Shown: piece by piece, positions 1 through 64,000 of the stretch
Numbering within the stretch: the stretch's first letter is position 1
How the letters are laid out: the number at the start of each line of letters is the position of its first letter
Source: Eggerthella sp.
GTDB taxonomy: Bacteria; Actinomycetota; Coriobacteriia; Coriobacteriales; Eggerthellaceae
Length of the DNA: 64,000 bases
Direction of reading: 5' to 3'
NCBI GenBank assembly: GCA_030540085.1
Contig: JAUNWY010000006.1
Coordinates: 1-64,000 of the forward strand
Translations under genes and position numbers: made by a program
Notes under the pieces: generated by a model
Database searches by the model: none
The model's input: only the letters and a program-made list of their open reading frames with translations
Told to the model about the DNA's origin: nothing

Positions 1-1413
1 GAGTATCGCATTAATAAAGTACATTTCATCGGCATCGGCGGAGTTGGCATGAGCGGTATCGCTCGTGTTGCAAAGGAAAAGGGCATGGAAGTGTCCGGCT
101 CCGATCTTCGCGAAAGCCGCTATACCCAGCAGCTGCGCGAAGCGGGTGTTAAAGTATTTATCGGCCAGAGCGCATCTAATCTTGAAGGGCTCGATCCCGA
201 TGTTGTGGTTGTGTCCACCGCTATTCTCGAAAACAACGCCGAGTTCATCGAGGCAAAAAAGCGCAACCTGCCTATCTGGCACCGTGCCAAGATGCTGGCT
301 GCATTGGGCGTTGGCCACGATACGTTGGCTGTTGCCGGCACGCATGGCAAAACCACTACTTCTTCCATGCTGGCATCCACACTCGATGCCATGGGCTTCG
401 ATCCCACGTTCCTTATCGGTGGCATCGTTCGCGCCTACGGTTCGAACGCGCATTGCGGAAAAGGCGAATACTATGTGGTAGAGGCTGACGAGAGCGATAA
501 ATCGTTTACGTATCTCGACCCTACTTCGGTGCTCGTTACGAATATCGAAGCCGACCACCTCGACCACTACAGCGGGTTGGATGAAATCTACCAGTTGTTT
601 GGCGATTTCATGGGGTCTGTCCATGAAGATGGCTGCTGCGTGGTATGCGGCGAAGATGCTGGCTTGGTGGAAGCTGCAAAGAAAACGGGCAAGAAGGTGC
701 TAACCTACGGTTTCTCCGAAGAGTGCGATACCGTTGTTTCCCAGTATGAAACGCATGGGGTATCTATCTCCTTTACCGTAACACTGCCTGATGGCACGGT
801 GCTTCCCTGCAGCATCAAGCAGAACCCTGGTCGCCATAACGCACTCAATGCTGCAGGTGTGCTTACGCTTTTGATGACGCGTGGTGTGGATATGCAGAAG
901 GCCGCAGAGGCTCTTTCTGGGTTTATGGGCGTACGCCGTCGTTTCGATCTGGTTGGGGAGGCCGATGGCGTTACGGTCCTCGACGACTATGCGCATCACC
1001 CAACCGAAATCGCTGCAACTATTGCTGCGGCCAAAGAGCTTGATTTCAAGCGCGTATGCGTGGTGTTCCAGCCGCATCGTTATTCGCGCATCCGCCTGTT
1101 CACCGAAGTGCTGAAAGACGAGTTCGGCAAAGCGTTTGACCAGGCCGATATGGTGACGTTCCTGGATGTTTACCCCGCTGGCGAAACTCCGGTTCCTGGT
1201 GTTACGGGTAGAACGTTCATGCAGCCGATCTACGACAATCCGAACCACCCCGCCGATCTCAACTATGTGGATCGTCGCATGCAGGTGGTTCCGTTCTTGG
1301 TGGAAAAGCTTCAGCCGGGCGATCTGATTATCACGATGGGTGCAGGAGATGTGACTTCTGTCGGCCCTGAACTTTTGGCGGCATTGCAGGAGCGCGAAAA
1401 GAGCCGCAAATAA
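1..1413 (+). CDS. murC: UDP-N-acetylmuramate--L-alanine ligase (5' end outside window)
   Basis: Cytoplasmic Mur ligase that adds L-alanine to UDP-MurNAc using ATP in peptidoglycan synthesis. The reading frame is open from base 1, and the codons before the first internal ATG (49) read HFIGIGGVGM, the N-terminal Rossmann motif of MurC, so the true start lies left of the window. Counting from the Met at 49, the ATP loop AGTHGKTT falls at about residues 96-103. NIEADHLDHY and DDYAHHPTEI, both typical of MurC, follow. The stop overlaps the murB start by one base (TAATG), which suggests translational coupling. First visible gene of a mur/fts cluster. Identification is secure. Confidence 0.97.
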   Translation, partial: EYRINKVHFIGIGGVGMSGIARVAKEKGMEVSGSDLRESRYTQQLREAGVKVFIGQSASNLEGLDPDVVVVSTAILENNAEFIEAKKRNLPIWHRAKMLAALGVGHDTLAVAGTHGKTTTSSMLASTLDAMGFDPTFLIGGIVRAYGSNAHCGKGEYYVVEADESDKSFTYLDPTSVLVTNIEADHLDHYSGLDEIYQLFGDFMGSVHEDGCCVVCGEDAGLVEAAKKTGKKVLTYGFSEECDTVVSQYETHGVSISFTVTLPDGTVLPCSIKQNPGRHNALNAAGVLTLLMTRGVDMQKAAEALSGFMGVRRRFDLVGEADGVTVLDDYAHHPTEIAATIAAAKELDFKRVCVVFQPHRYSRIRLFTEVLKDEFGKAFDQADMVTFLDVYPAGETPVPGVTGRTFMQPIYDNPNHPADLNYVDRRMQVVPFLVEKLQPGDLIITMGAGDVTSVGPELLAALQEREKSRK

Positions 1414-2354
1414 TGGCTGCTCGCCATGCCTCTGAGTTGGAGCTTCTTCGTTTCGACGATGAGTTCGAAGGCGACATAAGGCTTAACGAGCCTATGGCCC
1501 GTCATACCACCTATCGTATAGGTGGGCCTGCTCATGCCTACGCCCAAGTGAATAGCATAGCTGCCTTGGCCACGGTGCTGAAAGTTTGCGCCGACGAGGG
1601 GCTTTCGTGGTTCGTCTCCGGCAAGGGGTCAAACTTGCTGGTGTCGGACGAGGGGTATCCGGGTGTGGTTATCGCATTGGCCGGCGAGTTTAGGGCGTGG
1701 CAGTTCGACGAAGAAGGCACGGTGGTTGTAGGCGCGGGCACTATGCTTTCCCGCTTGGTGCAGGAGGCGTTTCACCATGGCTATTCCGGGATGGAATTTG
1801 CCGTGGGAACGCCGGGCACGGTAGGGGGCGCTCTGGTTCAGAACGCGGGTACCGCTCAAGATTGGATCGGCTCGCGCGTCGTTTCGGTCACCACGTTCAA
1901 TGCGGAACGCGGCCTTCGTCGCTATGTCGCTTCTGAGCTTTCCTGGGGATATCGTTCCTCGTCGTTTTCTCCCGATGAAGTAATCGTCGAATGCGAGCTT
2001 CGTCTGCAGAAGGCATTTTCAAGTGCGGTATCGGAGCGCATGAATTCGCTCCTTTCGCGCAGGAAGGAAAGTCAGCCGCTTGAGTATCCAACGTGCGGCA
2101 GCGTCTTCATGAATCCGGAGGGCGAATCGGTTGGCAAGCTCATCGAGGACGCTGGTTTGAAGGGCAAGCGGTGCGGTGATGCCCAAGTGTCCGAAAAGCA
2201 TGCTAACTTTATTGTGAACAGGGGTAGCGCCACAGCACAAGACGTGGCAACGCTCATCAACGAAGTACGGCTAGAGGTTAGGAGGCGATATGGCATCGAA
2301 CTCCAGACGGAGGTCAAGTTCCTCGGGTTCCCGAACGACTTCTTCGAGGAATAG
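1413..2354 (+). CDS. murB: UDP-N-acetylenolpyruvoylglucosamine reductase
   Basis: FAD- and NADPH-dependent enzyme that reduces UDP-GlcNAc-enolpyruvate to UDP-MurNAc, upstream of MurC in the pathway. The 313-residue protein shows the FAD-binding segments GKGSNLLVSD and VGTPGTVGGALVQNAG. The reductase domain carries YPTCGSVFMNP, whose Ser is the catalytic proton donor in the family, followed by GLKGKRCGDAQVSEKHANF. Length and motif order fit a standard MurB. The ATG overlaps the murC stop codon. Its last 65 bases overlap the start of ftsQ. Confidence 0.97.
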   Translation: MAARHASELELLRFDDEFEGDIRLNEPMARHTTYRIGGPAHAYAQVNSIAALATVLKVCADEGLSWFVSGKGSNLLVSDEGYPGVVIALAGEFRAWQFDEEGTVVVGAGTMLSRLVQEAFHHGYSGMEFAVGTPGTVGGALVQNAGTAQDWIGSRVVSVTTFNAERGLRRYVASELSWGYRSSSFSPDEVIVECELRLQKAFSSAVSERMNSLLSRRKESQPLEYPTCGSVFMNPEGESVGKLIEDAGLKGKRCGDAQVSEKHANFIVNRGSATAQDVATLINEVRLEVRRRYGIELQTEVKFLGFPNDFFEE

Positions 2355-3414
2355 GGTTTCCACCAGGCCCACTTCCGTGAAAGGTCGCCCAAGTCAGGGT
2401 CGCACTTTACGTAGCTCGCAACGCTCCGGTTATGCCTCCGCCTCCTCGTCGCGTCCTTCTGCGCGAAGGCCCGCTCAAGCAAGCACGCGTAGACCGTCTT
2501 CGGGAGGCGGTGCTCGCTCGGTTCACGGGAGCTCTGCTTATCGGCAGGGCGGCGGCAGATACCAGAATGGGGATTTGCGCTCGGTTAGCGTTTCCGAAGT
2601 GCGTAACGCCTCGCGGTACAGCAAGGCACGAACAGGCTCATCGCGAAAGGTGATGGGGGTCTTCGTAACCATTGCGGTGCTGCTGGGGGTTTTCGGCATA
2701 GGCGGGTTTGTGCTCTCGAATTCTGGTGCATTTGCGGTAGAGCAGGTTACTGTTTCTGGTGCAGATCACCTTTCCAGCGATGAGCTTACCGAATTAGCTG
2801 CCGTGCCGGCGGGTTCCACCTTACTCAATGTTGACGCTAACGGCATTGCCACCAGGTTGGCCACTAATCCGTGGGTGAAAAGCGTTTCGGTCGATCGCGT
2901 ATTCCCTAATACGCTCAATCTGAATATTTCCGAGCGAAGCATTTCTGCGGTGGTTGCTGTAACAGTCGACAGTTCGAATACGGTTGAGCGTTGGGCTCTT
3001 TCTTCCGATGGCATGTGGCTTACGAAGATTCCCGATGATCGCAACAGCGCCGAAGGCAAGGCGCTGCCCGATTCGGTGTACAACGATGCGGATAATGCGC
3101 TCGAGATCACCGACATCCCGTATGGATCAACGCCCGAAGCCGGCTCCTATTGCAACAACTCAAATGTTGAGAACGCGCTGGGGGTAATCGACGGAATGAC
3201 CACCGAACTTGCGGGTCAGGTGAAGAGCGTGGCGGCAGCTAGCAGCGATTCAACTACGCTCACCTTGCAAAACGGCATCGAAATCGCCTTCGGAGACTCC
3301 AACGACATTCGTGATAAAGAACGCGTTTGCCTGCAGCTCATGAAAGAGCACGAGGGGAAGATTTCGTACATAAATGTGCGTGTTGTGAATAAACCGGTTT
3401 GGCGCTCCGTTTAG
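2290..3414 (+). CDS. ftsQ: Cell division protein FtsQ/DivIB with long Ser/Arg-rich N-terminus
   Basis: Bitopic divisome protein that links early and late division proteins. The 374-residue product has a cytoplasmic region of about 118 residues very rich in Ser, Arg and Gly. One membrane segment follows at about 121-143 and then an outside POTRA-like domain from about 148 (FAVEQVTVSGADHLS, NPWVKSVSVDRVFPNTL), with the FtsQ beta domain after it. The ATG at 2290 is chosen because TAGGAGGCGAT places a strong Shine-Dalgarno just before it, although this makes a 65-base overlap with murB. An in-frame GTG at 2377 has no comparable site. No ftsA follows, as is usual in Actinobacteria. Confidence 0.92.
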   Translation: MASNSRRRSSSSGSRTTSSRNRVSTRPTSVKGRPSQGRTLRSSQRSGYASASSSRPSARRPAQASTRRPSSGGGARSVHGSSAYRQGGGRYQNGDLRSVSVSEVRNASRYSKARTGSSRKVMGVFVTIAVLLGVFGIGGFVLSNSGAFAVEQVTVSGADHLSSDELTELAAVPAGSTLLNVDANGIATRLATNPWVKSVSVDRVFPNTLNLNISERSISAVVAVTVDSSNTVERWALSSDGMWLTKIPDDRNSAEGKALPDSVYNDADNALEITDIPYGSTPEAGSYCNNSNVENALGVIDGMTTELAGQVKSVAAASSDSTTLTLQNGIEIAFGDSNDIRDKERVCLQLMKEHEGKISYINVRVVNKPVWRSV

Positions 3415-3437
3415 CGCCTAGCAGGAAGCTGGTTGTT

Positions 3438-3465
3438 TTGCAATCAGCAGGCCATTGTGTAAAAT
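3438..3465 (+). promoter_or_regulatory. Candidate sigma-70-type promoter for ftsZ
   Basis: TTGCAA (3438-3443), a 16-base spacer and TAAAAT (3460-3465) lie in the 122-base gap between ftsQ and ftsZ. This would give ftsZ its own start in addition to read-through from the mur/fts operon. Pattern match only. Confidence 0.5.
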
Positions 3466-3536
3466 AATCCAAGTGTCTCCTGGGGCTTTCTGCCCTTGTG
3501 GGGCAGCGCTGAAATGAAATCGAAAGCGAGCACATA

Positions 3537-4649
3537 ATGCAACAGATTCTTGGCAACGATAATCTTGCGGTTATCAAAGTTGTCGGCGTTGGCGGCGGCG
3601 GCACGAATGCTGTAAACCGCATGGTTGAAGCCGGCATCAAAGGCGTTGAATTCATCGCCGTAAATACCGATCGTCAGGCCCTTCTTCTTTCCGATGCTGA
3701 TAAGACCATCCATATCGGCGAGGAAATTACCCGCGGCTTGGGCGCAGGCGCCAACCCCGAGGTTGGTTGTCAGGCAGCAGAAGAGTCTCGTTCCGAGATT
3801 CGCGAAGCTCTTGCCGATGCCGATATGGTTTTCGTTACCGCAGGTGAAGGCGGCGGCACTGGCACCGGTGCAGCTCCGGTAGTTGCAGAAATCGCTCGCG
3901 AGGAAATTGGTGCCCTTACCGTTGGCATCGTAACCAAGCCCTTTAGCTTCGAAGGCCGCCTTCGTCGTAACCAGGCAGAGCAGGGCATCGATTACCTGTC
4001 CCAGAAGGTAGATACCCTCATCGTTATCCCGAACGACCGCCTGCTCGAGATCGTAGAAAAGAAGACCAGCATGCTCGATGCATTCCGTATCGCCGACGAT
4101 ACGCTGCGCCAGGGCATTCAGGGCGTTACCGATCTTATTACCATTCCTGGTCTGATCAACCTCGACTTCGCCGACATCCGCACCGTTATGAAGGATGCAG
4201 GTACGGCAATGATGGGAATCGGTCTCGCCTCTGGTGATTCCCGTGCATTGGATGCTGCTCAGCAGGCAATCAACTCCAATTTGCTGGAAACTTCCATTGC
4301 GGGCGCTTCGCGCATTCTGTTCTCTATCGCCGGTGGTCCTGATCTGGCTCTTTCCGAGGTTGACGAAGCCGCCAAGGTCGTTGAAGCCGTTGCCGACGAA
4401 AACGCCAACATCATCTATGGTCAGATCGTTGATGAAGAGCTGGGCGACACCATCCGCATCACGGTTATTGCAACCGGTTTCAAGGCTACGAGCTCGCAGC
4501 CTGCCATCGACTTCGGCCGCCGCGATAACGCATTCGGCTCTTCTGTCGCTTCTTCTCAGAAAGCTAGCAGCTCTCAGCGCCCGCTGTATCCTTCCGAGCC
4601 CCGCTTTGCCGACGAGGATTACATCCCTGATTTCCTGAAGCGTCAGTAA
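3537..4649 (+). CDS. ftsZ: Cell division protein FtsZ
   Basis: Tubulin-like GTPase that forms the cytokinetic ring. The 370-residue protein has the GTP-binding signature GGGTGTG at residues 105-111, the N-terminal [15 protein letters not shown], the T7 region with [11 protein letters not shown], and a C-terminal peptide ending [10 protein letters not shown], matching the conserved tail that binds SepF and other partners. The variable linker is short and Ser-rich. It lies between ftsQ and pgeF as in other actinobacterial division clusters. The Shine-Dalgarno (GAAAGCGAG) is weak. The long reading frame on the opposite strand is a codon-bias shadow. Confidence 0.98.
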
Positions 4650-4692
4650 ATTACATACTTGCATTGTTTGCTTTCAGCGTAAGAAGGCTTTT

Positions 4693-5550
4693 ATGACGAC
4701 CCTTGTTCTACCCGACCCTGAGTTGACCAAGGGTCGTTTTGCATCCATTTCCGCTTATTCCGATGAAGCGCTCTATGCTGCAACCGGTGTGCGCATCGCG
4801 TTTACGGCACGTGAAGGAGGAGTGAGCGAAGGCCCATATGCTTCGCTTAACCTTGGCTCTCATGTGAAAGACGACATTGCCAGTGTTCGGGAAAACCGTC
4901 ACCGCGTTCTTCAGGCGTTTTCAAACGAGGGCACGTCCTTGTTTGTTCCGAATCAGGTTCACGGCGATACAGTGCTTGAGCTGGGCGATCCCGAAAACAT
5001 CGACGCGTCGCTTTCATCTGCTGAGGCGCAGGCAATAACCTTGCAGGCTCAAGATAGTGCCGATGGGTTGGTAGTGCATGCTAGGGACGCAGCAGCCCTT
5101 CTGTGCTACGCCGACTGCGTACCCGTCGTCATTGTTTCTCCAACGGGACGTTTCGCAGTGGTTCATGCGGGTTGGCGCGGGGTAGACAACCTGATTGCCG
5201 TGAAAGCGGTGCGTGCTATAGCGCGTGCGGACGAGGCTGTGTTGGGTGCTGAAGCCGCTTCGGCTTATAACGTCTATATCGGTCCGCATATTGGGCCAGA
5301 GTGCTTTGAAACGGGTCCCGATGTCCATGCGCGTTTCGTATCTCAATTTGGGGAGTCCTGCGCTTTTGACGGCACCCATATCGATTTGGCTGAAGGGCTT
5401 CGCATCCAGCTTGAGCAGGCGGGCGTAAACCGTTCGCGTATATGCGATCTAGCCAAATGCACGGTATGCGAGAATGACGAATTCTTCTCATATCGTGGTC
5501 AGGGTGGAACCTGCGGGCGTCACGGCGCCTTCGCCGTCAGGACCCGCTAA
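4693..5550 (+). CDS. pgeF: PgeF/YfiH-type laccase-domain protein
   Basis: Member of the family once called multicopper polyphenol oxidase (YfiH, YlmD). Members have been shown to act as purine nucleoside phosphorylases/deaminases, and PgeF in E. coli edits peptidoglycan precursors. The 285-residue protein shows the zinc-site motifs: VPNQVHGDTV, CYADCVPV followed by FAVVHAGWRG, and a C-terminal CTVCENDEFFSYRG segment. The gene sits directly after ftsZ, its usual actinobacterial position, which supports a link to wall-precursor quality control. The stop overlaps the ATG of a 45-residue ORF. Substrate cannot be told from sequence. Confidence 0.9.
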   Translation: MTTLVLPDPELTKGRFASISAYSDEALYAATGVRIAFTAREGGVSEGPYASLNLGSHVKDDIASVRENRHRVLQAFSNEGTSLFVPNQVHGDTVLELGDPENIDASLSSAEAQAITLQAQDSADGLVVHARDAAALLCYADCVPVVIVSPTGRFAVVHAGWRGVDNLIAVKAVRAIARADEAVLGAEAASAYNVYIGPHIGPECFETGPDVHARFVSQFGESCAFDGTHIDLAEGLRIQLEQAGVNRSRICDLAKCTVCENDEFFSYRGQGGTCGRHGAFAVRTR

Positions 5551-5687
5551 TGCCTGATCCGGGTAGGGGAAGTGGTAGCTGGAAGTTCATGCTGCTGTTT
5601 GTTTTGCTTGCAATCGAGGCAGGGATTGCGTCGTTTTGGTCTTCTGTTGCTGGTTCGTTGCTGAAAATATGCCTGGCAGCATGGTAG
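5550..5687 (+). CDS. 45-residue single-span membrane peptide
   Basis: Small ORF whose ATG overlaps the pgeF stop (TAATG), as murB overlaps murC. It encodes 45 residues: a polar start (MPDPGRGSGSW), one hydrophobic segment at about residues 14-30 (KFMLLFVLLAIEAG), and a mixed end closing with CLAAW. It stops 40 bases before the yggS homologue. The coupling arrangement, membrane-like composition and place inside a division operon support a real gene, but there is no independent Shine-Dalgarno beyond coupling and no homologue is recognised. It could be a small divisome or membrane accessory peptide; function unknown. Confidence 0.5.
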   Translation: MPDPGRGSGSWKFMLLFVLLAIEAGIASFWSSVAGSLLKICLAAW

Positions 5688-5727
5688 GCGCGGTATGCTA
5701 AAACGTGAATCGAAAGGAGCGCCCTCT

Positions 5728-6426
5728 ATGAGCACGGCAACGAGATATAAGCACGTACGTTCTGAAGTTGACCAGGTTTGCAAGGAACTTGGTCGTGATC
5801 CGGAAGAAGTTTTGCTTCTGGCTGTTTCCAAGACAGTGGACGTTGACCAGGTCCAACTGGCTATCGATGCCGGCGCAAAGGCATTTGGGGAAAACCGTCC
5901 TGATGAATTGGTCCGCAAGCAAAAGGCATTTCCCGACATGGAATGGCATTTTATCGGCAATATCCAGTCGCGTCGCATCCCGGATATTGTTTCTGCGGCT
6001 ACGCTTATCCATTCGGTGTGCAAGGAAGCCCATCTTGCCAAAATCGATGCCGCCGCTGGGGCAATCGGCAAGTGCCAGCGCGTTCTTCTTGAAGTAAATG
6101 TTTCTGGCGAAGAAAGCAAGAGCGGTTTTGAGCCAAGCGAGGTTAAAGGCATTATCGAACGGGCCCGCAGTCTTGAGCATGTTAAAATCGAGGGCCTTAT
6201 GAGTATGGCGCCACGTGCTGAAGATGAGCTTATAAACACAACGTTTTTAGGTCTTGCCAGCTTGGAAAAGGAGCTCAACGGCGCGTTCCCCCAGGAAAGC
6301 GATACCGCTCGCTTGTCTGCTCTTTCTATGGGCATGACCGAAGACTGGCCAGTGGCATTGCGCTATGGTTCTACCATAGTGAGGATTGGGCGTGCCATTT
6401 TCAGCGATTCGTTCGAAAACGCGTAA
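5728..6426 (+). CDS. YggS family pyridoxal-phosphate homeostasis protein
   Basis: PLP-binding protein of the YggS/YlmE/PROSC family, a single-domain alanine-racemase-like barrel that buffers free PLP and is not known to catalyse a metabolic reaction. The start at 5728 (MSTATRYKHV) is preferred over an upstream in-frame ATG because AAAGGAGC lies 8 bases before it. The PLP lysine is K35 in LLAVSKTV, followed by FGENRPDEL and WHFIGNIQSRR, both typical. It ends with LSMGMTEDWPVAL and GSTIVRIGRAIF. It sits between pgeF and sepF, the standard order in Gram-positive division clusters. Confidence 0.95.
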   Translation: MSTATRYKHVRSEVDQVCKELGRDPEEVLLLAVSKTVDVDQVQLAIDAGAKAFGENRPDELVRKQKAFPDMEWHFIGNIQSRRIPDIVSAATLIHSVCKEAHLAKIDAAAGAIGKCQRVLLEVNVSGEESKSGFEPSEVKGIIERARSLEHVKIEGLMSMAPRAEDELINTTFLGLASLEKELNGAFPQESDTARLSALSMGMTEDWPVALRYGSTIVRIGRAIFSDSFENA

Positions 6427-6471
6427 GGCATGTCTCTTTATTTGTTTGATTGATCAGAAGGGAAGACCATC

Positions 6472-7347
6472 ATGGATTTTCCGCGTCCCTCTATGTCGGC
6501 AAGCGAACTGTTCGGCGATTTGAAGGACAAGCTCGGTTTCGGCGGCGGTCGTTCGGATCGTCGTGACGATTACTACGATGATCCCTACTACGATGACTAC
6601 GGTGATCCCGAGCCGGCTCAGGGTTCTTATGATTCTGGCTACGACCCGGATACCTATGGCGATCCTTACGATCGTCTGGAATACACCACGCGCTCTACGG
6701 GTTCTTCTCGTCCTGTTGGCTCGCGGTCGGGTCGTTTTTCTTCGGCCCAGCTGGTAAGCTCAGGCGACATCCGTGCAACCACGAGCGCTTATGGCGTTTC
6801 CGATGTTGCGGCAAAGCCCACTATGGAGCTTCCTAGCGTGTCTCATCGCACGGAGGGCGAAGAAAGGGAATCGGTTTCTAAGATCGCTGAAGATTTCAGC
6901 ATCCCAGCGTCGTCGTATACCGATTTCGTTTCCCCCTATAAGCACAGCTCATCCGCTAGCGCCTCATCTTCGGCTGGTCTTGACTCCTTGTTCACCCCGT
7001 CCGCATCTTCTTCTAGCGCGGTTTCGGGTTCGTCTGATGATGCCAGTGGCGTCTCTGCCCATAGCGCAAGCCTTGCTCGCGAAATCGTCGTCCTTAAGCC
7101 GACATCGTACGAGGACGTCTCTTCGATTGCCCAATCGGTTCGTGCGGGCAAGATTGTGGTGCTGTATCTTCGCCAGACCGATCCCGCCCTCTCCAAGCGC
7201 GTTCTCGATTTCTCGTTCGGTGTCGCTTCCGCTCTTACCGCGCAGGTCGATTGCCTTGCCGAGAAAACATTCGTTGTTCTTCAGGGCAAAGAGCTCACGC
7301 TTGAAGAGAAGCATAACCTGGCAAAACAGGGCGTATTGAAGTCGTAG
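6472..7347 (+). CDS. sepF: Cell division protein SepF
   Basis: SepF binds the FtsZ tail and the membrane and substitutes for FtsA in Actinobacteria. The 291-residue protein starts with an amphipathic-type segment (SASELFGDLKDKLGF), followed by a Tyr/Asp-rich stretch and a Ser-rich linker. The conserved dimerising domain spans about 204-291 (EIVVLKPTSYEDV, IVVLYLRQTDPALSKRVLDF, FVVLQGKELTLEE). The linker of roughly 170 residues is long compared with Bacillus SepF (about 150 residues in all). The absence of ftsA in the visible cluster fits SepF as membrane anchor for FtsZ. Confidence 0.93.
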   Translation: MDFPRPSMSASELFGDLKDKLGFGGGRSDRRDDYYDDPYYDDYGDPEPAQGSYDSGYDPDTYGDPYDRLEYTTRSTGSSRPVGSRSGRFSSAQLVSSGDIRATTSAYGVSDVAAKPTMELPSVSHRTEGEERESVSKIAEDFSIPASSYTDFVSPYKHSSSASASSSAGLDSLFTPSASSSSAVSGSSDDASGVSAHSASLAREIVVLKPTSYEDVSSIAQSVRAGKIVVLYLRQTDPALSKRVLDFSFGVASALTAQVDCLAEKTFVVLQGKELTLEEKHNLAKQGVLKS

Positions 7348-7390
7348 CCCTTCGAAAGGTGCCCATTCCGAGCATAAGGAGTTTTAGTAC

Positions 7391-7657
7391 ATGATCAGCA
7401 TGCTTTTGGTAAGCCTGGCCGATGCATACAGTTTTGTGATCTTCGTGTATGTGATGATGTCCTGGATCCCCATGGGCGGGGGTATTGTTACCGATGTCTA
7501 TCATGCGCTGGGAAAGATCTGCGATCCGTTCCTTGACCTGTTCAGGCGCTTCATTCCCCCTATTGGAGGAATGGTGGACGTTAGCCCAATCGTGGCATTG
7601 CTTGTGTTACAGTTTGGGGTACGTCTGATAGTAAATTTTTTAGCTGTACTTATCTAG
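7391..7657 (+). CDS. YggT family integral membrane protein
   Basis: Small membrane protein of 88 residues with two hydrophobic segments, about 1-24 and 60-88, separated by a loop with the family-typical WIPMGG and DPFLDLFRRFIPPIGG (compare the conserved CDPFLxxFRRxxPP pattern). Members lie between sepF and divIVA in Gram-positive and actinobacterial division clusters, as here. The molecular role is not settled. AAGGAG at 7376-7381 provides a Shine-Dalgarno. The identification rests on size, motif and position. Confidence 0.9.
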   Translation: MISMLLVSLADAYSFVIFVYVMMSWIPMGGGIVTDVYHALGKICDPFLDLFRRFIPPIGGMVDVSPIVALLVLQFGVRLIVNFLAVLI

Positions 7658-7694
7658 CGCAGCTGTTTGAATAGCCAGATAAGGGGAGTTTTCT

Positions 7695-8543
7695 ATGGCC
7701 ATCACCTCTTCCGACATCCAGAATCAGAGCTTCAAAATCGAGCGTCGCGGTTACGACGTTGATGAAGTGGATGTATTTCTCGAGCGCGTTGCTTCCGAGA
7801 TCGACGAGCTGAACGACGAAATTGCTCGTTTGCGCGTCCAGGTCAAAGAGGCGGCTTCTGCTTCTCGCACCGAGGTTATCTCCGAGCGCCCGGTTGCTGC
7901 GTCTGACGAAGAGGCAAAGCCTGCAGGCATCGATCCTGCTTTGGTTGCCGAGAAAGACGCTATGATCGCCGAGCTTGAGGCGAAGTTGCGCGACCGCAAG
8001 AGCGACGATACTGCTATTGCCCAGGCTCTTATTGTTGCTCAGCGTACCGCCGACGAAATTGTTTCTAAGGCCAAGGCCGATGCAGAGCAGACCCGTCGGA
8101 ACGCCGAAGATGAAGGACGTCGCATTCTCGATAAGGCCAATAGCGAAAAGCAGAAGGTTATCGACCACATCAACGAGCTTTCTTCCAGCCGCGAAAAGGT
8201 TCGTGAGCAGTATCAGGATATGCTGAAGGAATTCATCGGCTCTGCAACTCAGCGCCTTGCTGAGATTGGCGGCGAGGTTACTGCCGGTATCGATATTCCT
8301 GCCGAATTGCTTGAAATGACTACGTTTGATGCTGCAAGTTCCGCTGGCGCTCAGCAGAGCGTCGAGGCAGAAAAGCCTGCTGCTGCCACATGGGAACCCA
8401 GCCCTGCTGTGGCAACCTATACTACGCCTACGGTAACGCCTGGTGCATCTGCCCCTGCTGCACCGAAGCCTTCTACCGCATCGAAGGATTTCTCCGGTTA
8501 CGGCGATGCAGACGATACCTTCTCGTTTGACGATATGGACTAG
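7695..8543 (+). CDS. divIVA: DivIVA/Wag31-type polar growth and septum-site protein
   Basis: Coiled-coil protein that recognises negatively curved membrane and organises polar growth or septum placement. The N-terminal DivIVA domain is clear (ITSSDIQNQSFKI, GYDVDEVDVFLERV), with the residues known to insert into the membrane in the first 25. A coiled-coil region interrupted by an acidic linker follows to about residue 200. The last 80 residues are Ala/Pro/Thr-rich and end with an acidic FSFDDMD. Length 282. It closes the division cluster and is followed by a strong terminator. Confidence 0.93.
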   Translation: MAITSSDIQNQSFKIERRGYDVDEVDVFLERVASEIDELNDEIARLRVQVKEAASASRTEVISERPVAASDEEAKPAGIDPALVAEKDAMIAELEAKLRDRKSDDTAIAQALIVAQRTADEIVSKAKADAEQTRRNAEDEGRRILDKANSEKQKVIDHINELSSSREKVREQYQDMLKEFIGSATQRLAEIGGEVTAGIDIPAELLEMTTFDAASSAGAQQSVEAEKPAAATWEPSPAVATYTTPTVTPGASAPAAPKPSTASKDFSGYGDADDTFSFDDMD

Positions 8544-8546
8544 TAG

Positions 8547-8580
8547 AAAGGCTCGCTTCCAGCGAGCCTTTCGTTCGTTT
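8547..8580 (+). terminator. Rho-independent terminator after divIVA
   Basis: AAAGGCTCGC / GCGAGCCTTT arms with a 5-base loop, followed by a T-rich stretch, four bases after the divIVA stop. Marks the end of the mur-fts-divIVA transcription unit. Confidence 0.85.
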
Positions 8581-8930
8581 GAGACGTCACGACGCTGTGC
8601 GGCGTTCTGACGGCACAGGAAAATTTCAAAGCCCCTGGGGCGGCGCATAAGGCCAGCCCCATGGGCTTTTCAGTTCCCCTGCACTCGTCAGAACGCCGCT
8701 CGCTGATTTACTGACGCATGCCCCGACTTTTGCTAAACGCCCTTTAGGCGTTTAGTTCTTGACGTGATCGGGGGGGGTGCAGCCAATGGGGACTGATTCT
8801 TTTGGCGGTGTTGACATCCTTGTGCCAGAAAAACAGCCTGCAACGTTTTTGGGCTGCAGGCTGTTTTCTACACCAAAAGGGTCTGTCCCTATCGACCCTG
8901 GCGGTCTTTTTAGTCTTGCGGTAAATCTAT
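8581..8930. repeat. Palindrome-rich intergenic region between convergent genes
   Basis: No credible gene lies in these 350 bases. They hold three separate inverted-repeat structures. The first is a nested palindrome at 8599-8699, with outer 14-bp arms (8599-8612 and 8686-8699, perfect) and inner 13-bp arms (8628-8640 and 8657-8669, one mismatch). The second is a 9-bp hairpin at 8733-8755 (CTAAACGCC / GGCGTTTAG) that could terminate transcription. The third is an element at 8784-8893 with outer arms related to GGGGACTGATTCTTTTGG and an inner perfect 13-bp repeat (8830-8842 / 8855-8867). The last resembles the short palindromic elements mobilised by REP-associated transposases, but no transposase is nearby. 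Confidence 0.6.
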
Positions 8931-10519
8931 TTACGCGTCGGCCTTAGCCGTTACCACGAAGGTGGTGCTGGCGGGCATGTTGCTCGCACTGCCGCAGTAG
9001 GCACCTTGCTTTTCGGTGTAATCGCGCAGGGCGGAAACCAAGTTAAGCTTTCCGTTGATATTGCCACGCATTTCCGAAATGGCAGTCTTCACGCCTTCGC
9101 TCATGGCTTGTGTTCCCTGACTGAGCTTGCTTGATGCTGCAGTGATCTTTTCGGTCGCCTGTCCTAGCTGCTGGTAGCCAGCTTGAACCTTAGTAAGTCC
9201 CTCGCTGATGCCGGAAAGCCCTTGGGTCAGTTGGCTGAAGCATCGCATGCTTTGTCGAGGGCAGCGCCTGCGGAATCGGTTGCTTGCTGGGCTGCGGCGA
9301 GATTTGTCTTGGCGTCTGAGGTTGCCTGCTCTAACGCTGCAATCTGGGTTTCGGTCATGCCTTCAGTGTTGATGGCTTCGAGTTCTGCAACGGCAGCAGT
9401 TGCTTTGTCTTGGGCGGCATTGACCTCTTCCAGCTGCTGCGAAGAAGCGCTGACGAGTTTGCTGATTCCCTCAGAGCCTTCAGAGAGCTTGCCAAGGCCG
9501 TCTGTCGCATTGGGGAAGGCGCCGTTGAGCTTGGCCTGCCCCTCGCTGATACCAGAAAGGGCCTGGCTTATCCCCTGCATGCCTTGGCTCAGCTGCTCGG
9601 TCGCCTCCTGGATGGAAGATACCTGGTTGAACGCATCGTTCAAATCGGTGTCAAGGCTGGCAGTGGTGCTTTCATCGATCATACCTAGCGTTTGATTGCT
9701 TGCCATGGTGGTGATGTCAGGCATATCGAATCCAACAACATCGGCAGTGATGGTAACGCTTTCGGGAAGTTCGACCATATCATCAAGCTCAAGCGATTGT
9801 GCAAGGCCAGGCATAGCCATACCCATCGCGATAAACGAGCCGTCCTGATCCATCACCTTGCCATTGTCTACCTTTACGTTTTTAGCATGCTCGGCATCGA
9901 ATGATACCAGCGAAGCCATGGCGTAAGGCTCCTTTACCTTATGCGGAGTACCGCCTGCATTCACTGTGGCAGAAGTATTGTTTTGATATTCTAAGCAGAT
10001 TTCAAGTTTGCCGGTTACGTTTTTCAGCGCAGAAGGGCCTATCGTCTCGCCGTCGAGTTTGTAGTTGTAGGAAACGGAGAAGGGGAGTTCTTTGTCGGTG
10101 ATGCCGGAGTAGTGTACGTCTTCGCCGTTGGTGCTCCAATCAAGCTTCGTGCCATCTTGCGTGAAGGTGATTTTGTCGCTATCGGCGGCAATTGCCTGCA
10201 GGCTTGATTCGTCGGAAATTACATCGAGCCCTTCGGGGTTCTTCAGCCATTCCTCTACGGCGATGCTCTTAAAATCGCCGGAAAGCGTGGTGGTTGCCTT
10301 CACGGTTTCGGCCTTTTCGTAGGTTGAACCGTGGGCTGTTATGGAATCCTGCTGCTGCTCTTCGGTTGGCTGTTCTTGGGTGGTTGTTGCAGAAGTGTCG
10401 TTTTTGTCGCTGTTCGACTCGCTGCTGCAGCCGGTGAGGAATCCGCAGCCAAACAATGCGAGGCAGGAGGCAAGAGAACAGGTTGCCGCAAGGCGCATCA
10501 GGCGAGGTATTGCAGTCAT
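8931..10519 (-). pseudogene. Coiled-coil lipoprotein of a YhgE/Pip-like system, frameshifted
   Basis: Reads on the - strand from an ATG at 10519 with Shine-Dalgarno GAAAGG. The start has a lipoprotein signal with lipobox LTGC at about residues 28-31 and a Ser/Asn/Gln-rich tether. A beta-rich region of about 250 residues follows, then a long helical region with recurring Leu/Gly spacing (EQLSQGMQGISQALSGISEG). That pattern is characteristic of the central part of YhgE/Pip proteins. The first frame stops at 9227 after 430 codons (DKACDASAN). The same repeat pattern resumes in another frame (SQLTQGLSGISEGLTKVQAGY) to a stop at 8931. Adding one C in the GCC before AACTGA would restore ASAQLTQG. 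This is either a real lesion or a sequence error; intact length would be about 525 residues. Confidence 0.75.
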
Positions 10520-10555
10520 AATCGGTACCTTTCGGATAATACTCGGTTTGTTCGA

Positions 10556-11706
10556 TTAGAGGTTCGTCACGGAATGTTGCTTACCGGCTTCTTTGCGCTT
10601 CGGCAAAAGCGTGGCGGCAAGAAGAGCAAGGGCGCCTACGACGCCGAAGCCCGCCAGGGGCAGCAGGTCGGTGCTGCCTGGCATGTGACCGAAGTAGATG
10701 ATGGTACGCACGCCGTTGCCAATGTGTGCCTGCGGGGCCAAAGGGCAAACCCAATCGGCCCAAAAAGAGGGAAGCATCTCGGGTGCCAACATTGCGGTGC
10801 CCATGCCCAGGGCGAAGGTTCCGACGGCGACCAATGCGCCCAAGGGGAAGCAGGCATCGCAGAGGGAAACGAAACACAGCATGCAGCAAAAGCATGCGAA
10901 CCAGATGAACGGGTATATCCGTCCACCAGGAAGGGAAAGCCCGCCTGCTACGGTGTCGATAAACAACGCCAAGCCTGCCATAATGGCGGAAAGAACCAAT
11001 ACGAATGCTGCCTGGGCAACTGCCGCAAACCATACGTTCTTCTTGCGTAGCTCCGTGGCGTCTTTATGCCAGAACACCAGAGAAGCGATGATGGAACCGA
11101 TCATGCTAAGCATGAATAGCGGCATAACCAGCATCTGCACCGCCATGGTTTCCGACATCATGCCATTGCCGATATCGGCGTCATTTACCATTTCAACGTT
11201 TACCGCAACGCCCTTTTTCAACATGGCTGCGGCGAGGGGGCGGTCTGCATACTTGTTGCCATCTGGGGATTCTTGCCCTTGTTCAGGTACACGGTAAGCT
11301 CGGGCGCATTGCTCAGTCCCACGGCGGAATTCGTCTGCTGGGACGTGAAATTGGCGGGTATCATAATGCCGCCATAGTATTCGTTGTTTGCGAGCGCTTC
11401 TTTGAGTTCCTCTTCGCTGGAAAGCTGCGTCCAGCTTACGGCATCGGAAAACGAGTTACTTGACGATTTGTCGTCGCCGCTACCCAATGAGATTTCGCCA
11501 GAAACCAAGTTGTCGGCCATGGTTTTGCCGATGTTGCTGTCACCGGCAATGGTTATGGCTCCTTTGTCCAGGTTAACGATGGCGAAGGGCACGTTTTGTG
11601 GATTTGCGCGAAGCATGGGGGAAACGGCCAGGCTCAGGATGCAGCACAGCACAATGCCAATGCCGACAGGCGCAACAATCGCTTTTTTGCCTAGCTTTTC
11701 GAACAT
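10556..11706 (-). pseudogene. YhgE/Pip-type ABC-2-like membrane protein, frameshifted
   Basis: Starts at 11706 (MFEKLGKKAIVAPVG), where AAGGAG precedes the ATG by 6 bases; an in-frame upstream ATG at 11745 lacks such a site. The N-terminal part has one membrane span and the YhgE-typical PFAIVNLDKGA and NNEYYGGIMIPANFT segments. It stops at 11218 after MQTAPSPQPC. The continuation in another frame (LAAAMLKKGVAVNVEMVND) has about six membrane spans and ends at 10556. The break lies in a run of five C residues at about 11235-11239; six C, or three, would join the frames. Family members move substrates or act in phage or autolysin-related membrane processes; the substrate here is unknown. The coiled-coil domain usually fused in YhgE is encoded separately by the next gene. 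Confidence 0.75.
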
Positions 11707-11749
11707 AGGCTCTCCTTGGAAACGTTGAGATCGGGACATTTCCATGCTA

Positions 11750-11798
11750 ATTAGATGCGGAGTCTAATAAAACGGATAAACTAGAATGTGTTTCTAAT
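11750..11798. promoter_or_regulatory. Candidate TetR operator between divergent genes
   Basis: ATTAGA (11750-11755) and TCTAAT (11763-11768) form a palindrome with a 7-base centre. A further TCTAAT half site lies at 11793-11798, ending 16 bases before the TetR start. Palindromes in the gap between a divergent TetR gene and its target are the usual operator arrangement for this family. Inference from position and symmetry. Confidence 0.5.
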
Positions 11799-11813
11799 TA
11801 TTGGGAGGGAATC

Positions 11814-12413
11814 ATGGCACGTCCCAGGAAAGATCAAACGGGCCCTTCGGCAGTTGAACGCATTAGGGAAGCATTTTGGACCCTGCTCGAGGAAAACCCC
11901 TATTCATTGATAACGGTAAAACTCATAACCCAACGTGCGGGCGTGAACCATAACACTTTCTACTACCACTTCCAGAACATTGAGGATATGGCGCTGCGGT
12001 TTTTCGAGGACAACATTCCCACACGCTTGATTGGCGTAATGGCGGAAGTTTCTATGGGCAAGCCTGTGGATGTGCAAGCTATCGCGAATGAGCCAGGAAT
12101 TGATTTGCACTACCGGCGGGTCCGGTTGGCGCTTCGTAGCGGCTCGCCCGATTTGGCGAAGCAAGGAAGGCAGCGACTTATCGGTCACTGGTTGCAACAA
12201 ACGGGGCTTGCCGAAAGCGACCTTTCGCGTGCCGACCGAGCACGTATCAGCTACATCTGGGGTGGCGTAACTGCAGTGATAAGCAGCGATGACGCGCCAA
12301 CGGTGGAAGATTACCTTGATCTTCTGCAAACCGGAATAGTAGATGTGGTGGGTCAACTTATCCATCGCATTGGCGAAGAGCACGGGGTGGGTTTGCAGCA
12401 AGGGGCCAGGTAG
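11814..12413 (+). CDS. TetR/AcrR family transcriptional regulator
   Basis: A 199-residue regulator with an N-terminal helix-turn-helix at about residues 12-60 (RIREAFWTLLEENPY, ITVKLITQRAGVNHNTFYYHFQNIEDM), the sequence pattern of TetR DNA-binding domains. A helical ligand-binding or dimerisation region follows. It is transcribed away from the YhgE-like genes across a 107-base gap with a palindromic operator candidate, so it probably represses them and perhaps itself. GGGAGG at 11802-11807 is the Shine-Dalgarno. The ligand cannot be told. Confidence 0.9.
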   Translation: MARPRKDQTGPSAVERIREAFWTLLEENPYSLITVKLITQRAGVNHNTFYYHFQNIEDMALRFFEDNIPTRLIGVMAEVSMGKPVDVQAIANEPGIDLHYRRVRLALRSGSPDLAKQGRQRLIGHWLQQTGLAESDLSRADRARISYIWGGVTAVISSDDAPTVEDYLDLLQTGIVDVVGQLIHRIGEEHGVGLQQGAR

Positions 12414-12794
12414 CAATTGGCTCCTATGTGTTTTCCGCTTACGCTTTGATATGGACTTATGGTGATTTCCACTCTTGTGGCCCGTATTGCCCTTTCGCCT
12501 GAAGGTCTTATGGCTTGCTTGGTGATTTGCTTAGAAAGGCCTATACATAACCGATTGGTTCTTGCCGTTGAGGTGAACGACTGTGGACATAGTTCGTTGA
12601 TAGTAGTAATCAATAACCAATTAATCATTTTCGTTAATTAGTTAAGGATATAGCGATGCTATTATTCCATTCCAAATCAGCAAGTTTCAAGTTGCTTGAA
12701 TATAGAACTTCCTAATGGCTGTGCGGGCTTAGCCTTCAAAGCTTGCCTCTCGAAAAGCCGAAGTTGGATTGTTGATAATGAAAGGAAAGCATAG
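12414..12794. other. AT-rich intergenic region with inverted repeat
   Basis: No convincing gene in 381 bases. A reading frame from 12459 lacks a ribosome-binding site and protein-like composition. Base composition turns AT-rich near 12600. An 11-bp inverted repeat with one mismatch, TAACCAATTAA (12614-12624) and TTAATTAGTTA (12634-12644), could be an operator for the downstream DUF2975/XRE pair. Confidence 0.4.
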
Positions 12795-13340
12795 TTGTTT
12801 GGAGAATCGAACGAAGCAAGGACTTCTCTTCTTCGCTTAGAGAATATTGCGAAACCGTTGTATGTTGCTTTGCGGGTTATTTTGGCGGTATTTGTTGTCG
12901 GATGGGGTTTATTCTTTATCGCTTTCTTTGCTTTCTTGTTGACTTCGGGAGCAGGTTTATATGACTTGAACGCCCGTATTCTTTGCGTCGTCCCCGTTGC
13001 GGTGTCTGCTTTTATAAATGTGTACATCCTCTATGTGATTGGAAGCATTTTTGATTCAATGCGTCATGGGGATACTCCTTTTACCATGCGTATTTCTCAT
13101 CAAATCAAAATAGTGAGTTTTCTATTGCTTGTCGCTTTTGTCCTTCAAGCAATTGTCTCCATGGTTCCTTTTGATGGCTACTCTCTTGGCGTTATGAGGA
13201 TCGGTTTGGCAAAACAAGAGGGCGGAGTGGTGGCCAATGTGAGCATTTCAACCTTAATAGCCTCGATAATTGGTTTTGTTTTGTCGTATGTGTTTAAATA
13301 CGGAGCGTTATTGCAGCAGCTATCGGACGATACGGTTTAG
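12795..13340 (+). CDS. DUF2975 family membrane protein
   Basis: A 181-residue protein with four predicted membrane segments (about 22-45, 57-80, 97-118 and 146-168) and the pattern of DUF2975 proteins, a family of unknown function. It is followed 9 bases later by a short XRE-type regulator, the standard partner of DUF2975 genes. TTG at 12795 is used as start, with GAAAGGAAAG before it; no ATG is well placed. Codon use and base composition are AT-richer than the flanking housekeeping genes, which suggests acquisition with the island. The pair may form a membrane-sensor/regulator unit, but this has not been shown for the family to my knowledge. Confidence 0.75.
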   Translation: MFGESNEARTSLLRLENIAKPLYVALRVILAVFVVGWGLFFIAFFAFLLTSGAGLYDLNARILCVVPVAVSAFINVYILYVIGSIFDSMRHGDTPFTMRISHQIKIVSFLLLVAFVLQAIVSMVPFDGYSLGVMRIGLAKQEGGVVANVSISTLIASIIGFVLSYVFKYGALLQQLSDDTV

Positions 13341-13349
13341 GGGTGCATT

Positions 13350-13619
13350 TTGGCTATAGTGTTCAACTTGGACAGACTACTTGCCTCAAGAAAGATGCAA
13401 TCCGTTGAGTTGGCGGAAAAGCTTGAATGCACGGTCCAGACAGTTTCGAGGATAAAAAATGGGAAGATTCGTGCGCTAAGGATTGATAGTCTTGATAAGA
13501 TTTGTAAAGTTTTTGATTGTCAACCTGGTGATTTGCTTGAATATCTTAGTGATGAAGAAGCTGAAAAGAGATACGGCGAAACATTTTTAGAAGAGTACAA
13601 AAAATACCACAGTCAATAG
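13350..13619 (+). CDS. Short XRE/Cro-CI family regulator (YozG-like)
   Basis: An 89-residue single-domain regulator. The helix-turn-helix spans about residues 6-65 (NLDRLLASRKMQSVELAEKL, TVQTVSRIKNGKIRALRIDS, LDKICKVFDCQPGDLLEY), typical of the YozG type of Cro/C1 regulators, followed by a short acidic tail. The start is taken as TTG at 13350; a GTG three codons later is also possible. It is co-transcribed with the DUF2975 gene upstream. A terminator follows immediately. Confidence 0.85.
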   Translation: MAIVFNLDRLLASRKMQSVELAEKLECTVQTVSRIKNGKIRALRIDSLDKICKVFDCQPGDLLEYLSDEEAEKRYGETFLEEYKKYHSQ

Positions 13620-13637
13620 GCGCTAATGCGCTTGATG

Positions 13638-13672
13638 ATGGGCATCGAAGTTGATCGGTGCCCATTTTTTTT
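13638..13672 (+). terminator. Terminator after the XRE gene
   Basis: ATGGGCA (13638-13644) and TGCCCAT (13659-13665) arms with extra pairing inside the loop, followed by eight T. It separates the DUF2975/XRE pair from the transporter genes. Confidence 0.85.
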
Positions 13673-13745
13673 GCACGTCAAAAGCCGTTCGCCGTCAAGG
13701 CCAACCGTCTGTCATTGCTTTCTACTTGAGCATTAGATAATAAGA

Positions 13746-13781
13746 TTTAACTTTAAGAAGTTAAAAGATTCAATTAACTTC
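13746..13781. promoter_or_regulatory. Cluster of three AGTTAA half sites
   Basis: AAAGTTAAA (complement of 13746-13754), GAAGTTAAA (13757-13765) and GAAGTTAAT (complement of 13773-13781). The first two form an inverted repeat, TTAACTT and AAGTTAA with a 4-base spacer. They lie 34-69 bases before the small ORF and ABC genes. The core resembles sites of LytTR-type response regulators, but the spacing (27 bases between same-strand copies) differs from the usual 21. No such regulator is in the window. Confidence 0.4.
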
Positions 13782-13814
13782 TTCATCTTTTTTGTTTCTA
13801 ATAGGGAGGCGGTT

Positions 13815-14003
13815 ATGAAGTATGCTTATCAAAAGCTAACTAATTGCAGAATACTTCATATTATTAAAAATTCGTCATTTTTCGAGGAGCATGCTCGGAC
13901 GGAAAATGCAAAGCCTTTCTCTTGCGGAATTCCTTCAGATTGGGCATGCAAAAACATGCCTGGCAATTGCGGAAAGGGTGTGATTCTTCGATGTCGGCCT
14001 TGA
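13815..14003 (+). CDS. 62-residue cysteine-bearing small protein, possible peptide precursor or leader
   Basis: Preceded by GGGAGG six bases before the ATG, one of the best ribosome-binding sites in the region. The 62 residues hold five cysteines, four of them in the last 28 (SCG, ACK, NCG, RCR), after a Lys/Arg/His-containing N-terminal half. No classical signal peptide or double-Gly leader is evident. The end overlaps the start of the ABC ATPase by 13 bases, so translation may be coupled. Place and composition suggest either a secreted or modified peptide exported by the adjacent ABC system, or a leader that sets translation of the ATPase. I do not recognise a family. Confidence 0.45.
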   Translation: MKYAYQKLTNCRILHIIKNSSFFEEHARTENAKPFSCGIPSDWACKNMPGNCGKGVILRCRP

Positions 14004-14719
14004 TTGATGCAAGGGGAATAGAAAAGTCTTTCATATACGGCAAAGGAAAAAAACTTCGGAAGAACAGGGTGCTGAATGGGATTGACTTTTCGGTTAACGC
14101 GGGTGAGTTCGTTTCTATTGTCGGCCCAAGTGGGTCGGGAAAAACGACCCTGTTGAACTGTCTTTCGGGTCTCGAAGAGATAGATTCGGGCTCTATTACC
14201 CTTGATGGCAATTTGATTTCATCAATGAGCATTAAAGAGAGAGACGAAGTCAGAAGGCGTTTGGTCAGTTTCGTATTTCAGAATTTAAATCTCATTCCAT
14301 CGCTGAATGCTGTAGATAACGTCTGGATCCCGGCTCGACTTTCTGGAAAGAAAGTTACGAAAAAAGATGCGCTAACCTTGCTTAGTGGACTTGGTATCGC
14401 CGATAAGGCAAAGGACTATCCGGATTCATTGTCGGGAGGGGAGCGGCAGCGTATAGCAATAGCGCGATCCATGGCTGCTGATTCTCCAATAGTATTTGCA
14501 GACGAGCCTACAGGATCTCTTGATGTTGATAATACGCGAGCGGTGATGGATATAATGCTTCGCGAATCGAAGCAGGGTAATCGTGCTGTTGTGATGGTAA
14601 CCCATGATCTGACGGCGGCTTCTTATTCCGATCGTGTTGTGATCCTGAAAGATGGGACGATTGCTGCGGAACTCAACCATCCCGCCCCGCATGAAATAGC
14701 CCTTTTGCTGGAGGGGTAA
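13991..14719 (+). CDS. ABC transporter ATP-binding protein (MacB/LolD type)
   Basis: A 242-residue ATPase taken from the ATG at 13991 (MSALIDARGIEKSF); longer in-frame starts lack a good site. Walker A GPSGSGKTT is at residues 45-53, followed by a Q-loop (VFQNLNLIPSL), signature LSGGERQR, Walker B IVFADEPTGSLD and an H-loop (VTHD). The ADEPTGSLD form and size place it with the ATPases that pair with FtsX-like permeases for lipoprotein handling or for peptide export or resistance. The permease gene follows after 2 bases. It is AT-richer than the core genome around it. Confidence 0.93.
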   Translation: MSALIDARGIEKSFIYGKGKKLRKNRVLNGIDFSVNAGEFVSIVGPSGSGKTTLLNCLSGLEEIDSGSITLDGNLISSMSIKERDEVRRRLVSFVFQNLNLIPSLNAVDNVWIPARLSGKKVTKKDALTLLSGLGIADKAKDYPDSLSGGERQRIAIARSMAADSPIVFADEPTGSLDVDNTRAVMDIMLRESKQGNRAVVMVTHDLTAASYSDRVVILKDGTIAAELNHPAPHEIALLLEG

Positions 14720-14721
14720 CT

Positions 14722-16038
14722 ATGTGGCGTTTGTTCATTTCTGACTTAAGGAATAGATGGCTTGATTGGGTGGGTATTTTTCTGGTTGCCTTCTTTTGTG
14801 GCGTTGCTAGCGGTTGGTCCGCCTTGCTCATATCTTCGTCTTATGGGCTAGAGGGGGCGGCTTCGAGACAACTGCTCAATGCGGGAACCGCAACACTGTT
14901 TCTGGCATGGATTGCTTCCATTCCCGTATCTGCCTCTGTGGCGCGACTTGTTGCAAAGAAAAAAGAGCCATCTTACTCTGTGTGGCGGTTGCTAGGCATG
15001 CGTAGGGGATATGTAGGACTTTGTTTTTTTGCTCAGATAGCAATTGCTTCGTTTCTTGGTTTGATGTTGGGTTTCATTGCTTTCGGCTTTGCGATTCCTT
15101 ACTTTGATGTCCTTGTTTGTTCGGGGGCTTGTCTTGATTTTTCGGTTGTCGCCTTGGTCACTTGCGTTGAGCTCCTTGCGTTTGTTCTTGGTGGGTTGAG
15201 CAGTGTGCGTTCTTCTCTGAATGTTTCCCCTCTTTTAACTCTGGGCGGTCAATTGCCATATAGAAAGAAAAGCGGCGCCTTCCGCATCGCTGCCTGTGCC
15301 TTGTTGGTTGTTGGCCTTTTTTCGCTGATTGCAATTTCCGTCGAATCAGACCCGCTGGCTCGAATCAGTTGTCTTGCATTTCTCCCTTTTGTTGTTGCTT
15401 TGTTCTGCTCTGTCGTTTTGAGGCCGCTGCTCCCTTGGGTGGTGAAAACATGGACGGCTGTTGCTCCTTGGAGGGGCTCTCCGGTCTGGCTGGTTGCCCG
15501 GAGCAAAGTGCTATTTTATTCCGATGAATCTGTGGCGGTCCAAATGCCTATTGCAATAGGCATTTCGCTGGTTGCGGGGCTCATTGCTGTTGTTGATGCT
15601 CTGGTCGTCTATCTGAGGGGTCAGGGAATCGAAGCAAGCGGGATAAGCACTGAACAGCTGATGTCCTTTCTTGGTGCCCCTATTATAGTTTGCGTTGCTG
15701 GAGCTGTGGCTGTTGTTGCAATGTCGGCAAACGATAGGGTTCTTGAAGGAAGGACGCTCATTTCGTGTGGATCGAGTCATAGATCAATCTTCGAAATGAT
15801 GATATGTGAGTCGTTCATCCATGCGTTTAATGCGCTCATCGTTGGCATGGCGTGCGCATTGTCTTCTGGGGCTATTGCTTCTGCCGTTTGTTCGGTTAGC
15901 CTCCCCTTATCTGCCTGTCTAGTTTCCTCGCTGCTGATTTTCGTGCCTTCTTTTGCGGTCGTCTTATCTCCCATGCTGATGGTGCTGCCAAGTGTAAGCG
16001 CTGGAAAAGTTCTTTTAGCTCGTAAGGCCGTGGAATAG
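14722..16038 (+). CDS. FtsX-like ABC transporter permease
   Basis: A 438-residue membrane protein with about ten hydrophobic segments. It starts with a cytoplasmic WRLFISDLRNRW stretch and a first span, as in FtsX/MacB/BceB permeases, and has two FtsX-like blocks (about 55-180 and 290-430), each with several spans. It lacks the large extracellular domain of MacB or BceB. Together with the upstream ATPase it makes a complete exporter or extractor. The substrate is unknown; the upstream small Cys-bearing ORF is one candidate. Confidence 0.85.
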   Translation: MWRLFISDLRNRWLDWVGIFLVAFFCGVASGWSALLISSSYGLEGAASRQLLNAGTATLFLAWIASIPVSASVARLVAKKKEPSYSVWRLLGMRRGYVGLCFFAQIAIASFLGLMLGFIAFGFAIPYFDVLVCSGACLDFSVVALVTCVELLAFVLGGLSSVRSSLNVSPLLTLGGQLPYRKKSGAFRIAACALLVVGLFSLIAISVESDPLARISCLAFLPFVVALFCSVVLRPLLPWVVKTWTAVAPWRGSPVWLVARSKVLFYSDESVAVQMPIAIGISLVAGLIAVVDALVVYLRGQGIEASGISTEQLMSFLGAPIIVCVAGAVAVVAMSANDRVLEGRTLISCGSSHRSIFEMMICESFIHAFNALIVGMACALSSGAIASAVCSVSLPLSACLVSSLLIFVPSFAVVLSPMLMVLPSVSAGKVLLARKAVE

Positions 16039-16090
16039 AAAAGGGAGGTTGCTTTGTCGTCTTTTTCTCCGATAGAGGGAGTCCGATTCC

Positions 16091-16471
16091 ATGCGAACAA
16101 CAATCGTTTTATTAAAGAGACATGTCCCTTCTTTGGGGTGGACGTTTGTCGCTTGTTTGGCTCTGGGGCTACTCGGGCAGATATTTTTGCTGGCTCAGCC
16201 CCAATATGGTGGAGCTTTGATTCAGGCTGCACAGGAAGGGGCAAATGCTTTCGACCCCCTGATAATCCTACTGATCCTCCTTGCTGCAAGCGGCCTATTG
16301 ACTATGGGCCAGCAGGTTCTGATTGCCAAGATAGGCGAAGGACTAGCTAAGCGAATAAGAGACCGTCTATCCCGTTCATTCTTTGGTTTGTCGGTTCTGA
16401 GCCAGGAAGTTCGTGCTTCAGGCTGGTATTCGCAGTGTATCGTAAGCGACGTTTGTACTATCGTCGTTTGA
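16091..16471 (+). pseudogene. Truncated ABC exporter, N-terminal membrane fragment
   Basis: A 126-residue fragment from ATG 16091 with GAGGGAG upstream. Two membrane spans (about 14-36 and 56-78) and the intracellular-loop pattern (EGLAKRIRDRLSRSFFGLSVL, RASGWYSQCIVSDV) match the start of the transmembrane domain of type I ABC exporters, which normally run to about 580 residues with an ATPase domain. The match ends abruptly at CTIVV and a stop. Only 41 bases separate it from the rnpB terminator, so the rest of the gene has been lost. This looks like the eroded end of an accessory island. Confidence 0.7.
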
Positions 16472-16512
16472 TTAATTCTCAATCCGAGATATAGGTTGAT
16501 GCCGATATGGTT

Positions 16513-16540
16513 AAAAAATGCCGCCCAAAGGGACGGCATT
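16513..16540 (-). terminator. rnpB terminator
   Basis: On the - strand AATGCCGTCCC, loop TTT, GGGCGGCATT, then six T, immediately downstream of the RNase P RNA 3' end. Confidence 0.85.
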
Positions 16541-16544
16541 GAAA

Positions 16545-16885
16545 TGCGAGTGAGCCTATAAGCCGGGTTCTGTAATCGGCAACCATTTATCTCGACTTTG
16601 CGTCGCCGCAAAGCTCAAGCACGCAACCCGAATGCACGGAAGGGCGGCCGTATGGCATTCCTATTTGCGCTTGCTCCAGATGGGGTTTACCAAGCTACGT
16701 TGTTGCCAACGCACTGGTGCGCTTTTACCGCACCGTTTCAGCTTTTCTCCTGCACGCAGGGGAGTCTTCTTTTCTGTGGCACTGTCCGTCGGGTCGCCCC
16801 GCCCAGCCGTTAGCTGGCATCTTGCCCTTGGGAGCCCGGACTTTCCTCATGCTTGCGCACGCGATTGCCCGGCTCACTCGAGGTT
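16545..16885 (-). ncRNA. rnpB: RNase P RNA, bacterial class A
   Basis: Catalytic RNA that removes 5' leaders from pre-tRNAs. On the - strand it begins near GAGTGAGCCGGGCAATCGCG. It holds the conserved GAGGAAAGTCCGGGCTC block (complement of about 16831-16847), the GGTAAACCCC and AACGGTGCG/AAAGCGCACCAG core regions, and ends ACAGAACCCGGCTTATAGG CTCAC, which pairs back to the 5' end to form P1. Length about 340 nt fits type A. End positions are estimated from P1 and may be off by a few bases. A promoter and a terminator flank it in the right orientation. Confidence 0.95.
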
Positions 16886-16887
16886 AT

Positions 16888-16915
16888 AGTATACATTGTT
16901 CTACGAACAATGTAT
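16888..16915 (-). promoter_or_regulatory. rnpB promoter overlapped by a perfect palindrome
   Basis: On the - strand a TATACT (16893-16888), or alternatively TATAAC just downstream, sits a few bases before the RNA start. The promoter region coincides with a perfect 11-bp inverted repeat, ATACATTGTTC (16891-16901) and GAACAATGTAT (16905-16915), with a 3-base centre. A symmetric site of this length over a core promoter suggests a binding site, although rnpB is not usually thought to be repressor-controlled. Confidence 0.5.
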
Positions 16916-17108
16916 TGAATAGACACTGCGGTCAAGCCAGGCACCTTATCTTTCCCCTGCGAATGCGCTTGACGGGCGAAGCCCGCCTGGTGCGCGTTCT
17001 CGCGGAAATCTAAGGCACCGGGCTTGCCCTCGCTTCCCGATATGGACCTGGGAGTTTGCGCCTCAACCTAGGGTTTTGCCTTGGTTATGTCCCGGAAAGG
17101 ACCTGCTT

Positions 17109-17786
17109 ATGAAACGTTGCTTGCTGGTTGGAGCCGCCCCTTCTGCCCATAAAGAGCTTGACTATATCCTGCAAACGCAGGAATTCGATGGGGTGTATGC
17201 GGTCGATGGCGGGTTCGCGGTGTTGCAGAAACGTGGCATTGTGCCTGATGCGGTGTTCGGCGATTTCGATTCACTTGGCACGGTGCCGCAGCATCCGTGC
17301 GTGTTCGAGTACGATGCGCACAAGGATTTCACCGACATGGATTTGGCCATCTGCCATGCCGAGCAGCAGGGCTTTGAAGAGCTGGTTATCTGCGATGCGT
17401 TTACAGGCAGGCTCGACCACTCCCTAGGCAACTTGCAGTTGCTTATTCAGGCGGCCGCTCGAGGAACATGCGTGTGGGGTGTTGGTGAGGAAACGGTGAT
17501 AGCCCCGCTGGTGGCACCAGGGCCGTTCTGCTCTCTTTCCTTTGCGGAAGGTGCACAAGGCACGTGTTCGGTGCTTTCTCATAGCGATGCGTGCAAAGGC
17601 GTTACCGAAGTGGGCCTGGAATGGGAGCTCGACGGCGCAACCTGCACGAACCGAGCGTTGTGGGGCATTTCGAATGAGCTTGTTGGCAAGTCTGCCAACA
17701 TCAGCCTGGAAGAAGGCTCGCTGTGGGTTATCTTCCCCCTTTTGGAATTCCCGCGCGCGGCGTATACCTATATACGAGTACAATAA
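17109..17786 (+). CDS. thiN: Thiamine pyrophosphokinase
   Basis: Transfers pyrophosphate from ATP to thiamine to give TPP. The start at 17109 (MKRCLLVGAAP) has AAAGGA before it. The 225-residue protein shows the family motifs VYAVDGGFAVL, PDAVFGDFDSL, KDFTDMDLAI and FTGRLDHSLGNLQLL (the Asp residues bind Mg and pyrophosphate). The C-terminal thiamine-binding beta domain has ALWGISNELVG. It lies just upstream of the TPP riboswitch and thiC, giving a salvage plus synthesis cluster. Confidence 0.92.
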   Translation: MKRCLLVGAAPSAHKELDYILQTQEFDGVYAVDGGFAVLQKRGIVPDAVFGDFDSLGTVPQHPCVFEYDAHKDFTDMDLAICHAEQQGFEELVICDAFTGRLDHSLGNLQLLIQAAARGTCVWGVGEETVIAPLVAPGPFCSLSFAEGAQGTCSVLSHSDACKGVTEVGLEWELDGATCTNRALWGISNELVGKSANISLEEGSLWVIFPLLEFPRAAYTYIRVQ

Positions 17787-17796
17787 CGTAACCACA

Positions 17797-17895
17797 TAAC
17801 AGGGGAGCTAACCGCCCGCGATGCGCGGCTGTTCGGCTGAGAGGGGGCAAGGCCCCGACCCATAGAACCTGTATGGATAATGCCAACGAAGGGAG
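17797..17895 (+). promoter_or_regulatory. TPP riboswitch (THI element)
   Basis: The leader of thiC contains the conserved TPP aptamer blocks in order: AGGGGAGC, CGGCTGAGAGGG, ACCCATAGAACCTG, ATGGATAATGCCAACGAAGGGA. The aptamer ends at the ribosome-binding site of thiC (AAGGGAGC), so control is probably at translation initiation: TPP binding would hide the site. No clear terminator lies between aptamer and gene. Confidence 0.95.
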
Positions 17896-17900
17896 CTGTG

Positions 17901-19229
17901 ATGACGCAAGAACGTCTCATCACTCAAATCGATTATGCCCGTGCGGGCAAAATCACGCCTCAGATGGAAGCGGTTGCCGCCAAGGAGCATAAAACGCCCG
18001 AAGAGATTCGTGCCGGCGTTGCGAAGGGCTGCATTGCCATTCCTGCCAACATTCACCATGCCGCTTTGAGCCCCGAGGGCGTAGGCGAAGGCATGCGTAC
18101 CAAGGTAAACGTTAACCTGGGTATTTCCGGCGACCTGATGAACGCCGAAATGGAGCTCGAGAAGGTACGTACCGCTATCGAGCTGGGTGCGGAAGGCATC
18201 ATGGACCTTTCCAACCATGGCAAAACGCATGATTTCCGTAAGCAACTTATCGACATGAGTCCTGCCATGATCGGCACGGTGCCCATGTACGATGCCATCG
18301 GCTACTTGGAAAAACCCCTTATTGGTATTACGGCTCAGGACTTCTTGGACGTTGTGCGCGCCCACGCCGAAGATGGCGTGGACTTTGTAACCATCCATGC
18401 CGGCATGAACCGTCGCACCATCGACAATTTTAAGGAAACTGGCCGTTTGATGAACATCGTAAGCCGTGGCGGCTCGCTCATCTTCGCTTGGATGGAAGCC
18501 ACGGGCAACGAAAACCCCTTCTACGAGTATTACGATGAAGTGCTGGAGATCCTGCATGAGCACGATGTGACCATCAGCATCGGTGACGCTATGCGACCTG
18601 GCTGCAACTACGACGCCACTGATGCTGGTCAGATTTCTGAGCTTATCGAGATTGGCAAGCTCACCAAGCGCGCATGGGATGCGGGCGTTCAGGTTATGGT
18701 TGAAGGCCCTGGTCATATGGCATTGGACGAGATCCCCGCCAATATGAAGATTCAGAAGCGCTTGTGCCACAATGCTCCGTTCTATGTTCTTGGCCCGTTG
18801 GTTACCGATATTGCTCCTGGCTACGACCACATTACGTCTGCTATCGGTGGCGCGGTTGCCGCGTCGTGCGGTGCCGACTTCCTGTGCTATGTAACGCCTG
18901 CTGAGCATCTGCGCTTGCCCGATGCCGATGATGTGCGTGAGGGCCTTGTCGCGACTAAGATTGCAGCTCATGCTGCCGACATCGCTAAGGGCATCCCTCA
19001 TGCGCGTGATGTCGACAACCGCATGAGCGACGCTCGTCGCCGTATGGACTGGGAAGAGATGTTCAGTCTTGCCATCGATCCGGTGAAGCCCCGCAAGTAC
19101 TTTGAGAGTGCGCCTCCTTCGACGGAAGGCACCTGCACCATGTGCGGCAAGATGTGTGCAGTTCGTACGGTTAACACCATCATGGATGGCCTTACCATCG
19201 ACCTCGGCGAGGAAATGGCCGACAAATAG
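17901..19229 (+). CDS. thiC: Phosphomethylpyrimidine synthase
   Basis: Radical SAM enzyme that turns aminoimidazole ribotide into the HMP phosphate moiety of thiamine. The ATG at 17901 ([14 protein letters not shown]) lies 6 bases after GGGAGC; an earlier ATG at 17880 is inside the riboswitch. Conserved ThiC segments include [63 protein letters not shown] and [19 protein letters not shown]. The C-terminal cluster motif reads CTMCGKMC, that is CX2CX3C, one residue shorter than the CX2CX4C of E. coli ThiC. Length 442. A hairpin follows the gene, and thiD is the next gene. Confidence 0.97.
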
Positions 19230-19236
19230 CAAGTAT

Positions 19237-19266
19237 GAAGCGGTTGTCCCTTTGGGCAGCCGCTTC
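19237..19266 (+). terminator. Possible terminator or attenuating hairpin after thiC
   Basis: GAAGCGGTTGTCCC, loop TTT, GGGCAGCCGCTTC forms a stem with one G-U pair, 7 bases after the thiC stop. Only a short T stretch follows, so termination may be partial and allow read-through to thiD. Confidence 0.5.
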
Positions 19267-19368
19267 TTACCTGCAGGCTGGCTGTCGCCGGGATTGGCGT
19301 GGCGGGGAGGTAGAGGCTCCCTGCGCCCGTGCTCGGTGCGGTCGGCTTGGCTTGAGTGAGGAGAGAAT

Positions 19369-20151
19369 ATGAAAACAGCGCTTACCATTGCCGGTTCGGA
19401 TTCGAGCGGCGGAGCGGGCATTCAGGCAGATATCAAAACCATGAGCGCTTTGGGGGTCTATGCGGAATCGGTTGTCACGGCGCTGACCGCGCAGAATACC
19501 ATGGGCGTTCAAGGAGTGGTGGCAACGGATCCTGAGTTTGTGTTACTGCAGATGGAAAGCGTATTTTCTGATATTCAGCCCAATGCGGTCAAGATCGGCA
19601 TGCTTCCTACAGCGGAAGTAGTGCGCGCGGTAGGGCGGGGATTGCAGCGTTTCAATGCTCAGAATGTCGTGCTTGATCCCGTCATGGTTGCTACGAGCGG
19701 GGCTGCGCTTTCGGAAGCGCCTGCGGTGCAAGCGCTCTTCGAATTGCTCCCTCAAGCTTCTGTGGTAACGCCGAATATTCCCGAAGCTGAAGTGCTTTCA
19801 GGCATACCCATCGAAACCAAAGAGGACATGCTGGCTGCGGCGAAGGCTATTCAGTTGAAAGGAGCACGGGCTGTTCTGGTGAAAGGTGGCCATTTGGCTG
19901 AAGAAGCCGACGATGTGCTGCTGGAAGCAAACGGCGCGGTGACGTGGCTTTCTGCTCAGCGTGTGGAAACGAAGAACACGCATGGTACTGGTTGCACGCT
20001 TTCTTCTGCCATTGCCTCGTATTTGGCGAAAGGAGAAACCCTGAAGCATGCTGTCGCCTTCGCGAAGCGCTACCTCACTGAGGCAATCCAAGCGAATCCT
20101 GGATTGGGAAAAGGCAACGGTCCCGTAAATCACCTATTCGTGCTGCGCTAA
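19369..20151 (+). CDS. thiD: Hydroxymethylpyrimidine/phosphomethylpyrimidine kinase
   Basis: Ribokinase-fold enzyme that phosphorylates HMP and HMP-P for thiamine synthesis, using the product of ThiC. The 260-residue protein has the family start ALTIAGSDSSGGAGIQADIKTM, then SVVTALTAQNT, VVLDPVMVATSGA, VTPNIPEAEVLSG and NTHGTGCTLSSAIAS. The last carries the anion hole and catalytic Cys/Asp-type site (GTGC). Shine-Dalgarno GAGGAGAG lies before the ATG. It is convergent with cca and ends 8 bases from it. No thiE, thiG or thiS is in the window. Confidence 0.96.
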   Translation: MKTALTIAGSDSSGGAGIQADIKTMSALGVYAESVVTALTAQNTMGVQGVVATDPEFVLLQMESVFSDIQPNAVKIGMLPTAEVVRAVGRGLQRFNAQNVVLDPVMVATSGAALSEAPAVQALFELLPQASVVTPNIPEAEVLSGIPIETKEDMLAAAKAIQLKGARAVLVKGGHLAEEADDVLLEANGAVTWLSAQRVETKNTHGTGCTLSSAIASYLAKGETLKHAVAFAKRYLTEAIQANPGLGKGNGPVNHLFVLR

Positions 20152-20159
20152 CGGAGCGG

Positions 20160-21545
20160 TTAGGATTGCATGAACCTTTTCGCTAACGCCAGAAGCGCTT
20201 CGCGCTCAGGGGCAACCTCTTCGTTGGCTACGGCGCTGAACAGTTCGTTCAGCACAAGCCCAACATGCGGTCCTTGAGGTACGCCGAGAGAGATAAGGTC
20301 GGTGCCATTGATTGGCAAGTCGGCAGGTGAAAGCACTTTGCCTTGTGCAATCATCTCATCGAATAGGCTCTCGGCTGCATTGATCTTCTGAATCCACTTT
20401 GTCGCACGGGTTGATTTTCCCCTTGCGTCGCCCCGCATCAAGTCGCAAATTGCGTGGAAGAGCCTCTCATCGTGCTCCACTAGGGCATACAGCTTACGTA
20501 CGCCTTTTGTTGTAGGCTCGGGTCTGTCGCCGTGGTAGCGGATGATCAAGTCGAGATCATGCTGCATCTTCTTGCTGAAATGCAGCTTTTTTGCGCTGTC
20601 GCGCATGTGGTGAACGCTTGCTATGGGATGGTTGGGCATATGACCCAAATTGTCTGCTCCAATAAGGAACGTGTCGGGTTTACCCGCATCGTGAAACAAC
20701 GCCGCCCAACGCACCAAGGGGTAGGCGGGGGTGCTTTCGACCACCGCAGCGGTGTGTTCCCATACATCATAGATGTGCCAAGGGTTGTGCTGGTCAAAGC
20801 CATCCATGGCTTCAATGCAGGGAACAATATAAGCAAGTTCGCGGGGGAACCGGAGCAGGGTTTGGCGCACATGGTTTCCGCAGAGGAGCTTTTCGAGCTC
20901 TTGCCTCAAGCGTTCTCCCGCGACACCAGTAAGGGTTGGCGCGTATCTGCGTATGGCGACTTCAGTATCGGGATCGATCCAGAATCCGAGCTGTGAAGCG
21001 AAACGCATCGCGCGAAGGACGCGCAGGGCATCTTCTTGCAGGCGGATATTGGGGTCGTTGACGCAGCGGATTATCTTGTTGGCCAAGTCGTTCTGCCCGT
21101 CAAAAGGATCCACAAGGCCACGGACCGGGTGAAATGCCATTGCGTTGATGGTGAAATCGCGTCGTGCCAAGTCTTGCTCGACGGTGTCAACGAATAGCAC
21201 GCTATCGGGGTGGCGGTGATCGGTGTAGGTGCCTTCAGTGCGGAAGGTGGTAACTTCGATGGGCTCATTTTTGTAAACCACGGTTACCGTGCCGTGCTTC
21301 GTCCCCGTTTCGTGCACCGCCATGCCGCTTGCCAGGCACGCTTCGCGCGTCTGCTCCCAGTGGGCATTGGTGGCAATGTCGGCATCATGGGGCGTGACGC
21401 CGCGAAGGGCGTCGCGCACGAAGCCACCGACGATCCACGCCTCAAAACCGCGCTTCTCCAAAGCGTCGATAACGGCGCACACCGATGCGGGAAGCTGGGC
21501 AAGCGTTCCGTAGGCTTCGATATGTGGTGCATCATTGAGAGACAT
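20160..21545 (-). CDS. cca: CCA tRNA nucleotidyltransferase / HD-domain protein
   Basis: Class II nucleotidyltransferase that adds or repairs the 3' CCA of tRNAs. The 461-residue protein has the polymerase-beta head with GFEAWIVGGFVRDALRG and DADIAT (metal-binding Asp pair), the RRDFTINAM motif, and the DPFDG and RFASQLGF regions. An HD phosphohydrolase-like domain follows at about 250-400 (ALFHDAGKP, HHMRDSAKKLHFSKK). Size and order fit actinobacterial CCA enzymes. The tRNA-Thr gene in this window encodes its own CCA, so the enzyme would serve repair at least for that tRNA. Divergent from recN. Confidence 0.93.
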   Translation of the reverse strand: MSLNDAPHIEAYGTLAQLPASVCAVIDALEKRGFEAWIVGGFVRDALRGVTPHDADIATNAHWEQTREACLASGMAVHETGTKHGTVTVVYKNEPIEVTTFRTEGTYTDHRHPDSVLFVDTVEQDLARRDFTINAMAFHPVRGLVDPFDGQNDLANKIIRCVNDPNIRLQEDALRVLRAMRFASQLGFWIDPDTEVAIRRYAPTLTGVAGERLRQELEKLLCGNHVRQTLLRFPRELAYIVPCIEAMDGFDQHNPWHIYDVWEHTAAVVESTPAYPLVRWAALFHDAGKPDTFLIGADNLGHMPNHPIASVHHMRDSAKKLHFSKKMQHDLDLIIRYHGDRPEPTTKGVRKLYALVEHDERLFHAICDLMRGDARGKSTRATKWIQKINAAESLFDEMIAQGKVLSPADLPINGTDLISLGVPQGPHVGLVLNELFSAVANEEVAPEREALLALAKRFMQS

Positions 21546-21751
21546 AACCCCAAGCTTTCGTTACGGGTATGTTTCAGTATAGGGCTTCGGAAGCGATTCG
21601 TGCGTCCATACCAGAGATATGTCCTGAGACATTAGGCTGTTGGCGTGGTGGTTTGTTGCGATTGCTTTCGCATGTCTTTCGAATTCGGTAGCGTAAAATC
21701 AAACGGTGAAAGATACGAATACGGTGCGCCGAGCACTTAAAAGGGGTTGCC

Positions 21752-23377
21752 ATGATTGATGAAGTGCATATTCGCGATGTGGCGTTGATCCACGAGGCAA
21801 CGTTTGTGCCAAGCCCTGCCTTTACCGTGGTAACGGGCGAAACAGGCACGGGCAAAACCGCTCTGCTGAATGCGCTGAAAATCCTGGTTGGCGAGCGCGC
21901 TGGCGCGTCATTTGTGCGCGAAGGCTGCGAAGAGCTCCAAGTAGAGGGCCGTTTTCTTGGCGAAGGATGCGGGGAAGATGGCGTGGTGGCTGCACGCCGC
22001 ATCGGCGCACAAGGGCGCAGCCGCGTTTCTATTGACGGTTCACTTGCTTCAGTGAAGGAGCTTGCCGGTGGCTTGGGCCAGACGGTCGACCTTTGCGGGC
22101 AGCACGAACATCAGCGCTTGCTTTCGCCGACTTATCAGCGTGCTTTGCTCGATGAATGGGGCAAAGAAGAAATCAGTGCGCCGCTGGAGGCGTATCGAGC
22201 ATGTCTTTCTGCGGCAAACGGTGCGTCTGCCGAGCTTGTTCGTTTGCAAGAATTGGAATCGGCCGATGCTGTTGAGCTTGACAGGGCACGTTTCGCTTTA
22301 GAGCAGATCGGCAAAGCGGATCCCCGGGAAGGTGAGTATGAAGAGCTCATCGAGCGTATGCCTCGCCTGGAAAACGCCGAAATGCTGGTCCATGAATCCA
22401 TGTCTGCCCAGCGCAACCTAACAGGGTCGGGCGGTGCAGTGGAATCGCTCGAGTCGGCATTGGGGTCTCTTGAGCGAATCGCGGCGGTAGACGCTTCCGT
22501 TGAATCCGTGTTGGAGCTTGTGCGTGAAGCATTCTTTTCGCTGGAGGACGTGGGTCGCGATTTGGCGACGTACAAAGACGGCGTCGATTTCCCCCAGGAA
22601 GAGCTGGAGGCGGCACAAGACCGCATCGCCGAATTGCAGGGTCTTATGCGGGGCTTCGGTCCGCGTATGGAAGATGTGCTGGCGCAGCGCGCCGAAGCAG
22701 AGGCGAAAATCCGCGAATACGATGGGCGCGACGAGCTTATCTCCCAGGCTCGAAAAAAGCGCGACGCGGCGGAATCGGCGCTTGCCGGTGCGGCGCGTGC
22801 CTTGGCGGAAGCTCGCGGCAGGGTCATTCCTCGCTTTATCGATGCCGTCCAAGCCCAGATGGCTCGCTTGGAAATGAAGGGCGCACGTCTCGAGGCAAGT
22901 ATTACGGATCTGCCGCGTGGGCAGTGGGACACATGGGGCTCGCAGTCTTTCGAGTTCCTTTTTGCCGCTGGTGAGGGCCTTAGTGCTCAGCGACTCGGCA
23001 AAATTGCTTCGGGCGGTGAAATGAGCCGCGTGATGCTTGCCCTGAAGGTTGCATTGGGCGAATGCGACCAGGTGGACACCCTGGTGTTTGACGAGATCGA
23101 TGCTGGTGTGGGCGGCAGTACCGCTCGTGCGCTTGGTGCCGTTCTTCGCGATTTGGCAAAAACCCATCAGGTCATTGTGGTAACGCACCTTCCCCAAGTT
23201 GCCGTGTGCGGCGATACCCATTATCTGGTAACGAAGTCCGATGATGCGTTGCCGCAAACCTGCTTGACCCCTGTTTCGGGCGAAAGCCGGACGGCGGAAA
23301 TTGCCCGTATGCTTGCCGGTGAGGTAAGCGAAACGTCTCTTGCCCACGCCGCCGAACTGCTCGGCGAGCAGGAGTAG
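21752..23377 (+). CDS. recN: DNA repair protein RecN
   Basis: SMC-like ATPase that acts at double-strand breaks. The 541-residue protein has Walker A GETGTGKTALLNAL at about residues 28-41, a central coiled coil broken by a hinge, and the C-terminal SGGEMSRVMLAL signature, followed by Walker B (VFDEIDAGVGGSTAR) and VTHLPQVAV. Order and size fit RecN (about 550 residues). No NAD kinase or TlyA gene lies next to it, unlike in many actinobacteria. nfo follows 50 bases downstream, so the two may form a repair operon. Confidence 0.96.
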   Translation: MIDEVHIRDVALIHEATFVPSPAFTVVTGETGTGKTALLNALKILVGERAGASFVREGCEELQVEGRFLGEGCGEDGVVAARRIGAQGRSRVSIDGSLASVKELAGGLGQTVDLCGQHEHQRLLSPTYQRALLDEWGKEEISAPLEAYRACLSAANGASAELVRLQELESADAVELDRARFALEQIGKADPREGEYEELIERMPRLENAEMLVHESMSAQRNLTGSGGAVESLESALGSLERIAAVDASVESVLELVREAFFSLEDVGRDLATYKDGVDFPQEELEAAQDRIAELQGLMRGFGPRMEDVLAQRAEAEAKIREYDGRDELISQARKKRDAAESALAGAARALAEARGRVIPRFIDAVQAQMARLEMKGARLEASITDLPRGQWDTWGSQSFEFLFAAGEGLSAQRLGKIASGGEMSRVMLALKVALGECDQVDTLVFDEIDAGVGGSTARALGAVLRDLAKTHQVIVVTHLPQVAVCGDTHYLVTKSDDALPQTCLTPVSGESRTAEIARMLAGEVSETSLAHAAELLGEQE

Positions 23378-23427
23378 CCGGCTCTTGCTCCATCCTGTCA
23401 TATGCAAGGCAAAGAAAAGGAGAATGC

Positions 23428-24321
23428 ATGTCCGAATATCAAGCCGTATTGCAGCAGCCGACAGATGGGCGCATGCCCGTTATTGGTTGTCACCTTTCTT
23501 CGGCTAAAGGGTATGCCGCAATGGCGAAAATGGCGGCCTCCATCGATGCCAACACGTTTGCGTTCTTCACGCGAAACCCGCGTGGTGGGAAGGCGAAAGC
23601 GATCGATGATGCTGATGTGAAGGCGTTTGTGGAAGAGGCGGCGCTGGCGGGTATCGGGCGCATCGTTGCGCATGGTTCGTATACCGTGAATCCGTGTGCG
23701 GCGAAAGAGCAGGTGCGCAGTTTCGCGTTCCAGGCGCTTGCCGAAGATCTGGTGCGAATGGAACACACCCCGGGTCAACTGTTTAACATTCACCCTGGTT
23801 CCCACGTGGGACAGGGGGCGGATGTGGGCATTGAGCTTATTGCCGAGGTCTTGAATACCGTATTGGCGCCCGAGCAGACCACCACGCTTTTGTTGGAAAC
23901 CATGGCGGGAAAGGGAAGCGAGGTGGGCCGCACTTTCGAGGAGCTGGCTGCTATCATCGATCGCGTTGAGCTCGACAGCCATTTGGGTGTTTGCCTCGAT
24001 ACCTGCCATGTATGGGATGCGGGATATGACATTGCGAATGATCTGGATGGCGTGCTCGAGGAATTCGACCGCGTGATTGGGTTGGATAGGCTGCGTGCCT
24101 TGCACATTAACGATTCCCTCAACGAATGCGGTGCCCATAAAGATCGCCATGCGCGCATCGGCGAAGGCCGCATTGGCAAAGAAGCGCTGGCTGCTGTAGT
24201 GATGCATCCTCGACTGCTGGGATTGCCCTGTATTCTGGAGACGCCGAACGAGCTGCCGGGCTATGCGGAAGAGATCGCATTTTTCCGTTCTTGCGTTGTG
24301 CAAAACGATTGTTTACCATGA
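23428..24321 (+). CDS. nfo: Endonuclease IV (AP endonuclease)
   Basis: Zinc-dependent TIM-barrel enzyme that cuts the backbone 5' of abasic sites in base-excision repair. The 297-residue protein shows GCHLSSAKGY (N-terminal His), FTRNPRG, VAHGSYTVNP, NIHPGSHVG, LLLETMAGKGSEVG, VCLDTCHVWDAGYD, HINDSLNECGAHKDRHARIGEG and ILETPNE, all the metal-binding motifs of the family. AAGGAG lies 8 bases before the ATG. It is linked to recN, giving two DNA-repair genes in a row. Confidence 0.96.
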   Translation: MSEYQAVLQQPTDGRMPVIGCHLSSAKGYAAMAKMAASIDANTFAFFTRNPRGGKAKAIDDADVKAFVEEAALAGIGRIVAHGSYTVNPCAAKEQVRSFAFQALAEDLVRMEHTPGQLFNIHPGSHVGQGADVGIELIAEVLNTVLAPEQTTTLLLETMAGKGSEVGRTFEELAAIIDRVELDSHLGVCLDTCHVWDAGYDIANDLDGVLEEFDRVIGLDRLRALHINDSLNECGAHKDRHARIGEGRIGKEALAAVVMHPRLLGLPCILETPNELPGYAEEIAFFRSCVVQNDCLP

Positions 24322-24419
24322 ACGGGTCTTATTAATTCCCCTTAACAGCATATTTGCAGGTGGCCTTTTACGGGCAAAGTGTGCCTGCACGGTTATTCAT
24401 TTCTTTTAAGGAGGATCCA

Positions 24420-25106
24420 GTGAAATTCTTTCTGGACACTGCCGATCTCGATGAGATCGAAGAGGCAGCAAGCTGGGGTGCGTTGGCTGGCGTAACCACC
24501 AATCCGTCTTTGTATTCTCGCATCGGCGGTAAGCTTGATGACTTCCACAACCACATCAAGCGCATCTGCGACATCGTTGGCCCTGATTGCCCCGTTTCCG
24601 CAGAATCCGTTGCTATGACGCGTGAAGAGCTCATCACCGACGGTCGCGAGCTTGCCGCTATTGCCCCTAACGTTGTTGTGAAGATCCCCACCATGGTGGA
24701 GGGCCTTGCCGCAACGCATGCGCTTGCAGCTGAGGGCATTCCGGTGAACATGACGCTGTGCTTCAGCGTTCCTCAGGCCATTCTGGCCGCACGCGCTGGT
24801 GCTCGCTACATCAGCCCCTTCATCGGTCGCTTTGACGACATTTCGGAAGACGGTCTTGATCAGGTTGCCAACATTGTTACTGCGCTGAACAACTACGACT
24901 TCACCTCCAACACCGTAAACGGTGAGCAGGTCGAGGTCATTGCGGCTTCTATCCGCAGCGCAAACCACGTTACCCAGGCAGCGTTGATGGGCGCCGATAT
25001 TGCAACGGTTCCCTTTGGCGTGCTGAAGAAGATGGTTCAGCATCCGTTGACCGATCGTGGCCTTGAGGCGTTCCTCAAGGACTGGGAGAAAGTCCAGAAC
25101 GCATGA
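24420..25106 (+). CDS. fsa: Fructose-6-phosphate aldolase / small transaldolase
   Basis: TalC/MipB-type class I aldolase; members either make F6P from dihydroxyacetone and G3P or act as transaldolase. The start is GTG at 24420, with AAGGAGG 5 bases before; an upstream in-frame ATG lacks this. The 228-residue protein starts MKFFLDTADLDEIEE and has GVTTNPSLYSR, VVKIPTMVEGLAA (Schiff-base Lys in VKIP), NMTLCFSVPQAILAARAGARYISPF and GADIATVPFGVLKKM. Its stop overlaps the rho ATG (ATGA), suggesting coupled translation with rho. Transaldolase versus aldolase activity cannot be fixed by eye. Confidence 0.9.
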   Translation: MKFFLDTADLDEIEEAASWGALAGVTTNPSLYSRIGGKLDDFHNHIKRICDIVGPDCPVSAESVAMTREELITDGRELAAIAPNVVVKIPTMVEGLAATHALAAEGIPVNMTLCFSVPQAILAARAGARYISPFIGRFDDISEDGLDQVANIVTALNNYDFTSNTVNGEQVEVIAASIRSANHVTQAALMGADIATVPFGVLKKMVQHPLTDRGLEAFLKDWEKVQNA

Positions 25107-27184
25107 GTGATGCAGAAGTAGTCGAAGAGTCTGCGCCCGAGGAAAAAAAGCCGGCACGTACTGCGCGTCGTCGTACGGCGAAGGCCTCCGACAAGCAGGA
25201 GGGGGCGGCCGCAGCGGCCGCGCCCTCCGATTCTGCTGAGGTAAAGCCTGCGGCTGCCGAGGCTTCTTCTCCGGAAGAAAAGCCCAAGCGCCGTAGGACA
25301 AGCAGGAAGAAAGCCGAAGAAGCTCCTGCCGATACCGAAGCCGAGCAGAAGCCCAAGGCGGCGAAGCCCGCAAAGCCCAAGGCTGTCGAAAAGAAGGAAG
25401 AGCCTCAGGTTGAATCTTCCGATTCGCAGAAGGGTGACGCTTCTTCCGAGGATGATCCCAAACCAAGGCGAACCCGCACCCGATCCAGGTTGAAGGCTAA
25501 GACCGAAGAAACGCCTCAGGGCGAAAATGCGCAGGCAGCTCCCAAGCAGGAAGCTGAGCCTAAGCAAGAAGCAACTTCTGAGCAGGCTTCTTCTGCCGAT
25601 CAAGAGACTCCATCGAAGCAAAAGGATTCCTCGAAGCAGGAATCGGCTCCTTCTGAAGGGGCGGAAAAGCAAGAGTCCTCCGAACCCTCGGATGCTTCTG
25701 ACGCTGCCGAAGAAAAGAGTTCCAGCGAACGTGAAGAGCGCGACGACCACAAGGGCCGTCGTCAGCGCAAACCCCGTCAACAGAGGGGCGGCGATCGCCA
25801 GAAGGGTGATCGCAACGACCGTCAGAAGAACGATCGTTATCACAACAGCCGTCGCCAGCACCAGCAAAACCGTCGTGAGCCAGTTGCTCCTCAGGTTTCC
25901 AAGGAAGATCTCGCGAAACTCAAGGTTGTTGAGCTTCGCGAAAAGGCTCAGGAGTTGGAGATTGACTTCAAGGGCCTTAAGAAGGCAGAGCTTATCGAGG
26001 CAGTGTTTGCTGCCAGCATGAAGGCCGAGGGCTTTGAAGAGGTCAGCGGCATCCTTGATGTGCTTTCCGATGGCTATGGCTTCTTGCGCACGAGCGGCTA
26101 TCTTCCTGGTGAAAAAGACGTCTATGTGGGCACTTCTACTATTCGTCGCAATCATCTTCGCAAGGGCGATTACCTTACCGGCCAAACGCGTCCAGCACGT
26201 CCGAAGGAAAAGTTTGCCGCCCTTCAGCGCATTGATACCGTGAATGGGGTTCCGCTGGACGAGGTTGGCAAGCGTGTTCGCTTTGCTGATTTGACGCCGG
26301 TATTCCCTGACGAACGCCTGGTGCTTGAGCACGGACGATCTTCTATCACTTCTCGAGTTATCGACTTGTGTGCACCTATCGGCAAGGGTCAGCGTGGCCT
26401 TATCGTTTCGCCTCCCAAGGCGGGCAAAACCACGATTTTGAAGGATATCGCAGCGTCCATTACGTCGAACAATCCCGAAGTACATCTGATGTGCCTTCTG
26501 GTTGACGAGCGCCCCGAAGAAGTTACCGACATGGAGCGATCCATCCATGGCGAGGTAATTTCCTCGACCTTCGATATGCCTTGCGAAAATCACGTTGCGG
26601 TTTCCGAGATGGTTATCGAAAGGGCAAAGCGCTTGGTGGAAAACGGGCAGGACGTTGTTATCCTACTTGATTCGCTTACGCGTTTGGCGCGTGCCTACAA
26701 CCTGGCGCAACCCGCATCGGGCCGCATCCTTTCTGGCGGTGTCGATTCGACGGCGCTGTATCCGCCCAAGAAGTTTTTGGGCGCTGCCCGCAATATCGAG
26801 GGCGGCGGAAGCCTTACCATCTTGGCATCGGCTCTTATTGAGACGGGCTCGAAGATGGATGAGGTTATCTTCGAGGAATTCAAGGGTACCGGCAACATGG
26901 AAGTGAAGCTCGATCGCTCTTTGGCGGAGCATCGCATCTTCCCTGCAATCGATCCGGTTGCATCGGGCACTCGTCGAGAAGATCTGCTGCTTGATCCTCA
27001 GGAAGCGCCGCTCATTTGGGCAGTGCGTCGCGTGCTTGCCAATCGCAATAACGTCGAGCGCGCCATGGACTCACTTATCAAGTCGCTTAAGCAGACTAAC
27101 GATAACCAGGAATTCCTGATGCGCGCCGCAAAAAAGGCGCAGCAGGGACGTCATTTCGACGAGAGCGGAACGATTGAAATCTAA
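25103..27184 (+). CDS. rho: Transcription termination factor Rho with long N-terminal extension
   Basis: Hexameric RNA helicase that ends transcription. The 693-residue protein has about 260 residues of low-complexity Glu/Lys/Ser/Ala sequence that turns strongly basic near the end (Arg/Gln/Asn-rich, 210-265). The Rho N-terminal helix bundle follows ([13 protein letters not shown]), then the cold-shock RNA-binding domain ([15 protein letters not shown]) and the ATPase core with [36 protein letters not shown] and [15 protein letters not shown]. Insertions of this kind are known in actinobacterial Rho and add RNA affinity. The opposite-strand 518-codon frame is a codon shadow. Confidence 0.97.
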
Positions 27185-27259
27185 TAAATGAGATTTCGGT
27201 TCGCGACGTGATCTGGCTGCGTTAGAGCATATCGTCATCGCTTATAATTACGAAAAAAT

Positions 27260-27285
27260 GGAACCCTGCCGTTCGGTGGGGTTCC
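27260..27285 (+). terminator. Hairpin between rho and sppA
   Basis: GGAACCC (27260-27266) and GGGTTCC (27279-27285) with GTTCGGT in the loop. It is preceded by a run of A and not followed by a clear T run, so it could terminate - strand transcription or act as an RNA structure. The GTTCGGTGGGG core recurs in the repeats after metG. Confidence 0.4.
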
Positions 27286-27321
27286 GCAGTGTTTACCTGT
27301 CTGTATTTATAGGGAGGGCAT

Positions 27322-28398
27322 GTGCCTCAAGAGCCATTATCTCAGCATCCGGGCGGACCCCAACCGCCAGTAGGGTATGAGCAGCCTGCGCCTCAGCCCC
27401 CGTTTGAGCAAGCGCCGCAATCTGCTGCGGCGGCAACCGTCTATCGGAAAGAGCCTCGCAAATCACGCGGGTGGATTGTGGCGCTCGTCGCAATTGTCGC
27501 GGTGTGCTTGGTGTCGGTTTTCGGCATTGTGTCCTGCACCTCGGCTATTGCCGGCCTGGGCGGATCAAGCTCCTACGACAGCGAGCCGCTGTTTCCGAAC
27601 ACGGTTGCGGTTATCGACATCGACAGCACCATTCAATACGACGGTACCACGAACAGCCCCGATGGCCTGAAGCAGCAGCTTGACGTAGCGGCAGACGATA
27701 GCAGGATCATCGCGGTGGTGCTGCGTGTGAACTCAGGTGGCGGTGTTGCCACGGCTGGTGAGGAAATGTCCACCTATGTGAAGGAATTCCGGGAGGACAC
27801 AGGCAAACCAGTAGTGGTTTCGAGCGCTTCTACCAATGCGAGCGCCGCTTACGAGATATCCAGTCAAGCGGACTACATCTTTACGGCGCATACTACCGCC
27901 ATCGGCGCAATCGGTACGGCGATGCAGCTGGTCGATTATTCTGGCCTAATGAGCATGCTTGGTATCTCCACGGAAGACATCACTTCTGCCGAAAGCAAGG
28001 ATTCCACCTACGGTACGCGCAAGCTCACCGACGAAGAGCGGGCATACTATCAGGCTCAGGTAGACCAGATCAACGAAACGTTCATCCAAACTGTGGCTGA
28101 TGGTCGTAATATGTCTGTCGACGAGGTGCGTGCTTTAGCTACGGGGCTCACGTTTACCGGCGATGACGCCGTGAAAAACGGTCTTGCCGACGAAATCGGC
28201 ACAAAGGAAGATGCTATCGAATACGCAGCTAAGCTTGCGGGGCACGCATCCGATTACGAAACGGTGAATCTCAGGCAGCATAGCTCGGACGATATTTCTA
28301 CCCTGCTCGACCTGATATCTGAAAATAAGTCTATTTCCGCTGATCAATTGGCTTCGGCGTTGAAGGAGTTGGAGAGCAATGGCTCCATCGCAAAATAA
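27322..28398 (+). CDS. sppA: Signal peptide peptidase SppA-type serine protease
   Basis: Membrane-bound S49 protease that degrades cleaved signal peptides. Start GTG at 27322 with GGGAGG upstream. The 358-residue protein opens with a Pro/Gln-rich cytoplasmic stretch and one membrane span (about 49-72). The S49 core follows: VAVIDIDSTIQYDG, VVLRVNSGGGVATA, and the nucleophile segment STNASAAYEIS with AIGAIGTAM. The general-base lysine is probably in ESKDSTYG. This is the short single-domain form, not the duplicated E. coli form. Its last 20 bases overlap metG. Confidence 0.9.
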   Translation: MPQEPLSQHPGGPQPPVGYEQPAPQPPFEQAPQSAAAATVYRKEPRKSRGWIVALVAIVAVCLVSVFGIVSCTSAIAGLGGSSSYDSEPLFPNTVAVIDIDSTIQYDGTTNSPDGLKQQLDVAADDSRIIAVVLRVNSGGGVATAGEEMSTYVKEFREDTGKPVVVSSASTNASAAYEISSQADYIFTAHTTAIGAIGTAMQLVDYSGLMSMLGISTEDITSAESKDSTYGTRKLTDEERAYYQAQVDQINETFIQTVADGRNMSVDEVRALATGLTFTGDDAVKNGLADEIGTKEDAIEYAAKLAGHASDYETVNLRQHSSDDISTLLDLISENKSISADQLASALKELESNGSIAK

Positions 28399-30412
28399 GA
28401 ATGAACGTATCGAGTGGCCGAAGCGTGCCGTTGTAACGGCGGGCATGCCTTATGGCAACAAGTCTCTGCACTTTGGCCATGTGGGCGGCGTCTTTGTGCC
28501 TGCCGACTGCTATGCTCGCTTCCTCCGCGATCGCATCGGCTCCGAAAACGTGGTATTCGTCTCTGGCACCGATTGCTTCGGTTCTCCTATCGAAGAGGGG
28601 TATCGCAAGGAAGTCGAATCTGGTTCTTTCGAGGGAACTCTGGAAGACTACGTTCGTCGTAATCACGATCGCCAGAAGGCAACGCTCGATGCGTACGACA
28701 TCAGTCTTGATGTGTACGAGGGCAGCGGCCTCGGTCATTGCGGCGAAGTTCATCGCTCCATTTCTGCCGCCTTTGTGCAGCGTCTTCACGAAAAGGGATT
28801 CCTGCATTTGGAAAGTACTCTTCAGTTCTATGACGCTCAGGAGGGTATGTTCCTGAATGGCCGTCAGGTGGTGGGGCATTGCCCCGTGCAGGGCTGCAAA
28901 AGCGAAAAAGCCTATGCCGATGAATGCGACCTGGGCCACCAGTACGACCCAGTTGATCTCATCAACCCGATTTCGTCGGTTTCGGGCACGGTGCCGGAAA
29001 TGCGCGAGGTGCGTAATTGGTACTTCGACCTGCCTGGCTTGTCCAACGTGGTTCGCGATTACGTTGATGCCCTGGAAGGCGATCCATGCATTCGTCCCGT
29101 TGTTACCAAAACCATCAAGGAATTTCTGGTTCCGCCCATCATCTACATCAAGGTGGAACTGCATGACAAATACCTGGAAATTGCAGACAAATTGCCTAAG
29201 CATGTGTATCGCGATGCCGCCAAGGGCAAGCAGAGCTTCGAGATCGAATTCGAGAATATCTTCGATCGCGATAAAGCGCGTACCGTGTTGGCCGATGCGA
29301 ACATTCGCTTCCGCACCGGTAAGGCATTGGTGCCATTCCGTATTTCTGGCAACGTTGAGTGGGGCGTGCCTGTTCCCGAAATCGAAGGAGTGGACGGCCT
29401 CACGGTATGGTGCTGGCCTGAAAGCCTTTGGGCTCCGCTTTCCTTCACCATGGCGCGCAACGATGATCGCGGTCTTTCGCGCTCGGCATGGCGCTCTTTC
29501 TGGTGCAAAAAAGACGCAACGGTGTATCAGTTCATTGGTCAGGACAACCTGTATTTCTATGGTGTTGCCCAGCCTGCGTTGTTTGCCGCCCTTCAGGAAA
29601 AGCGGCCTGTGGTTGCCGATGCTCCTGAAGGCGAATTGCAGCAGACGAAACTCATTGCCAATCACCATATCTTGTTTGGCGACAAGAAGGCTTCTTCCTC
29701 TGGCTCGGTGAAGCCGCCTACGGCAGACGAGCTTTTGGAGCATTACACCTCCGAGCAGCTGCGCGCCCATTTCCTCGCTTTGGCGCTCGACCAGAAATCG
29801 GTAGGGTTCAAGCCAAAAATTTTCGATCCCGACCCCGAAAAGCGCGAAGATCCGCGTGTTGCCGACCCTGCCTTGAAGGAAGGTGCGCTTCTTACCAAGG
29901 TATTCAACCGCCTTGCCCGTAGTTGTTTCTATGAGGCAGCAAAGAATTTTGAGGGATATATGCCCCTCGGTACGGTAACCACTGAGGTACTTGCCAAGGT
30001 GAATAAAACCATGCACAAGTACGAAGAGCTGATGTACCACGTCGACCTTCATTCCATCATGGCTTTGATGGATGAGTTCATCCGTTATGCCAATAAATAT
30101 TGGTCAAGTGGCATTCGCGAAGCGGAGGCCAATGAGGATGCCGATGCTCGCCGTCAGGTATTGGTCGATTCGTTCTATCTGCTGCGTATCGCAACGTTGC
30201 TGATGCATCCGGTTGTCCCGCGTGGTACTGAGCGCATCTGCGACTATATGAATTTTGAGTTCGAAGACTTCTTCAGCTGGAATTATGATTTCGACAGCAT
30301 GGAAGAGTTGTGCAACGCTATGGAGCTTGATGAGCGCCGCCATCGCGTTCGCGACCTCCCGCCGCGCACCGACTTCTTCAAGTTCCATCCCAGCCAGATC
30401 AAGAAGAAATAG
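28379..30412 (+). CDS. metG: Methionyl-tRNA synthetase, atypical (class I tRNA ligase)
   Basis: Class I synthetase by its HIGH-type motif LHFGHVGG in an ITAGMPYGN-like context (VVTAGMPYGNKSLHFGHV), VSGTDCFGSPIE, a zinc-type insert (CPVQGC ... DECDLGHQYDP), RNWYFDLPGL, and QFIGQDNLYFYG, all typical of MetRS. The KMSKS loop, expected after the ANHHILFGD segment, reads KKASSSGSV, so the second lysine is lost. A helical anticodon domain follows. Length 677. No C-terminal EMAP/Arc1p-type domain is evident. It may be the sole MetRS of this lineage or a paralogue; the window does not tell. It overlaps sppA by 20 bases. Confidence 0.85.
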   Translation: MAPSQNKNERIEWPKRAVVTAGMPYGNKSLHFGHVGGVFVPADCYARFLRDRIGSENVVFVSGTDCFGSPIEEGYRKEVESGSFEGTLEDYVRRNHDRQKATLDAYDISLDVYEGSGLGHCGEVHRSISAAFVQRLHEKGFLHLESTLQFYDAQEGMFLNGRQVVGHCPVQGCKSEKAYADECDLGHQYDPVDLINPISSVSGTVPEMREVRNWYFDLPGLSNVVRDYVDALEGDPCIRPVVTKTIKEFLVPPIIYIKVELHDKYLEIADKLPKHVYRDAAKGKQSFEIEFENIFDRDKARTVLADANIRFRTGKALVPFRISGNVEWGVPVPEIEGVDGLTVWCWPESLWAPLSFTMARNDDRGLSRSAWRSFWCKKDATVYQFIGQDNLYFYGVAQPALFAALQEKRPVVADAPEGELQQTKLIANHHILFGDKKASSSGSVKPPTADELLEHYTSEQLRAHFLALALDQKSVGFKPKIFDPDPEKREDPRVADPALKEGALLTKVFNRLARSCFYEAAKNFEGYMPLGTVTTEVLAKVNKTMHKYEELMYHVDLHSIMALMDEFIRYANKYWSSGIREAEANEDADARRQVLVDSFYLLRIATLLMHPVVPRGTERICDYMNFEFEDFFSWNYDFDSMEELCNAMELDERRHRVRDLPPRTDFFKFHPSQIKKK

Positions 30413-30720
30413 GTTTTAGAAGAGCCTCATCGCACCCGCCGAACCCACCGTGTTGCTCTTGGGACAAAGATTTATCCCAGGAGTAACATGGTGGGTTCGG
30501 CTTCGCATGCGGGGTTCTTTTTGTTGTGCGGCCCTCTTTTGTCCAATAGAACCTTGTTCGGTAGGGCGTTGTCTCTGAGTGCGGAGAAATATCGGCGTTC
30601 GCAACTGTGGCCCCCTGTTCGGTGGGGCGTTGTGAATCCAGCCAGCAGTTCCAGCGCGGCAAGCACATAGCCCTCTGTTCGATGGGACGTTATGAAGGAA
30701 CAGGGAAGAAGGTCCGACGT
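30413..30720 (+). repeat. Structured intergenic region after metG: long hairpin and three periodic repeats
   Basis: No gene is evident. Arms 30439-30464 and 30475-30500 pair over 26 positions with a 10-base loop when read as + strand RNA: 23 Watson-Crick pairs and three G-U pairs, no mismatch. Further on, a 21-base motif occurs three times at 30552-30572, 30613-30633 and 30673-30693 (core TGTTCGGTGGGGCGTTGT, with one change in the first copy and several in the third), at spacings of 61 and 60 bases. The region ends at the rpmE promoter. It may be the metG 3' end and terminator, an independent small RNA, or a repeat cluster. Confidence 0.55.
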
Positions 30721-30722
30721 CC

Positions 30723-30786
30723 TTGCGAAAGTGCGCTTCTGCGCTATACTAAATAGGCTTATCTCGCCTTGGTCGGAAACCAAGGC
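30723..30786 (+). promoter_or_regulatory. rpmE promoter and leader hairpin
   Basis: TTGCGA (30723-30728), a 16-base spacer and TATACT (30745-30750) make a near-consensus sigma-70-type promoter. Transcription would start near 30757. The short leader holds a perfect 8-bp hairpin, GCCTTGGT / ACCAAGGC (30766-30773, 30779-30786), just before the Shine-Dalgarno TAAGGAG, a plausible site for autoregulation by L31. Autoregulation is inferred from position only. Confidence 0.65.
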
Positions 30787-30802
30787 ATAGTAAGGAGAAC
30801 CA

Positions 30803-31267
30803 ATGAAAAAAGATATCCATCCCGAGTACGTTGACTGCACGGTAACCTGCACCTGCGGCAACACCTTCCAGACTCGCTCCACGAAGTCGGAGATCCGCGT
30901 TGACATCTGCAACGCTTGCCATCCGTTCTTCACCGGCCAGCAGAAGCTGATCGACTCTGGCGGACGTGTACAGCGCTTCGCTAACAAGTTCGGCGCTGCT
31001 ACCGAGGCTGTTGCTGCTCGCGAGGCTGCTAAGAAGGCAGAGCGCGCTGCTGCTATCGAGGCTGCTGAAGCTGCTAAGAAGGCAGAGCGTGAGGCTAAGG
31101 CTGCTGCTAAGGCTGCTCGTGCTGCTGAGTTCGCCAAGAAGGCTGAGGCAGAAGCTGCTAAGGCTGCTGCAGAGGCTGAGGCTGCTGCTGTTGTTGCAGA
31201 AGGCGAAGCAGAAGAGGCTGCTGAAGAAGCTGTTGCTGCTGAGGTTGCAGAGAACGCTGCTGAATAG
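30803..31267 (+). CDS. rpmE: 50S ribosomal protein L31 with long Ala/Lys/Glu-rich C-terminal tail
   Basis: The first 68 residues are a standard zinc-type L31: [20 protein letters not shown], with Cys at 12, 16, 18, 36 and 39 (CxC and CNAC), [12 protein letters not shown] and [12 protein letters not shown]31 normally ends there at about 70 residues. Here a further 86 residues follow, made almost only of Ala, Glu, Lys and Arg. They are predicted to be one long charged helix that turns purely acidic at the end. Alanine codons in the tail are nearly all GCT. The tail is in frame, without interruption, and followed by a strong terminator, so it appears genuine. Role of the tail unknown. Confidence 0.93.
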
Positions 31268-31290
31268 CATTTAATTCGTGCTTAGGCGAA

Positions 31291-31318
31291 GGCGTCCGCT
31301 TTATGCGGGCGCCTTTTT
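31291..31318 (+). terminator. Terminator after rpmE
   Basis: GGCGTCCGC and GCGGGCGCC arms around a TTTAT loop, followed by TTTTT. Confidence 0.88.
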
Positions 31319-32309
31319 CGTTTTGGGCCGCAGGTCTGCAGACTAGGGTGCGTCCCAGGTGCCGCCTTTCCGCGCCGTTCCCCAAACCGTCCGGCTGCCG
31401 CTTTGCGGCGTTGTGTTCGGATCGCTCCCCACAGCATCGCATCCAGCCCGCTTCGTGGCGCAGCGGTCGGATCTATTCTCGTGGCATTGCGCCCCGTCGC
31501 CTGCGGAACCGTGGCTGCTGCGATTGCATTGCTTGCCGAAGGCGCCATCGCATCTGGCCTCCTGTGAAACCGTGGCCAGATCGCTTTCTGCGGCGCCTCG
31601 TCCGCGGCACTGTACCCGACGGCGCGTTCATAGAGCACTGCACCTGGCCCGTCCCGCCCACAGCATCGCATCCAGCCCGCTCCACCTATAGCATTGCGCC
31701 CGGGCTGTTTCGCCCATGGCTTTGCCAAAAGCTGTCATGGGAGCCTGAAAACAAAAAATCGGTTCGGATTGCAACTTTTTTGCGATTAGGGATTGTCGCG
31801 TGGCTCCAAATCGCGGATCGGGGCGTGAAAACGTGGATAATTGGCCATAAAGCGGCCGATTTTCGCTTTGCCGGGGCGGAAGGGAGTCCCTAATCGAAAA
31901 AAAGTTGCAGAGATCTGAGAATTTTTGTTTTTGCCCTCCCGCAGGGGCTGTTCCTCCTGCTACGCAACGGCTTGGCATCATCTTTGCTTTCTCGACGGTT
32001 GTGTTTGTTTATGCCGTAAGCTGAATTCATTGCAGGAAAATGTGATGCGTAGGGTGCTCGGTCGTGCTGCGCATATCGTGTATGCCCCATCTTCTCGGGA
32101 AGCGTAAGAGGCGCGTACGGGAGGTATCTGCTTGCTTTAGTGCAAGATGGGCACGCTGCTCATCTTGCCTGTGATGTGAGTGGGGGTACGTGTAGCTTAT
32201 GGCGGCGTTTGACTGTGTTTGGCTTGCAACGGGTGCGTTCCGCTCTTTGCCGACGAAAGGTACTTGTTCGATTTGCTGCATAGGTGTGCAGCTGGGAAAA
32301 GGAACCGCA
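31319..32309. repeat. About 1 kb without a recognisable gene, with direct and inverted repeats
   Basis: Frames of 110-196 codons occur on both strands near 31.3-31.9 kb, but they lack ribosome-binding sites and give Arg/Pro/His-rich, non-protein-like sequence. A 25-base direct repeat (CCCACAGCATCGCATCCAGC followed by CCGCT) occurs at 31428-31452 and 31657-31681, with looser GCATTGCGCCC-type copies near 31490 and 31700. From 31747 the base composition changes and a long imperfect inverted repeat follows (separate entry). The 32.0-32.3 kb part holds nothing recognisable apart from the presumed promoter of the next gene. Confidence 0.5.
31747..31932. mobile_element. Inverted-repeat element, possible MITE-like remnant
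   Basis: GCAACTTTTTTGCGATTAGG (from 31771, arm to 31794) is matched in reverse complement by 31885-31908 at 22 of 24 positions. Outer arms GAAAACAAAAAATC (31747-31760) and GAATTTTTGTTTTT (31919-31932) also pair well. The 90-base centre carries a smaller hairpin (TTGGCC / GGCCGA). No coding capacity. Size and structure fit a small non-autonomous element or a large bidirectional RNA hairpin. No target-site duplication could be defined. Confidence 0.45.
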
Positions 32310-32903
32310 ATGAATAACGGTGATAAAACAACGGTAGTAAACAATGGTGATTCGTCCGCTAACGGAGTCTCGGCCGAACCTGAATACGTGGTTCCCGAAG
32401 TGTTGCCTATGGACGACGAGGAGAACCCGAAGCATAAAATCAAGGGGGCGGCCCAAATAGCGGCAGGTACTGCCTTGACTGCCGCAGGCGTTCCCATGCT
32501 TGTTCTGCCCGGCCCCGGCGCTGTGGCAATTGCGGGCGGTGCAGCCTTGATAAGCAAGGGCCAGCGTAATTGCTCGGGTCGTTCGGCAACACCTTTCGAG
32601 GAAAAACTCGACGACGTTGCCGAAAAGGCCGCCGTTGCGGTTAAAGCCTCTGCCGAGAAAACCGCTCACAAAGCAGCCGAAGAGGCTCCGAAGGTTGCGA
32701 AGAAGGTTATTTGCGAAGCGCCACTTGTTGCTGGAGCGGCGGTTCGCGCGGCAAAGCCTGTCGTTAAAGGCGTTGCCGGTGCAGCAGCTCAGGTAGCAAA
32801 GCCCGTTGCGAAAAGCGCTGCGGGTGCGGCAGTGGCTGCGGGTAGTCAGCTAACCCAGAAGGGCTTGAAATACTTGCGAGATAAGAAAAGCACCAAGAAA
32901 TAA
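32310..32903 (+). CDS. Ala-rich protein with PGPG membrane hairpin
   Basis: A 197-residue protein read from ATG 32310 (MNNGDKTTVVNNG), preceded by AAAAGGA; the longer upstream frame has no better start. A polar acidic N-terminus is followed by KHKIKGAAQIAAG, and then two hydrophobic stretches around LPGPGAVAIAGGAALISKG (about 58-90), resembling the putative membrane hairpin of PGPGW-type proteins, but with Ala for Trp. The last 100 residues are Ala/Lys/Val repeats (AAKPVVKGVAGAAAQVAKPV) like histone-H1-type tails or apolipoprotein-like amphipathic helices. No function can be assigned. Confidence 0.6.
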   Translation: MNNGDKTTVVNNGDSSANGVSAEPEYVVPEVLPMDDEENPKHKIKGAAQIAAGTALTAAGVPMLVLPGPGAVAIAGGAALISKGQRNCSGRSATPFEEKLDDVAEKAAVAVKASAEKTAHKAAEEAPKVAKKVICEAPLVAGAAVRAAKPVVKGVAGAAAQVAKPVAKSAAGAAVAAGSQLTQKGLKYLRDKKSTKK

Positions 32904-32988
32904 GCCCGTTTACCAGGCGTTTCTTGCTGTAGCCCATAGCACTTCGTATTCTATGATCACAGCTAAGCAAAGGGGAGGTTTGGGAGCT

Positions 32989-33654
32989 ATGGATAAAACT
33001 GCATTTCGATCGCTAACCTATGGCATGTACCTGGTTAGCTCCTTAAGGGACGGAAAACCTGTTGGTTGCGTGGCAAACACATTTACGCAGGTTACGAGTA
33101 ACCCAGCTCAGGCAAGCATTGCGCTGAACAAAGACAACTTCACCACGCAAGGCGTGCGCGAGGCGGGCGCGTTCGAGGTTGCGGTGCTTGACCAATCCGC
33201 TTCGATGGAGCTTATCGGCGCCTTCGGATTCCATTCAAGCGCCGATACCGATAAGTTTTCGGGGTTTACTACCGAAACGTCCGCACAGGGTATTCCGTAC
33301 GTTTCCGAACAGGTATGCGCACATTTTTCGGTGAAGGTTGAACAGGAAATCGATCTGGGGTCCCACGTGCTCTTTATTGGCGCAGTTACCGATGCCGCAC
33401 CTCTTGGCGGCGAAGAGCCTATGACCTATGCCTACTACCATCAGGTTAAAGGAGGCAAAACGCCGCCCAAGGCACCGAGCTTCAATGAAGACGCTCCTGC
33501 GAAGAAAGAGGAATCGGACCCCGCGGCGGGTCGTACGTTCGCGTGGCGTTGCACGGTTTGCGGTCATATCGAATACGTCGACGAGCTTCCAGAAGACTTC
33601 ACCTGTCCGATATGCGGAGTGGGTAGGGATTTGTTTGAGCGTATAGAACTGTAG
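32989..33654 (+). CDS. Flavin reductase-rubredoxin fusion (high-molecular-weight rubredoxin type)
   Basis: Residues 1-155 form a flavin-reductase-like FMN domain (MDKTAFRSLTYGMYLVSS, CVANTFTQVTSNP, HVLFIGAVTDA). After a charged linker, the last 45 residues are a rubredoxin (WRCTVCGHIEYVDELPEDFTCPICG) with the two CxxC iron ligands. This layout matches the high-molecular-weight rubredoxin (Hrb) of anaerobes such as Moorella, which passes electrons from NAD(P)H to flavodiiron proteins for O2 or NO detoxification. The start at 32989 follows GGGAGCT; an upstream in-frame ATG at 32953 is possible. No flavodiiron gene is adjacent. Confidence 0.9.
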   Translation: MDKTAFRSLTYGMYLVSSLRDGKPVGCVANTFTQVTSNPAQASIALNKDNFTTQGVREAGAFEVAVLDQSASMELIGAFGFHSSADTDKFSGFTTETSAQGIPYVSEQVCAHFSVKVEQEIDLGSHVLFIGAVTDAAPLGGEEPMTYAYYHQVKGGKTPPKAPSFNEDAPAKKEESDPAAGRTFAWRCTVCGHIEYVDELPEDFTCPICGVGRDLFERIEL

Positions 33655-33716
33655 GCCCAATTTCGGCAGCGAGCGCAGCTGCAACGCCTCTCGGAAGGGT
33701 AGCGAGCGCTAGCATG

Positions 33717-33756
33717 ATGCGCCTCGGAGGAGCAATTCTTCTGGGGCGCATTTTTT
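33717..33756 (+). terminator. Terminator after the flavin reductase-rubredoxin gene
   Basis: ATGCGCC and GGCGCAT arms with extra pairing inside (GGAGGAGCAATTCTTC), followed by six T. Confidence 0.8.
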
Positions 33757-33871
33757 GATGGTGCGCCCTTCCGCCGCTTATTAGCGTGTTCTTTCCGCGA
33801 ACCAGTTTGTTGTGGGCAGCTGTTTGAGGACGGTTCGCTATTATGGCGCAAGAAGAGAAAGGACAAGCCCT

Positions 33872-34552
33872 ATGAATGTAGAGCTTTTGCAATACCCTGA
33901 GCATCCCGAACGCGCGGTGGCAACGGCGGCACGTCTTTGCTATGCCCCCGTTGGCGCAACTGAGCTTATGGAAACCATGCCACCGGAGCGCGTTCAAAGC
34001 GTGCTTTCTACCATTATGAAATCAGGCCATTTTTCTACGCTGGAACACGTGAGTTATACCTTTGCGGTAGACGGCGTTTCTCGTGCGCTTACTCACCAGC
34101 TGGTTCGCCATCGCCTGGCCAGCTTCAACCAGCAGTCCCAGCGCTACGTTAAGTTCGCAGGGGATGTCGAAGTGGTGAAGCCCCCTACGGTTGCCGCCCA
34201 GGAAGAGACCTCCCGTGTGTTCGATGAGGCAATCGATGCCGTTGTGGATGCGTATCATAAGCTCCTTGATGCGGGTGTTCCTGCTGAAGATGCCCGTTAT
34301 CTTCTTCCCAATGCCGCAGAAACTAAGATTGTCATCACTATGAATATCCGTGAGCTGCTTCATTTCCTGAGCCTGCGCTGCTGCAATCGCGCTCAATGGG
34401 AAATCCGTGAGCTTGCCAATCGCATGCTTGAGCTTGTTCGCCCCACGGCTCCCTATATCTTTATGGACGCTGGTGCTCCCTGTGTTCGCGGAGCGTGCCC
34501 CGAAGGTAAAATGACCTGCGGAAATCCATATCCAAAAGTAGTAAGGGAGTAG
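33872..34552 (+). CDS. thyX: Flavin-dependent thymidylate synthase ThyX
   Basis: FAD- and NADPH-dependent enzyme that makes dTMP from dUMP with methylene-tetrahydrofolate. The 226-residue protein begins MNVELLQYPEHPERAVATAA and carries the ThyX signature RHRLASFNQQSQRY (RHRxxSxxxxSxR type). HFSTLEHVSYTF and LLPNAAETKIVITMNIRELLHF are also typical. The start at 33872 has AAAGGA before it. It is the only thymidylate synthase in the window, and together with tmk (45.1 kb) covers dTTP supply. Confidence 0.96.
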   Translation: MNVELLQYPEHPERAVATAARLCYAPVGATELMETMPPERVQSVLSTIMKSGHFSTLEHVSYTFAVDGVSRALTHQLVRHRLASFNQQSQRYVKFAGDVEVVKPPTVAAQEETSRVFDEAIDAVVDAYHKLLDAGVPAEDARYLLPNAAETKIVITMNIRELLHFLSLRCCNRAQWEIRELANRMLELVRPTAPYIFMDAGAPCVRGACPEGKMTCGNPYPKVVRE

Positions 34553-34561
34553 CCTTTCCCC

Positions 34562-35884
34562 ATGGGAAGTGATCTGAAACGAGCATTTACCGAAGATGGC
34601 CAGCGTCGTACCCATATTGGCGGGCAGGCGCTTATCGAAGGCGTGATGATGCGGGGCAAGCTCAACTGGGCCGTTGCCGTGCGTGAGCCCGATGGCCATA
34701 TGCACTCCGAGGAACATCCTCTGTCAAAGAAGGGAAAGCGCGCCAAGTGGCTTTCCTGGCCGTTGGTGCGCGGGTGCGTGGCCCTGGTTGATTCATTGGT
34801 GTTGGGGTATAAGGCGCTTGAGATTGCCGCCAACCATGCGTTTGACGACGAAGACGAGCAAGCGGAAACAGTAGCCGAAGAAGTGGCTGCGGGCGGCTTG
34901 TGCATCGACGGCGACTTTGACGGTCAAGAATACGATTTCGAGGATCAGGGCTCCATTGACAATGGGGGCCTTCAAAAATCTGACGGCAGTCAGGCCAGAA
35001 GGAGTGAGCCCGAACAAGAATCCCCGTTTTCTTGGAAACATGATTTTGGACGTCCGGATACCATGATCGACGCCCTTGGTGCCCAGCGGACGCTTGAGGT
35101 GGTAACCGAACCCAGCGAGCAAAACATGCAGGGTGGCCAAACGGGGCCGCTTCATGCGTCCGAGGGTCAAGGCGTTCCCGCTCACGCCGCCAAGGAGGAA
35201 GAAGAGCCATTTTTCGGGAAAGCGGAAATGGCAATTTCCCTGGTTATGGGCTTGGTCCTAGGAGTTGGCCTGTTTATCTTCTTGCCCGCTTTGGCATCCA
35301 ATGTGCTGGTCGGCGAATACGAAACCAACCCCTTTGCATGGAACATCATTGATGGTTTGATGCGTGTGGCGATATTCGTCTTTTACGTATGGCTGATCGG
35401 GCGTATGAAAGACATCAAGCGCATGTTTTCCTATCATGGTGCCGAGCACAAGACCATCCACTGCTACGAGCACGGGCTTGAGCTTACGCCGGAAAACGCG
35501 CGGAACTTTCCGCGGCTGCATGTTCGGTGCGGTACGGCATTCTTGATCATGGTTATGATTATCGCCATTCTGGTGTACACCATCATTCCCCTTAATTTGC
35601 TCATCGAGGGGTGGGGGATCAGCGGGCCTGCCGCATTCGCCCTGCTTATCGTGGTACGCATTGCGCTTATGCCCCTTATCGCTGGAATCTCATACGAGAT
35701 TACCGTGAAGTGGGCGGGCAGCCATCCCGAAAATCCCTTGGTGCGTGTTGTCTTGTGGCCGGGTATGCAGATGCAACGCCTAACCACCAATGAACCCGAT
35801 GATTCCATGCTTGAATGCGCCATCGAAGCCATGCGCTTGGTTTTGGACCGCGAAAGGGAAGAGCTGCAAAACGCGACGAATTAG
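34562..35884 (+). CDS. DUF1385 (YqhQ-like) membrane protein
   Basis: A 440-residue protein with the DUF1385 start HIGGQALIEGVMMRGKLNWAVAVR. An acidic low-complexity region of about 120 residues (100-220) follows, which is long for the family. Membrane spans then come at about 220-245, 260-285, 315-340 and 350-375. Conserved DUF1385 segments MFSYHGAEHKTIHCYEHG and FPRLHVRCGTAFL carry His and Cys residues that look metal-binding. YqhQ-type proteins are near-universal in Gram-positive anaerobes and of unknown biochemical function. It lies 9 bases after thyX, so probably in one operon. Confidence 0.85.
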   Translation: MGSDLKRAFTEDGQRRTHIGGQALIEGVMMRGKLNWAVAVREPDGHMHSEEHPLSKKGKRAKWLSWPLVRGCVALVDSLVLGYKALEIAANHAFDDEDEQAETVAEEVAAGGLCIDGDFDGQEYDFEDQGSIDNGGLQKSDGSQARRSEPEQESPFSWKHDFGRPDTMIDALGAQRTLEVVTEPSEQNMQGGQTGPLHASEGQGVPAHAAKEEEEPFFGKAEMAISLVMGLVLGVGLFIFLPALASNVLVGEYETNPFAWNIIDGLMRVAIFVFYVWLIGRMKDIKRMFSYHGAEHKTIHCYEHGLELTPENARNFPRLHVRCGTAFLIMVMIIAILVYTIIPLNLLIEGWGISGPAAFALLIVVRIALMPLIAGISYEITVKWAGSHPENPLVRVVLWPGMQMQRLTTNEPDDSMLECAIEAMRLVLDREREELQNATN

Positions 35885-36078
35885 CCCCGTGCTTCCCTGG
35901 TGGGTCTTTCAGCGGAGCTATGCGGATACGTTATCAAGTTTTTCGCTTCGAGCTTCTCAATTCGGGTATGCTGAATCTTGCTACGCAGCAGAGGGGCTCC
36001 AGGCGTAGTGGGCGCGGCGCTATTCTGCCGCATAGCAAAGGCTGCGCTCGGGAAGCACTGCCAAACAAAGGAGCAAAT

Positions 36079-36145
36079 CCCCGCACACGTTAATAAGCAA
36101 ATCGGGGTTAAACCGTGTGAATAGCGGCTGGGCTTAAAGCCCGGC
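36079..36145 (+). promoter_or_regulatory. Structured topA leader
   Basis: CCCCG (36079-36083) and CACACG (36084-36089) can pair with CGGGG (36103-36107) and CGTGTG (36114-36119) in interleaved order, either as a pseudoknot or as two exclusive stems. A 9-bp hairpin with one G-U pair, GCTGGGCTT / AAGCCCGGC (36127-36145), ends 5 bases before AGGAGG, the topA Shine-Dalgarno. This suggests leader control of topA translation. Base-pairing read by eye. Confidence 0.4.
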
Positions 36146-36162
36146 AGAAAAGGAGGAACCGC

Positions 36163-38706
36163 GTGAAACTGGTTGTTACCGAGAAGAACGACGCGGCTCA
36201 GAAGATCGCAGATTTGTTGGGCGCAACAAAGCCCAAAGCCGACAAGGTATATTCCACTCCCGTATATCGCTTTACCGTCGATGGCGAAGATTGGGTCACC
36301 ATTGGTCTTCGTGGCCATATCTTGGAACCCGATTTTGCCACAGCTCTGGTGTATAAGAAGCGCGGCGGATGGCGTGGCGTTTCCGCCGATGGCGAAGTTA
36401 TGGAAGCCGATATTCCCAAAACGTTGCCCAGGCCACCTTTTAAAAAGAAGAAACCCTTCACCGAAGACGGCGTGGAGCTGAAGGCCTGGAAGATGGATGC
36501 GCTGCCGTATTTGGTGTATTCGCCTATCGAAAAGCGCCCCAAGGAAAAAGACATTATCCGTTCGCTGAAGAACTTGGCGAAGAAAGCCGACTCCATCGTC
36601 ATCGCAACCGACTTCGACCGCGAAGGCGAGCTTATCGGTTCGGACGCGCTTTCATGCATTCAGGAAGTTAACGACACGGCACCTGTTTCCCGTGCACGCT
36701 ATTCTGCATTCACCAAAGAAGAGATAACTCACGCATTCAGCAACTTGGTAACGCTCGATACCAATTTGGCGAGTGCGGGCGCTTCACGTCAGGACATCGA
36801 CCTCATCTGGGGCGCGGTGCTTACGCGCTACCTTACCTTGGTGAAGTTTGCCGGCTACGGCAACGTGCGTTCTTCTGGTCGCGTGCAGACGCCCACCTTG
36901 GCGCTTATCGTTGCCCGTGAGCGCGAGCGCTTGGCGTTTATTCCTGAAGATTACTGGGTAATCAAGGGCTCTTTCGACGAAGACGAAGATGCCTTCATCG
37001 CCCCTCATGCAACGACGCGTTTCAAAGCTGAGGCGGAAGCCAATGCGGTAATGGCACATGTCGAAGGCCAAACCTCGGCACGCGTTGAGTCCATTACGAA
37101 GCGCAAGCGTACCGTGGCACCTCCTGTGCCGTTCAACACCACGAGCCTTATGGCGGCGGCTTCCGCTGAGGGTCTAACCCCCGCACGAACCATGCGTTTG
37201 GCGGAAAGCCTGTACATGGATGGCTATATCAGCTACCCCCGTGTAGACAACACGGTGTACCCCTCTTCGCTCGATTTGGCAGACACCGTGAAGAAAATCA
37301 TGGGCAATCCCGCCTATACCCCCTATTGCAAGCAGCTGCTTTCGGGCGGTCCTTTGCATGCAACACGCGGCAAGAAAGAAACTACCGACCATCCGCCTAT
37401 TTATCCTACGGCCATGGCAACGCCCGACAACCTTCCCGCGGCGGAGTACAAGCTCTACAACCTTATTGCCCGTAGGTTCCTGGCAACGCTCTCCGATGCT
37501 GCCATTGTGGAAGGCACGAAGGTATCGCTCGTTGTAGGTGGCGAAGAGTTTGTGGCTAAGGGCGACGTTTTGGTGAAGCCGGGCTTCCGCGGCATCTACC
37601 CTTACGGCCTGAAGAAAGACGAGCAGTTGCCTGCACTGGAAGAAGGCCAGGAAATAGCCTTCAATGGCGCAACCTGCACAAAAGACCAAACCAAGCCTCC
37701 AGCCCGCTACTCGCAGGGCCGCCTTATCCAGGAAATGGAAAAGCTTGGCTTGGGCACAAAATCCACCCGCCATTCCATCATCGAACGCTTGTATGCGGTG
37801 AAGTATGTGCAGAACGATCCTATCGAGCCTAGCCAGCTCGGTATGGCAGTGTGCGATGCCCTCGATAAGTTCGCGCCTCATATCACCCATCCTGAAATGA
37901 CGGCAGAGCTCGAAGAAGAGATGGACAATATCGCCGAAGGCCAGAAAACAAAGACCGAGGTAGTAACCAATTCGCGCAATTTGCTTTCCGAACAGCTGGC
38001 AAGCTTGCTTCCTCATTCTGAAGAAGTGAAGGACGCCCTGGCCGATGCCGTTGCGGCCGATGCCTATGTGGGTCCATGCCCCAAGTGCGGTAAGGATCTG
38101 CAGCTGCGCTCTTCGCAGAAAACGCGCTCAATGTTCATCGGTTGTGCGGGTTGGCCCGATTGCGACGTCACCTATCCGCTGCCCAAGGGCAAGATCGAGG
38201 CGTTGGAAGAGAAGTGCCCTGTTTGCGGCATGCCCCAAATCAAGGTTACGGCATTCCGCTCTAAGCCGCGCGTTTTGTGCATCGACCCAGAATGCGAAAC
38301 CAACAAAGAGCCCGACCTGGAAGTGGGTATTTGCCCCGCGTGTAAGGAAAAGGGCCTGGAGAAGAAGCTCATTGCACGTAAGAATCCGCGTACGTTGAAG
38401 CGCTTCATCCGCTGCGAGAACTACGATGAATGCGAAACGGGCTATCCTCTTCCGCAGTATGGCAAGCTTACGGCAACGCAGGAAGTGTGCGAAAGTTGTG
38501 GCGCCCCCATGGTTATCGTCACTACGCAGCGTGGGCCTTGGAAGCTCTGCCCAAACTTCAATTGCCCCGCCAAGGAAGAGGCGGCAAAGAAGAAGGCCGA
38601 AAAGGCCGAGGCGAAGAAGGCTGCCAAGAAGCCTGCGGCAAAGAAGAAGACCGCAGCCAAGAAAACCACTGCCAAGAAGGCAGCTGAAAAGAAAGCAGCC
38701 GAATAA
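36163..38706 (+). CDS. topA: DNA topoisomerase I
   Basis: Type IA topoisomerase that relaxes negative supercoils. Start GTG at 36163 with AAGGAGG before it. The 847-residue protein has the Toprim domain (MKLVVTEKNDAAQKIA, ATDFDREGELIG), DIDLIWGAVLTRYLTL, RVQTPTLALIVARE, and the active-site Tyr in DGYISYPRVDNTVYP at about residue 357. Four-Cys zinc ribbons follow in the last 230 residues (CPKCGKDL, CPVCGMPQIKV, CPACKEKGL, CESCGAPM). A final 45 residues of Lys/Ala repeats resemble the basic tails of mycobacterial TopA that aid DNA binding. The N-terminal form is closer to archaeal-type than E. coli TopA. Confidence 0.95.
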   Translation: MKLVVTEKNDAAQKIADLLGATKPKADKVYSTPVYRFTVDGEDWVTIGLRGHILEPDFATALVYKKRGGWRGVSADGEVMEADIPKTLPRPPFKKKKPFTEDGVELKAWKMDALPYLVYSPIEKRPKEKDIIRSLKNLAKKADSIVIATDFDREGELIGSDALSCIQEVNDTAPVSRARYSAFTKEEITHAFSNLVTLDTNLASAGASRQDIDLIWGAVLTRYLTLVKFAGYGNVRSSGRVQTPTLALIVARERERLAFIPEDYWVIKGSFDEDEDAFIAPHATTRFKAEAEANAVMAHVEGQTSARVESITKRKRTVAPPVPFNTTSLMAAASAEGLTPARTMRLAESLYMDGYISYPRVDNTVYPSSLDLADTVKKIMGNPAYTPYCKQLLSGGPLHATRGKKETTDHPPIYPTAMATPDNLPAAEYKLYNLIARRFLATLSDAAIVEGTKVSLVVGGEEFVAKGDVLVKPGFRGIYPYGLKKDEQLPALEEGQEIAFNGATCTKDQTKPPARYSQGRLIQEMEKLGLGTKSTRHSIIERLYAVKYVQNDPIEPSQLGMAVCDALDKFAPHITHPEMTAELEEEMDNIAEGQKTKTEVVTNSRNLLSEQLASLLPHSEEVKDALADAVAADAYVGPCPKCGKDLQLRSSQKTRSMFIGCAGWPDCDVTYPLPKGKIEALEEKCPVCGMPQIKVTAFRSKPRVLCIDPECETNKEPDLEVGICPACKEKGLEKKLIARKNPRTLKRFIRCENYDECETGYPLPQYGKLTATQEVCESCGAPMVIVTTQRGPWKLCPNFNCPAKEEAAKKKAEKAEAKKAAKKPAAKKKTAAKKTTAKKAAEKKAAE

Positions 38707-38718
38707 GGCAAGTAAGCA

Positions 38719-38755
38719 AGAAGACCCCGCTCATTCAAGAGCGGGGTCTTCTTTT
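38719..38755. terminator. Strong bidirectional terminator between topA and the MFS gene
   Basis: Perfect 13-bp arms GAAGACCCCGCTC / GAGCGGGGTCTTC (38720-38732, 38739-38751) with a 6-base loop, T run on the right and an A-containing left flank. Serves topA on + and probably the MFS gene on -. Confidence 0.9.
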
Positions 38756-38822
38756 GCAAGGGCTGAGGCTTGCGGAGGATTTGGGTCAGGGTGCAAACCT
38801 CATGAAAGAGAGAAGTGGGTGG

Positions 38823-40154
38823 TTAGAGATCTTGTTCGGTAAGTTCTTCGCGAGGAAGCTCATTTCGCTTGCTGTATACGATGAGGCCGATTACGAGCAA
38901 CAGCGCCATGCAGATAAGAGCTACTGTGAAAACGCCATCATAGCCACCGAAGTTTTCGGAGATGAATCCCCAGATGTAGGATCCGCATGCGCCGCCAAGA
39001 CCAAGAGACATTCCGATATTTGACCAAATAATGGGGTATGCTGCGCCGCTTCCGAAAACTGCTCGAACAGTCATGGGCATTACTACTAGAACGGCTGCAA
39101 TGAAAACGCCCATCAGTACGCTGCCCACAGGGAGCAGGGCGGTATTGGGGAACTGCCACATAAGCACCAGGCCGGCCATACCGCTTGCGCAGATGAAGAT
39201 AATTGCGTTCCTCAGGTTGATATCGGAGAAGAGACCAAGGCCTACCTTGCCTGCCGCGTTGCCGAAGCTGTTGAATGCGGTAAGCTCAGCGCCGGTAACA
39301 AACGCTCCCGCAATTGCTCCTGCAACAACGGCGTCTTGTTGGTTGAACCAAACCACGTAGCTTGCGAAGTACGCGTTGATGTTGCAAACGGTATTGATCA
39401 GGAAACCGAAGAGGATAACGAGCCAGAAAACCAGCGACTTTCGTGCGATGCTCGGACGAACGGACGGCTCAATTTCCGACTCGTTGCTTTCCGCCTTCTT
39501 TGCGGCGATTGCCTTTGCTGTTCCGTAGGGGAGCATGCCGTGGCGCTCGGGGCGGCTCTTCATAAAGAGGCATACACCAACCGTCATTACCACCAGGGAA
39601 ATAAGACCCAACGTCATGTAACTGAAGCGCCAGCCGCCAGCGTCGATAAGCATCTGGGCGATGGGGCTGAAGAGCATTCCTCCGAAGCCAGTAAAGGCGG
39701 TGCAAAGGCCGATAATCAGTCCTGTGCTTGAACGGAACCACATGTTCATGATTGCCGCAACGCCAACGCCGAGCATTACCGCATTAGTGATACCGGCGAT
39801 GCCGCCAAGGATCCAAATCATCCAGAGTTCTGGTGCGGCGCCGAAGCCGATCAGGGCAAGCGATTCAAGCACTGCTGCTGTGAGGATAACCACCTTAGGG
39901 TTGCGCTTTGCAAGGAAGATGCCAGCAAATGGAGATGCGACGATACCGGTAATGTAGTCAATTGACCTCCATAAGGAGATTTGGCTTACGGGAACCCCAA
40001 AGTCTTGCGCCATAACGGGGAAGAAGATTCCGCAGCAGCTATTGAGAATTGCGGACGGTACGGCGCAAATCAGTACGCCGACCAGGACTATAGGGAAATA
40101 ATGAATGAAACTTTTTTCTTCAAGGTTCGTGTCTGCTGTCTTGCTATTCGACAT
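38823..40154 (-). CDS. MFS transporter, oxalate/monocarboxylate-type
   Basis: A 443-residue transporter with twelve predicted spans. The start at 40154 (MSNSKTADTNLEEKS) has GAGGAGGGG before it; an in-frame ATG at 40202 does not. Features include IFFPVMAQDFGVPVSQISLWRS, SIDYITGIVASPFAGIFL and LAKRNPK after the second span, GGIAGITNAVMLGVG, and a cytoplasmic loop with charged residues near 205-235. The overall pattern resembles OFA (oxalate/formate antiporter) and related families that are greatly expanded in Eggerthellaceae. It is divergent from an esterase gene, suggesting uptake of a compound that the esterase hydrolyses, or export of its product. Substrate not identified. Confidence 0.85.
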   Translation of the reverse strand: MSNSKTADTNLEEKSFIHYFPIVLVGVLICAVPSAILNSCCGIFFPVMAQDFGVPVSQISLWRSIDYITGIVASPFAGIFLAKRNPKVVILTAAVLESLALIGFGAAPELWMIWILGGIAGITNAVMLGVGVAAIMNMWFRSSTGLIIGLCTAFTGFGGMLFSPIAQMLIDAGGWRFSYMTLGLISLVVMTVGVCLFMKSRPERHGMLPYGTAKAIAAKKAESNESEIEPSVRPSIARKSLVFWLVILFGFLINTVCNINAYFASYVVWFNQQDAVVAGAIAGAFVTGAELTAFNSFGNAAGKVGLGLFSDINLRNAIIFICASGMAGLVLMWQFPNTALLPVGSVLMGVFIAAVLVVMPMTVRAVFGSGAAYPIIWSNIGMSLGLGGACGSYIWGFISENFGGYDGVFTVALICMALLLVIGLIVYSKRNELPREELTEQDL

Positions 40155-40500
40155 CCTGAACCCCTCCTCTGTACTGTTTGATTGATTTAGTGCAGCACTC
40201 ATTGGTTTCAGGATATGAACATGTTCAGCGTTTGAGAAATAACGAAACTTGAAGTCTTTTAAGAAAAATGAATAAGTAACAGTTATTCCGAACGCATACT
40301 TTTATCGATGGAGGATCAATGCTGTTGCGCTTGTGCGCGATTGCTTTTAGTGGTTGTTGGCGGTTCTGCTGTCGTTATAAATTTGACCAACTTCTATATC
40401 GAGCAAAGGTATTTCAAGTCGTGTTAGGCTTCGTCTATCGTTTTGCCCAGAAAGAACGAACGTGTTCATGTTCCGGCAAAGCGCATTATGAGGAGGAGTT
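40155..40500. promoter_or_regulatory. Divergent control region of MFS and esterase genes
   Basis: These 346 bases contain no gene. A perfect 12-bp palindrome, TGAACATGTTCA (40216-40227), lies 62 bases from the MFS start, and a related GTTCATGTTC stands near 40463-40472. The LysR regulator encoded at 41.6-42.5 kb is the natural candidate to bind here. AT-rich stretches at 40260-40310 probably hold the promoters. Confidence 0.45.
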
Positions 40501-41478
40501 ATGGCAAGCTTTTTCAAGGAGATCGATCCAACGCAGTTTAAGCGTTATTGGCTTGATATTCCTTTCGGGGAAGATCCACGGCAGACGATGGATATCTGGC
40601 TTCCCGACGAGGGGGATGGCCCCTTTCCGCTGATTGTCTTTGTGCACGGTGGCGGCTGGGTAGGAGGGGACAAACGAGAGAACACCATGCCGGGAGCCTT
40701 TAAGGTCATGTCTCAGGGATATGCTCTTGCTTGCATCAATTATCGAATTGCCCCTGATGTTGTTTGGCCTGCGCCCCTTGAGGACGTGAGGGGTGGTCTT
40801 CGCTATTTGAGAGCTCATGCTGAGGAATACCAGATCAAAACGGATAAGATTGCTGGATGGGGCAATTCTGCTGGGGCTCATATCCTGAACATGATAGCCG
40901 CACTGTCCGGAAGGCCCATCATGAAGGGTAACTATCTGGGTAACGAGGATCAGGACGATTCGATCCAATGCCTGGTTAGTCTTTATGGCCCAACGGATAT
41001 GTATCAGGCAGATCTGTGCAATATGCTCTCTGAAGAGGATGTTGTTAATGCAACAGGCGGAACTGAGGTTACCGCCACTGGTGAGGGCATGGTCTTTCCC
41101 CATAATTTGATTATGGGATTCAAGAACAGCAAGAATCCCGTTGCTGCTGCCTATGGAAGTCCCATCAACTTCGTAACGGACCAGTTCCCTCCTGCGTTTT
41201 TGCTGCATGGGCTCTCAGATCCCGTTGTCCCGTATGTTCAGTCGGTTTCCTTCATGAACAAGATCAATGAAACATGCAACGAGAAGCGGTGTTCGCTGAA
41301 GCTGTTCCCCAATGCTGTGCATGGAGACGAAGCTATGAAGACTGATGAAGTGGTAAATGAGATCCTTGACTTCATCGATTCTCAGCTCTGGGAGGGGGAG
41401 CACGAGCGTACGGAGCTGCCGCATGAGATTGCGATTAGGGAGCTTGACAGCGACAAGGGCGATAAGTTCGAGCACTGA
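40501..41478 (+). CDS. Alpha/beta hydrolase, carboxylesterase (HSL/BD-FAE-like)
   Basis: A 325-residue hydrolase. The oxyanion motif HGGGWVGGD is at about residues 50-58, the nucleophile elbow GWGNSAGAH (Ser) at about 121-129, the catalytic Asp in HGLSDPVVPY and the His in FPNAVHGDEAM. This is the standard Ser-Asp-His order of the esterase/lipase superfamily with an HGGG hole. AGGAGGAG precedes the ATG. No signal peptide, so it acts inside the cell, consistent with a divergent MFS importer. The C-terminus ends in a charged 35-residue tail. Substrate unknown, perhaps an ester of a plant or dietary phenolic compound; that is a guess from lineage only. Confidence 0.88.
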   Translation: MASFFKEIDPTQFKRYWLDIPFGEDPRQTMDIWLPDEGDGPFPLIVFVHGGGWVGGDKRENTMPGAFKVMSQGYALACINYRIAPDVVWPAPLEDVRGGLRYLRAHAEEYQIKTDKIAGWGNSAGAHILNMIAALSGRPIMKGNYLGNEDQDDSIQCLVSLYGPTDMYQADLCNMLSEEDVVNATGGTEVTATGEGMVFPHNLIMGFKNSKNPVAAAYGSPINFVTDQFPPAFLLHGLSDPVVPYVQSVSFMNKINETCNEKRCSLKLFPNAVHGDEAMKTDEVVNEILDFIDSQLWEGEHERTELPHEIAIRELDSDKGDKFEH

Positions 41479-41510
41479 CGCTATATTGTGATCCGAAATT
41501 CCATACTGTT

Positions 41511-41549
41511 TTATAGGGCGCTATATCGAATATAGCGCCCTATAATTTT
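41511..41549. terminator. Bidirectional terminator between esterase and lysR
   Basis: Perfect 15-bp arms TTATAGGGCGCTATA / TATAGCGCCCTATAA (41511-41525, 41531-41545) with a 5-base loop, flanked by T-rich sequence on the + side. Lies between convergent genes. Confidence 0.85.
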
Positions 41550-41565
41550 GCCTACACTGAATTGA

Positions 41566-42450
41566 TCAAACGCTTCTCTTAAGGCTGTCGGCGTAGTCCT
41601 GTAGGTAGTTGATGAAAGTCCAGGTGCTTTCTGTCGGGGTTCTATGCTCGGGGATACGAACGTAAAGGTAACGATGCCGCTCAACGTCTGAGGGCTGTTT
41701 CGCCGCAAAGCGATACGTGTTTTCCATTCCGGAAAGCCAGGTGAACTCGCCTGCGAAACAGCACCCCAAGCCGTTTTCGACAAGACTCATTATTTCGCTG
41801 TAAAGCTGCATTTCCATTGCAACGTAAGGGGAGAAGCCGGCTTCTTGGCACATAGCCTCACCGATAGCGCGGAATTCGCCAGGATTGCTGAATAGAAATG
41901 GCTCATCTTTCAGGTCGGCGAGCTTGATGTCCTGCGCATCGGCCAAGTCGTGGTCTGGAGGCAGAACAACGAGGATTCTTTCTTTGCCGAGGGGAATATG
42001 GTTTTCATCGTCGATTTTTACGACGGAACTCACGAGCTCCATGTCAAGAGCTCTGTTCTCAAATTGGGGTGAATTGGCGTATCCCATGCTGATGGTGATA
42101 CCAGGGTGTTTTTCGTAAAAGCCGCTAATCATAGCGCCGACATTCCCCATAGGGATATTGGTGCTGCAACGCACGCTTCTCCTATTCTTTTCCTCGTTGT
42201 CTTGGATGGTTCGTTTCGCCTCGTTCAAAATGTTGAAAGCGGCGCGTGCTTGCTCAGCAAGGTAGCGTCCGTTTTCGTTGATCACGAGTTTCTTGCCAAC
42301 GCGATCGAATAACTTTTGCCCTATTTCTTTTTCCAAGTTCCGCAGCGCGCTACTCAGCGCAGGTTGGGAGATGTGCAGGATTTCAGCTGCCTTAGACATG
42401 CTTCCGCATGACGCAATTGCCAAAAAGTACTGAAGCTGACGCGATTCCAT
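41566..42450 (-). CDS. LysR family transcriptional regulator
   Basis: A 294-residue regulator with the N-terminal winged helix (MESRQLQYFLAIASCGSMSK, AAEILHISQPALSSALRNLE) and a periplasmic-binding-like effector domain (about 90-290; ISGFYEKHPGITISMGY, GKERILVVLPPDHDLADA). GAGGGG precedes the ATG at 42450. It is convergent with the esterase and close to the MFS/esterase divergent promoter, so it probably senses the substrate of that module. It is also divergent from mdh across 231 bases, so control of mdh cannot be excluded. Confidence 0.92.
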   Translation of the reverse strand: MESRQLQYFLAIASCGSMSKAAEILHISQPALSSALRNLEKEIGQKLFDRVGKKLVINENGRYLAEQARAAFNILNEAKRTIQDNEEKNRRSVRCSTNIPMGNVGAMISGFYEKHPGITISMGYANSPQFENRALDMELVSSVVKIDDENHIPLGKERILVVLPPDHDLADAQDIKLADLKDEPFLFSNPGEFRAIGEAMCQEAGFSPYVAMEMQLYSEIMSLVENGLGCCFAGEFTWLSGMENTYRFAAKQPSDVERHRYLYVRIPEHRTPTESTWTFINYLQDYADSLKRSV

Positions 42451-42635
42451 GATCGACCCCTCTGATGTAGCCCCTCTTGCTCGGCACAGGGCCGAACCTC
42501 CCTTTTGATCTTAGCCGACAAATACGCGAATGCCCATTAGAGGTTGCATTCAAAGAGGGAAACAGCTGCCCTTATGGGTGGATGCGCGGTGTTTTTCCAT
42601 AGAGGAAATAAAGAAAGAGTAGAATAAAACAATTA

Positions 42636-42654
42636 CGTGCCGTGCGGGCACGTG
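42636..42654 (+). promoter_or_regulatory. Leader hairpin before mdh
   Basis: ACGTGCC / GGCACGT arms around GTGCG, 27 bases before the mdh start, downstream of an AT-rich TAGAAT that could be the -10 element. Possible mRNA-stabilising or regulatory hairpin. Confidence 0.4.
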
Positions 42655-42681
42655 GCGAATCCAAACCGTTCAGGAGGAATA

Positions 42682-43605
42682 ATGAGCAAGGTCACTATCG
42701 TAGGTGCAGGCAATGTTGGCGCAACCGCTGCGCACATCATCGCTTCCAAGAATCTCGCCGACGTCGTTTTGGTGGACGTGGCAGAGGGTCTGCCTCAGGG
42801 CAAGGCACTTGATATGATGCACATGCGTTCGGTGGAAAAGTTCACCGTTAAGGTAACGGGCACCAACGACTATGCGGCAACCGCCGATTCCGACATCGTG
42901 GTAATCACCGCTGGTATCGCTCGCAAGCCCGGCATGACCCGCGAAGACCTGCTTGGCGTTAACTCTGGCATCATGTCTTCCGTTATCGAGCAGGCAATGG
43001 CCGCTTCTCCGAACGCTATCTATATCTGCGTTACCAATCCGCTTGACGTTATGACCTACCTGGCTTTCAAGAAGTCCGGTCTGCCTTCCAATCGTCTTAT
43101 GGGTATGGGCGGCGTGCTCGACTCTTCCCGTTTGTCTTTTGCGGTCTGCGAAAAGCTTGGCTGCGATCCTGCTGATGTTACCGCTTGGGCGCTTGGTGCT
43201 CATGGTGAGGGCATGGTTTGCTGGCCTCGCTTTACTACCGTCAAGGGCACTCCCATTACCGAGCTTATGAGCGAAGAGGACATCGCCGAGGTTACCAAGC
43301 GCTGCACCAAGGGTGGCGCCGAGGTTGTTTCCTTCCTGAAGACGGGCTCTGCCTACTACGCCCCGGGCGCCTCCATTGCCAAGATGGTTGAGGCTATCCT
43401 CACCGATTCCAAGGAAGTACTGAGCGTTTGTGCCTACATTGACGGTCAGTACGGTCTGAACGATCTGTACATGAACATCCCCGTCCGTTTGGGCAAGGGC
43501 GGCGTTGAGGAAATCGTCGAGTTCGATCTCACTCCCGAAGAGCTGGCTGCCCTGCAGGAATCTGCTGCCAGTGTTAAGAAGGGTCTCGAGAATCTTCCCG
43601 AGTAA
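42682..43605 (+). CDS. mdh: Malate dehydrogenase
   Basis: LDH-like malate dehydrogenase that interconverts oxaloacetate and malate with NAD(H). The start at 42682 follows AGGAGG; the longer frame from 42637 has no such site. The 307-residue protein has the NAD motif VGAGNVGATAA (residues 6-16), VLVDVAEG with the Asp that favours NAD, ITAGIARKPGMTREDLL with the Arg of the substrate loop, VTNPLDVMTYLA, and the catalytic His in GAHGEGMV. The Arg and the context with fumarase genes support malate rather than lactate. It is followed by both fumarase subunits: oxaloacetate to malate to fumarate, the reductive branch of the citrate cycle used in anaerobic respiration. Confidence 0.95.
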   Translation: MSKVTIVGAGNVGATAAHIIASKNLADVVLVDVAEGLPQGKALDMMHMRSVEKFTVKVTGTNDYAATADSDIVVITAGIARKPGMTREDLLGVNSGIMSSVIEQAMAASPNAIYICVTNPLDVMTYLAFKKSGLPSNRLMGMGGVLDSSRLSFAVCEKLGCDPADVTAWALGAHGEGMVCWPRFTTVKGTPITELMSEEDIAEVTKRCTKGGAEVVSFLKTGSAYYAPGASIAKMVEAILTDSKEVLSVCAYIDGQYGLNDLYMNIPVRLGKGGVEEIVEFDLTPEELAALQESAASVKKGLENLPE

Positions 43606-43627
43606 GCAAACGTTCTAAGGTGACTAC

Positions 43628-44512
43628 ATGCTAACGGTAACCCCTGGTGATATCGAGGCGCTGCTGCTGCCCCTTATCCCGCAGCTGGCAACGCGCGTTC
43701 CCGACGATATCTTGTCGGGCTTGGTTGCTGCCCGCGAAACCGAGACCGGCGCCCGTGCTCGCATCGTATTGGACCAACTGGTGCAAAACGCTTGCGTTGC
43801 CGCAGATGACTGCGTGCCTATCTGCCAAGACACGGGTACGGTATGGGTGTGCTTGGAGGCAGGCCCTGACGTGCTGGTTCCTGGCGATGTGTTCTCTCGC
43901 GTGAACGATGCTGTTGCGAAGTCCTACATCGATGCGCGTTTGCGTAAATCGGTGGTAAAGGATGCGCTGTTCGACCGCGGCAACACGCAAGACAACACGC
44001 CGGCTTTCTGCGAGGTTCATTTTGTCGATGAGCCGGGGGTTTGCCGTTTGCATGTAATGCTGAAAGGCGGCGGCTCCGACAATGCCAGCCGCGTGGTTAT
44101 GCTCACGCCAAGTGCTGGCAAACAGGGCGTTATCGACACTGTTCTTGCCTGCGTGCGTGAAAAGGCAGCCAATGCCTGCCCTCCTTTGGTGGTGGGCGTA
44201 GGCGTGGGTGCCACGTTCGACAAGGTCGGCGGCCTGGCTAAGCGCGCTTTAATGCGTCCGCTTGGTACCGTGAACCCCAATCCCGACGCCGCTGCATTTG
44301 AGGCGGAGTTGCTTTCCGCAATCAACGCAACGGGAATCGGTGCGGGGGCGTTGGGCGGCCAAACCACGGCGTTGGGCGTATGTGTTGCTACGGCTCCGTG
44401 TCATATCGCCGCGCTTCCCGTGGCGGTGAACATGAGCTGCTCTGCCACCCGTCGCGCAACGGTCGATGTTCCCACTCATGTTGTCAAAGTGTCTGAATCG
44501 GAAGGGGAGTAG
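43628..44512 (+). CDS. Fumarate hydratase class I, alpha subunit
   Basis: [4Fe-4S] hydratase subunit of the two-subunit fumarase/L(+)-tartrate dehydratase family. The 294-residue protein carries the cluster-binding CQDTGT segment (about residue 60), CEVHFVD, KGGGSDNASRVVMLTPSAG, PPLVVGVGVGATFDKVGGLAKRALMRPLG and GIGAGALGGQTTALGVCVATAPCHIAALPVAVNMSC, spaced as in the family. The neighbouring mdh favours fumarase over tartrate dehydratase. The beta subunit follows after 2 bases. Oxygen-sensitive iron-sulfur enzymes of this type fit an anaerobe. Confidence 0.93.
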   Translation: MLTVTPGDIEALLLPLIPQLATRVPDDILSGLVAARETETGARARIVLDQLVQNACVAADDCVPICQDTGTVWVCLEAGPDVLVPGDVFSRVNDAVAKSYIDARLRKSVVKDALFDRGNTQDNTPAFCEVHFVDEPGVCRLHVMLKGGGSDNASRVVMLTPSAGKQGVIDTVLACVREKAANACPPLVVGVGVGATFDKVGGLAKRALMRPLGTVNPNPDAAAFEAELLSAINATGIGAGALGGQTTALGVCVATAPCHIAALPVAVNMSCSATRRATVDVPTHVVKVSESEGE

Positions 44513-44514
44513 TC

Positions 44515-45054
44515 ATGCCAGCTGATCCAATACGCCTTACTCTTCCCTTAAACCCTGAAGAGGCGAAAGAATTGCGTGCCGGCCAAGCTTGCTTGCTTTC
44601 CGGCCCCCTTTTCACGCTGCGCGATGCGGGCCATCAGCGTCTGCTTGCCGAAATGGGGGACAGCAAAGAGCTGCCGTATGGCTTAACGGGCCAGACCATT
44701 TTCTATGCAGGGCCAACCCCTTCGGCGGCAGGCCGCCCGTTTGGCGCCATTGGCCCTACCACCGCTTCGCGAATGGACTTTGCGGCTCCTCATCTTATGG
44801 ATTGCGGCCTTGCCGCAACGGTGGGCAAGGGGCATCGCTCTGAAGCGGTTCGTCAGGCCTGCATCGACAATGGCGCAGTGTACTTTGTGGCTGTTGGCGG
44901 CGCTGCTGCGTTTCTTGCGAAGTGCATAGAATCGTGTGAAACGTTAGCGTATGATGACTTGGGTACCGAGGCGTTGCGAAAGATTATCGTCTCTGATTTC
45001 CCCGTTTTCGTCGGTATCGACACGATGGGCGAAGACATTTACTCTCTCGACTGA
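44515..45054 (+). CDS. Fumarate hydratase class I, beta subunit
   Basis: C-terminal-domain subunit of class I fumarase, 179 residues. It shows IRLTLPLNPEEAKELRAGQ, LLSGPLFTLRDAGHQRL, IFYAGPTPSAAGRPFGAIGPTTASRMD, GKGHRSEAVRQACIDNGAVYF and VGGAAAFLA, the substrate-binding motifs of the family. Begins 2 bases after the alpha subunit. The tmk gene follows after 13 bases, so the metabolic and DNA-replication genes here are packed into one + strand run. Confidence 0.93.
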   Translation: MPADPIRLTLPLNPEEAKELRAGQACLLSGPLFTLRDAGHQRLLAEMGDSKELPYGLTGQTIFYAGPTPSAAGRPFGAIGPTTASRMDFAAPHLMDCGLAATVGKGHRSEAVRQACIDNGAVYFVAVGGAAAFLAKCIESCETLAYDDLGTEALRKIIVSDFPVFVGIDTMGEDIYSLD

Positions 45055-45067
45055 TAGGAATTAACGA

Positions 45068-45814
45068 GTGGCCACTGCGCAGGATACTACTGTCGGACCT
45101 GGAATTTTCATCACCTTTGAAGGTGGAGATGGCGCCGGCAAAACAACGCATATCACGTTTTTGGCTGAGCGCCTGCGCAAGATGGGCCATGAGGTTCTGT
45201 GCTTGCGCGAACCTGGCGGTACCGCCATTGGTGAAGCACTGCGCTCGATTGTCCTTAATCCCGAGAATTCAGCCATGTCCGATCAGGCCGAGCTGCTCAT
45301 TTACGAAGCTGCCCGTGCCCAAATCGTGAAAGAGACCATCATCCCAGCGCTTGCGCGAGGGGCGGTTGTTCTGCTTGACAGATTCTATGATTCCACGGTT
45401 GCCTATCAGGCGTATGGCCGAGGTCTTCCTGTGTCGTTCGTGCATCAGGCCAATGTGTTTGCCTGCCAAGGGGTGCATCCCTGCCGCACCATCCTGCTTA
45501 CCACAGAAGCCCCTGCCGAAGAAGGGCTCGAACGAGCCACCCATCATGGTGATGCAGACAGGCTTGAGCAGGCAGGAGCCGATTTCCATGCGCGTGTGAA
45601 TAGCGCATTCATGCGTATCGCGGCAGAAAACCCCCAGCGCATCCGCGTCGTTTCCTCTGCGGGTTCCAAGGACGAAACGGCTCGAACCATCTTCAGGGAG
45701 CTTTCCGATATCTTCAGCTGGGATGCTTCCAGCCCTGTGTGGCAGCCCGGATTCTTCGAATCTATTCTCGAGCGTAATACCGATAAAAAAGCCCAGATCA
45801 GCTTAGGTGAGTAG
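45068..45814 (+). CDS. tmk: Thymidylate kinase
   Basis: Phosphorylates dTMP to dTDP. Start GTG at 45068, weak TAGGA before it. The 248-residue protein has the P-loop EGGDGAGKTTH at about residues 18-28, the DR[YF]-type motif LLDRFYDSTVAYQAYGRGL, and LREPGGTAIGEALR. It is about 40 residues longer than E. coli Tmk, mostly in a C-terminal extension (SSPVWQPGFFESILERN). It overlaps holB by 8 bases; tmk-holB pairs are common because both serve replication. Confidence 0.93.
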   Translation: MATAQDTTVGPGIFITFEGGDGAGKTTHITFLAERLRKMGHEVLCLREPGGTAIGEALRSIVLNPENSAMSDQAELLIYEAARAQIVKETIIPALARGAVVLLDRFYDSTVAYQAYGRGLPVSFVHQANVFACQGVHPCRTILLTTEAPAEEGLERATHHGDADRLEQAGADFHARVNSAFMRIAAENPQRIRVVSSAGSKDETARTIFRELSDIFSWDASSPVWQPGFFESILERNTDKKAQISLGE

Positions 45815-46949
45815 TACGGTGGCTGATGTCTTCGACGGAGTGCTCGGTCAGCCTCGTGTGCGCGAGTTCTTTCGTGCGACGATAGCTTCGGGTCGGGTAA
45901 GCCATGCTTACTTGCTTACGGGCCCTGCCGGCTCCAACAAAACATCTGCGGCATATGCTTTTGCCCAGGCAATCCTGTGTGAAAAGAATGGCTGCGGCGA
46001 ATGCGACGATTGCGCTCGTGTGTTGCGTCGCCGTCATCCCGATGTGCACTATTACGCTCCCGAGGGCGCTCAGGGCTACTTGGTTGAGCAGATCAGGGAA
46101 ATCGTTTCCGATGTTTCGCTTGCTCCCATTCGTGCAAAGAGCAAGGTATATATCCTCGATCGCGTCGATCTTCTGGGAACTCAGGCGGCGAATGCTTTTC
46201 TGAAGACTCTTGAAGAACCAGTGCCTGGCGTGGTATTCATCCTTCTGGGCCGCACCCGCGAAGGCGTGCTTCCCACCATAGTTTCTCGCTGTCAGGTGGT
46301 TCCTTTTCGCCATATTCCTGCTCAAGAGGCGGCGGGGATCCTTTCCCAAAAGGTTGGGATAACCCCTGAGCGCGCCCGTATGGCAATCGAGGCGTGTGAT
46401 GGCTCCATTACGCAGGCTATCTCGTTTGCCAAAAGCAGCGAACGCACCGAATTCCGCGCCCGCGTAATGGAAGTCTTGGCCGGTTTGTCTGTTGCCGATG
46501 CCCGCGATGTACTTGAGTATGCTGCTGAACTCATTGAACGTGCAAAGGCCCCGCTCGATAACGTGCGAACCGAGCAAAGCGAGGAATTGGCGGAATCTGC
46601 TGATTTCCTTACGAAAACAGCCATGCGCCAAATCGAGCTGCGCCATAAACGCGCCCTTACCCAGGCAACGCGTACTTCGCTCAAGCAGATGACCGCGATT
46701 ATCCGTTCGTGGCTGCGCGATGTCCTTATGGTGGTTTCGGGCACTCCTGAGTTGATGGTGAACATCGATCAGCGTTCTGCTGTAGAAGCGGCGGCAGCCA
46801 GGGTAAACGTTGAGGGTCTGATGCGCGCATTGCGCGAAGCGTACAAGACCGACGAAGCGCTTAGTTATAATGTTTCTCCAGAAACGTGCTTGGACACGCT
46901 TCTGTTCACGATAAGAGAGGTTCTACATGGTTCGGGTAACACCTATTAA
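45807..46949 (+). CDS. holB: DNA polymerase III delta-prime-like clamp-loader subunit
   Basis: AAA+ protein of the clamp loader. The 380-residue protein has VLGQPRVREFFRATI, Walker A-type GPAGSNKTSAAYAFA, a zinc module CGECDDCARVLRRRHPD, IVSDVSLAPIRAKSKVYILDRVDLL with a DExx-like Walker B, and the sensor region NAFLKTLEEPVPG and PTIVSRCQVV. The intact P-loop with Lys is more like gamma/tau or Gram-positive delta-prime than E. coli delta-prime. Start GTG 45807 overlaps tmk; GTG at 45819 is an alternative. It overlaps ricT by 23 bases. Confidence 0.92.
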   Translation: MSSTVADVFDGVLGQPRVREFFRATIASGRVSHAYLLTGPAGSNKTSAAYAFAQAILCEKNGCGECDDCARVLRRRHPDVHYYAPEGAQGYLVEQIREIVSDVSLAPIRAKSKVYILDRVDLLGTQAANAFLKTLEEPVPGVVFILLGRTREGVLPTIVSRCQVVPFRHIPAQEAAGILSQKVGITPERARMAIEACDGSITQAISFAKSSERTEFRARVMEVLAGLSVADARDVLEYAAELIERAKAPLDNVRTEQSEELAESADFLTKTAMRQIELRHKRALTQATRTSLKQMTAIIRSWLRDVLMVVSGTPELMVNIDQRSAVEAAAARVNVEGLMRALREAYKTDEALSYNVSPETCLDTLLFTIREVLHGSGNTY

Positions 46950-48324
46950 GATGCAGGCGGGAACCAAGGTTCTCTGGTTCGACCCGGGCGACATAGACGT
47001 TAAGGCAAATGACCACGTAATCGTTAAGACGGAACGAGGAACCGAGTTCGGCACGGCAACGGCCGATATCATGGAGGTAAGCGATGAGCTTATCGCCGAT
47101 CTGAAGTCGCCGTTAAAGCCGGTTATTCGCATTGCGACGGAAGAAGACGTCCAGCGCGCAGACGAATTGGCCCAGCAGGGCGAAGAGGCGCTGGTTGTGT
47201 TCAAAGAGTTTGCCGAAGGTGCAAGCGATCAAATGCGTCCCGTTATGGTGGAGTTCCTGTTCGATGGCGACAAGGCGGTGTTCTATTTCGAGGCTGAGGA
47301 GCGCGTAGATTTTCGTGACTTGGTGCGGAAGCTTGCCGGCCATTTCCATGTGCGCGTAGACATGCGCCAGATTGGCGTGCGCGATGGGGCTCGTTTGGTG
47401 GGTGGCTTGGGCCATTGCGGCCAAGAGCTCTGCTGCAAGCGTTTGGGCGGAGAGTTTTCTCCTGTTTCCATCCGTATGGCAAAGGAGCAGAATCTGTCGC
47501 TCAACCCTCAGAAGATATCGGGATGCTGCGGTAGGCTCATGTGCTGTCTGCGCTACGAGTATGAAACCTATAAAGAGGTTAATTCCCGTGCCCCCAAGCA
47601 TGGCGCAAAGGTTGAGGTGCCTGGCGGTGTCGCCCGTGTAACGGAAATCAACGTTCCATTGGAGCGCGTCACCCTTCAGCTGGAAGACGGCAAATCCATC
47701 AAGGTTCCGCTTTCGGAAATGGAATACAACGGCGAAGGGAAACGCCCCACTGGTGTATCCGAGGAAGTGTTCGAGAAGTACGCTTCTCCCGATCCCCTCG
47801 ACGTATTCGGCACCACAACCTTCGAAGTTACCTCGTTCAGCGGCAATGAAAAGCTCGCTGATAACGAGTCGCGTAAAGCTCGCAAGAGCGAGCGTGAAAA
47901 GGAAGACGCCCATCGCAAGCCCCGCCGCCGTCGTAGCCGCAGCGGTTCATCGGGTACCGAGGGCCAATCCGCCAACAAGGGCGAAGGCTCTCAGGATCAG
48001 AAGAAATCTGCTTCTCAGAAAAAGAACGAGGGTCAGTCGCGTCGCTCGCGCCGTGGCTCAGGCAAGGGAAGCAAGCCTCAGCAGCAGGGCAAGCAAGGTC
48101 AGCAGAACCAGCGCAGTGAAGAGCGCAAGAAAAGCAATTCCGACCAGGGTGCAAAGCGTCCCGGCCATAAATCTTCGGGTGTGCGCAATGCGCCCCGAAA
48201 GCAACAAGGGGAGCATACGGCCAACGGTTCAAATGCCGGCAAGCAGGGCGAAGTAGCCCATCGCAAGCCCCGTCGCCGCCGTCGTAAGGCTCAGGGGGAA
48301 GGCAGCACGAATGAACAACAATGA
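46927..48324 (+). CDS. ricT: PSP1/RicT (YaaT) family protein with long basic tail
   Basis: PSP1-domain protein; in Bacillus, RicT with RicA and RicF carries Fe-S clusters and supports RNase Y function. Residues 1-290 form the PSP1 core with GTEFGTATADIMEV, GVRDGARLVGGLGHCGQELCC and the second Cys motif SGCCGRLMCCLRYE, the known cluster ligands. The last 165 residues are disordered and rich in Lys, Arg, Gln, Ser and Gly, with HRKPRRRR occurring twice (start and end). Such a tail is absent from Bacillus RicT and suggests RNA binding. Position after holB is the usual one. It overlaps pncB by 14 bases. Confidence 0.92.
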   Translation: MVRVTPIKMQAGTKVLWFDPGDIDVKANDHVIVKTERGTEFGTATADIMEVSDELIADLKSPLKPVIRIATEEDVQRADELAQQGEEALVVFKEFAEGASDQMRPVMVEFLFDGDKAVFYFEAEERVDFRDLVRKLAGHFHVRVDMRQIGVRDGARLVGGLGHCGQELCCKRLGGEFSPVSIRMAKEQNLSLNPQKISGCCGRLMCCLRYEYETYKEVNSRAPKHGAKVEVPGGVARVTEINVPLERVTLQLEDGKSIKVPLSEMEYNGEGKRPTGVSEEVFEKYASPDPLDVFGTTTFEVTSFSGNEKLADNESRKARKSEREKEDAHRKPRRRRSRSGSSGTEGQSANKGEGSQDQKKSASQKKNEGQSRRSRRGSGKGSKPQQQGKQGQQNQRSEERKKSNSDQGAKRPGHKSSGVRNAPRKQQGEHTANGSNAGKQGEVAHRKPRRRRRKAQGEGSTNEQQ

Positions 48325-49765
48325 TGACTATGCTCTTTTAACGGACCTGTATCAGATAACCATGGCCCAGGGCTACTGGGCCTGTGGAAAGCTCGAAGAG
48401 GAGGGGTGCTTCCATATCTTCTTCCGCGAGCCTCCTTTCAAGGGCGGATACGCTATTGCCAGCGGCATGGATCATATTGCCGAAGTGGTAGAAAACTTCT
48501 CGTTCTCTGATGAAAGCGTGGAGTATCTTGCCTCTATCGATGCGCCAGGTGGCGGGAAGCTGTTTAATCCGAACTTTCTTGAGTACCTGCGCACGCTTGA
48601 GCTTACTGTCGAGATCGATGCCGTACGTGAGGGCACGGTGGTGTTCCCGAACGATCCTATCGTTCGCGTAACCGGTCCTATCGTCCAGTGCCAGCTTCTG
48701 GAAACGCAGCTGCTGAACTGCGTGAATTTTGAAACGCTCGCCGCAACCAAGGCAGCGCGTGTTTGTCTTGCCGCTGAAACTCCCGTGGCTGAATTCGGTT
48801 TGCGTCGCGCCCAGGGCGAATCGGGCGGCATGCGTGCTTCTCGCGCATGCATCGTGGGCGGCTGTGCTTCCACCTCGAACGTGCTTGCCGGCCGTGAGTA
48901 CGGTTTGCCGGTTTCGGGCACCCATGCGCATGCGTGGGTTATGGCGTTTGACGATGAGCTTGAGGCGTTTCGTGCGTATGCCAAAGAATTTCCTACGAAC
49001 TGCGTATTGCTCGTAGACACCTACGATGTTACCCAAGGCATGAAAAATGCCATTACCGTGGGTCTTGAGATGAAAGCGCGCGGCGAGCACCTGGCGGGCA
49101 TCCGCATCGACTCAGGCGATTTGGCGTGGAACGCCAAGCAGGCTCGTGCCATGCTCGACGAGGCGGGCCTTACCGATACCGGCGTGGTTCTTTCGAATGA
49201 TTTGGATGAATTTGCCATCAAATCCATCCGCGATTCGGGTGCCGAAGTTGCTTCTTGGGGCGTGGGTACCAAGTTGGTTACCGCTTATGATCAGCCAGCG
49301 CTCGGCGGTGTGTATAAGCTGGCGGCAAAGCGCATGAAGGGTGGCGAATGGGAACCCTGCGTCAAGGTTACGGGGCAGAGCTCCAAGCAAACTGTTCCCG
49401 GAATCCTTGATGTTCGTCGCTATTTCCACGAATCGGGAACTATTGCGGGGGACATGGTTTTTGATGTTCTGTATCCTGTTTCAAGCGAACGCATCGTTGA
49501 CCCTGCAGACGAGTTGCGCCAAAAAGATCTTTCTGGTCTTCGTTACGAAACGCTTCTCGAGCCGCTTGCTCGTGCGGGCAAGGTTGTGCTCGATGCCGAG
49601 GCACGTGACGCTATGGTTGCACGAGATCGCTGCCGGGAGCAGCTTGCTTTGCTCGACGAAAGCCAGAAGCGCATTGTCAACCCGCATTCTTATCCAGTCG
49701 GTTTGGAGCACTCCCTGTTCTACCGTCGACGCGATTTGATCTCGCGCCTTTTGGGGCTTTCGTAA
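48311..49765 (+). CDS. pncB: Nicotinate phosphoribosyltransferase
   Basis: NAD salvage enzyme that joins nicotinate and PRPP. The 484-residue protein begins LLTDLYQITMAQGYWACGK, the family start. It has FREPPFKGGYAIASG, EFGLRRAQGESGGMRASRACIVGGCASTSNVLAG, PVSGTHAHAWVM with the phosphorylated-His region, IRIDSGDLAWNAKQAR, VVLSNDLDEF, and WGVGTKLVTAYDQPALGGVYKL. The length fits the short bacterial type close to Enterococcus and human enzymes. It starts inside the end of ricT, with GGGGAAGG as Shine-Dalgarno. Confidence 0.95.
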   Translation: MNNNDDYALLTDLYQITMAQGYWACGKLEEEGCFHIFFREPPFKGGYAIASGMDHIAEVVENFSFSDESVEYLASIDAPGGGKLFNPNFLEYLRTLELTVEIDAVREGTVVFPNDPIVRVTGPIVQCQLLETQLLNCVNFETLAATKAARVCLAAETPVAEFGLRRAQGESGGMRASRACIVGGCASTSNVLAGREYGLPVSGTHAHAWVMAFDDELEAFRAYAKEFPTNCVLLVDTYDVTQGMKNAITVGLEMKARGEHLAGIRIDSGDLAWNAKQARAMLDEAGLTDTGVVLSNDLDEFAIKSIRDSGAEVASWGVGTKLVTAYDQPALGGVYKLAAKRMKGGEWEPCVKVTGQSSKQTVPGILDVRRYFHESGTIAGDMVFDVLYPVSSERIVDPADELRQKDLSGLRYETLLEPLARAGKVVLDAEARDAMVARDRCREQLALLDESQKRIVNPHSYPVGLEHSLFYRRRDLISRLLGLS

Positions 49766-49908
49766 AATCCCAATAGCGTTTGATATCGTCTTGCCCTGCA
49801 AATTTCCTGTTGCTGGGGCGATCCGGAAATAGCCAGCAGGTGTTGAGCCTAGCTGCGATAAGGCAGCTGCGCTTCGGCGCGTTGCCTTTGTGAAAGGAGC
49901 CATGCCGA

Positions 49909-50814
49909 ATGATCAAAGTCGTTACCGACTCCGTAGCCTCGTTGCCAAAGGAATTGATCGAAGAAGACAACATCGAGGTAGTGTCCTTGTTCCTGAACGA
50001 GAACGGGCACGAGCATGTTGACGCCACGATGGATCTTGACGATTTCTATACGCGTATCTACGACATGGCCGACAACCCTCCAACTTCAAGTCAGCCCTCG
50101 CAGAGCACGCTGGAAGAGCTGTTCGAATCGTTCGCAAAGGCAGGCGATGAGGTCCTGGGCATTTGGATATCTACGGGTCTTTCCGGTGCCTTCGATGGCG
50201 TGTTGCGCGCTGCTCGTTCTGTAGAGTCGCGCAATATCAACTTCAAGTATTGCATGATTGACTCTTCATCCTGCGGCTTTGACGAAGCATTTCCCGTTTT
50301 GGAGGGTGCTCGTGCAGTGAGGGAAGGCAAGACGCTTGCCGAGGCTGCCCAAACGGTTCTTGAGGCTATCAAGAGCACGCGTTTTCTCTTTACGCCCGAA
50401 TCGCTTACCTTCCTGAAGAAGGGTGGTCGCATTGGCGGTGTGGCGGCGCTTCTGGGCAACCTTATCAAGTTGGCGCCTGTTTTGACGGTGGTCGACGGCA
50501 CGCCCGAGCCTATGGCGAAAGTCCGGACGCGCAAGAAGGCTCTTATCAAGATCCAGGAAATCTTGGAGCACGATATTGAGACCTGCGGTGGTTTGAAGGA
50601 CTTGGTGGTGCACTATATCGGGGACAAGACCCCTGCGGTAGAGTGGGCGAAGGAATTTTTCGAGCCCTTCCTCAAGCGAGAGGTTCGCGTGATTCCTGTA
50701 AGCCCGGTTGTTGGGCTGCACGTAGGTCCTGCTGTGGGAATTTCGTATATATGCAATAAGCCGCTCGAAGGCAAGATCACAGGTGATTTGAGCAGCCTTG
50801 CCGTGGCTAACTAG
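49909..50814 (+). CDS. DegV family fatty-acid-binding protein (first copy)
   Basis: DegV/FakB-type protein of 301 residues that binds a fatty acid; FakB proteins present it to the kinase FakA. Shows KVVTDSVASLPKELIEE, PTSSQPSQSTLEELFE, LGIWISTGLSGAFDGVLRAA, LTFLKKGGRIGGVAALLGNLIKLAPVL, and the C-terminal SPVVGLHVGPAVGISY with the His of the family. A UUCG-loop hairpin lies just before the Shine-Dalgarno (49859-49888). A second degV follows 29 bases later. No fakA is adjacent. Confidence 0.92.
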   Translation: MIKVVTDSVASLPKELIEEDNIEVVSLFLNENGHEHVDATMDLDDFYTRIYDMADNPPTSSQPSQSTLEELFESFAKAGDEVLGIWISTGLSGAFDGVLRAARSVESRNINFKYCMIDSSSCGFDEAFPVLEGARAVREGKTLAEAAQTVLEAIKSTRFLFTPESLTFLKKGGRIGGVAALLGNLIKLAPVLTVVDGTPEPMAKVRTRKKALIKIQEILEHDIETCGGLKDLVVHYIGDKTPAVEWAKEFFEPFLKREVRVIPVSPVVGLHVGPAVGISYICNKPLEGKITGDLSSLAVAN

Positions 50815-50843
50815 CGAACCCCCCGTTGTGAGAGGCAACCGTA

Positions 50844-51776
50844 ATGGATATTAAATGCAACTTAATCATCGATTCATGCTGCGATTTGCCCTACGAGGTG
50901 GTAGACCGCGATGGTGTGTATCTGCTCAAGTTCCCCTATATCGATGATGAGGGCGAACATCTTGACGATCTGTATCGTTCGCGTTCGGCACATGATTTTT
51001 ACGAGTCGATGCGCAACGGCTCTGAGCCTCGCACTGCTCAGATTCCCATGCCTGCGCTTCGAGAAGCGTTCGAATGGGCTCATGAACAGGGAAAACCAGC
51101 GGTGTATTTGAGCTTTTCGAGTGGACTTTCGGGAACGTTCGATACGGCATGCGTCTTTCTCGATCAGGTAAAACAGGAAATCCCGGATCTGGATGTCCGC
51201 ATGGTGGATACCAAGCTGGCATCTATCGCCGAGGCTTTTTTGGTGTATGAGGCATTGCGTCAGCGCGAAAAGGGACTGACCGCCGATGAGATGGTTGCCT
51301 GGGCCGAAGAGGCACGCTATTTCGTGGACCGCCAGTTCATGGTGGACGATTTGGAAGCGCTGCGACGGGGCGGTCGTATTCCGTCATCGGTTGCCTATGC
51401 GGGCTCCAAGCTCGATGTGAAGCCCCTTTTGGGCATCGATGCCGATGGGAAGCTGGCGCTTACGGGGGTTGCTCGCGGTCGCAAAAAGGGCATTCGAGCC
51501 CTGCATGAATACTATATGAAGCGACGTAGCTCTGATGCTCCAGGTCAGAATGTGGTTATCGGCAATGCCGACTGCCCCAAAGACGCTGAGCGCTTGATGG
51601 GTCTTCTTTCTAAAGAGGACGATTCGATTATGTTCCTGGAAACGAGCATCGGCCCGGTTATCGGGAGCCATGTAGGTCCGGGAATGATCGCTATTGTGTT
51701 TTGGGGGCAAGATTGCCGCGCAGATATTTCCATGGCCGACCGCATTGCGAACAAGGTCCGCGGGAAGAAGCAATAG
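50844..51776 (+). CDS. DegV family fatty-acid-binding protein (second copy)
   Basis: A 310-residue DegV protein with NLIIDSCCDLPYEVV, SEPRTAQIPMPALREAFEW, VYLSFSSGLSGTFDTACVF, LEALRRGGRIPSSVAYAGSKLDVKPLLGI and TSIGPVIGSHVGPGMIAIVFWG. It is clearly diverged from the first copy, in particular in the lid and lipid-tunnel regions, so the two probably bind different acyl chains rather than being a recent duplication. Tandem degV/fakB genes are common in Gram-positives. Likely co-transcribed with the first copy. Confidence 0.92.
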   Translation: MDIKCNLIIDSCCDLPYEVVDRDGVYLLKFPYIDDEGEHLDDLYRSRSAHDFYESMRNGSEPRTAQIPMPALREAFEWAHEQGKPAVYLSFSSGLSGTFDTACVFLDQVKQEIPDLDVRMVDTKLASIAEAFLVYEALRQREKGLTADEMVAWAEEARYFVDRQFMVDDLEALRRGGRIPSSVAYAGSKLDVKPLLGIDADGKLALTGVARGRKKGIRALHEYYMKRRSSDAPGQNVVIGNADCPKDAERLMGLLSKEDDSIMFLETSIGPVIGSHVGPGMIAIVFWGQDCRADISMADRIANKVRGKKQ

Positions 51777-51889
51777 CTTCCCGAGCCCGCTCTTTTGAAA
51801 TCTCTACGCATCGTCAGCGGGCTGTGTGCGGGGGTGCGTGTTCCCGAATTGGCGAATGCGCCATTCGATAACTTGGAAAGGATGTGCAT

Positions 51890-52873
51890 ATGAGCACTCA
51901 GGATTTGACTTTTGCATTTGCTGGCGATGAGCGCGTGGGCGCTGGCGTAAGCGGCTTGCTCGAAGCAGCAGGTTATCCGGCAACCGATATCTCCAATGCC
52001 GATGTAGTGTTTACGTACTGCACCAATACTTCTGCATTGGAAGATTTGTACTACGACACGGAGGGCCTGCTTCGCGGTTCCAGGGAAGGTGCCATCCTGG
52101 TCGACCTGAGTCCCTCTACCGTTTCGTTCGCTTGCGAGCTTGATGCCGTTGCCTGCGTGAACGGCCATGCGGCTATTGACGCTCCCCTGGTGGTGAGCGA
52201 CATGGTATGCGAAGAGGCATTCGTTAGTCGTGAAAATCTGGGCATTGTTGCTGGCTGCCGCGAAGACGCTGACTACAAAACGGTAAAGCCCCTGCTCGAT
52301 GCTATTGCTCATCGCGTGATGTGGATGGGTCATGCAGGAGCCGGCCAGAAAGCCAAGGTTGCCCTTACGTTGCAACGTTGCGCAACCTTGGTCGGCGCGG
52401 TCGAGGCTCAGGTCGCTCTCGCGAACGTCGGCAGCGACGTAAACGTGATGGTCGAGGACGTTATCGACTTCATGCATGACATGAATAGCATTTCTCCTGC
52501 TCAGGAAGCTTTTGCTCAGGCTTTGCTCGATGAAGAGTACGATGCTTCGTTCACTATCGAGCATCTGATGGGGGAAGCAACGGCTGCCCTTGCTTCCTTG
52601 GAAGATGAAGAAATGATCCTTCCTCAGGCAGAAGCGTGCTATCGCCTTATGGAGCTGCTTGCTTTGGTAGGTGGAATCGACTTGAGCCCTGCTGGCTTGA
52701 AGCTGGTATTCGCCGATGAAGAGACCACTAATCGCTACGGGCTCGATTGGTCCCGTGCCGAAGGCGCCTTCGAGGGCTGCGATTGCGGCTGCGAAGACGG
52801 CGAAGACCACGAGTGCGAATGCGGCCATGATCCCCACGAGGAGCATGAGTGCTGCGGCAAGCATCATCACTAA
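51890..52873 (+). CDS. Beta-hydroxyacid dehydrogenase-like protein with Cys/His-rich metal-binding tail
   Basis: A 327-residue protein. The middle and C-terminal parts match the 3-hydroxyisobutyrate dehydrogenase fold: LVDLSPSTVSFACEL, NGHAAIDAPLVV, MGHAGAGQKAKVALTLQ (with the catalytic-Lys-type segment), and a helical domain. The N-terminal Rossmann part is shortened by some 20-25 residues, and the usual GxGxMG reads FAGDERVGAG, so cofactor binding may be altered. The last 32 residues hold seven Cys and seven His (GCDCGCEDGEDHECECG, then HDPHEEHECCGKHHH), clearly a metal-binding tail. The tail is in frame and ends at a natural stop. A radical SAM gene follows 12 bases later. Start chosen at 51890 after GGAAAGGA. 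Confidence 0.75.
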   Translation: MSTQDLTFAFAGDERVGAGVSGLLEAAGYPATDISNADVVFTYCTNTSALEDLYYDTEGLLRGSREGAILVDLSPSTVSFACELDAVACVNGHAAIDAPLVVSDMVCEEAFVSRENLGIVAGCREDADYKTVKPLLDAIAHRVMWMGHAGAGQKAKVALTLQRCATLVGAVEAQVALANVGSDVNVMVEDVIDFMHDMNSISPAQEAFAQALLDEEYDASFTIEHLMGEATAALASLEDEEMILPQAEACYRLMELLALVGGIDLSPAGLKLVFADEETTNRYGLDWSRAEGAFEGCDCGCEDGEDHECECGHDPHEEHECCGKHHH

Positions 52874-52885
52874 TTTGGTGAGCTT

Positions 52886-53836
52886 GTGGGCGAATCGGTG
52901 AACAATGCCTTTGATTTAAGGGGATCCCGTGTGGGGTCCCCTTATTCTGCGTGCGCTTTGTGCCCTCGGCAATGCGGCGTGAACCGCGAAGAAGGGGAGC
53001 GTGGTGTTTGCGGGGCATCTGACGTTCTTCGTCTGGGGCGTGCTGCTCTGCATTGGTGGGAAGAACCATGCTTGGTGGGGGACAAAGGCAGTGGTGCTGT
53101 GTTCTTCTCGCATTGTCCGCTGCAATGCGTGTATTGCCAGAACAAGGAATTGGTGTCTGGCTCTGGAATCCAGATAAGCTTGCAGAAGTTTAAAGAGGTG
53201 CTGCTCCGTTTGCAGAACGAGGAGCATGCGGCGAATATCAACTTGGTTACGCCAACGCACTATACGCCCAGCATCGCTGTCGCTTTGGGCGAGCTGCGGA
53301 ATTCGGGGGCGCTTACCATTCCAGTGGTGTACAACACCTCAAGCTTCGATTCGCTTGAGGCGCTTCGCCTTATGAAGGGAAACGTGGATGTGTATCTTGC
53401 TGATTTCAAGTACGCATCCGCGCTTGAGGCGGGGAAGCTTTCCCATGCTCCCCGTTATCCCGAAATAGCACTGGCTGCCATCGAAGAAATGGTTGCTCAG
53501 GCTCCCGTGTGGGAGGAAGACGGCGAGGGCCTGCTGCTTAGGGGTGTTATTGTCCGTCATTTGGTTCTTCCTGGCAGGGTCGAGGAATCAAAGCACGCGC
53601 TCGCTACGTTGCATGAGCGCTTTGGCGGTAGTGTTCGGCTGAGCATCATGAGCCAGTACACGCCTTTAGCGTCAGGGCTTGAGCGTTATGGCCTTGCAGG
53701 TCGGGTAACCGAAGAAGAGTACGAGGAAGTGCTTGATTATGCTGATTCGCTTGGGATAGAAGATTATTTTTGGCAGCAGGGCGATGCTGCTCAGGAAAGC
53801 TTCGTTCCCGATTTCAATGGTGAAGGTGTGCGGTAG
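52886..53836 (+). CDS. Radical SAM protein, PflA-like
   Basis: A 316-residue protein with the radical SAM cluster motif in SHCPLQCVYCQNKEL (CX3CX2C) and an upstream Cys set (CALCPRQCGVNREEGERGVCG) that could hold a further cluster. THYTPSIAVAL, VVYNTSSFDSLEALRLM, GNVDVYLADFKYAS and GVIVRHLVLPGRVEESK place it with the PflA-related radical SAM proteins of unknown substrate (YgkA/MJ0103-like group). The start is uncertain: GTG at 52886 is used, GTG at 52898 is possible; both have weak sites. It lies directly after the metal-tail dehydrogenase, so the two may work together. Confidence 0.85.
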   Translation: MGESVNNAFDLRGSRVGSPYSACALCPRQCGVNREEGERGVCGASDVLRLGRAALHWWEEPCLVGDKGSGAVFFSHCPLQCVYCQNKELVSGSGIQISLQKFKEVLLRLQNEEHAANINLVTPTHYTPSIAVALGELRNSGALTIPVVYNTSSFDSLEALRLMKGNVDVYLADFKYASALEAGKLSHAPRYPEIALAAIEEMVAQAPVWEEDGEGLLLRGVIVRHLVLPGRVEESKHALATLHERFGGSVRLSIMSQYTPLASGLERYGLAGRVTEEEYEEVLDYADSLGIEDYFWQQGDAAQESFVPDFNGEGVR

Positions 53837-53933
53837 CTGCTCTTGACGTTTGCCGCTTTGGGCAACCGCTCAACCTATTTGGTGCGTTTTCCGTGATGAT
53901 GGCTCAACTTATGGCATAATTGGCAAACGGTTT

Positions 53934-54008
53934 GCCGGCATGGCGCAACGGTAGCGCAACTGATTTGTAATCAGTGGGTTGCGGGTTCGATTCCTGTTGC
54001 CGGCACCA
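53934..54008 (+). tRNA. tRNA-Thr (anticodon UGU)
   Basis: Acceptor arms GCCGGCA / TGCCGGC, D arm with short loop (GCGC AACGGTA GCGC), anticodon stem ACTGA / TCAGT around loop TTTGTAA giving anticodon TGT, T arm GCGGGTTCGATTCCTGT, discriminator A and an encoded CCA. Length 75. A perfect 7-bp palindrome (GGCAAAC G GTTTGCC, 53922-53936) overlaps its 5' end. Confidence 0.95.
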
Positions 54009-54018
54009 TTAAAAGTCC

Positions 54019-54052
54019 AGGCCACCGAGCTATTTGTTCGGTGGCCTTTTTG
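54019..54052 (+). terminator. tRNA-Thr terminator
   Basis: AGGCCACCGA (54019-54028) pairs with TCGGTGGCCT (54038-54047), followed by a T run. Note the GTTCGGTGG core shared with other hairpins in this window. Confidence 0.88.
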
Positions 54053-54171
54053 TTTTCAGGTTCCCGGAGAGGCCTTGTGGGTCAAATAAGGTGCGAAACG
54101 CACTATGCGATATCTCTATTCGCCCTTTAATTCGCTTTCTTTGAGCTGATTCTGCCCTAGATGCTAACGAA

Positions 54172-54402
54172 CTACTCGTATTCGGAGGTCTCGATGATTT
54201 CCAGGCTGTCTACCTTGATGCATGCCTCGTTGCCTTCGTCATCCATATACCAGCAGTAGCGTCCTTGCGCGTCTTCAGTGAAGGAAAGGACGTCCCAGGC
54301 AAGGTAGAGGCGGGCGTTTTCTCGAGTGGGTTCGATGTCGGCAAGCTCCAGCACGTAAAGCGCTGCTTTGGTTTGCTGTTCGTCTAGTTCGTCGAAAGTC
54401 AT
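54172..54402 (-). CDS. Small acidic hypothetical protein
   Basis: A 76-residue protein with AAGGAG six bases before the ATG, a strong argument that it is translated. Sequence is acidic (many Asp/Glu) and Tyr/Trp-rich near the middle (YLAWDVLSF, GRYCWYMDDEG), with no membrane span, signal or known motif. It stands alone on the - strand between the tRNA-Thr terminator and a cupin gene. The size and charge are like DNA-mimic or small regulatory proteins, but nothing supports a specific role. Confidence 0.7.
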   Translation of the reverse strand: MTFDELDEQQTKAALYVLELADIEPTRENARLYLAWDVLSFTEDAQGRYCWYMDDEGNEACIKVDSLEIIETSEYE

Positions 54403-54426
54403 AGGTGCTCCTTAGCGGATAAAGCA

Positions 54427-54458
54427 GAGCCCCGACATGGAATAGCCATGTGGGGCTC
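54427..54458 (-). terminator. Hairpin between cupin and small acidic gene
   Basis: GAGCCCC...ACATGG and CCATGT...GGGGCTC arms with a 1-base bulge and AATAG loop. On the - strand it follows the cupin gene; the T stretch after it is weak. Confidence 0.5.
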
Positions 54459-54516
54459 GAATGGGCTGCTTCTATTATAGGTGCAGTTGCATTGCTAGGT
54501 GGCGGTAGCGAAATCG

Positions 54517-54864
54517 CTATTCGCTCTTTTGGATAACGGCAACAAAGCTCAACGTCTCATTGCCAGAGTTCAAGATGCCATGGAAGCTTCCGTCGGGGCA
54601 ATAGAGCACATCGCCCTTTTCGACGTGGTATTCGACGTCGTTTTCGGTGTACGTTGCGCTGCCTGCGGTAATGAAGTACATTTCCGAATCGCCCACATGC
54701 TGATGGATGCCAATCGAGCAGCCCGGCTCAAGCGAGATTTGCGCTACATAGCTGCAAATTCCACCGAGTTGATCTCCTTCAAGCAAGCGGTCGCGCTGCA
54801 TCCTGCCGATACCGCCTTCTACCTGTTCTGCATATTGCGGTGTGCGGTTATTGAAAACGGGCAT
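54517..54864 (-). CDS. Cupin-domain protein
   Basis: A 115-residue single-domain cupin with the two motifs GCSIGIHQHVGDSEMYFITAG (motif 1, metal-binding His/His/Glu) and GDVLYCPDGSFHGILN (motif 2, His). GAGGAGG precedes the ATG at 54864. Cupins of this size include sugar isomerases, sensors and small oxygenases; none can be chosen from sequence alone. The metal ligands look complete, so it is probably functional. Confidence 0.88.
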   Translation of the reverse strand: MPVFNNRTPQYAEQVEGGIGRMQRDRLLEGDQLGGICSYVAQISLEPGCSIGIHQHVGDSEMYFITAGSATYTENDVEYHVEKGDVLYCPDGSFHGILNSGNETLSFVAVIQKSE

Positions 54865-55144
54865 AACATCCTCCTCGTTACTATGACCCTCCTGGTTTCC
54901 ATTATATTCCGTTGATTTGTGGAGGCGATATGCAGGAGGCGTGATGATGTGAAGGGAAAATGACCCAATAGGTGCGTTTTGTCGGGTTGGGGAATGAGCG
55001 TGCGCCAGCTGGCTTCAAAAGCGTCTATAATCCCGAAAGCAAGAAAACGCCTACGGGTGTAGGTTGTCATGCGCCAAAACAACGGCGTTTTGGCTTTATT
55101 GGGGTTCGCAGTTTTCGTTCGCGAACATTGGAAAAGGAGCATTG

Positions 55145-56464
55145 GTGCTAGACCAGTTTTTTTCGTCCCTCTCGTTTGTGGACATCTTTAACTTCTGCGT
55201 CTTCCTCGTGTTCTCTGTTTGCTACGTGTATCAGATTTTCTACGTATTCGTAACGCTTACGAAGAAGCCGCCGCAACTGACAGCGAAGAAGAATCATCGT
55301 TATGCGGTTATCGTTGCCGCTCGAAACGAAAATGCCGTTATTGGCGACCTTATTCACAGCATTCGCGTGCAGAACTATCCGCAAGAACTTATCGACATCT
55401 TTGTTGTTGCCGATAACTGCACTGATAATACGGCTGCCGTTGCCCAGGAAGCTGGCGCCATCGTGTTCCCCCGTTTCAACAAGGAGCATATCGGCAAGGG
55501 TTACGCCCTTGATTACGGTTTTTCCTGTATCCGCCAGCACTACAGCGAAAATGAATACGAGGCATACTTTGTGTTCGACGCTGACAATGTGCTTGACGTG
55601 AACTACTTCCGCGAAATGAACAAGACTTTCGACAACGGTGCGGTTGCCTCGACCAGTTACCGCAACTCGAAAAATTACGGCTCCAACTGGATTACCGCAG
55701 GTTATGCCGTATGGTTCATGCGTGAGGCGAAATACCTTTCTCAAGCTCGTCTTACCTTGGGAACCAGCTGCGCAGTTTCGGGCACGGGCTTCTTCATCAG
55801 CGCGAAGATCATCGATGAGATGGGCGGCTGGAAGTACCATATGCTCACCGAGGATATCGAATTCTCCACTGCCTCTATCGTTCGTGGCCGTCGAATTTCC
55901 TACACCCCAACAGCTATGCTCTACGACGAGCAGCCGCTGACATTCCGCGACTCGTGGAACCAGCGCTTCCGTTGGGCAAAGGGCTTTTACCAGGTGTTCT
56001 TTGGGTATGGCGGGAAGCTGGTCAAGGGTATTTTCACCAACCCCAAGGGTTCTCGCTTCGCATGCTACGACATGTTGATGACCATCTGCCCGGCCATGCT
56101 GCTGACCATTATCACCATTGCATTCAATGCGATTATCGCCGTGCTGGGCGTTACCGGCGTAATGTCGACGGGCGTCATGATCACCTCTTCGCTTTCCTCG
56201 ATCTTCTTCTGCCTCTTCAACTTCACGCTCTTCATGTTCATGTTCGGTGCGCTCACCACGTTTACCGAATGGGACAACATCCATGCACCTGCGCGTAAGA
56301 AGATCTTCTACATGTTCACCTTCCCGTTGTTCATGATCACCTACATTCCTATTGCGTTGGTTGCCCTGGTCAAGAAGGCTTCTTGGAAACCCATTCAGCA
56401 CAGCATCTCGGTTGACGTTCAAGAGTTTGCGCAGGCCAACGCCAAAGACGCCGATCGCATCTAG
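55145..56464 (+). CDS. Membrane-bound family 2 glycosyltransferase
   Basis: Start GTG 55145 with AAAAGGAG before it. The 439-residue protein has an N-terminal span (about 10-35), then a GT-A domain: YAVIVAARNENAVIGDLI, VVADNCTDNTAAVA, YFVFDADNVLDVNYF (DxD), GTGFFISAKII, MLTEDIEFSTASIVRGRRI (ED motif), and QRFRWAKGF (QxxRW). Three or four spans follow in the C-terminal part. This is the layout of processive membrane GT2 enzymes such as N-acetylglucosaminyltransferases of poly-GlcNAc or hyaluronan type. No companion deacetylase or polymer export gene is next to it, so the product is unknown. Confidence 0.9.
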   Translation: MLDQFFSSLSFVDIFNFCVFLVFSVCYVYQIFYVFVTLTKKPPQLTAKKNHRYAVIVAARNENAVIGDLIHSIRVQNYPQELIDIFVVADNCTDNTAAVAQEAGAIVFPRFNKEHIGKGYALDYGFSCIRQHYSENEYEAYFVFDADNVLDVNYFREMNKTFDNGAVASTSYRNSKNYGSNWITAGYAVWFMREAKYLSQARLTLGTSCAVSGTGFFISAKIIDEMGGWKYHMLTEDIEFSTASIVRGRRISYTPTAMLYDEQPLTFRDSWNQRFRWAKGFYQVFFGYGGKLVKGIFTNPKGSRFACYDMLMTICPAMLLTIITIAFNAIIAVLGVTGVMSTGVMITSSLSSIFFCLFNFTLFMFMFGALTTFTEWDNIHAPARKKIFYMFTFPLFMITYIPIALVALVKKASWKPIQHSISVDVQEFAQANAKDADRI

Positions 56465-56526
56465 GGGCTCTTTACGGGTCGGCGCGGTTTGCGTCCCCAA
56501 CTCCTTTTTGCTCTAGCGGATCCAAG

Positions 56527-56560
56527 ACAGCCAGACGATATCGTCTGGCTGTTTTTTTTT
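56527..56560 (+). terminator. Terminator after the glycosyltransferase
   Basis: CAGCCAGACGA and TCGTCTGGCTG arms (56528-56538, 56541-56551) form a perfect palindrome around TA, followed by nine T. It may also serve comF from the other side. Confidence 0.92.
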
Positions 56561-56579
56561 GCCGTTCTGCGCGGTGGGC

Positions 56580-57341
56580 TTATGCTCTGATGAAAGTAAC
56601 CGCATAGATCTCCTTCGCGCCCGCTGCCCGCAGGGTGTTTCCGGCGGTGAAGAGGGTTGCCCCTGTGGTGAATACATCGTCGATCAATACGATGCGGGGC
56701 ATGATGCCCAAACGTGCTTTGAGGGCATTTCCGCAGGGAAGTGCCCCATTTGGTTCGAGATCGAACGATCCAACCATGTTGGCAAGCCTTTGTCTTGCGT
56801 CAAGTTCGCGTTGGTCGCGGCGGGGGTTCGCTCGGAGAAGGGGAGTAAGGGGCATTCCGGTTATGTGAGATAGCTCAGCTCCGATAAGCGAAATGTGATC
56901 GAACCCGCGCTCTCGGACGGCGCTGGTGCGCGCGGGTATGGGGACGAGCGCAGCTCCTGCTTGCCAGGAGGGCGGAAGAACATTTGCCATATGGTGGGCA
57001 ATTATCTCTGAAAGCTGTTGCTCTCCGCGATCTTTGAAAACGGTTACGATGCGCTTTGTTTCCGGTGAAAGCAATACCGTAGAAACGCAGCCGTCGAGGG
57101 GAAAGCGTGACAGTCCCTTCCAATTCAGGGTTTGCTGATTGCATTCGCAGCATATACCGCGTCCCCAGGGCGCTCCGCATAGGGGGCATGCTAAAAGCTG
57201 ATCGAGGTAGGGCAATTCTCGTGAGCATTTACTGCAAAGCGCTACTCCCGGCACATCGCAGATAACGCACCGGGTTTGCCAAACGGCTTCCGAGAGTCCG
57301 AGCTGAAGGAGCTTTAGCGAGCCTTTGATTTCCGCGAGCAC
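56580..57341 (-). CDS. comF: ComF family phosphoribosyltransferase-like protein
   Basis: A 253-residue protein with an N-terminal double zinc ribbon (CVICDVPGVALCSKC, CPLCGAPWGRGICCEC) and a type I phosphoribosyltransferase domain with the PRPP loop IVLIDDVFTTGATL. VPIPARTSAVRERGFDHISLIG and RDQRELDARQRLANM are typical of ComF, which takes part in natural DNA uptake in Gram-positives and H. influenzae. Start GTG at 57341 with AAGGATG. No other competence genes are in the window, so competence cannot be inferred. Confidence 0.92.
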   Translation of the reverse strand: MLAEIKGSLKLLQLGLSEAVWQTRCVICDVPGVALCSKCSRELPYLDQLLACPLCGAPWGRGICCECNQQTLNWKGLSRFPLDGCVSTVLLSPETKRIVTVFKDRGEQQLSEIIAHHMANVLPPSWQAGAALVPIPARTSAVRERGFDHISLIGAELSHITGMPLTPLLRANPRRDQRELDARQRLANMVGSFDLEPNGALPCGNALKARLGIMPRIVLIDDVFTTGATLFTAGNTLRAAGAKEIYAVTFIRA

Positions 57342-57810
57342 TTCATCCTTCTTTCTGATGCTGCCTTATATTGCGGCCTTGGCGATGTGGCCGGGCCGTC
57401 AGTGACCCTGTCGTCGTAGCTGACGTGCGGGCTTTTTGTCTGGCTCCAGTAACGACTATGATCGGTAGGTGCGAAACAATTGCGAAGGATATGGGAAAAG
57501 CATGCGCAAGAAGCCGATCAAGTTGCCTGTTCTGCTAGACTAGGAATGCTCTATCCAGGTCTGTGGTTGCGGTTTTTCCTAGTCCAAGGCAGATGCGGTC
57601 AAAAGGATCCACGTAAGTTATCGGCTTTCCGAAACGAGCATGGCGCATCCTAGAGGTAAGACGTACCGTTCGGGTTTTAATGCAGCATAGGGTTGCACGA
57701 ACGAGAGGGCGACGTCCGCTTTGCGGGCTTGGTTCCAGTATGCGAGTGTGGGGTCAAAGACCAGGTCAGCTGGAAGAGCGTTAGTATCGGTACCAAGAAG
57801 GGAAGCCTCG
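57342..57810. other. Intergenic region with a possible gene remnant on the - strand
   Basis: These 469 bases lie between divergent comF and the solute-binding protein gene and hold the promoter of the latter. The - strand reads protein-like for about 85 codons in two adjoining frames: ALPADLVFDPTLAYWNQARK and PYAALKPERYVLPLGCAML up to a stop at 57618, then TYVDPFDRICLGLGKTATT in another frame to about 57536. No ribosome-binding site or clear start is visible. An 8-bp inverted repeat GACTAGGA / TCCTAGTC lies at 57538-57584. This may be an eroded gene; I do not recognise the family. Confidence 0.35.
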
Positions 57811-58815
57811 ATGAAACGCGCATCGATTCTCGTTGTCACGTTGGTGATGGCGCTGTCCATGGCGGTGGCTTTATGCGGCTGCACGTCGAACAATTACACG
57901 CCCCAGGCGAAGGAGCAGACGATCAGCAATTCTGCCCTCAAGTCTTCTGGCACGTTGCGCGTGGGCGTAAACGCGTCCAATGCCCCCTACGCTGCGGAGT
58001 CTTCCGGCAGCATCGTTGGCATCGACGTCGATATCGCGGCTGCTCTTGCTGACGAACTGGGCCTGAAGCTCGAATTAGTGGATGTTGGATCCTCGGTGGA
58101 CACTGCCTTCACCAAGGATAACGTTGACATTGTCATGGGTGTTACGAAGTCGAATTCCGCATATTGGATGTCCGATTCGTACATGAGCTCTGCGGTAGCT
58201 TTGTTCTCGCTTACCCAGAACGCCACGGCTCCCACCCAATCTGGTTCATTTTCTGTAGCAGCGCAGTCTTCTTCCATGAGTGCATGGGAAGTAACCGACC
58301 ATTATGGTGAAAGCTGCCTGCGCAACAGCACCGATCTTCAGGGTGCCTTCGAATCGCTGCAGACTGGTTCGGTGAACTATGTAGCCGCTGATAGCACTAT
58401 CGGTGCCTATGTGGTCCATTCTTCTTCGGTTGAGGCTTATCCAGTGGCGCTGCTGCAGGATCTTTCTTCCTATTGCGTTGCCGCTCCCACCACCAACGTG
58501 GAGCTGCAGAAAGCCGTGTCTGAGGCATTGAGCTCTTTGAAGAACGGCGGCGTAATCAGCGTTATCCAGAAGAAGTGGCTGGGCGACCAGGCCGATATCT
58601 CTGCGCTGAAGGTAATCCAGTCCACAAAGAGCGAGTCTGACAGCGAAGATGCCGCTTCGACCGAAGCATCTGATTCTTCGAGCACTGGTTCTTCGAGCAG
58701 CACCGGATCGTCGAGCAGCTCCAGCTCATCAAGCTCGAGTTCTTCGAACTCCACCTCGGGTTCGACCGGCTCCAGCACGAAAAGTGGGAGCACTCAGAGC
58801 AGCTCCAACGATTAG
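57811..58815 (+). CDS. Family 3 solute-binding lipoprotein
   Basis: A 334-residue amino-acid-type ABC binding protein. It has a lipoprotein signal peptide (KRASILVVTLVMALSMAVA) with lipobox LCGC, and the SBP_bac_3 start SGTLRVGVNASNAPYAAESS, followed by GIDVDIAAALADELGLKLELVDV and VDIVMGVTKSNSAYWM. A C-terminal tail of about 60 residues is almost only Ser, Thr and Gly. No permease or ATPase gene is adjacent, so it is an orphan that may share a transporter encoded elsewhere or act as a sensor. The poly-Ser tail is unusual for the family and may be a spacer or surface-exposed region. Start 57811 with AGAAGGGA. Confidence 0.88.
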   Translation: MKRASILVVTLVMALSMAVALCGCTSNNYTPQAKEQTISNSALKSSGTLRVGVNASNAPYAAESSGSIVGIDVDIAAALADELGLKLELVDVGSSVDTAFTKDNVDIVMGVTKSNSAYWMSDSYMSSAVALFSLTQNATAPTQSGSFSVAAQSSSMSAWEVTDHYGESCLRNSTDLQGAFESLQTGSVNYVAADSTIGAYVVHSSSVEAYPVALLQDLSSYCVAAPTTNVELQKAVSEALSSLKNGGVISVIQKKWLGDQADISALKVIQSTKSESDSEDAASTEASDSSSTGSSSSTGSSSSSSSSSSSSSNSTSGSTGSSTKSGSTQSSSND

Positions 58816-58862
58816 CGCGGGAAACAAAATAAAGGCGCTTTGTTGAAAAGGTGTCATAACGT

Positions 58863-58908
58863 AAACAAACGGAAGGCGGGTTACATCTCGCCTTCCGTTT
58901 GTTTTTAT
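58863..58908 (+). terminator. Terminator after the solute-binding protein gene
   Basis: Perfect 16-bp arms AAACAAACGGAAGGCG / CGCCTTCCGTTTGTTT (58863-58878, 58889-58904) with a 10-base loop and T run. Confidence 0.92.
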
Positions 58909-58970
58909 TCTGGGTCATATAAGCTGATCCGCGTAGAGCGGAACCTATTTGTTGAATCAAGGAGCATCGC

Positions 58971-60191
58971 ATGAACGACCAAGGCAATTCCTCTGGTTCG
59001 CCCATTCCCCCTAATGGATGGGGGAACCAGGGTGCAACCCCTCAGCAATCCGATACAGCAACGAAGAAGGCCCCTTCTCTTCTGAAGACGTTCCTCGTTG
59101 CTTTTGGCGGTGCCGCAGTTGCCTGTGCGCTGGTATTGGGTGTCTATTCTTTCATTCACCCCGCTTCATCCACGGTGCTGGGGGGCAGTGGCTCGGGGAC
59201 GAACATCACGGTAAGCGGGGAAGACACAACGCTCGCCGAGGCGGTTTCTCAGAAATGCCTTCCTTCGGTGGTTAACATTGACGTGTATACCAAGCAGTCC
59301 AGCCAAACTATGATGGGCATGATGGGCCAGACGAGTGACGAGCTTGAAGAATCATCTCTTGGTTCGGGAATCATCCTGTCTTCCGATGGTTACATTCTGA
59401 CTAACTATCACGTTATCGAAGGCGCCGACCAGTTGAAGGTAAATGCTGGCGGTGAAGAGTACACCGCTCGGGTGGTGGGTGCCGATGAATCAAGCGACTT
59501 GGCGGTTCTGAAGATCGATGCAACTGGCCTTACCGCCATCGAGGTAGGCTCCTCTTCCGATCTTACCGTGGGCGAATGGGTGATGGCAGTGGGCAGCCCC
59601 TTCGGTCTTGAGCAGTCTGTTTCTACCGGCATTGTTTCCGCTACTAGTCGTACCACGTCTGCTCTGAACGATTCCAGCAGTGGTTCCAGTGCTGTTTATA
59701 CCAACATGATCCAGACTGATGCCGCTATCAACCCGGGTAATTCTGGCGGTGCTTTGGTGGACAAGGACGGTAAGCTTATCGGCGTTAATACCCTTATCGC
59801 TTCCTCTTCTGGTTCCAGCTCGGGTGTTGGTTTCGCGATTCCCGTTGATTATGCGATGAATATTGCTCAGCAGATCATCGACGGGAAAACCCCTTCTCAT
59901 GCACAACTCGGTATCACCGGAACCACGGTTAACAGCCAGCTGGCAAAGCGATACAACCTGCCAGTTGAATCGGGTGCCTATGTGACAAGCGTGTCCGCTG
60001 GTTCTTCTGCCGCTAATGCTGGCATTCAGGAAGGCGACATCATCACGAAACTGGGCGATACCGCCATCTCTTCTTCTTCTGATTTGGTGCTAGCGGTGCG
60101 CTCGCATAGCGTGGGAGACAGCGTTCAGGTGACCTTCAACCGAAATGGCCAGGAGAACACGGTTTCGGTAACGCTTGGCTCTGATTCATAA
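58971..60191 (+). CDS. htrA: HtrA/DegP-like serine protease with PDZ domain
   Basis: Membrane-anchored quality-control protease, 406 residues. Polar cytoplasmic N-terminus (about 1-38), one span (about 40-62), then a Gly/Ser linker. The trypsin-like domain has the triad His in TNYHVIEGA (about 146), Asp in SSDLAVLKI (about 176) and Ser in PGNSGGALV (about 258). One PDZ domain follows at about 310-400 (GAYVTSVSAGSSAANAGIQEGD). This is the usual Gram-positive HtrA layout with a single PDZ. AAGGAGC precedes the ATG. It stands alone between two terminators. Confidence 0.96.
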   Translation: MNDQGNSSGSPIPPNGWGNQGATPQQSDTATKKAPSLLKTFLVAFGGAAVACALVLGVYSFIHPASSTVLGGSGSGTNITVSGEDTTLAEAVSQKCLPSVVNIDVYTKQSSQTMMGMMGQTSDELEESSLGSGIILSSDGYILTNYHVIEGADQLKVNAGGEEYTARVVGADESSDLAVLKIDATGLTAIEVGSSSDLTVGEWVMAVGSPFGLEQSVSTGIVSATSRTTSALNDSSSGSSAVYTNMIQTDAAINPGNSGGALVDKDGKLIGVNTLIASSSGSSSGVGFAIPVDYAMNIAQQIIDGKTPSHAQLGITGTTVNSQLAKRYNLPVESGAYVTSVSAGSSAANAGIQEGDIITKLGDTAISSSSDLVLAVRSHSVGDSVQVTFNRNGQENTVSVTLGSDS

Positions 60192-60215
60192 AACGTATTA
60201 CGTAATAACTATTTT

Positions 60216-60268
60216 AAAAAACTCCCTGAACAATTCGGCGCTATGCTCTGGTTCAGGGAGTTTTTTTA
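60216..60268 (+). terminator. Terminator after htrA
   Basis: AAAAAACTCCCTGAAC (60216-60231) pairs with GTTCAGGGAGTTTTTT (60251-60266); U-rich tail and A-rich lead make it effective in both directions. Confidence 0.9.
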
Positions 60269-60314
60269 TGGGGCGGCACGTTAAGTGCGCTCTTGCCTAG
60301 GAAAGGGGAACTAT

Positions 60315-61193
60315 ATGTCTGAACGAATTACCGGCCACACTGAGCTCATCGGCTTGATGGCGTATCCAATCCGTCATTCCGCTTCGCCCGCCATGCACAA
60401 CGAAGCGTTTGCAGAGCTCGGCTGCGACTATGCTTATCTTGCGTTTGAAGTTGGTGCCGACGAAATTGAAGCGGGCGTACAGGCAATCCGAACGCTTAAG
60501 ATGCGCGGTTCCAACATCTCCATGCCCAATAAAACGTTAGTGGGTCAGTATCTCGATGAGCTTACGCCCGCTGCTCAAATGTGTGGTGCCGTTAATACGA
60601 TCGTGAACGACAACGGCCACCTTACCGGTACTATTACTGATGGCGTTGGCTTTATGCAGGCCGCCGCTGACAACGGCATAAGTCCAGTGGGAAAGAAGAT
60701 GACCATTGTGGGATGCGGTGGTGCCGGCACCGCAATTCAGATCCAGGCTGCCCTTGACGGCGTGAAAGAGCTTAGCATTTTCAACCGTAAGGACGAGTTC
60801 TACGAGCGCGGCGTTGAAACGGTGAAGAAGATCAATGAGCAAACCGATTGCAAGGCAACGCTGTATGATCTTGCCGATTTGGCGAAGCTGAAAGAGGAAA
60901 TGGACTCCAGCTTTCTGTTCGCTAACGCAACCGGTGTGGGTATGAAGCCGCTTGAGGGCCAGTCGGTTGTTCCGGATAAGAGCTATTTCCATCCCGAGCT
61001 TAATGTTATCGACATTATTTATGCGCCGCGCACCACCAAGTTGCGTCAGATGGCAAAAGAGGCTGGCTGCAAAACCATGAATGGTATGGGTATGATGTTG
61101 TTCCAGGGTTCTGCCGCCTTCGAATTGTGGACGGGCAGGCCTATGCCCATCGAGCACATGAAGGAAACGCTGGGTATTGACTACGATGAGTAG
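60315..61193 (+). CDS. aroE: Shikimate/quinate dehydrogenase
   Basis: Interconverts dehydroshikimate and shikimate. Start 60315 (MSERITGHTELIGL) with GAAAGGGG. The 292-residue protein has the substrate-binding AYPIRHSASPAMHN, NISMPNKTLV with the catalytic Lys (the usual form is NVTxPxK), NTIVNDNGHLTGTITDGVGF with the Asp, a Rossmann GCGGAGTAIQ, and NGMGMMLFQGSAAFELWTG. A 3-dehydroquinate dehydratase gene follows at 21 bases and no other aro gene is present. This YdiB-like pair may belong to quinate or shikimate catabolism rather than aromatic amino acid synthesis; inference. Confidence 0.93.
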   Translation: MSERITGHTELIGLMAYPIRHSASPAMHNEAFAELGCDYAYLAFEVGADEIEAGVQAIRTLKMRGSNISMPNKTLVGQYLDELTPAAQMCGAVNTIVNDNGHLTGTITDGVGFMQAAADNGISPVGKKMTIVGCGGAGTAIQIQAALDGVKELSIFNRKDEFYERGVETVKKINEQTDCKATLYDLADLAKLKEEMDSSFLFANATGVGMKPLEGQSVVPDKSYFHPELNVIDIIYAPRTTKLRQMAKEAGCKTMNGMGMMLFQGSAAFELWTGRPMPIEHMKETLGIDYDE

Positions 61194-61214
61194 TCTTAAT
61201 AGTTAGGAGCGCAT

Positions 61215-61979
61215 ATGAAAACAGTTAACGCACGTGGGGTGGTTTTCGGCGAAGGCCGCCCGAAGATCATGACCTCTCTATGTGGCTCTGATGCTGCGGG
61301 AATGATAGAGCAGGCGCAGTTTGCGAAGACGCTTCCAGTGGATGTGCTTGAGTGGCGTATCGACTTTCTTGACGAAGCGTATGACGTTGATTCGATCGTT
61401 GATTGCGGCCGGAAACTTCGTGCTGCAGTGGGCGAGGATACGCCCATTCTCATGACGTTCCGTACCGCAAAAGAGGGCGGGGAAAAATCGGTAGAGCCTG
61501 AGGCGTATGCCAATATCAACATTGCGCTTGCCGAAAGCGGCATTGTCGATTTGATCGATGTTGAGGCATTCACGGGCGATGACGTGGTAGAACGCATTAT
61601 CTCGGCGGCTCATGCGGCTGGGGTATTCGTAATTGCCTCGAACCACGATTTCGAGAAAACGCCTCCCAAGGAAGAAATCGTTTCCCGTCTGTGCAAGATG
61701 CAGGATCAAGGTGCCGACATCCTCAAGATCGCATTGATGCCGCAGTGTCGTGCGGACGTGCTTACCTTGATGGATGCCACGCGTGATATGTTCGAGAACC
61801 ACACCGAGCACCCGCTTATCACTATGAGCATGGGCGGCATGGGCGTAGTAAGCCGCTTGGCTGGTGAATCGTACGGCAGTGCCGCAACATTTGGGGCGGC
61901 TGCGCAGGCGTCGGCTCCGGGTCAGGTTGGCATTGCCGATTTGGCGCAGGTGCTCGACATCGTCCACGCTGGTCTGTAA
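61215..61979 (+). CDS. aroD: 3-dehydroquinate dehydratase, type I
   Basis: Schiff-base-forming dehydratase that turns dehydroquinate into dehydroshikimate. The 254-residue protein has MTSLCGSDAAGM, VDVLEWRIDFLD (conserved ExR), ILMTFRTAKEGG, the catalytic His in VIASNHDFEKTP, the Schiff-base Lys in ADILKIALMPQ, and MSMGGMGVVSRLAGESYGSAATFGA. TTAGGAG precedes the ATG. It is paired with aroE in a two-gene unit ended by a terminator. The type I class acts in synthesis in some bacteria and in quinate use in others. Confidence 0.95.
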   Translation: MKTVNARGVVFGEGRPKIMTSLCGSDAAGMIEQAQFAKTLPVDVLEWRIDFLDEAYDVDSIVDCGRKLRAAVGEDTPILMTFRTAKEGGEKSVEPEAYANINIALAESGIVDLIDVEAFTGDDVVERIISAAHAAGVFVIASNHDFEKTPPKEEIVSRLCKMQDQGADILKIALMPQCRADVLTLMDATRDMFENHTEHPLITMSMGGMGVVSRLAGESYGSAATFGAAAQASAPGQVGIADLAQVLDIVHAGL

Positions 61980-61998
61980 ACAAGATGCTATGAGCTTT

Positions 61999-62028
61999 AA
62001 GGCTGCGGCGCAATGTCGCAGCCTTTTT
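61999..62028 (+). terminator. Terminator after aroD
   Basis: AAGGCTGCG and CGCAGCCTT arms (61999-62007, 62017-62025) followed by TTT; a T-rich tail continues to 62028 and beyond. Confidence 0.88.
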
Positions 62029-62087
62029 GTGTTGCGTCCGAACGCGATGCGTGTTTTACGGTAATATGGCAAGGATACAGGCTATGA

Positions 62088-62819
<732 letters not shown>

Positions 62820-62885
62820 ACCAACTTTTATCGTGCCTGATTTACAGGCATCACAACAATACGAATCAAAGGGGAAGGACCCAAG

Positions 62886-63443
62886 ATGACCAAGGAAATC
62901 ATGGATAAAGCAGCAGAGCGTATGGCAGGCGCTGAGCAGCAGCTGCTTTCCAACTTTGCTTCTGTTCGCACTGGCCGCGCTAGTGCCATGATCCTCGACC
63001 GTGTAAAGGCCGATTACTATGGCGTTCCGACCCCTATCAACCAGATGGCTGCCATCAAAACGCCTGATGCCCACACCCTCGTTATCGAGCCGTGGGACAA
63101 GTCGGCTCTTGGCGGTATCGACCATGCTATCCAGGAGGCAAACCTGGGCGTTATGCCCAACAACGACGGTTCGGTAATCCGCCTTTCCTTCCCGCCTCTT
63201 ACCGAGGAGCGTCGTAAGGAATTCGTAAAGGAATGCCGCGCCTACGCCGAGGAAAGCCGTGTGGCGGTACGCAACGCTCGCCGCGATGCCAACACCGCTG
63301 TTGAGAAGGCTGTAAAGAACGATGGTCTTCCCGAAGACGAACAGCGTCGTGCTGAGGCTGAAATCCAGAAGCTTACCGATGCTGCTATCGCCAAGATCGA
63401 TGCTCATCTTGCTAAAAAAGAAGAAGAGTTGATGTCCATCTAG
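62886..63443 (+). CDS. frr: Ribosome recycling factor
   Basis: Splits post-termination ribosomes with EF-G. The 185-residue protein has the family start with RMAGAEQQLLSNFASVRTGRASA, YYGVPTPINQMAAIKTPDAHTLVIEPWD, NNDGSVIRLSFPPLTEERRKEFVK and the long C-terminal helix ending IDAHLAKKEEELMSI. Size is exactly as expected. AAGGGGAAGGA precedes the ATG. A 223-base gap with only weak hairpins separates it from uppS. Confidence 0.97.
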   Translation: MTKEIMDKAAERMAGAEQQLLSNFASVRTGRASAMILDRVKADYYGVPTPINQMAAIKTPDAHTLVIEPWDKSALGGIDHAIQEANLGVMPNNDGSVIRLSFPPLTEERRKEFVKECRAYAEESRVAVRNARRDANTAVEKAVKNDGLPEDEQRRAEAEIQKLTDAAIAKIDAHLAKKEEELMSI

Positions 63444-63666
63444 CTTTGCCTCTCTTCTGAGGGCAAAGATATCCATGGGGCAGAGAACGCGCATTTCGCG
63501 CTGTCGATGATGCGGTAGGATTTCATTCGGGAAAGGCAACTCCAGGGTTGTCCCGTGCTTTCGCCGCTGTCATCGGTTTTTGCTGCCCTGATGATTTTGA
63601 ATTTCTGCCCGTCAGTCCATCTGGCGGGCGTGTTTTGCATGTGCGGGGTTTGCAAGGAGGAGCGGA

Positions 63667-64000
63667 ATGAGACAGCCACTCGAGTACATATTCCCGGATC
63701 CGCCTATGGGGATAGATCCTAAAGCGCTTGATCAGAGTCGCATACCCCGTCATGTCGCCGTCATCATGGACGGCAATGGGCGTTGGGCAAAAAAGCGTGC
63801 GTTGAACCGACTTCGCGGTCATAAAGCTGGGATCGAAGCGGTGCGCGAAACCATTCGCTGTGCCAACGATTGCGGCGTAGACTACCTCACCATCTATTCG
63901 TTCTCCACAGAGAATTGGAAGCGTCCGAAGGAAGAGGTAAGCGGCCTGATGGAGCTGTTCGCCAAAACCATGTTGGCAGAAGTGGACGGTCTGCATGAAG
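63667..64000 (+). CDS. uppS: Isoprenyl transferase (undecaprenyl diphosphate synthase), 3' end outside window
   Basis: Cis-prenyltransferase that makes the undecaprenyl carrier for cell wall synthesis. ATG 63667 with AAGGAGGAG. The visible 111 residues include [21 protein letters not shown] with the catalytic Asp, [16 protein letters not shown], and [23 protein letters not shown], all signature elements. The gene runs off the right edge. It returns to the wall-synthesis theme with which the window opens. Confidence 0.96.

Follow-up and report, generated by a model that had tools for sequence, protein, structure and literature searches.

Here we show, by comparison of sequences, that a 327-aa protein encoded by Eggerthella sp. 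(positions 51890..52873, forward strand, of the 64,000-nucleotide stretch of DNA analysed here, referred to as the window) belongs to a line vertically inherited from a beta-hydroxyacid dehydrogenase whose cofactor and catalytic sites decayed en route to the Eggerthellaceae. The assignment of the gene draws on its translation, Pfam matches, and orthologues; an in-frame GTG at 51884 is an alternative start that would add two residues. We give about even chances to the reading that its product is a pseudo-dehydrogenase kept under selection as a non-catalytic, DegV-linked scaffold or regulatory subunit, with an inherited, accessory, and putatively metal-binding tail. In these common gut bacteria, living relatives preserve the successive steps from enzyme to maintained non-enzyme, as orthologues that are (i) intact and tail-less, (ii) intact with a tail, (iii) partly decayed, and (iv) truncated. 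In Eggerthella, Gordonibacter, and Adlercreutzia, the label NAD-dependent oxidoreductase is probably wrong for genes of this kind.

The body of the protein has the two-domain HIBADH fold, as seen in Pfam, in the AlphaFold model (mean pLDDT 91.8), and in a Z of about 29 to PDB members. NAD_binding_2 (PF03446) was matched at 3.9e-10 over profile positions 43-161 of 161, above its cut-off, and NAD_binding_11 (PF14833) at 7.8e-6 with 26.6 bits, under its 30-bit cut-off. Structural comparison (Foldseek, VIA-align) placed the model among the hydroxyacid dehydrogenases with a best PDB Z of about 29-30, the best matches being glyoxylate reductase and gamma-hydroxybutyrate dehydrogenase (Z 29-30). Fold, descent, and domain order are shared with the beta-hydroxyacid dehydrogenases (HIBADH, tartronate semialdehyde reductase, GLYR; PF03446 plus PF14833), whereas the window protein lacks an intact cofactor site, has lost most catalytic residues, and has an additional GLDW segment and a tail. 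The former, GLDWSRAE (52739..52762, +), is a conserved segment at the end of the body and before the tail, and its GLDW is common to the whole order.

The preliminary description had noted a shortened Rossmann start without GxGxMG, and both alignment and models bear this out. Residues 8-28 (51911..51973, +) form b1-aA and carry GDERVG in place of GxGxMG; at 51974..52003 (+) the elements b2-aB-b3, about 24 residues that include the NRT cofactor motif, are gone. In alignment, the distance from the third Gly to bD has a median of 21 residues in Eggerthellaceae versus 45 in all canonical relatives, and the model of a canonical orthologue (L145) contains a strand (31-35) and helices (39-47 and 56-60) that the window protein does not have. 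The substrate loop PV[TS]GG reads PLVVS. By alignment, a residual lysine (Lys156; 52355..52357, +) occupies the catalytic-lysine position, and the catalytic-Asn position, three residues past it, is Leu. Several other residues of the body (G12, E51, Y54, P99, Q153, Q162, E172, and W287) are invariant or nearly so.

Matches to the gene were found in 329 of 397 genomes order-wide and, nearly always in single copy, in 105/138 Eggerthellaceae genomes. Scoring of GxGxMG, NRT, P-V-[TS]-G-G, the catalytic Lys/Asn, and KD revealed a graded pattern of loss. Elsewhere in the class, in orders other than this one, the orthologue is canonical and has no tail, and at some of its loci naprt and a degV-like gene lie close by; cofactor and catalytic positions are intact in all 13 sequences (the third loop position being S or T, and the NRT Asn present in 11/13). 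They are likewise intact in 25/25 sequences of the families that we take, from GTDB grouping, to be Atopobiaceae (f2) and Coriobacteriaceae (f4), except for the NRT Asn, lost in two. Positions are partly lost in the small families f5-f10, and among 92 Eggerthellaceae the NAD site is gone and NRT deleted in every one, GG, Asn, and KD are mostly lost, and the catalytic Lys is substituted (R, H, or L) in 63. A gene that by eye resembles one for a nicotinamidase was seen in one other-order locus and in L139, which comes from one of the order's small families.

In a tree of body sequences with N-terminal columns omitted, the Eggerthellaceae form one clade (support 100) nested behind the families with partly decayed sites, with the canonical tail-less orthologues of other orders outside these, and the canonical tailed group forms a separate clade (98). 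Body dN/dS was 0.02-0.27 over eleven close pairs, and the decayed protein is therefore maintained by purifying selection; the gene has also been lost in whole lineages, and is therefore dispensable.

Selection of this strength, the invariant or near-invariant body residues, and the retention of Lys156 would also be expected of a protein that is still an enzyme, with a reshaped site, another cofactor or small ligand, and a tail that supplies or guards a catalytic metal. We regard this as improbable, yet the best placed of the alternatives: the adenosine-binding b2-aB-b3 and NRT are missing throughout the Eggerthellaceae, GG, Asn, and KD are lost in most, and no NCBIfam enzyme cut-off is neared, the best score being 69.2 bits versus an equivalog cut-off of 340.75. 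Binding of a small ligand by the window protein is conceivable given the Lys at the catalytic position. The non-canonical dehydrogenase fold seen in the preliminary description is borne out, and it is probably non-catalytic.

There is precedent for retention of a dehydrogenase body in a non-catalytic role, here inferred. The animal protein NPAC/GLYR1 contains an inert dehydrogenase domain that is described as a scaffold and that, although the Lys is gone, still binds NAD(P) (PMC13144531). Its structure (PDB 2uyy) has the same fold (Z 29.3); the window protein differs in that its cofactor site is deleted, that Lys156 is present (although lost in most orthologues), and that the other domains are different. 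The trypanosome mitoribosome assembly factor mt-SAF21 (PDB 6sga, 7pua) also has a dehydrogenase-like fold, within a ribosome assembly complex, but is eukaryotic and ribosome-bound.

Translation confirmed the reported seven Cys and seven His in the last 32 residues, in frame with the dehydrogenase-like body; the protein ends GCDCGCEDGEDHECECGHDPHEEHECCGKHHH. This tail (52775..52870, +) is predicted to be disordered, with pLDDT of about 43-52 along most of its length in the AlphaFold model. Given the C+H frequency of the genome (3.6%), a binomial estimate for 14 such residues in 32 is p of about 1.5e-12, or about 2e-9 across all genes. In a survey of C-termini by simple script, covering about 1,195 genes and 97% of the assembly (1.52 of 1.56 Mb, G000), the product ranked second in Cys/His richness; the richest C-terminus of the same genome belongs to a gene that appears DUF134/NifX-like by eye (G000:C12:23640-24483, minus strand). 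A CCGKH motif recurs at the corresponding position in L003, L007, and L020, three other loci of Eggerthellaceae, two of them from other genera. A frameshift origin of the tail, which the preliminary description had named as grounds for abandoning its reading, was ruled out: body and tail share one frame in relatives too. An antisense open frame of 441 codons (51545-52870, minus strand) spans the whole gene and is probably due to chance. A literature search on Cys/His tails of Coriobacteriia and on this gene returned nothing relevant.

Across the order, the tail follows a course of its own. In the canonical group (n=27) it has a median of 6 Cys and 11 His, and 21/27 tails contain at least 10 such residues; in Eggerthellaceae (n=91) the medians are 0 Cys and 3 His, at least 10 such residues occur in 10/91, and 15/91 have neither Cys nor His (Mann-Whitney p 5e-8 for richness between the groups, with kinship not corrected). 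Since intact enzymes carry the richer tails and many truncated ones a poor tail or none, the tail is uncoupled from truncation and is probably the older trait. The Cys/His-rich end is a fast-changing trait of the gene across the order and not a local oddity. On the simplest reading, the ancestor of those families of the order that have tails probably already carried one at a time when the enzyme had not decayed, and the tail drifted later. Independent gains are conceivable, and the shared motif is no proof of a single origin; such tails can evolve more than once, given that similar Cys/His segments occur on unrelated proteins in two of the genomes inspected. Segments of the ECCGGH type (L189, L206, L212) were found in related genomes, on a metallo-beta-lactamase-fold protein of G162 and, in G071, on two proteins, an alpha/beta hydrolase and a radical SAM-like one. 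A carbon monoxide dehydrogenase-like protein, so judged by eye, of the Eggerthella sp. assembly (G000:C12:263206-265273, minus strand) has the His-rich N-terminal segment HSKHEHEHGHHSHD. The case of the present gene points to Cys/His tails, putatively metal-binding, as a recurrent add-on in Coriobacteriales.

A second alternative, unlikely and slightly less favoured than persisting enzyme activity, is that the tail is a functionless, neutral low-complexity expansion produced by slippage of CAY/TGY codons. Its length and make-up are indeed very variable, tandem repeats such as HECCGGHHHH are found, and other proteins carry similar segments; however, tail dN/dS is likewise low (about 0.03-0.2 in close pairs), only two such C-termini exist in the window genome, and most canonical orthologues carry the tail. 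For the reading that we prefer, a selected non-catalytic subunit, the disordered tail would be an accessory segment binding Zn, Ni, or Cu, for buffering or protection, inherited from an ancestor in which the active site of the enzyme was not yet damaged. The C-terminal tail of SlyD offers a parallel, as it is unstructured, composed of Cys/His/Asp/Glu, metal-binding, and variable between species (PMC7055735). The window protein also has a disordered Cys/His C-terminal tail, whose metal binding is putative; SlyD differs in its body, an FKBP prolyl isomerase, and Pfam gives no FKBP match for the window protein. In Eggerthellaceae the tail varies too much for one conserved metal function to be claimed from it alone.

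A different feature of the C-terminus is widespread. Tails end in SxN in 67/91 Eggerthellaceae and in 7/10 sequences of f5-f10, and all 32 of the [FY]SxN endings among 1,778 open frames of at least 120 aa (45 loci, L032-L076) belong to the target gene, which suggests that this ending may be a recognised C-terminal peptide. It has been lost in the window genome. A possible remnant directly past the stop (FGELVGESVN) was too weak for a claim, and a glycyl-radical reading of GGFGAYSAN was dropped because an RVxGY-like motif is absent.

Gene neighbourhood is the basis for the proposed partner. The gene degV2 (50844..51776, +) is the constant upstream neighbour, with a gap of 113 bases to the gene in the window. 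The order holB-ricT-naprt-(degV1)-degV2-gene-radical SAM is near-constant, as far as contigs extend, in 45 named loci from Eggerthella, Gordonibacter, Adlercreutzia, Senegalimassilia, and others; in other families of the order degV lies directly upstream in 32/33 loci, and none of these 33 loci has a match to the radical SAM neighbour. A degV gene is the more constant neighbour of the two. The gap between degV2 and the gene in Eggerthellaceae has a median of 5 bases (at most 30 in 25/39), and in one locus (L076) the two overlap start to stop. Long open frames had hinted at a fusion of degV2 with the gene; this was rejected, as degV2 is read in a different frame and stops no later than the start of the gene.

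DegV proteins bind fatty acids. We propose that, once a beta-hydroxyacid dehydrogenase (HIBADH/GLYR fold) had lost its cofactor and catalytic sites with purifying selection persisting, the protein would act without catalysis, as a folded scaffold or regulatory subunit that is probably dimeric or tetrameric, and that its likeliest partner would be the DegV-family protein encoded immediately upstream. A more specific version, which we hold only tentatively, is that the lineage gained a putative metal tail, then lost enzyme function stepwise, and that the product works with DegV via its [FY]SxN ending or, in the window genome, via the Cys/His tail instead.

The radical SAM gene is a less dependable companion. 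It is kept in 127/138 Eggerthellaceae genomes versus 105/138 for the pseudo-dehydrogenase gene, and in genomes that lack the latter it directly follows degV2 in 6/9 loci inspected. The preliminary description had proposed that the fold may have been converted to metal handling or metal sensing, possibly in the service of this radical SAM protein; in keeping with that proposal, the neighbour is kept in nearly all named Eggerthellaceae loci and a Cys-rich tail is present in the window genome, but the tail is richest where the enzyme site is intact and the neighbour absent, many truncated orthologues have a poor tail or none (without any Cys or His in the 15 noted above), the radical SAM gene persists in Eggerthellaceae that lack its supposed servant, and in the window a stem-loop separates the two genes, so that we consider this the least likely of the explanations weighed here. 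The co-occurrence expected among tail, shortened N-terminus, and radical SAM neighbour held across the Eggerthellaceae for truncation and neighbour, with the tail uncoupled.

The distance between the two genes depends on where the second begins. The radical SAM open reading frame as listed (52886..53836, +) starts 12 bases downstream, as first described, if the GTG at 52886 is its start. A 12-bp stem-loop (52917..52944, +) lies between the genes and overlaps the listed 5' end; homology begins at about residue 13-22 in most relatives, near or after the stem-loop, and the true start may therefore lie further on. Among Eggerthellaceae, the gap from the gene to the onset of radical SAM homology has a median of 87.5 bases. 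The stem-loop was rejected as an intrinsic terminator since too few T follow it. A frame in L042 that appears fused with the radical SAM gene was set aside, as it passes through masked bases. A stem-loop at the equivalent place is clear in two relatives only (L009, L018), and its conservation is not claimed.
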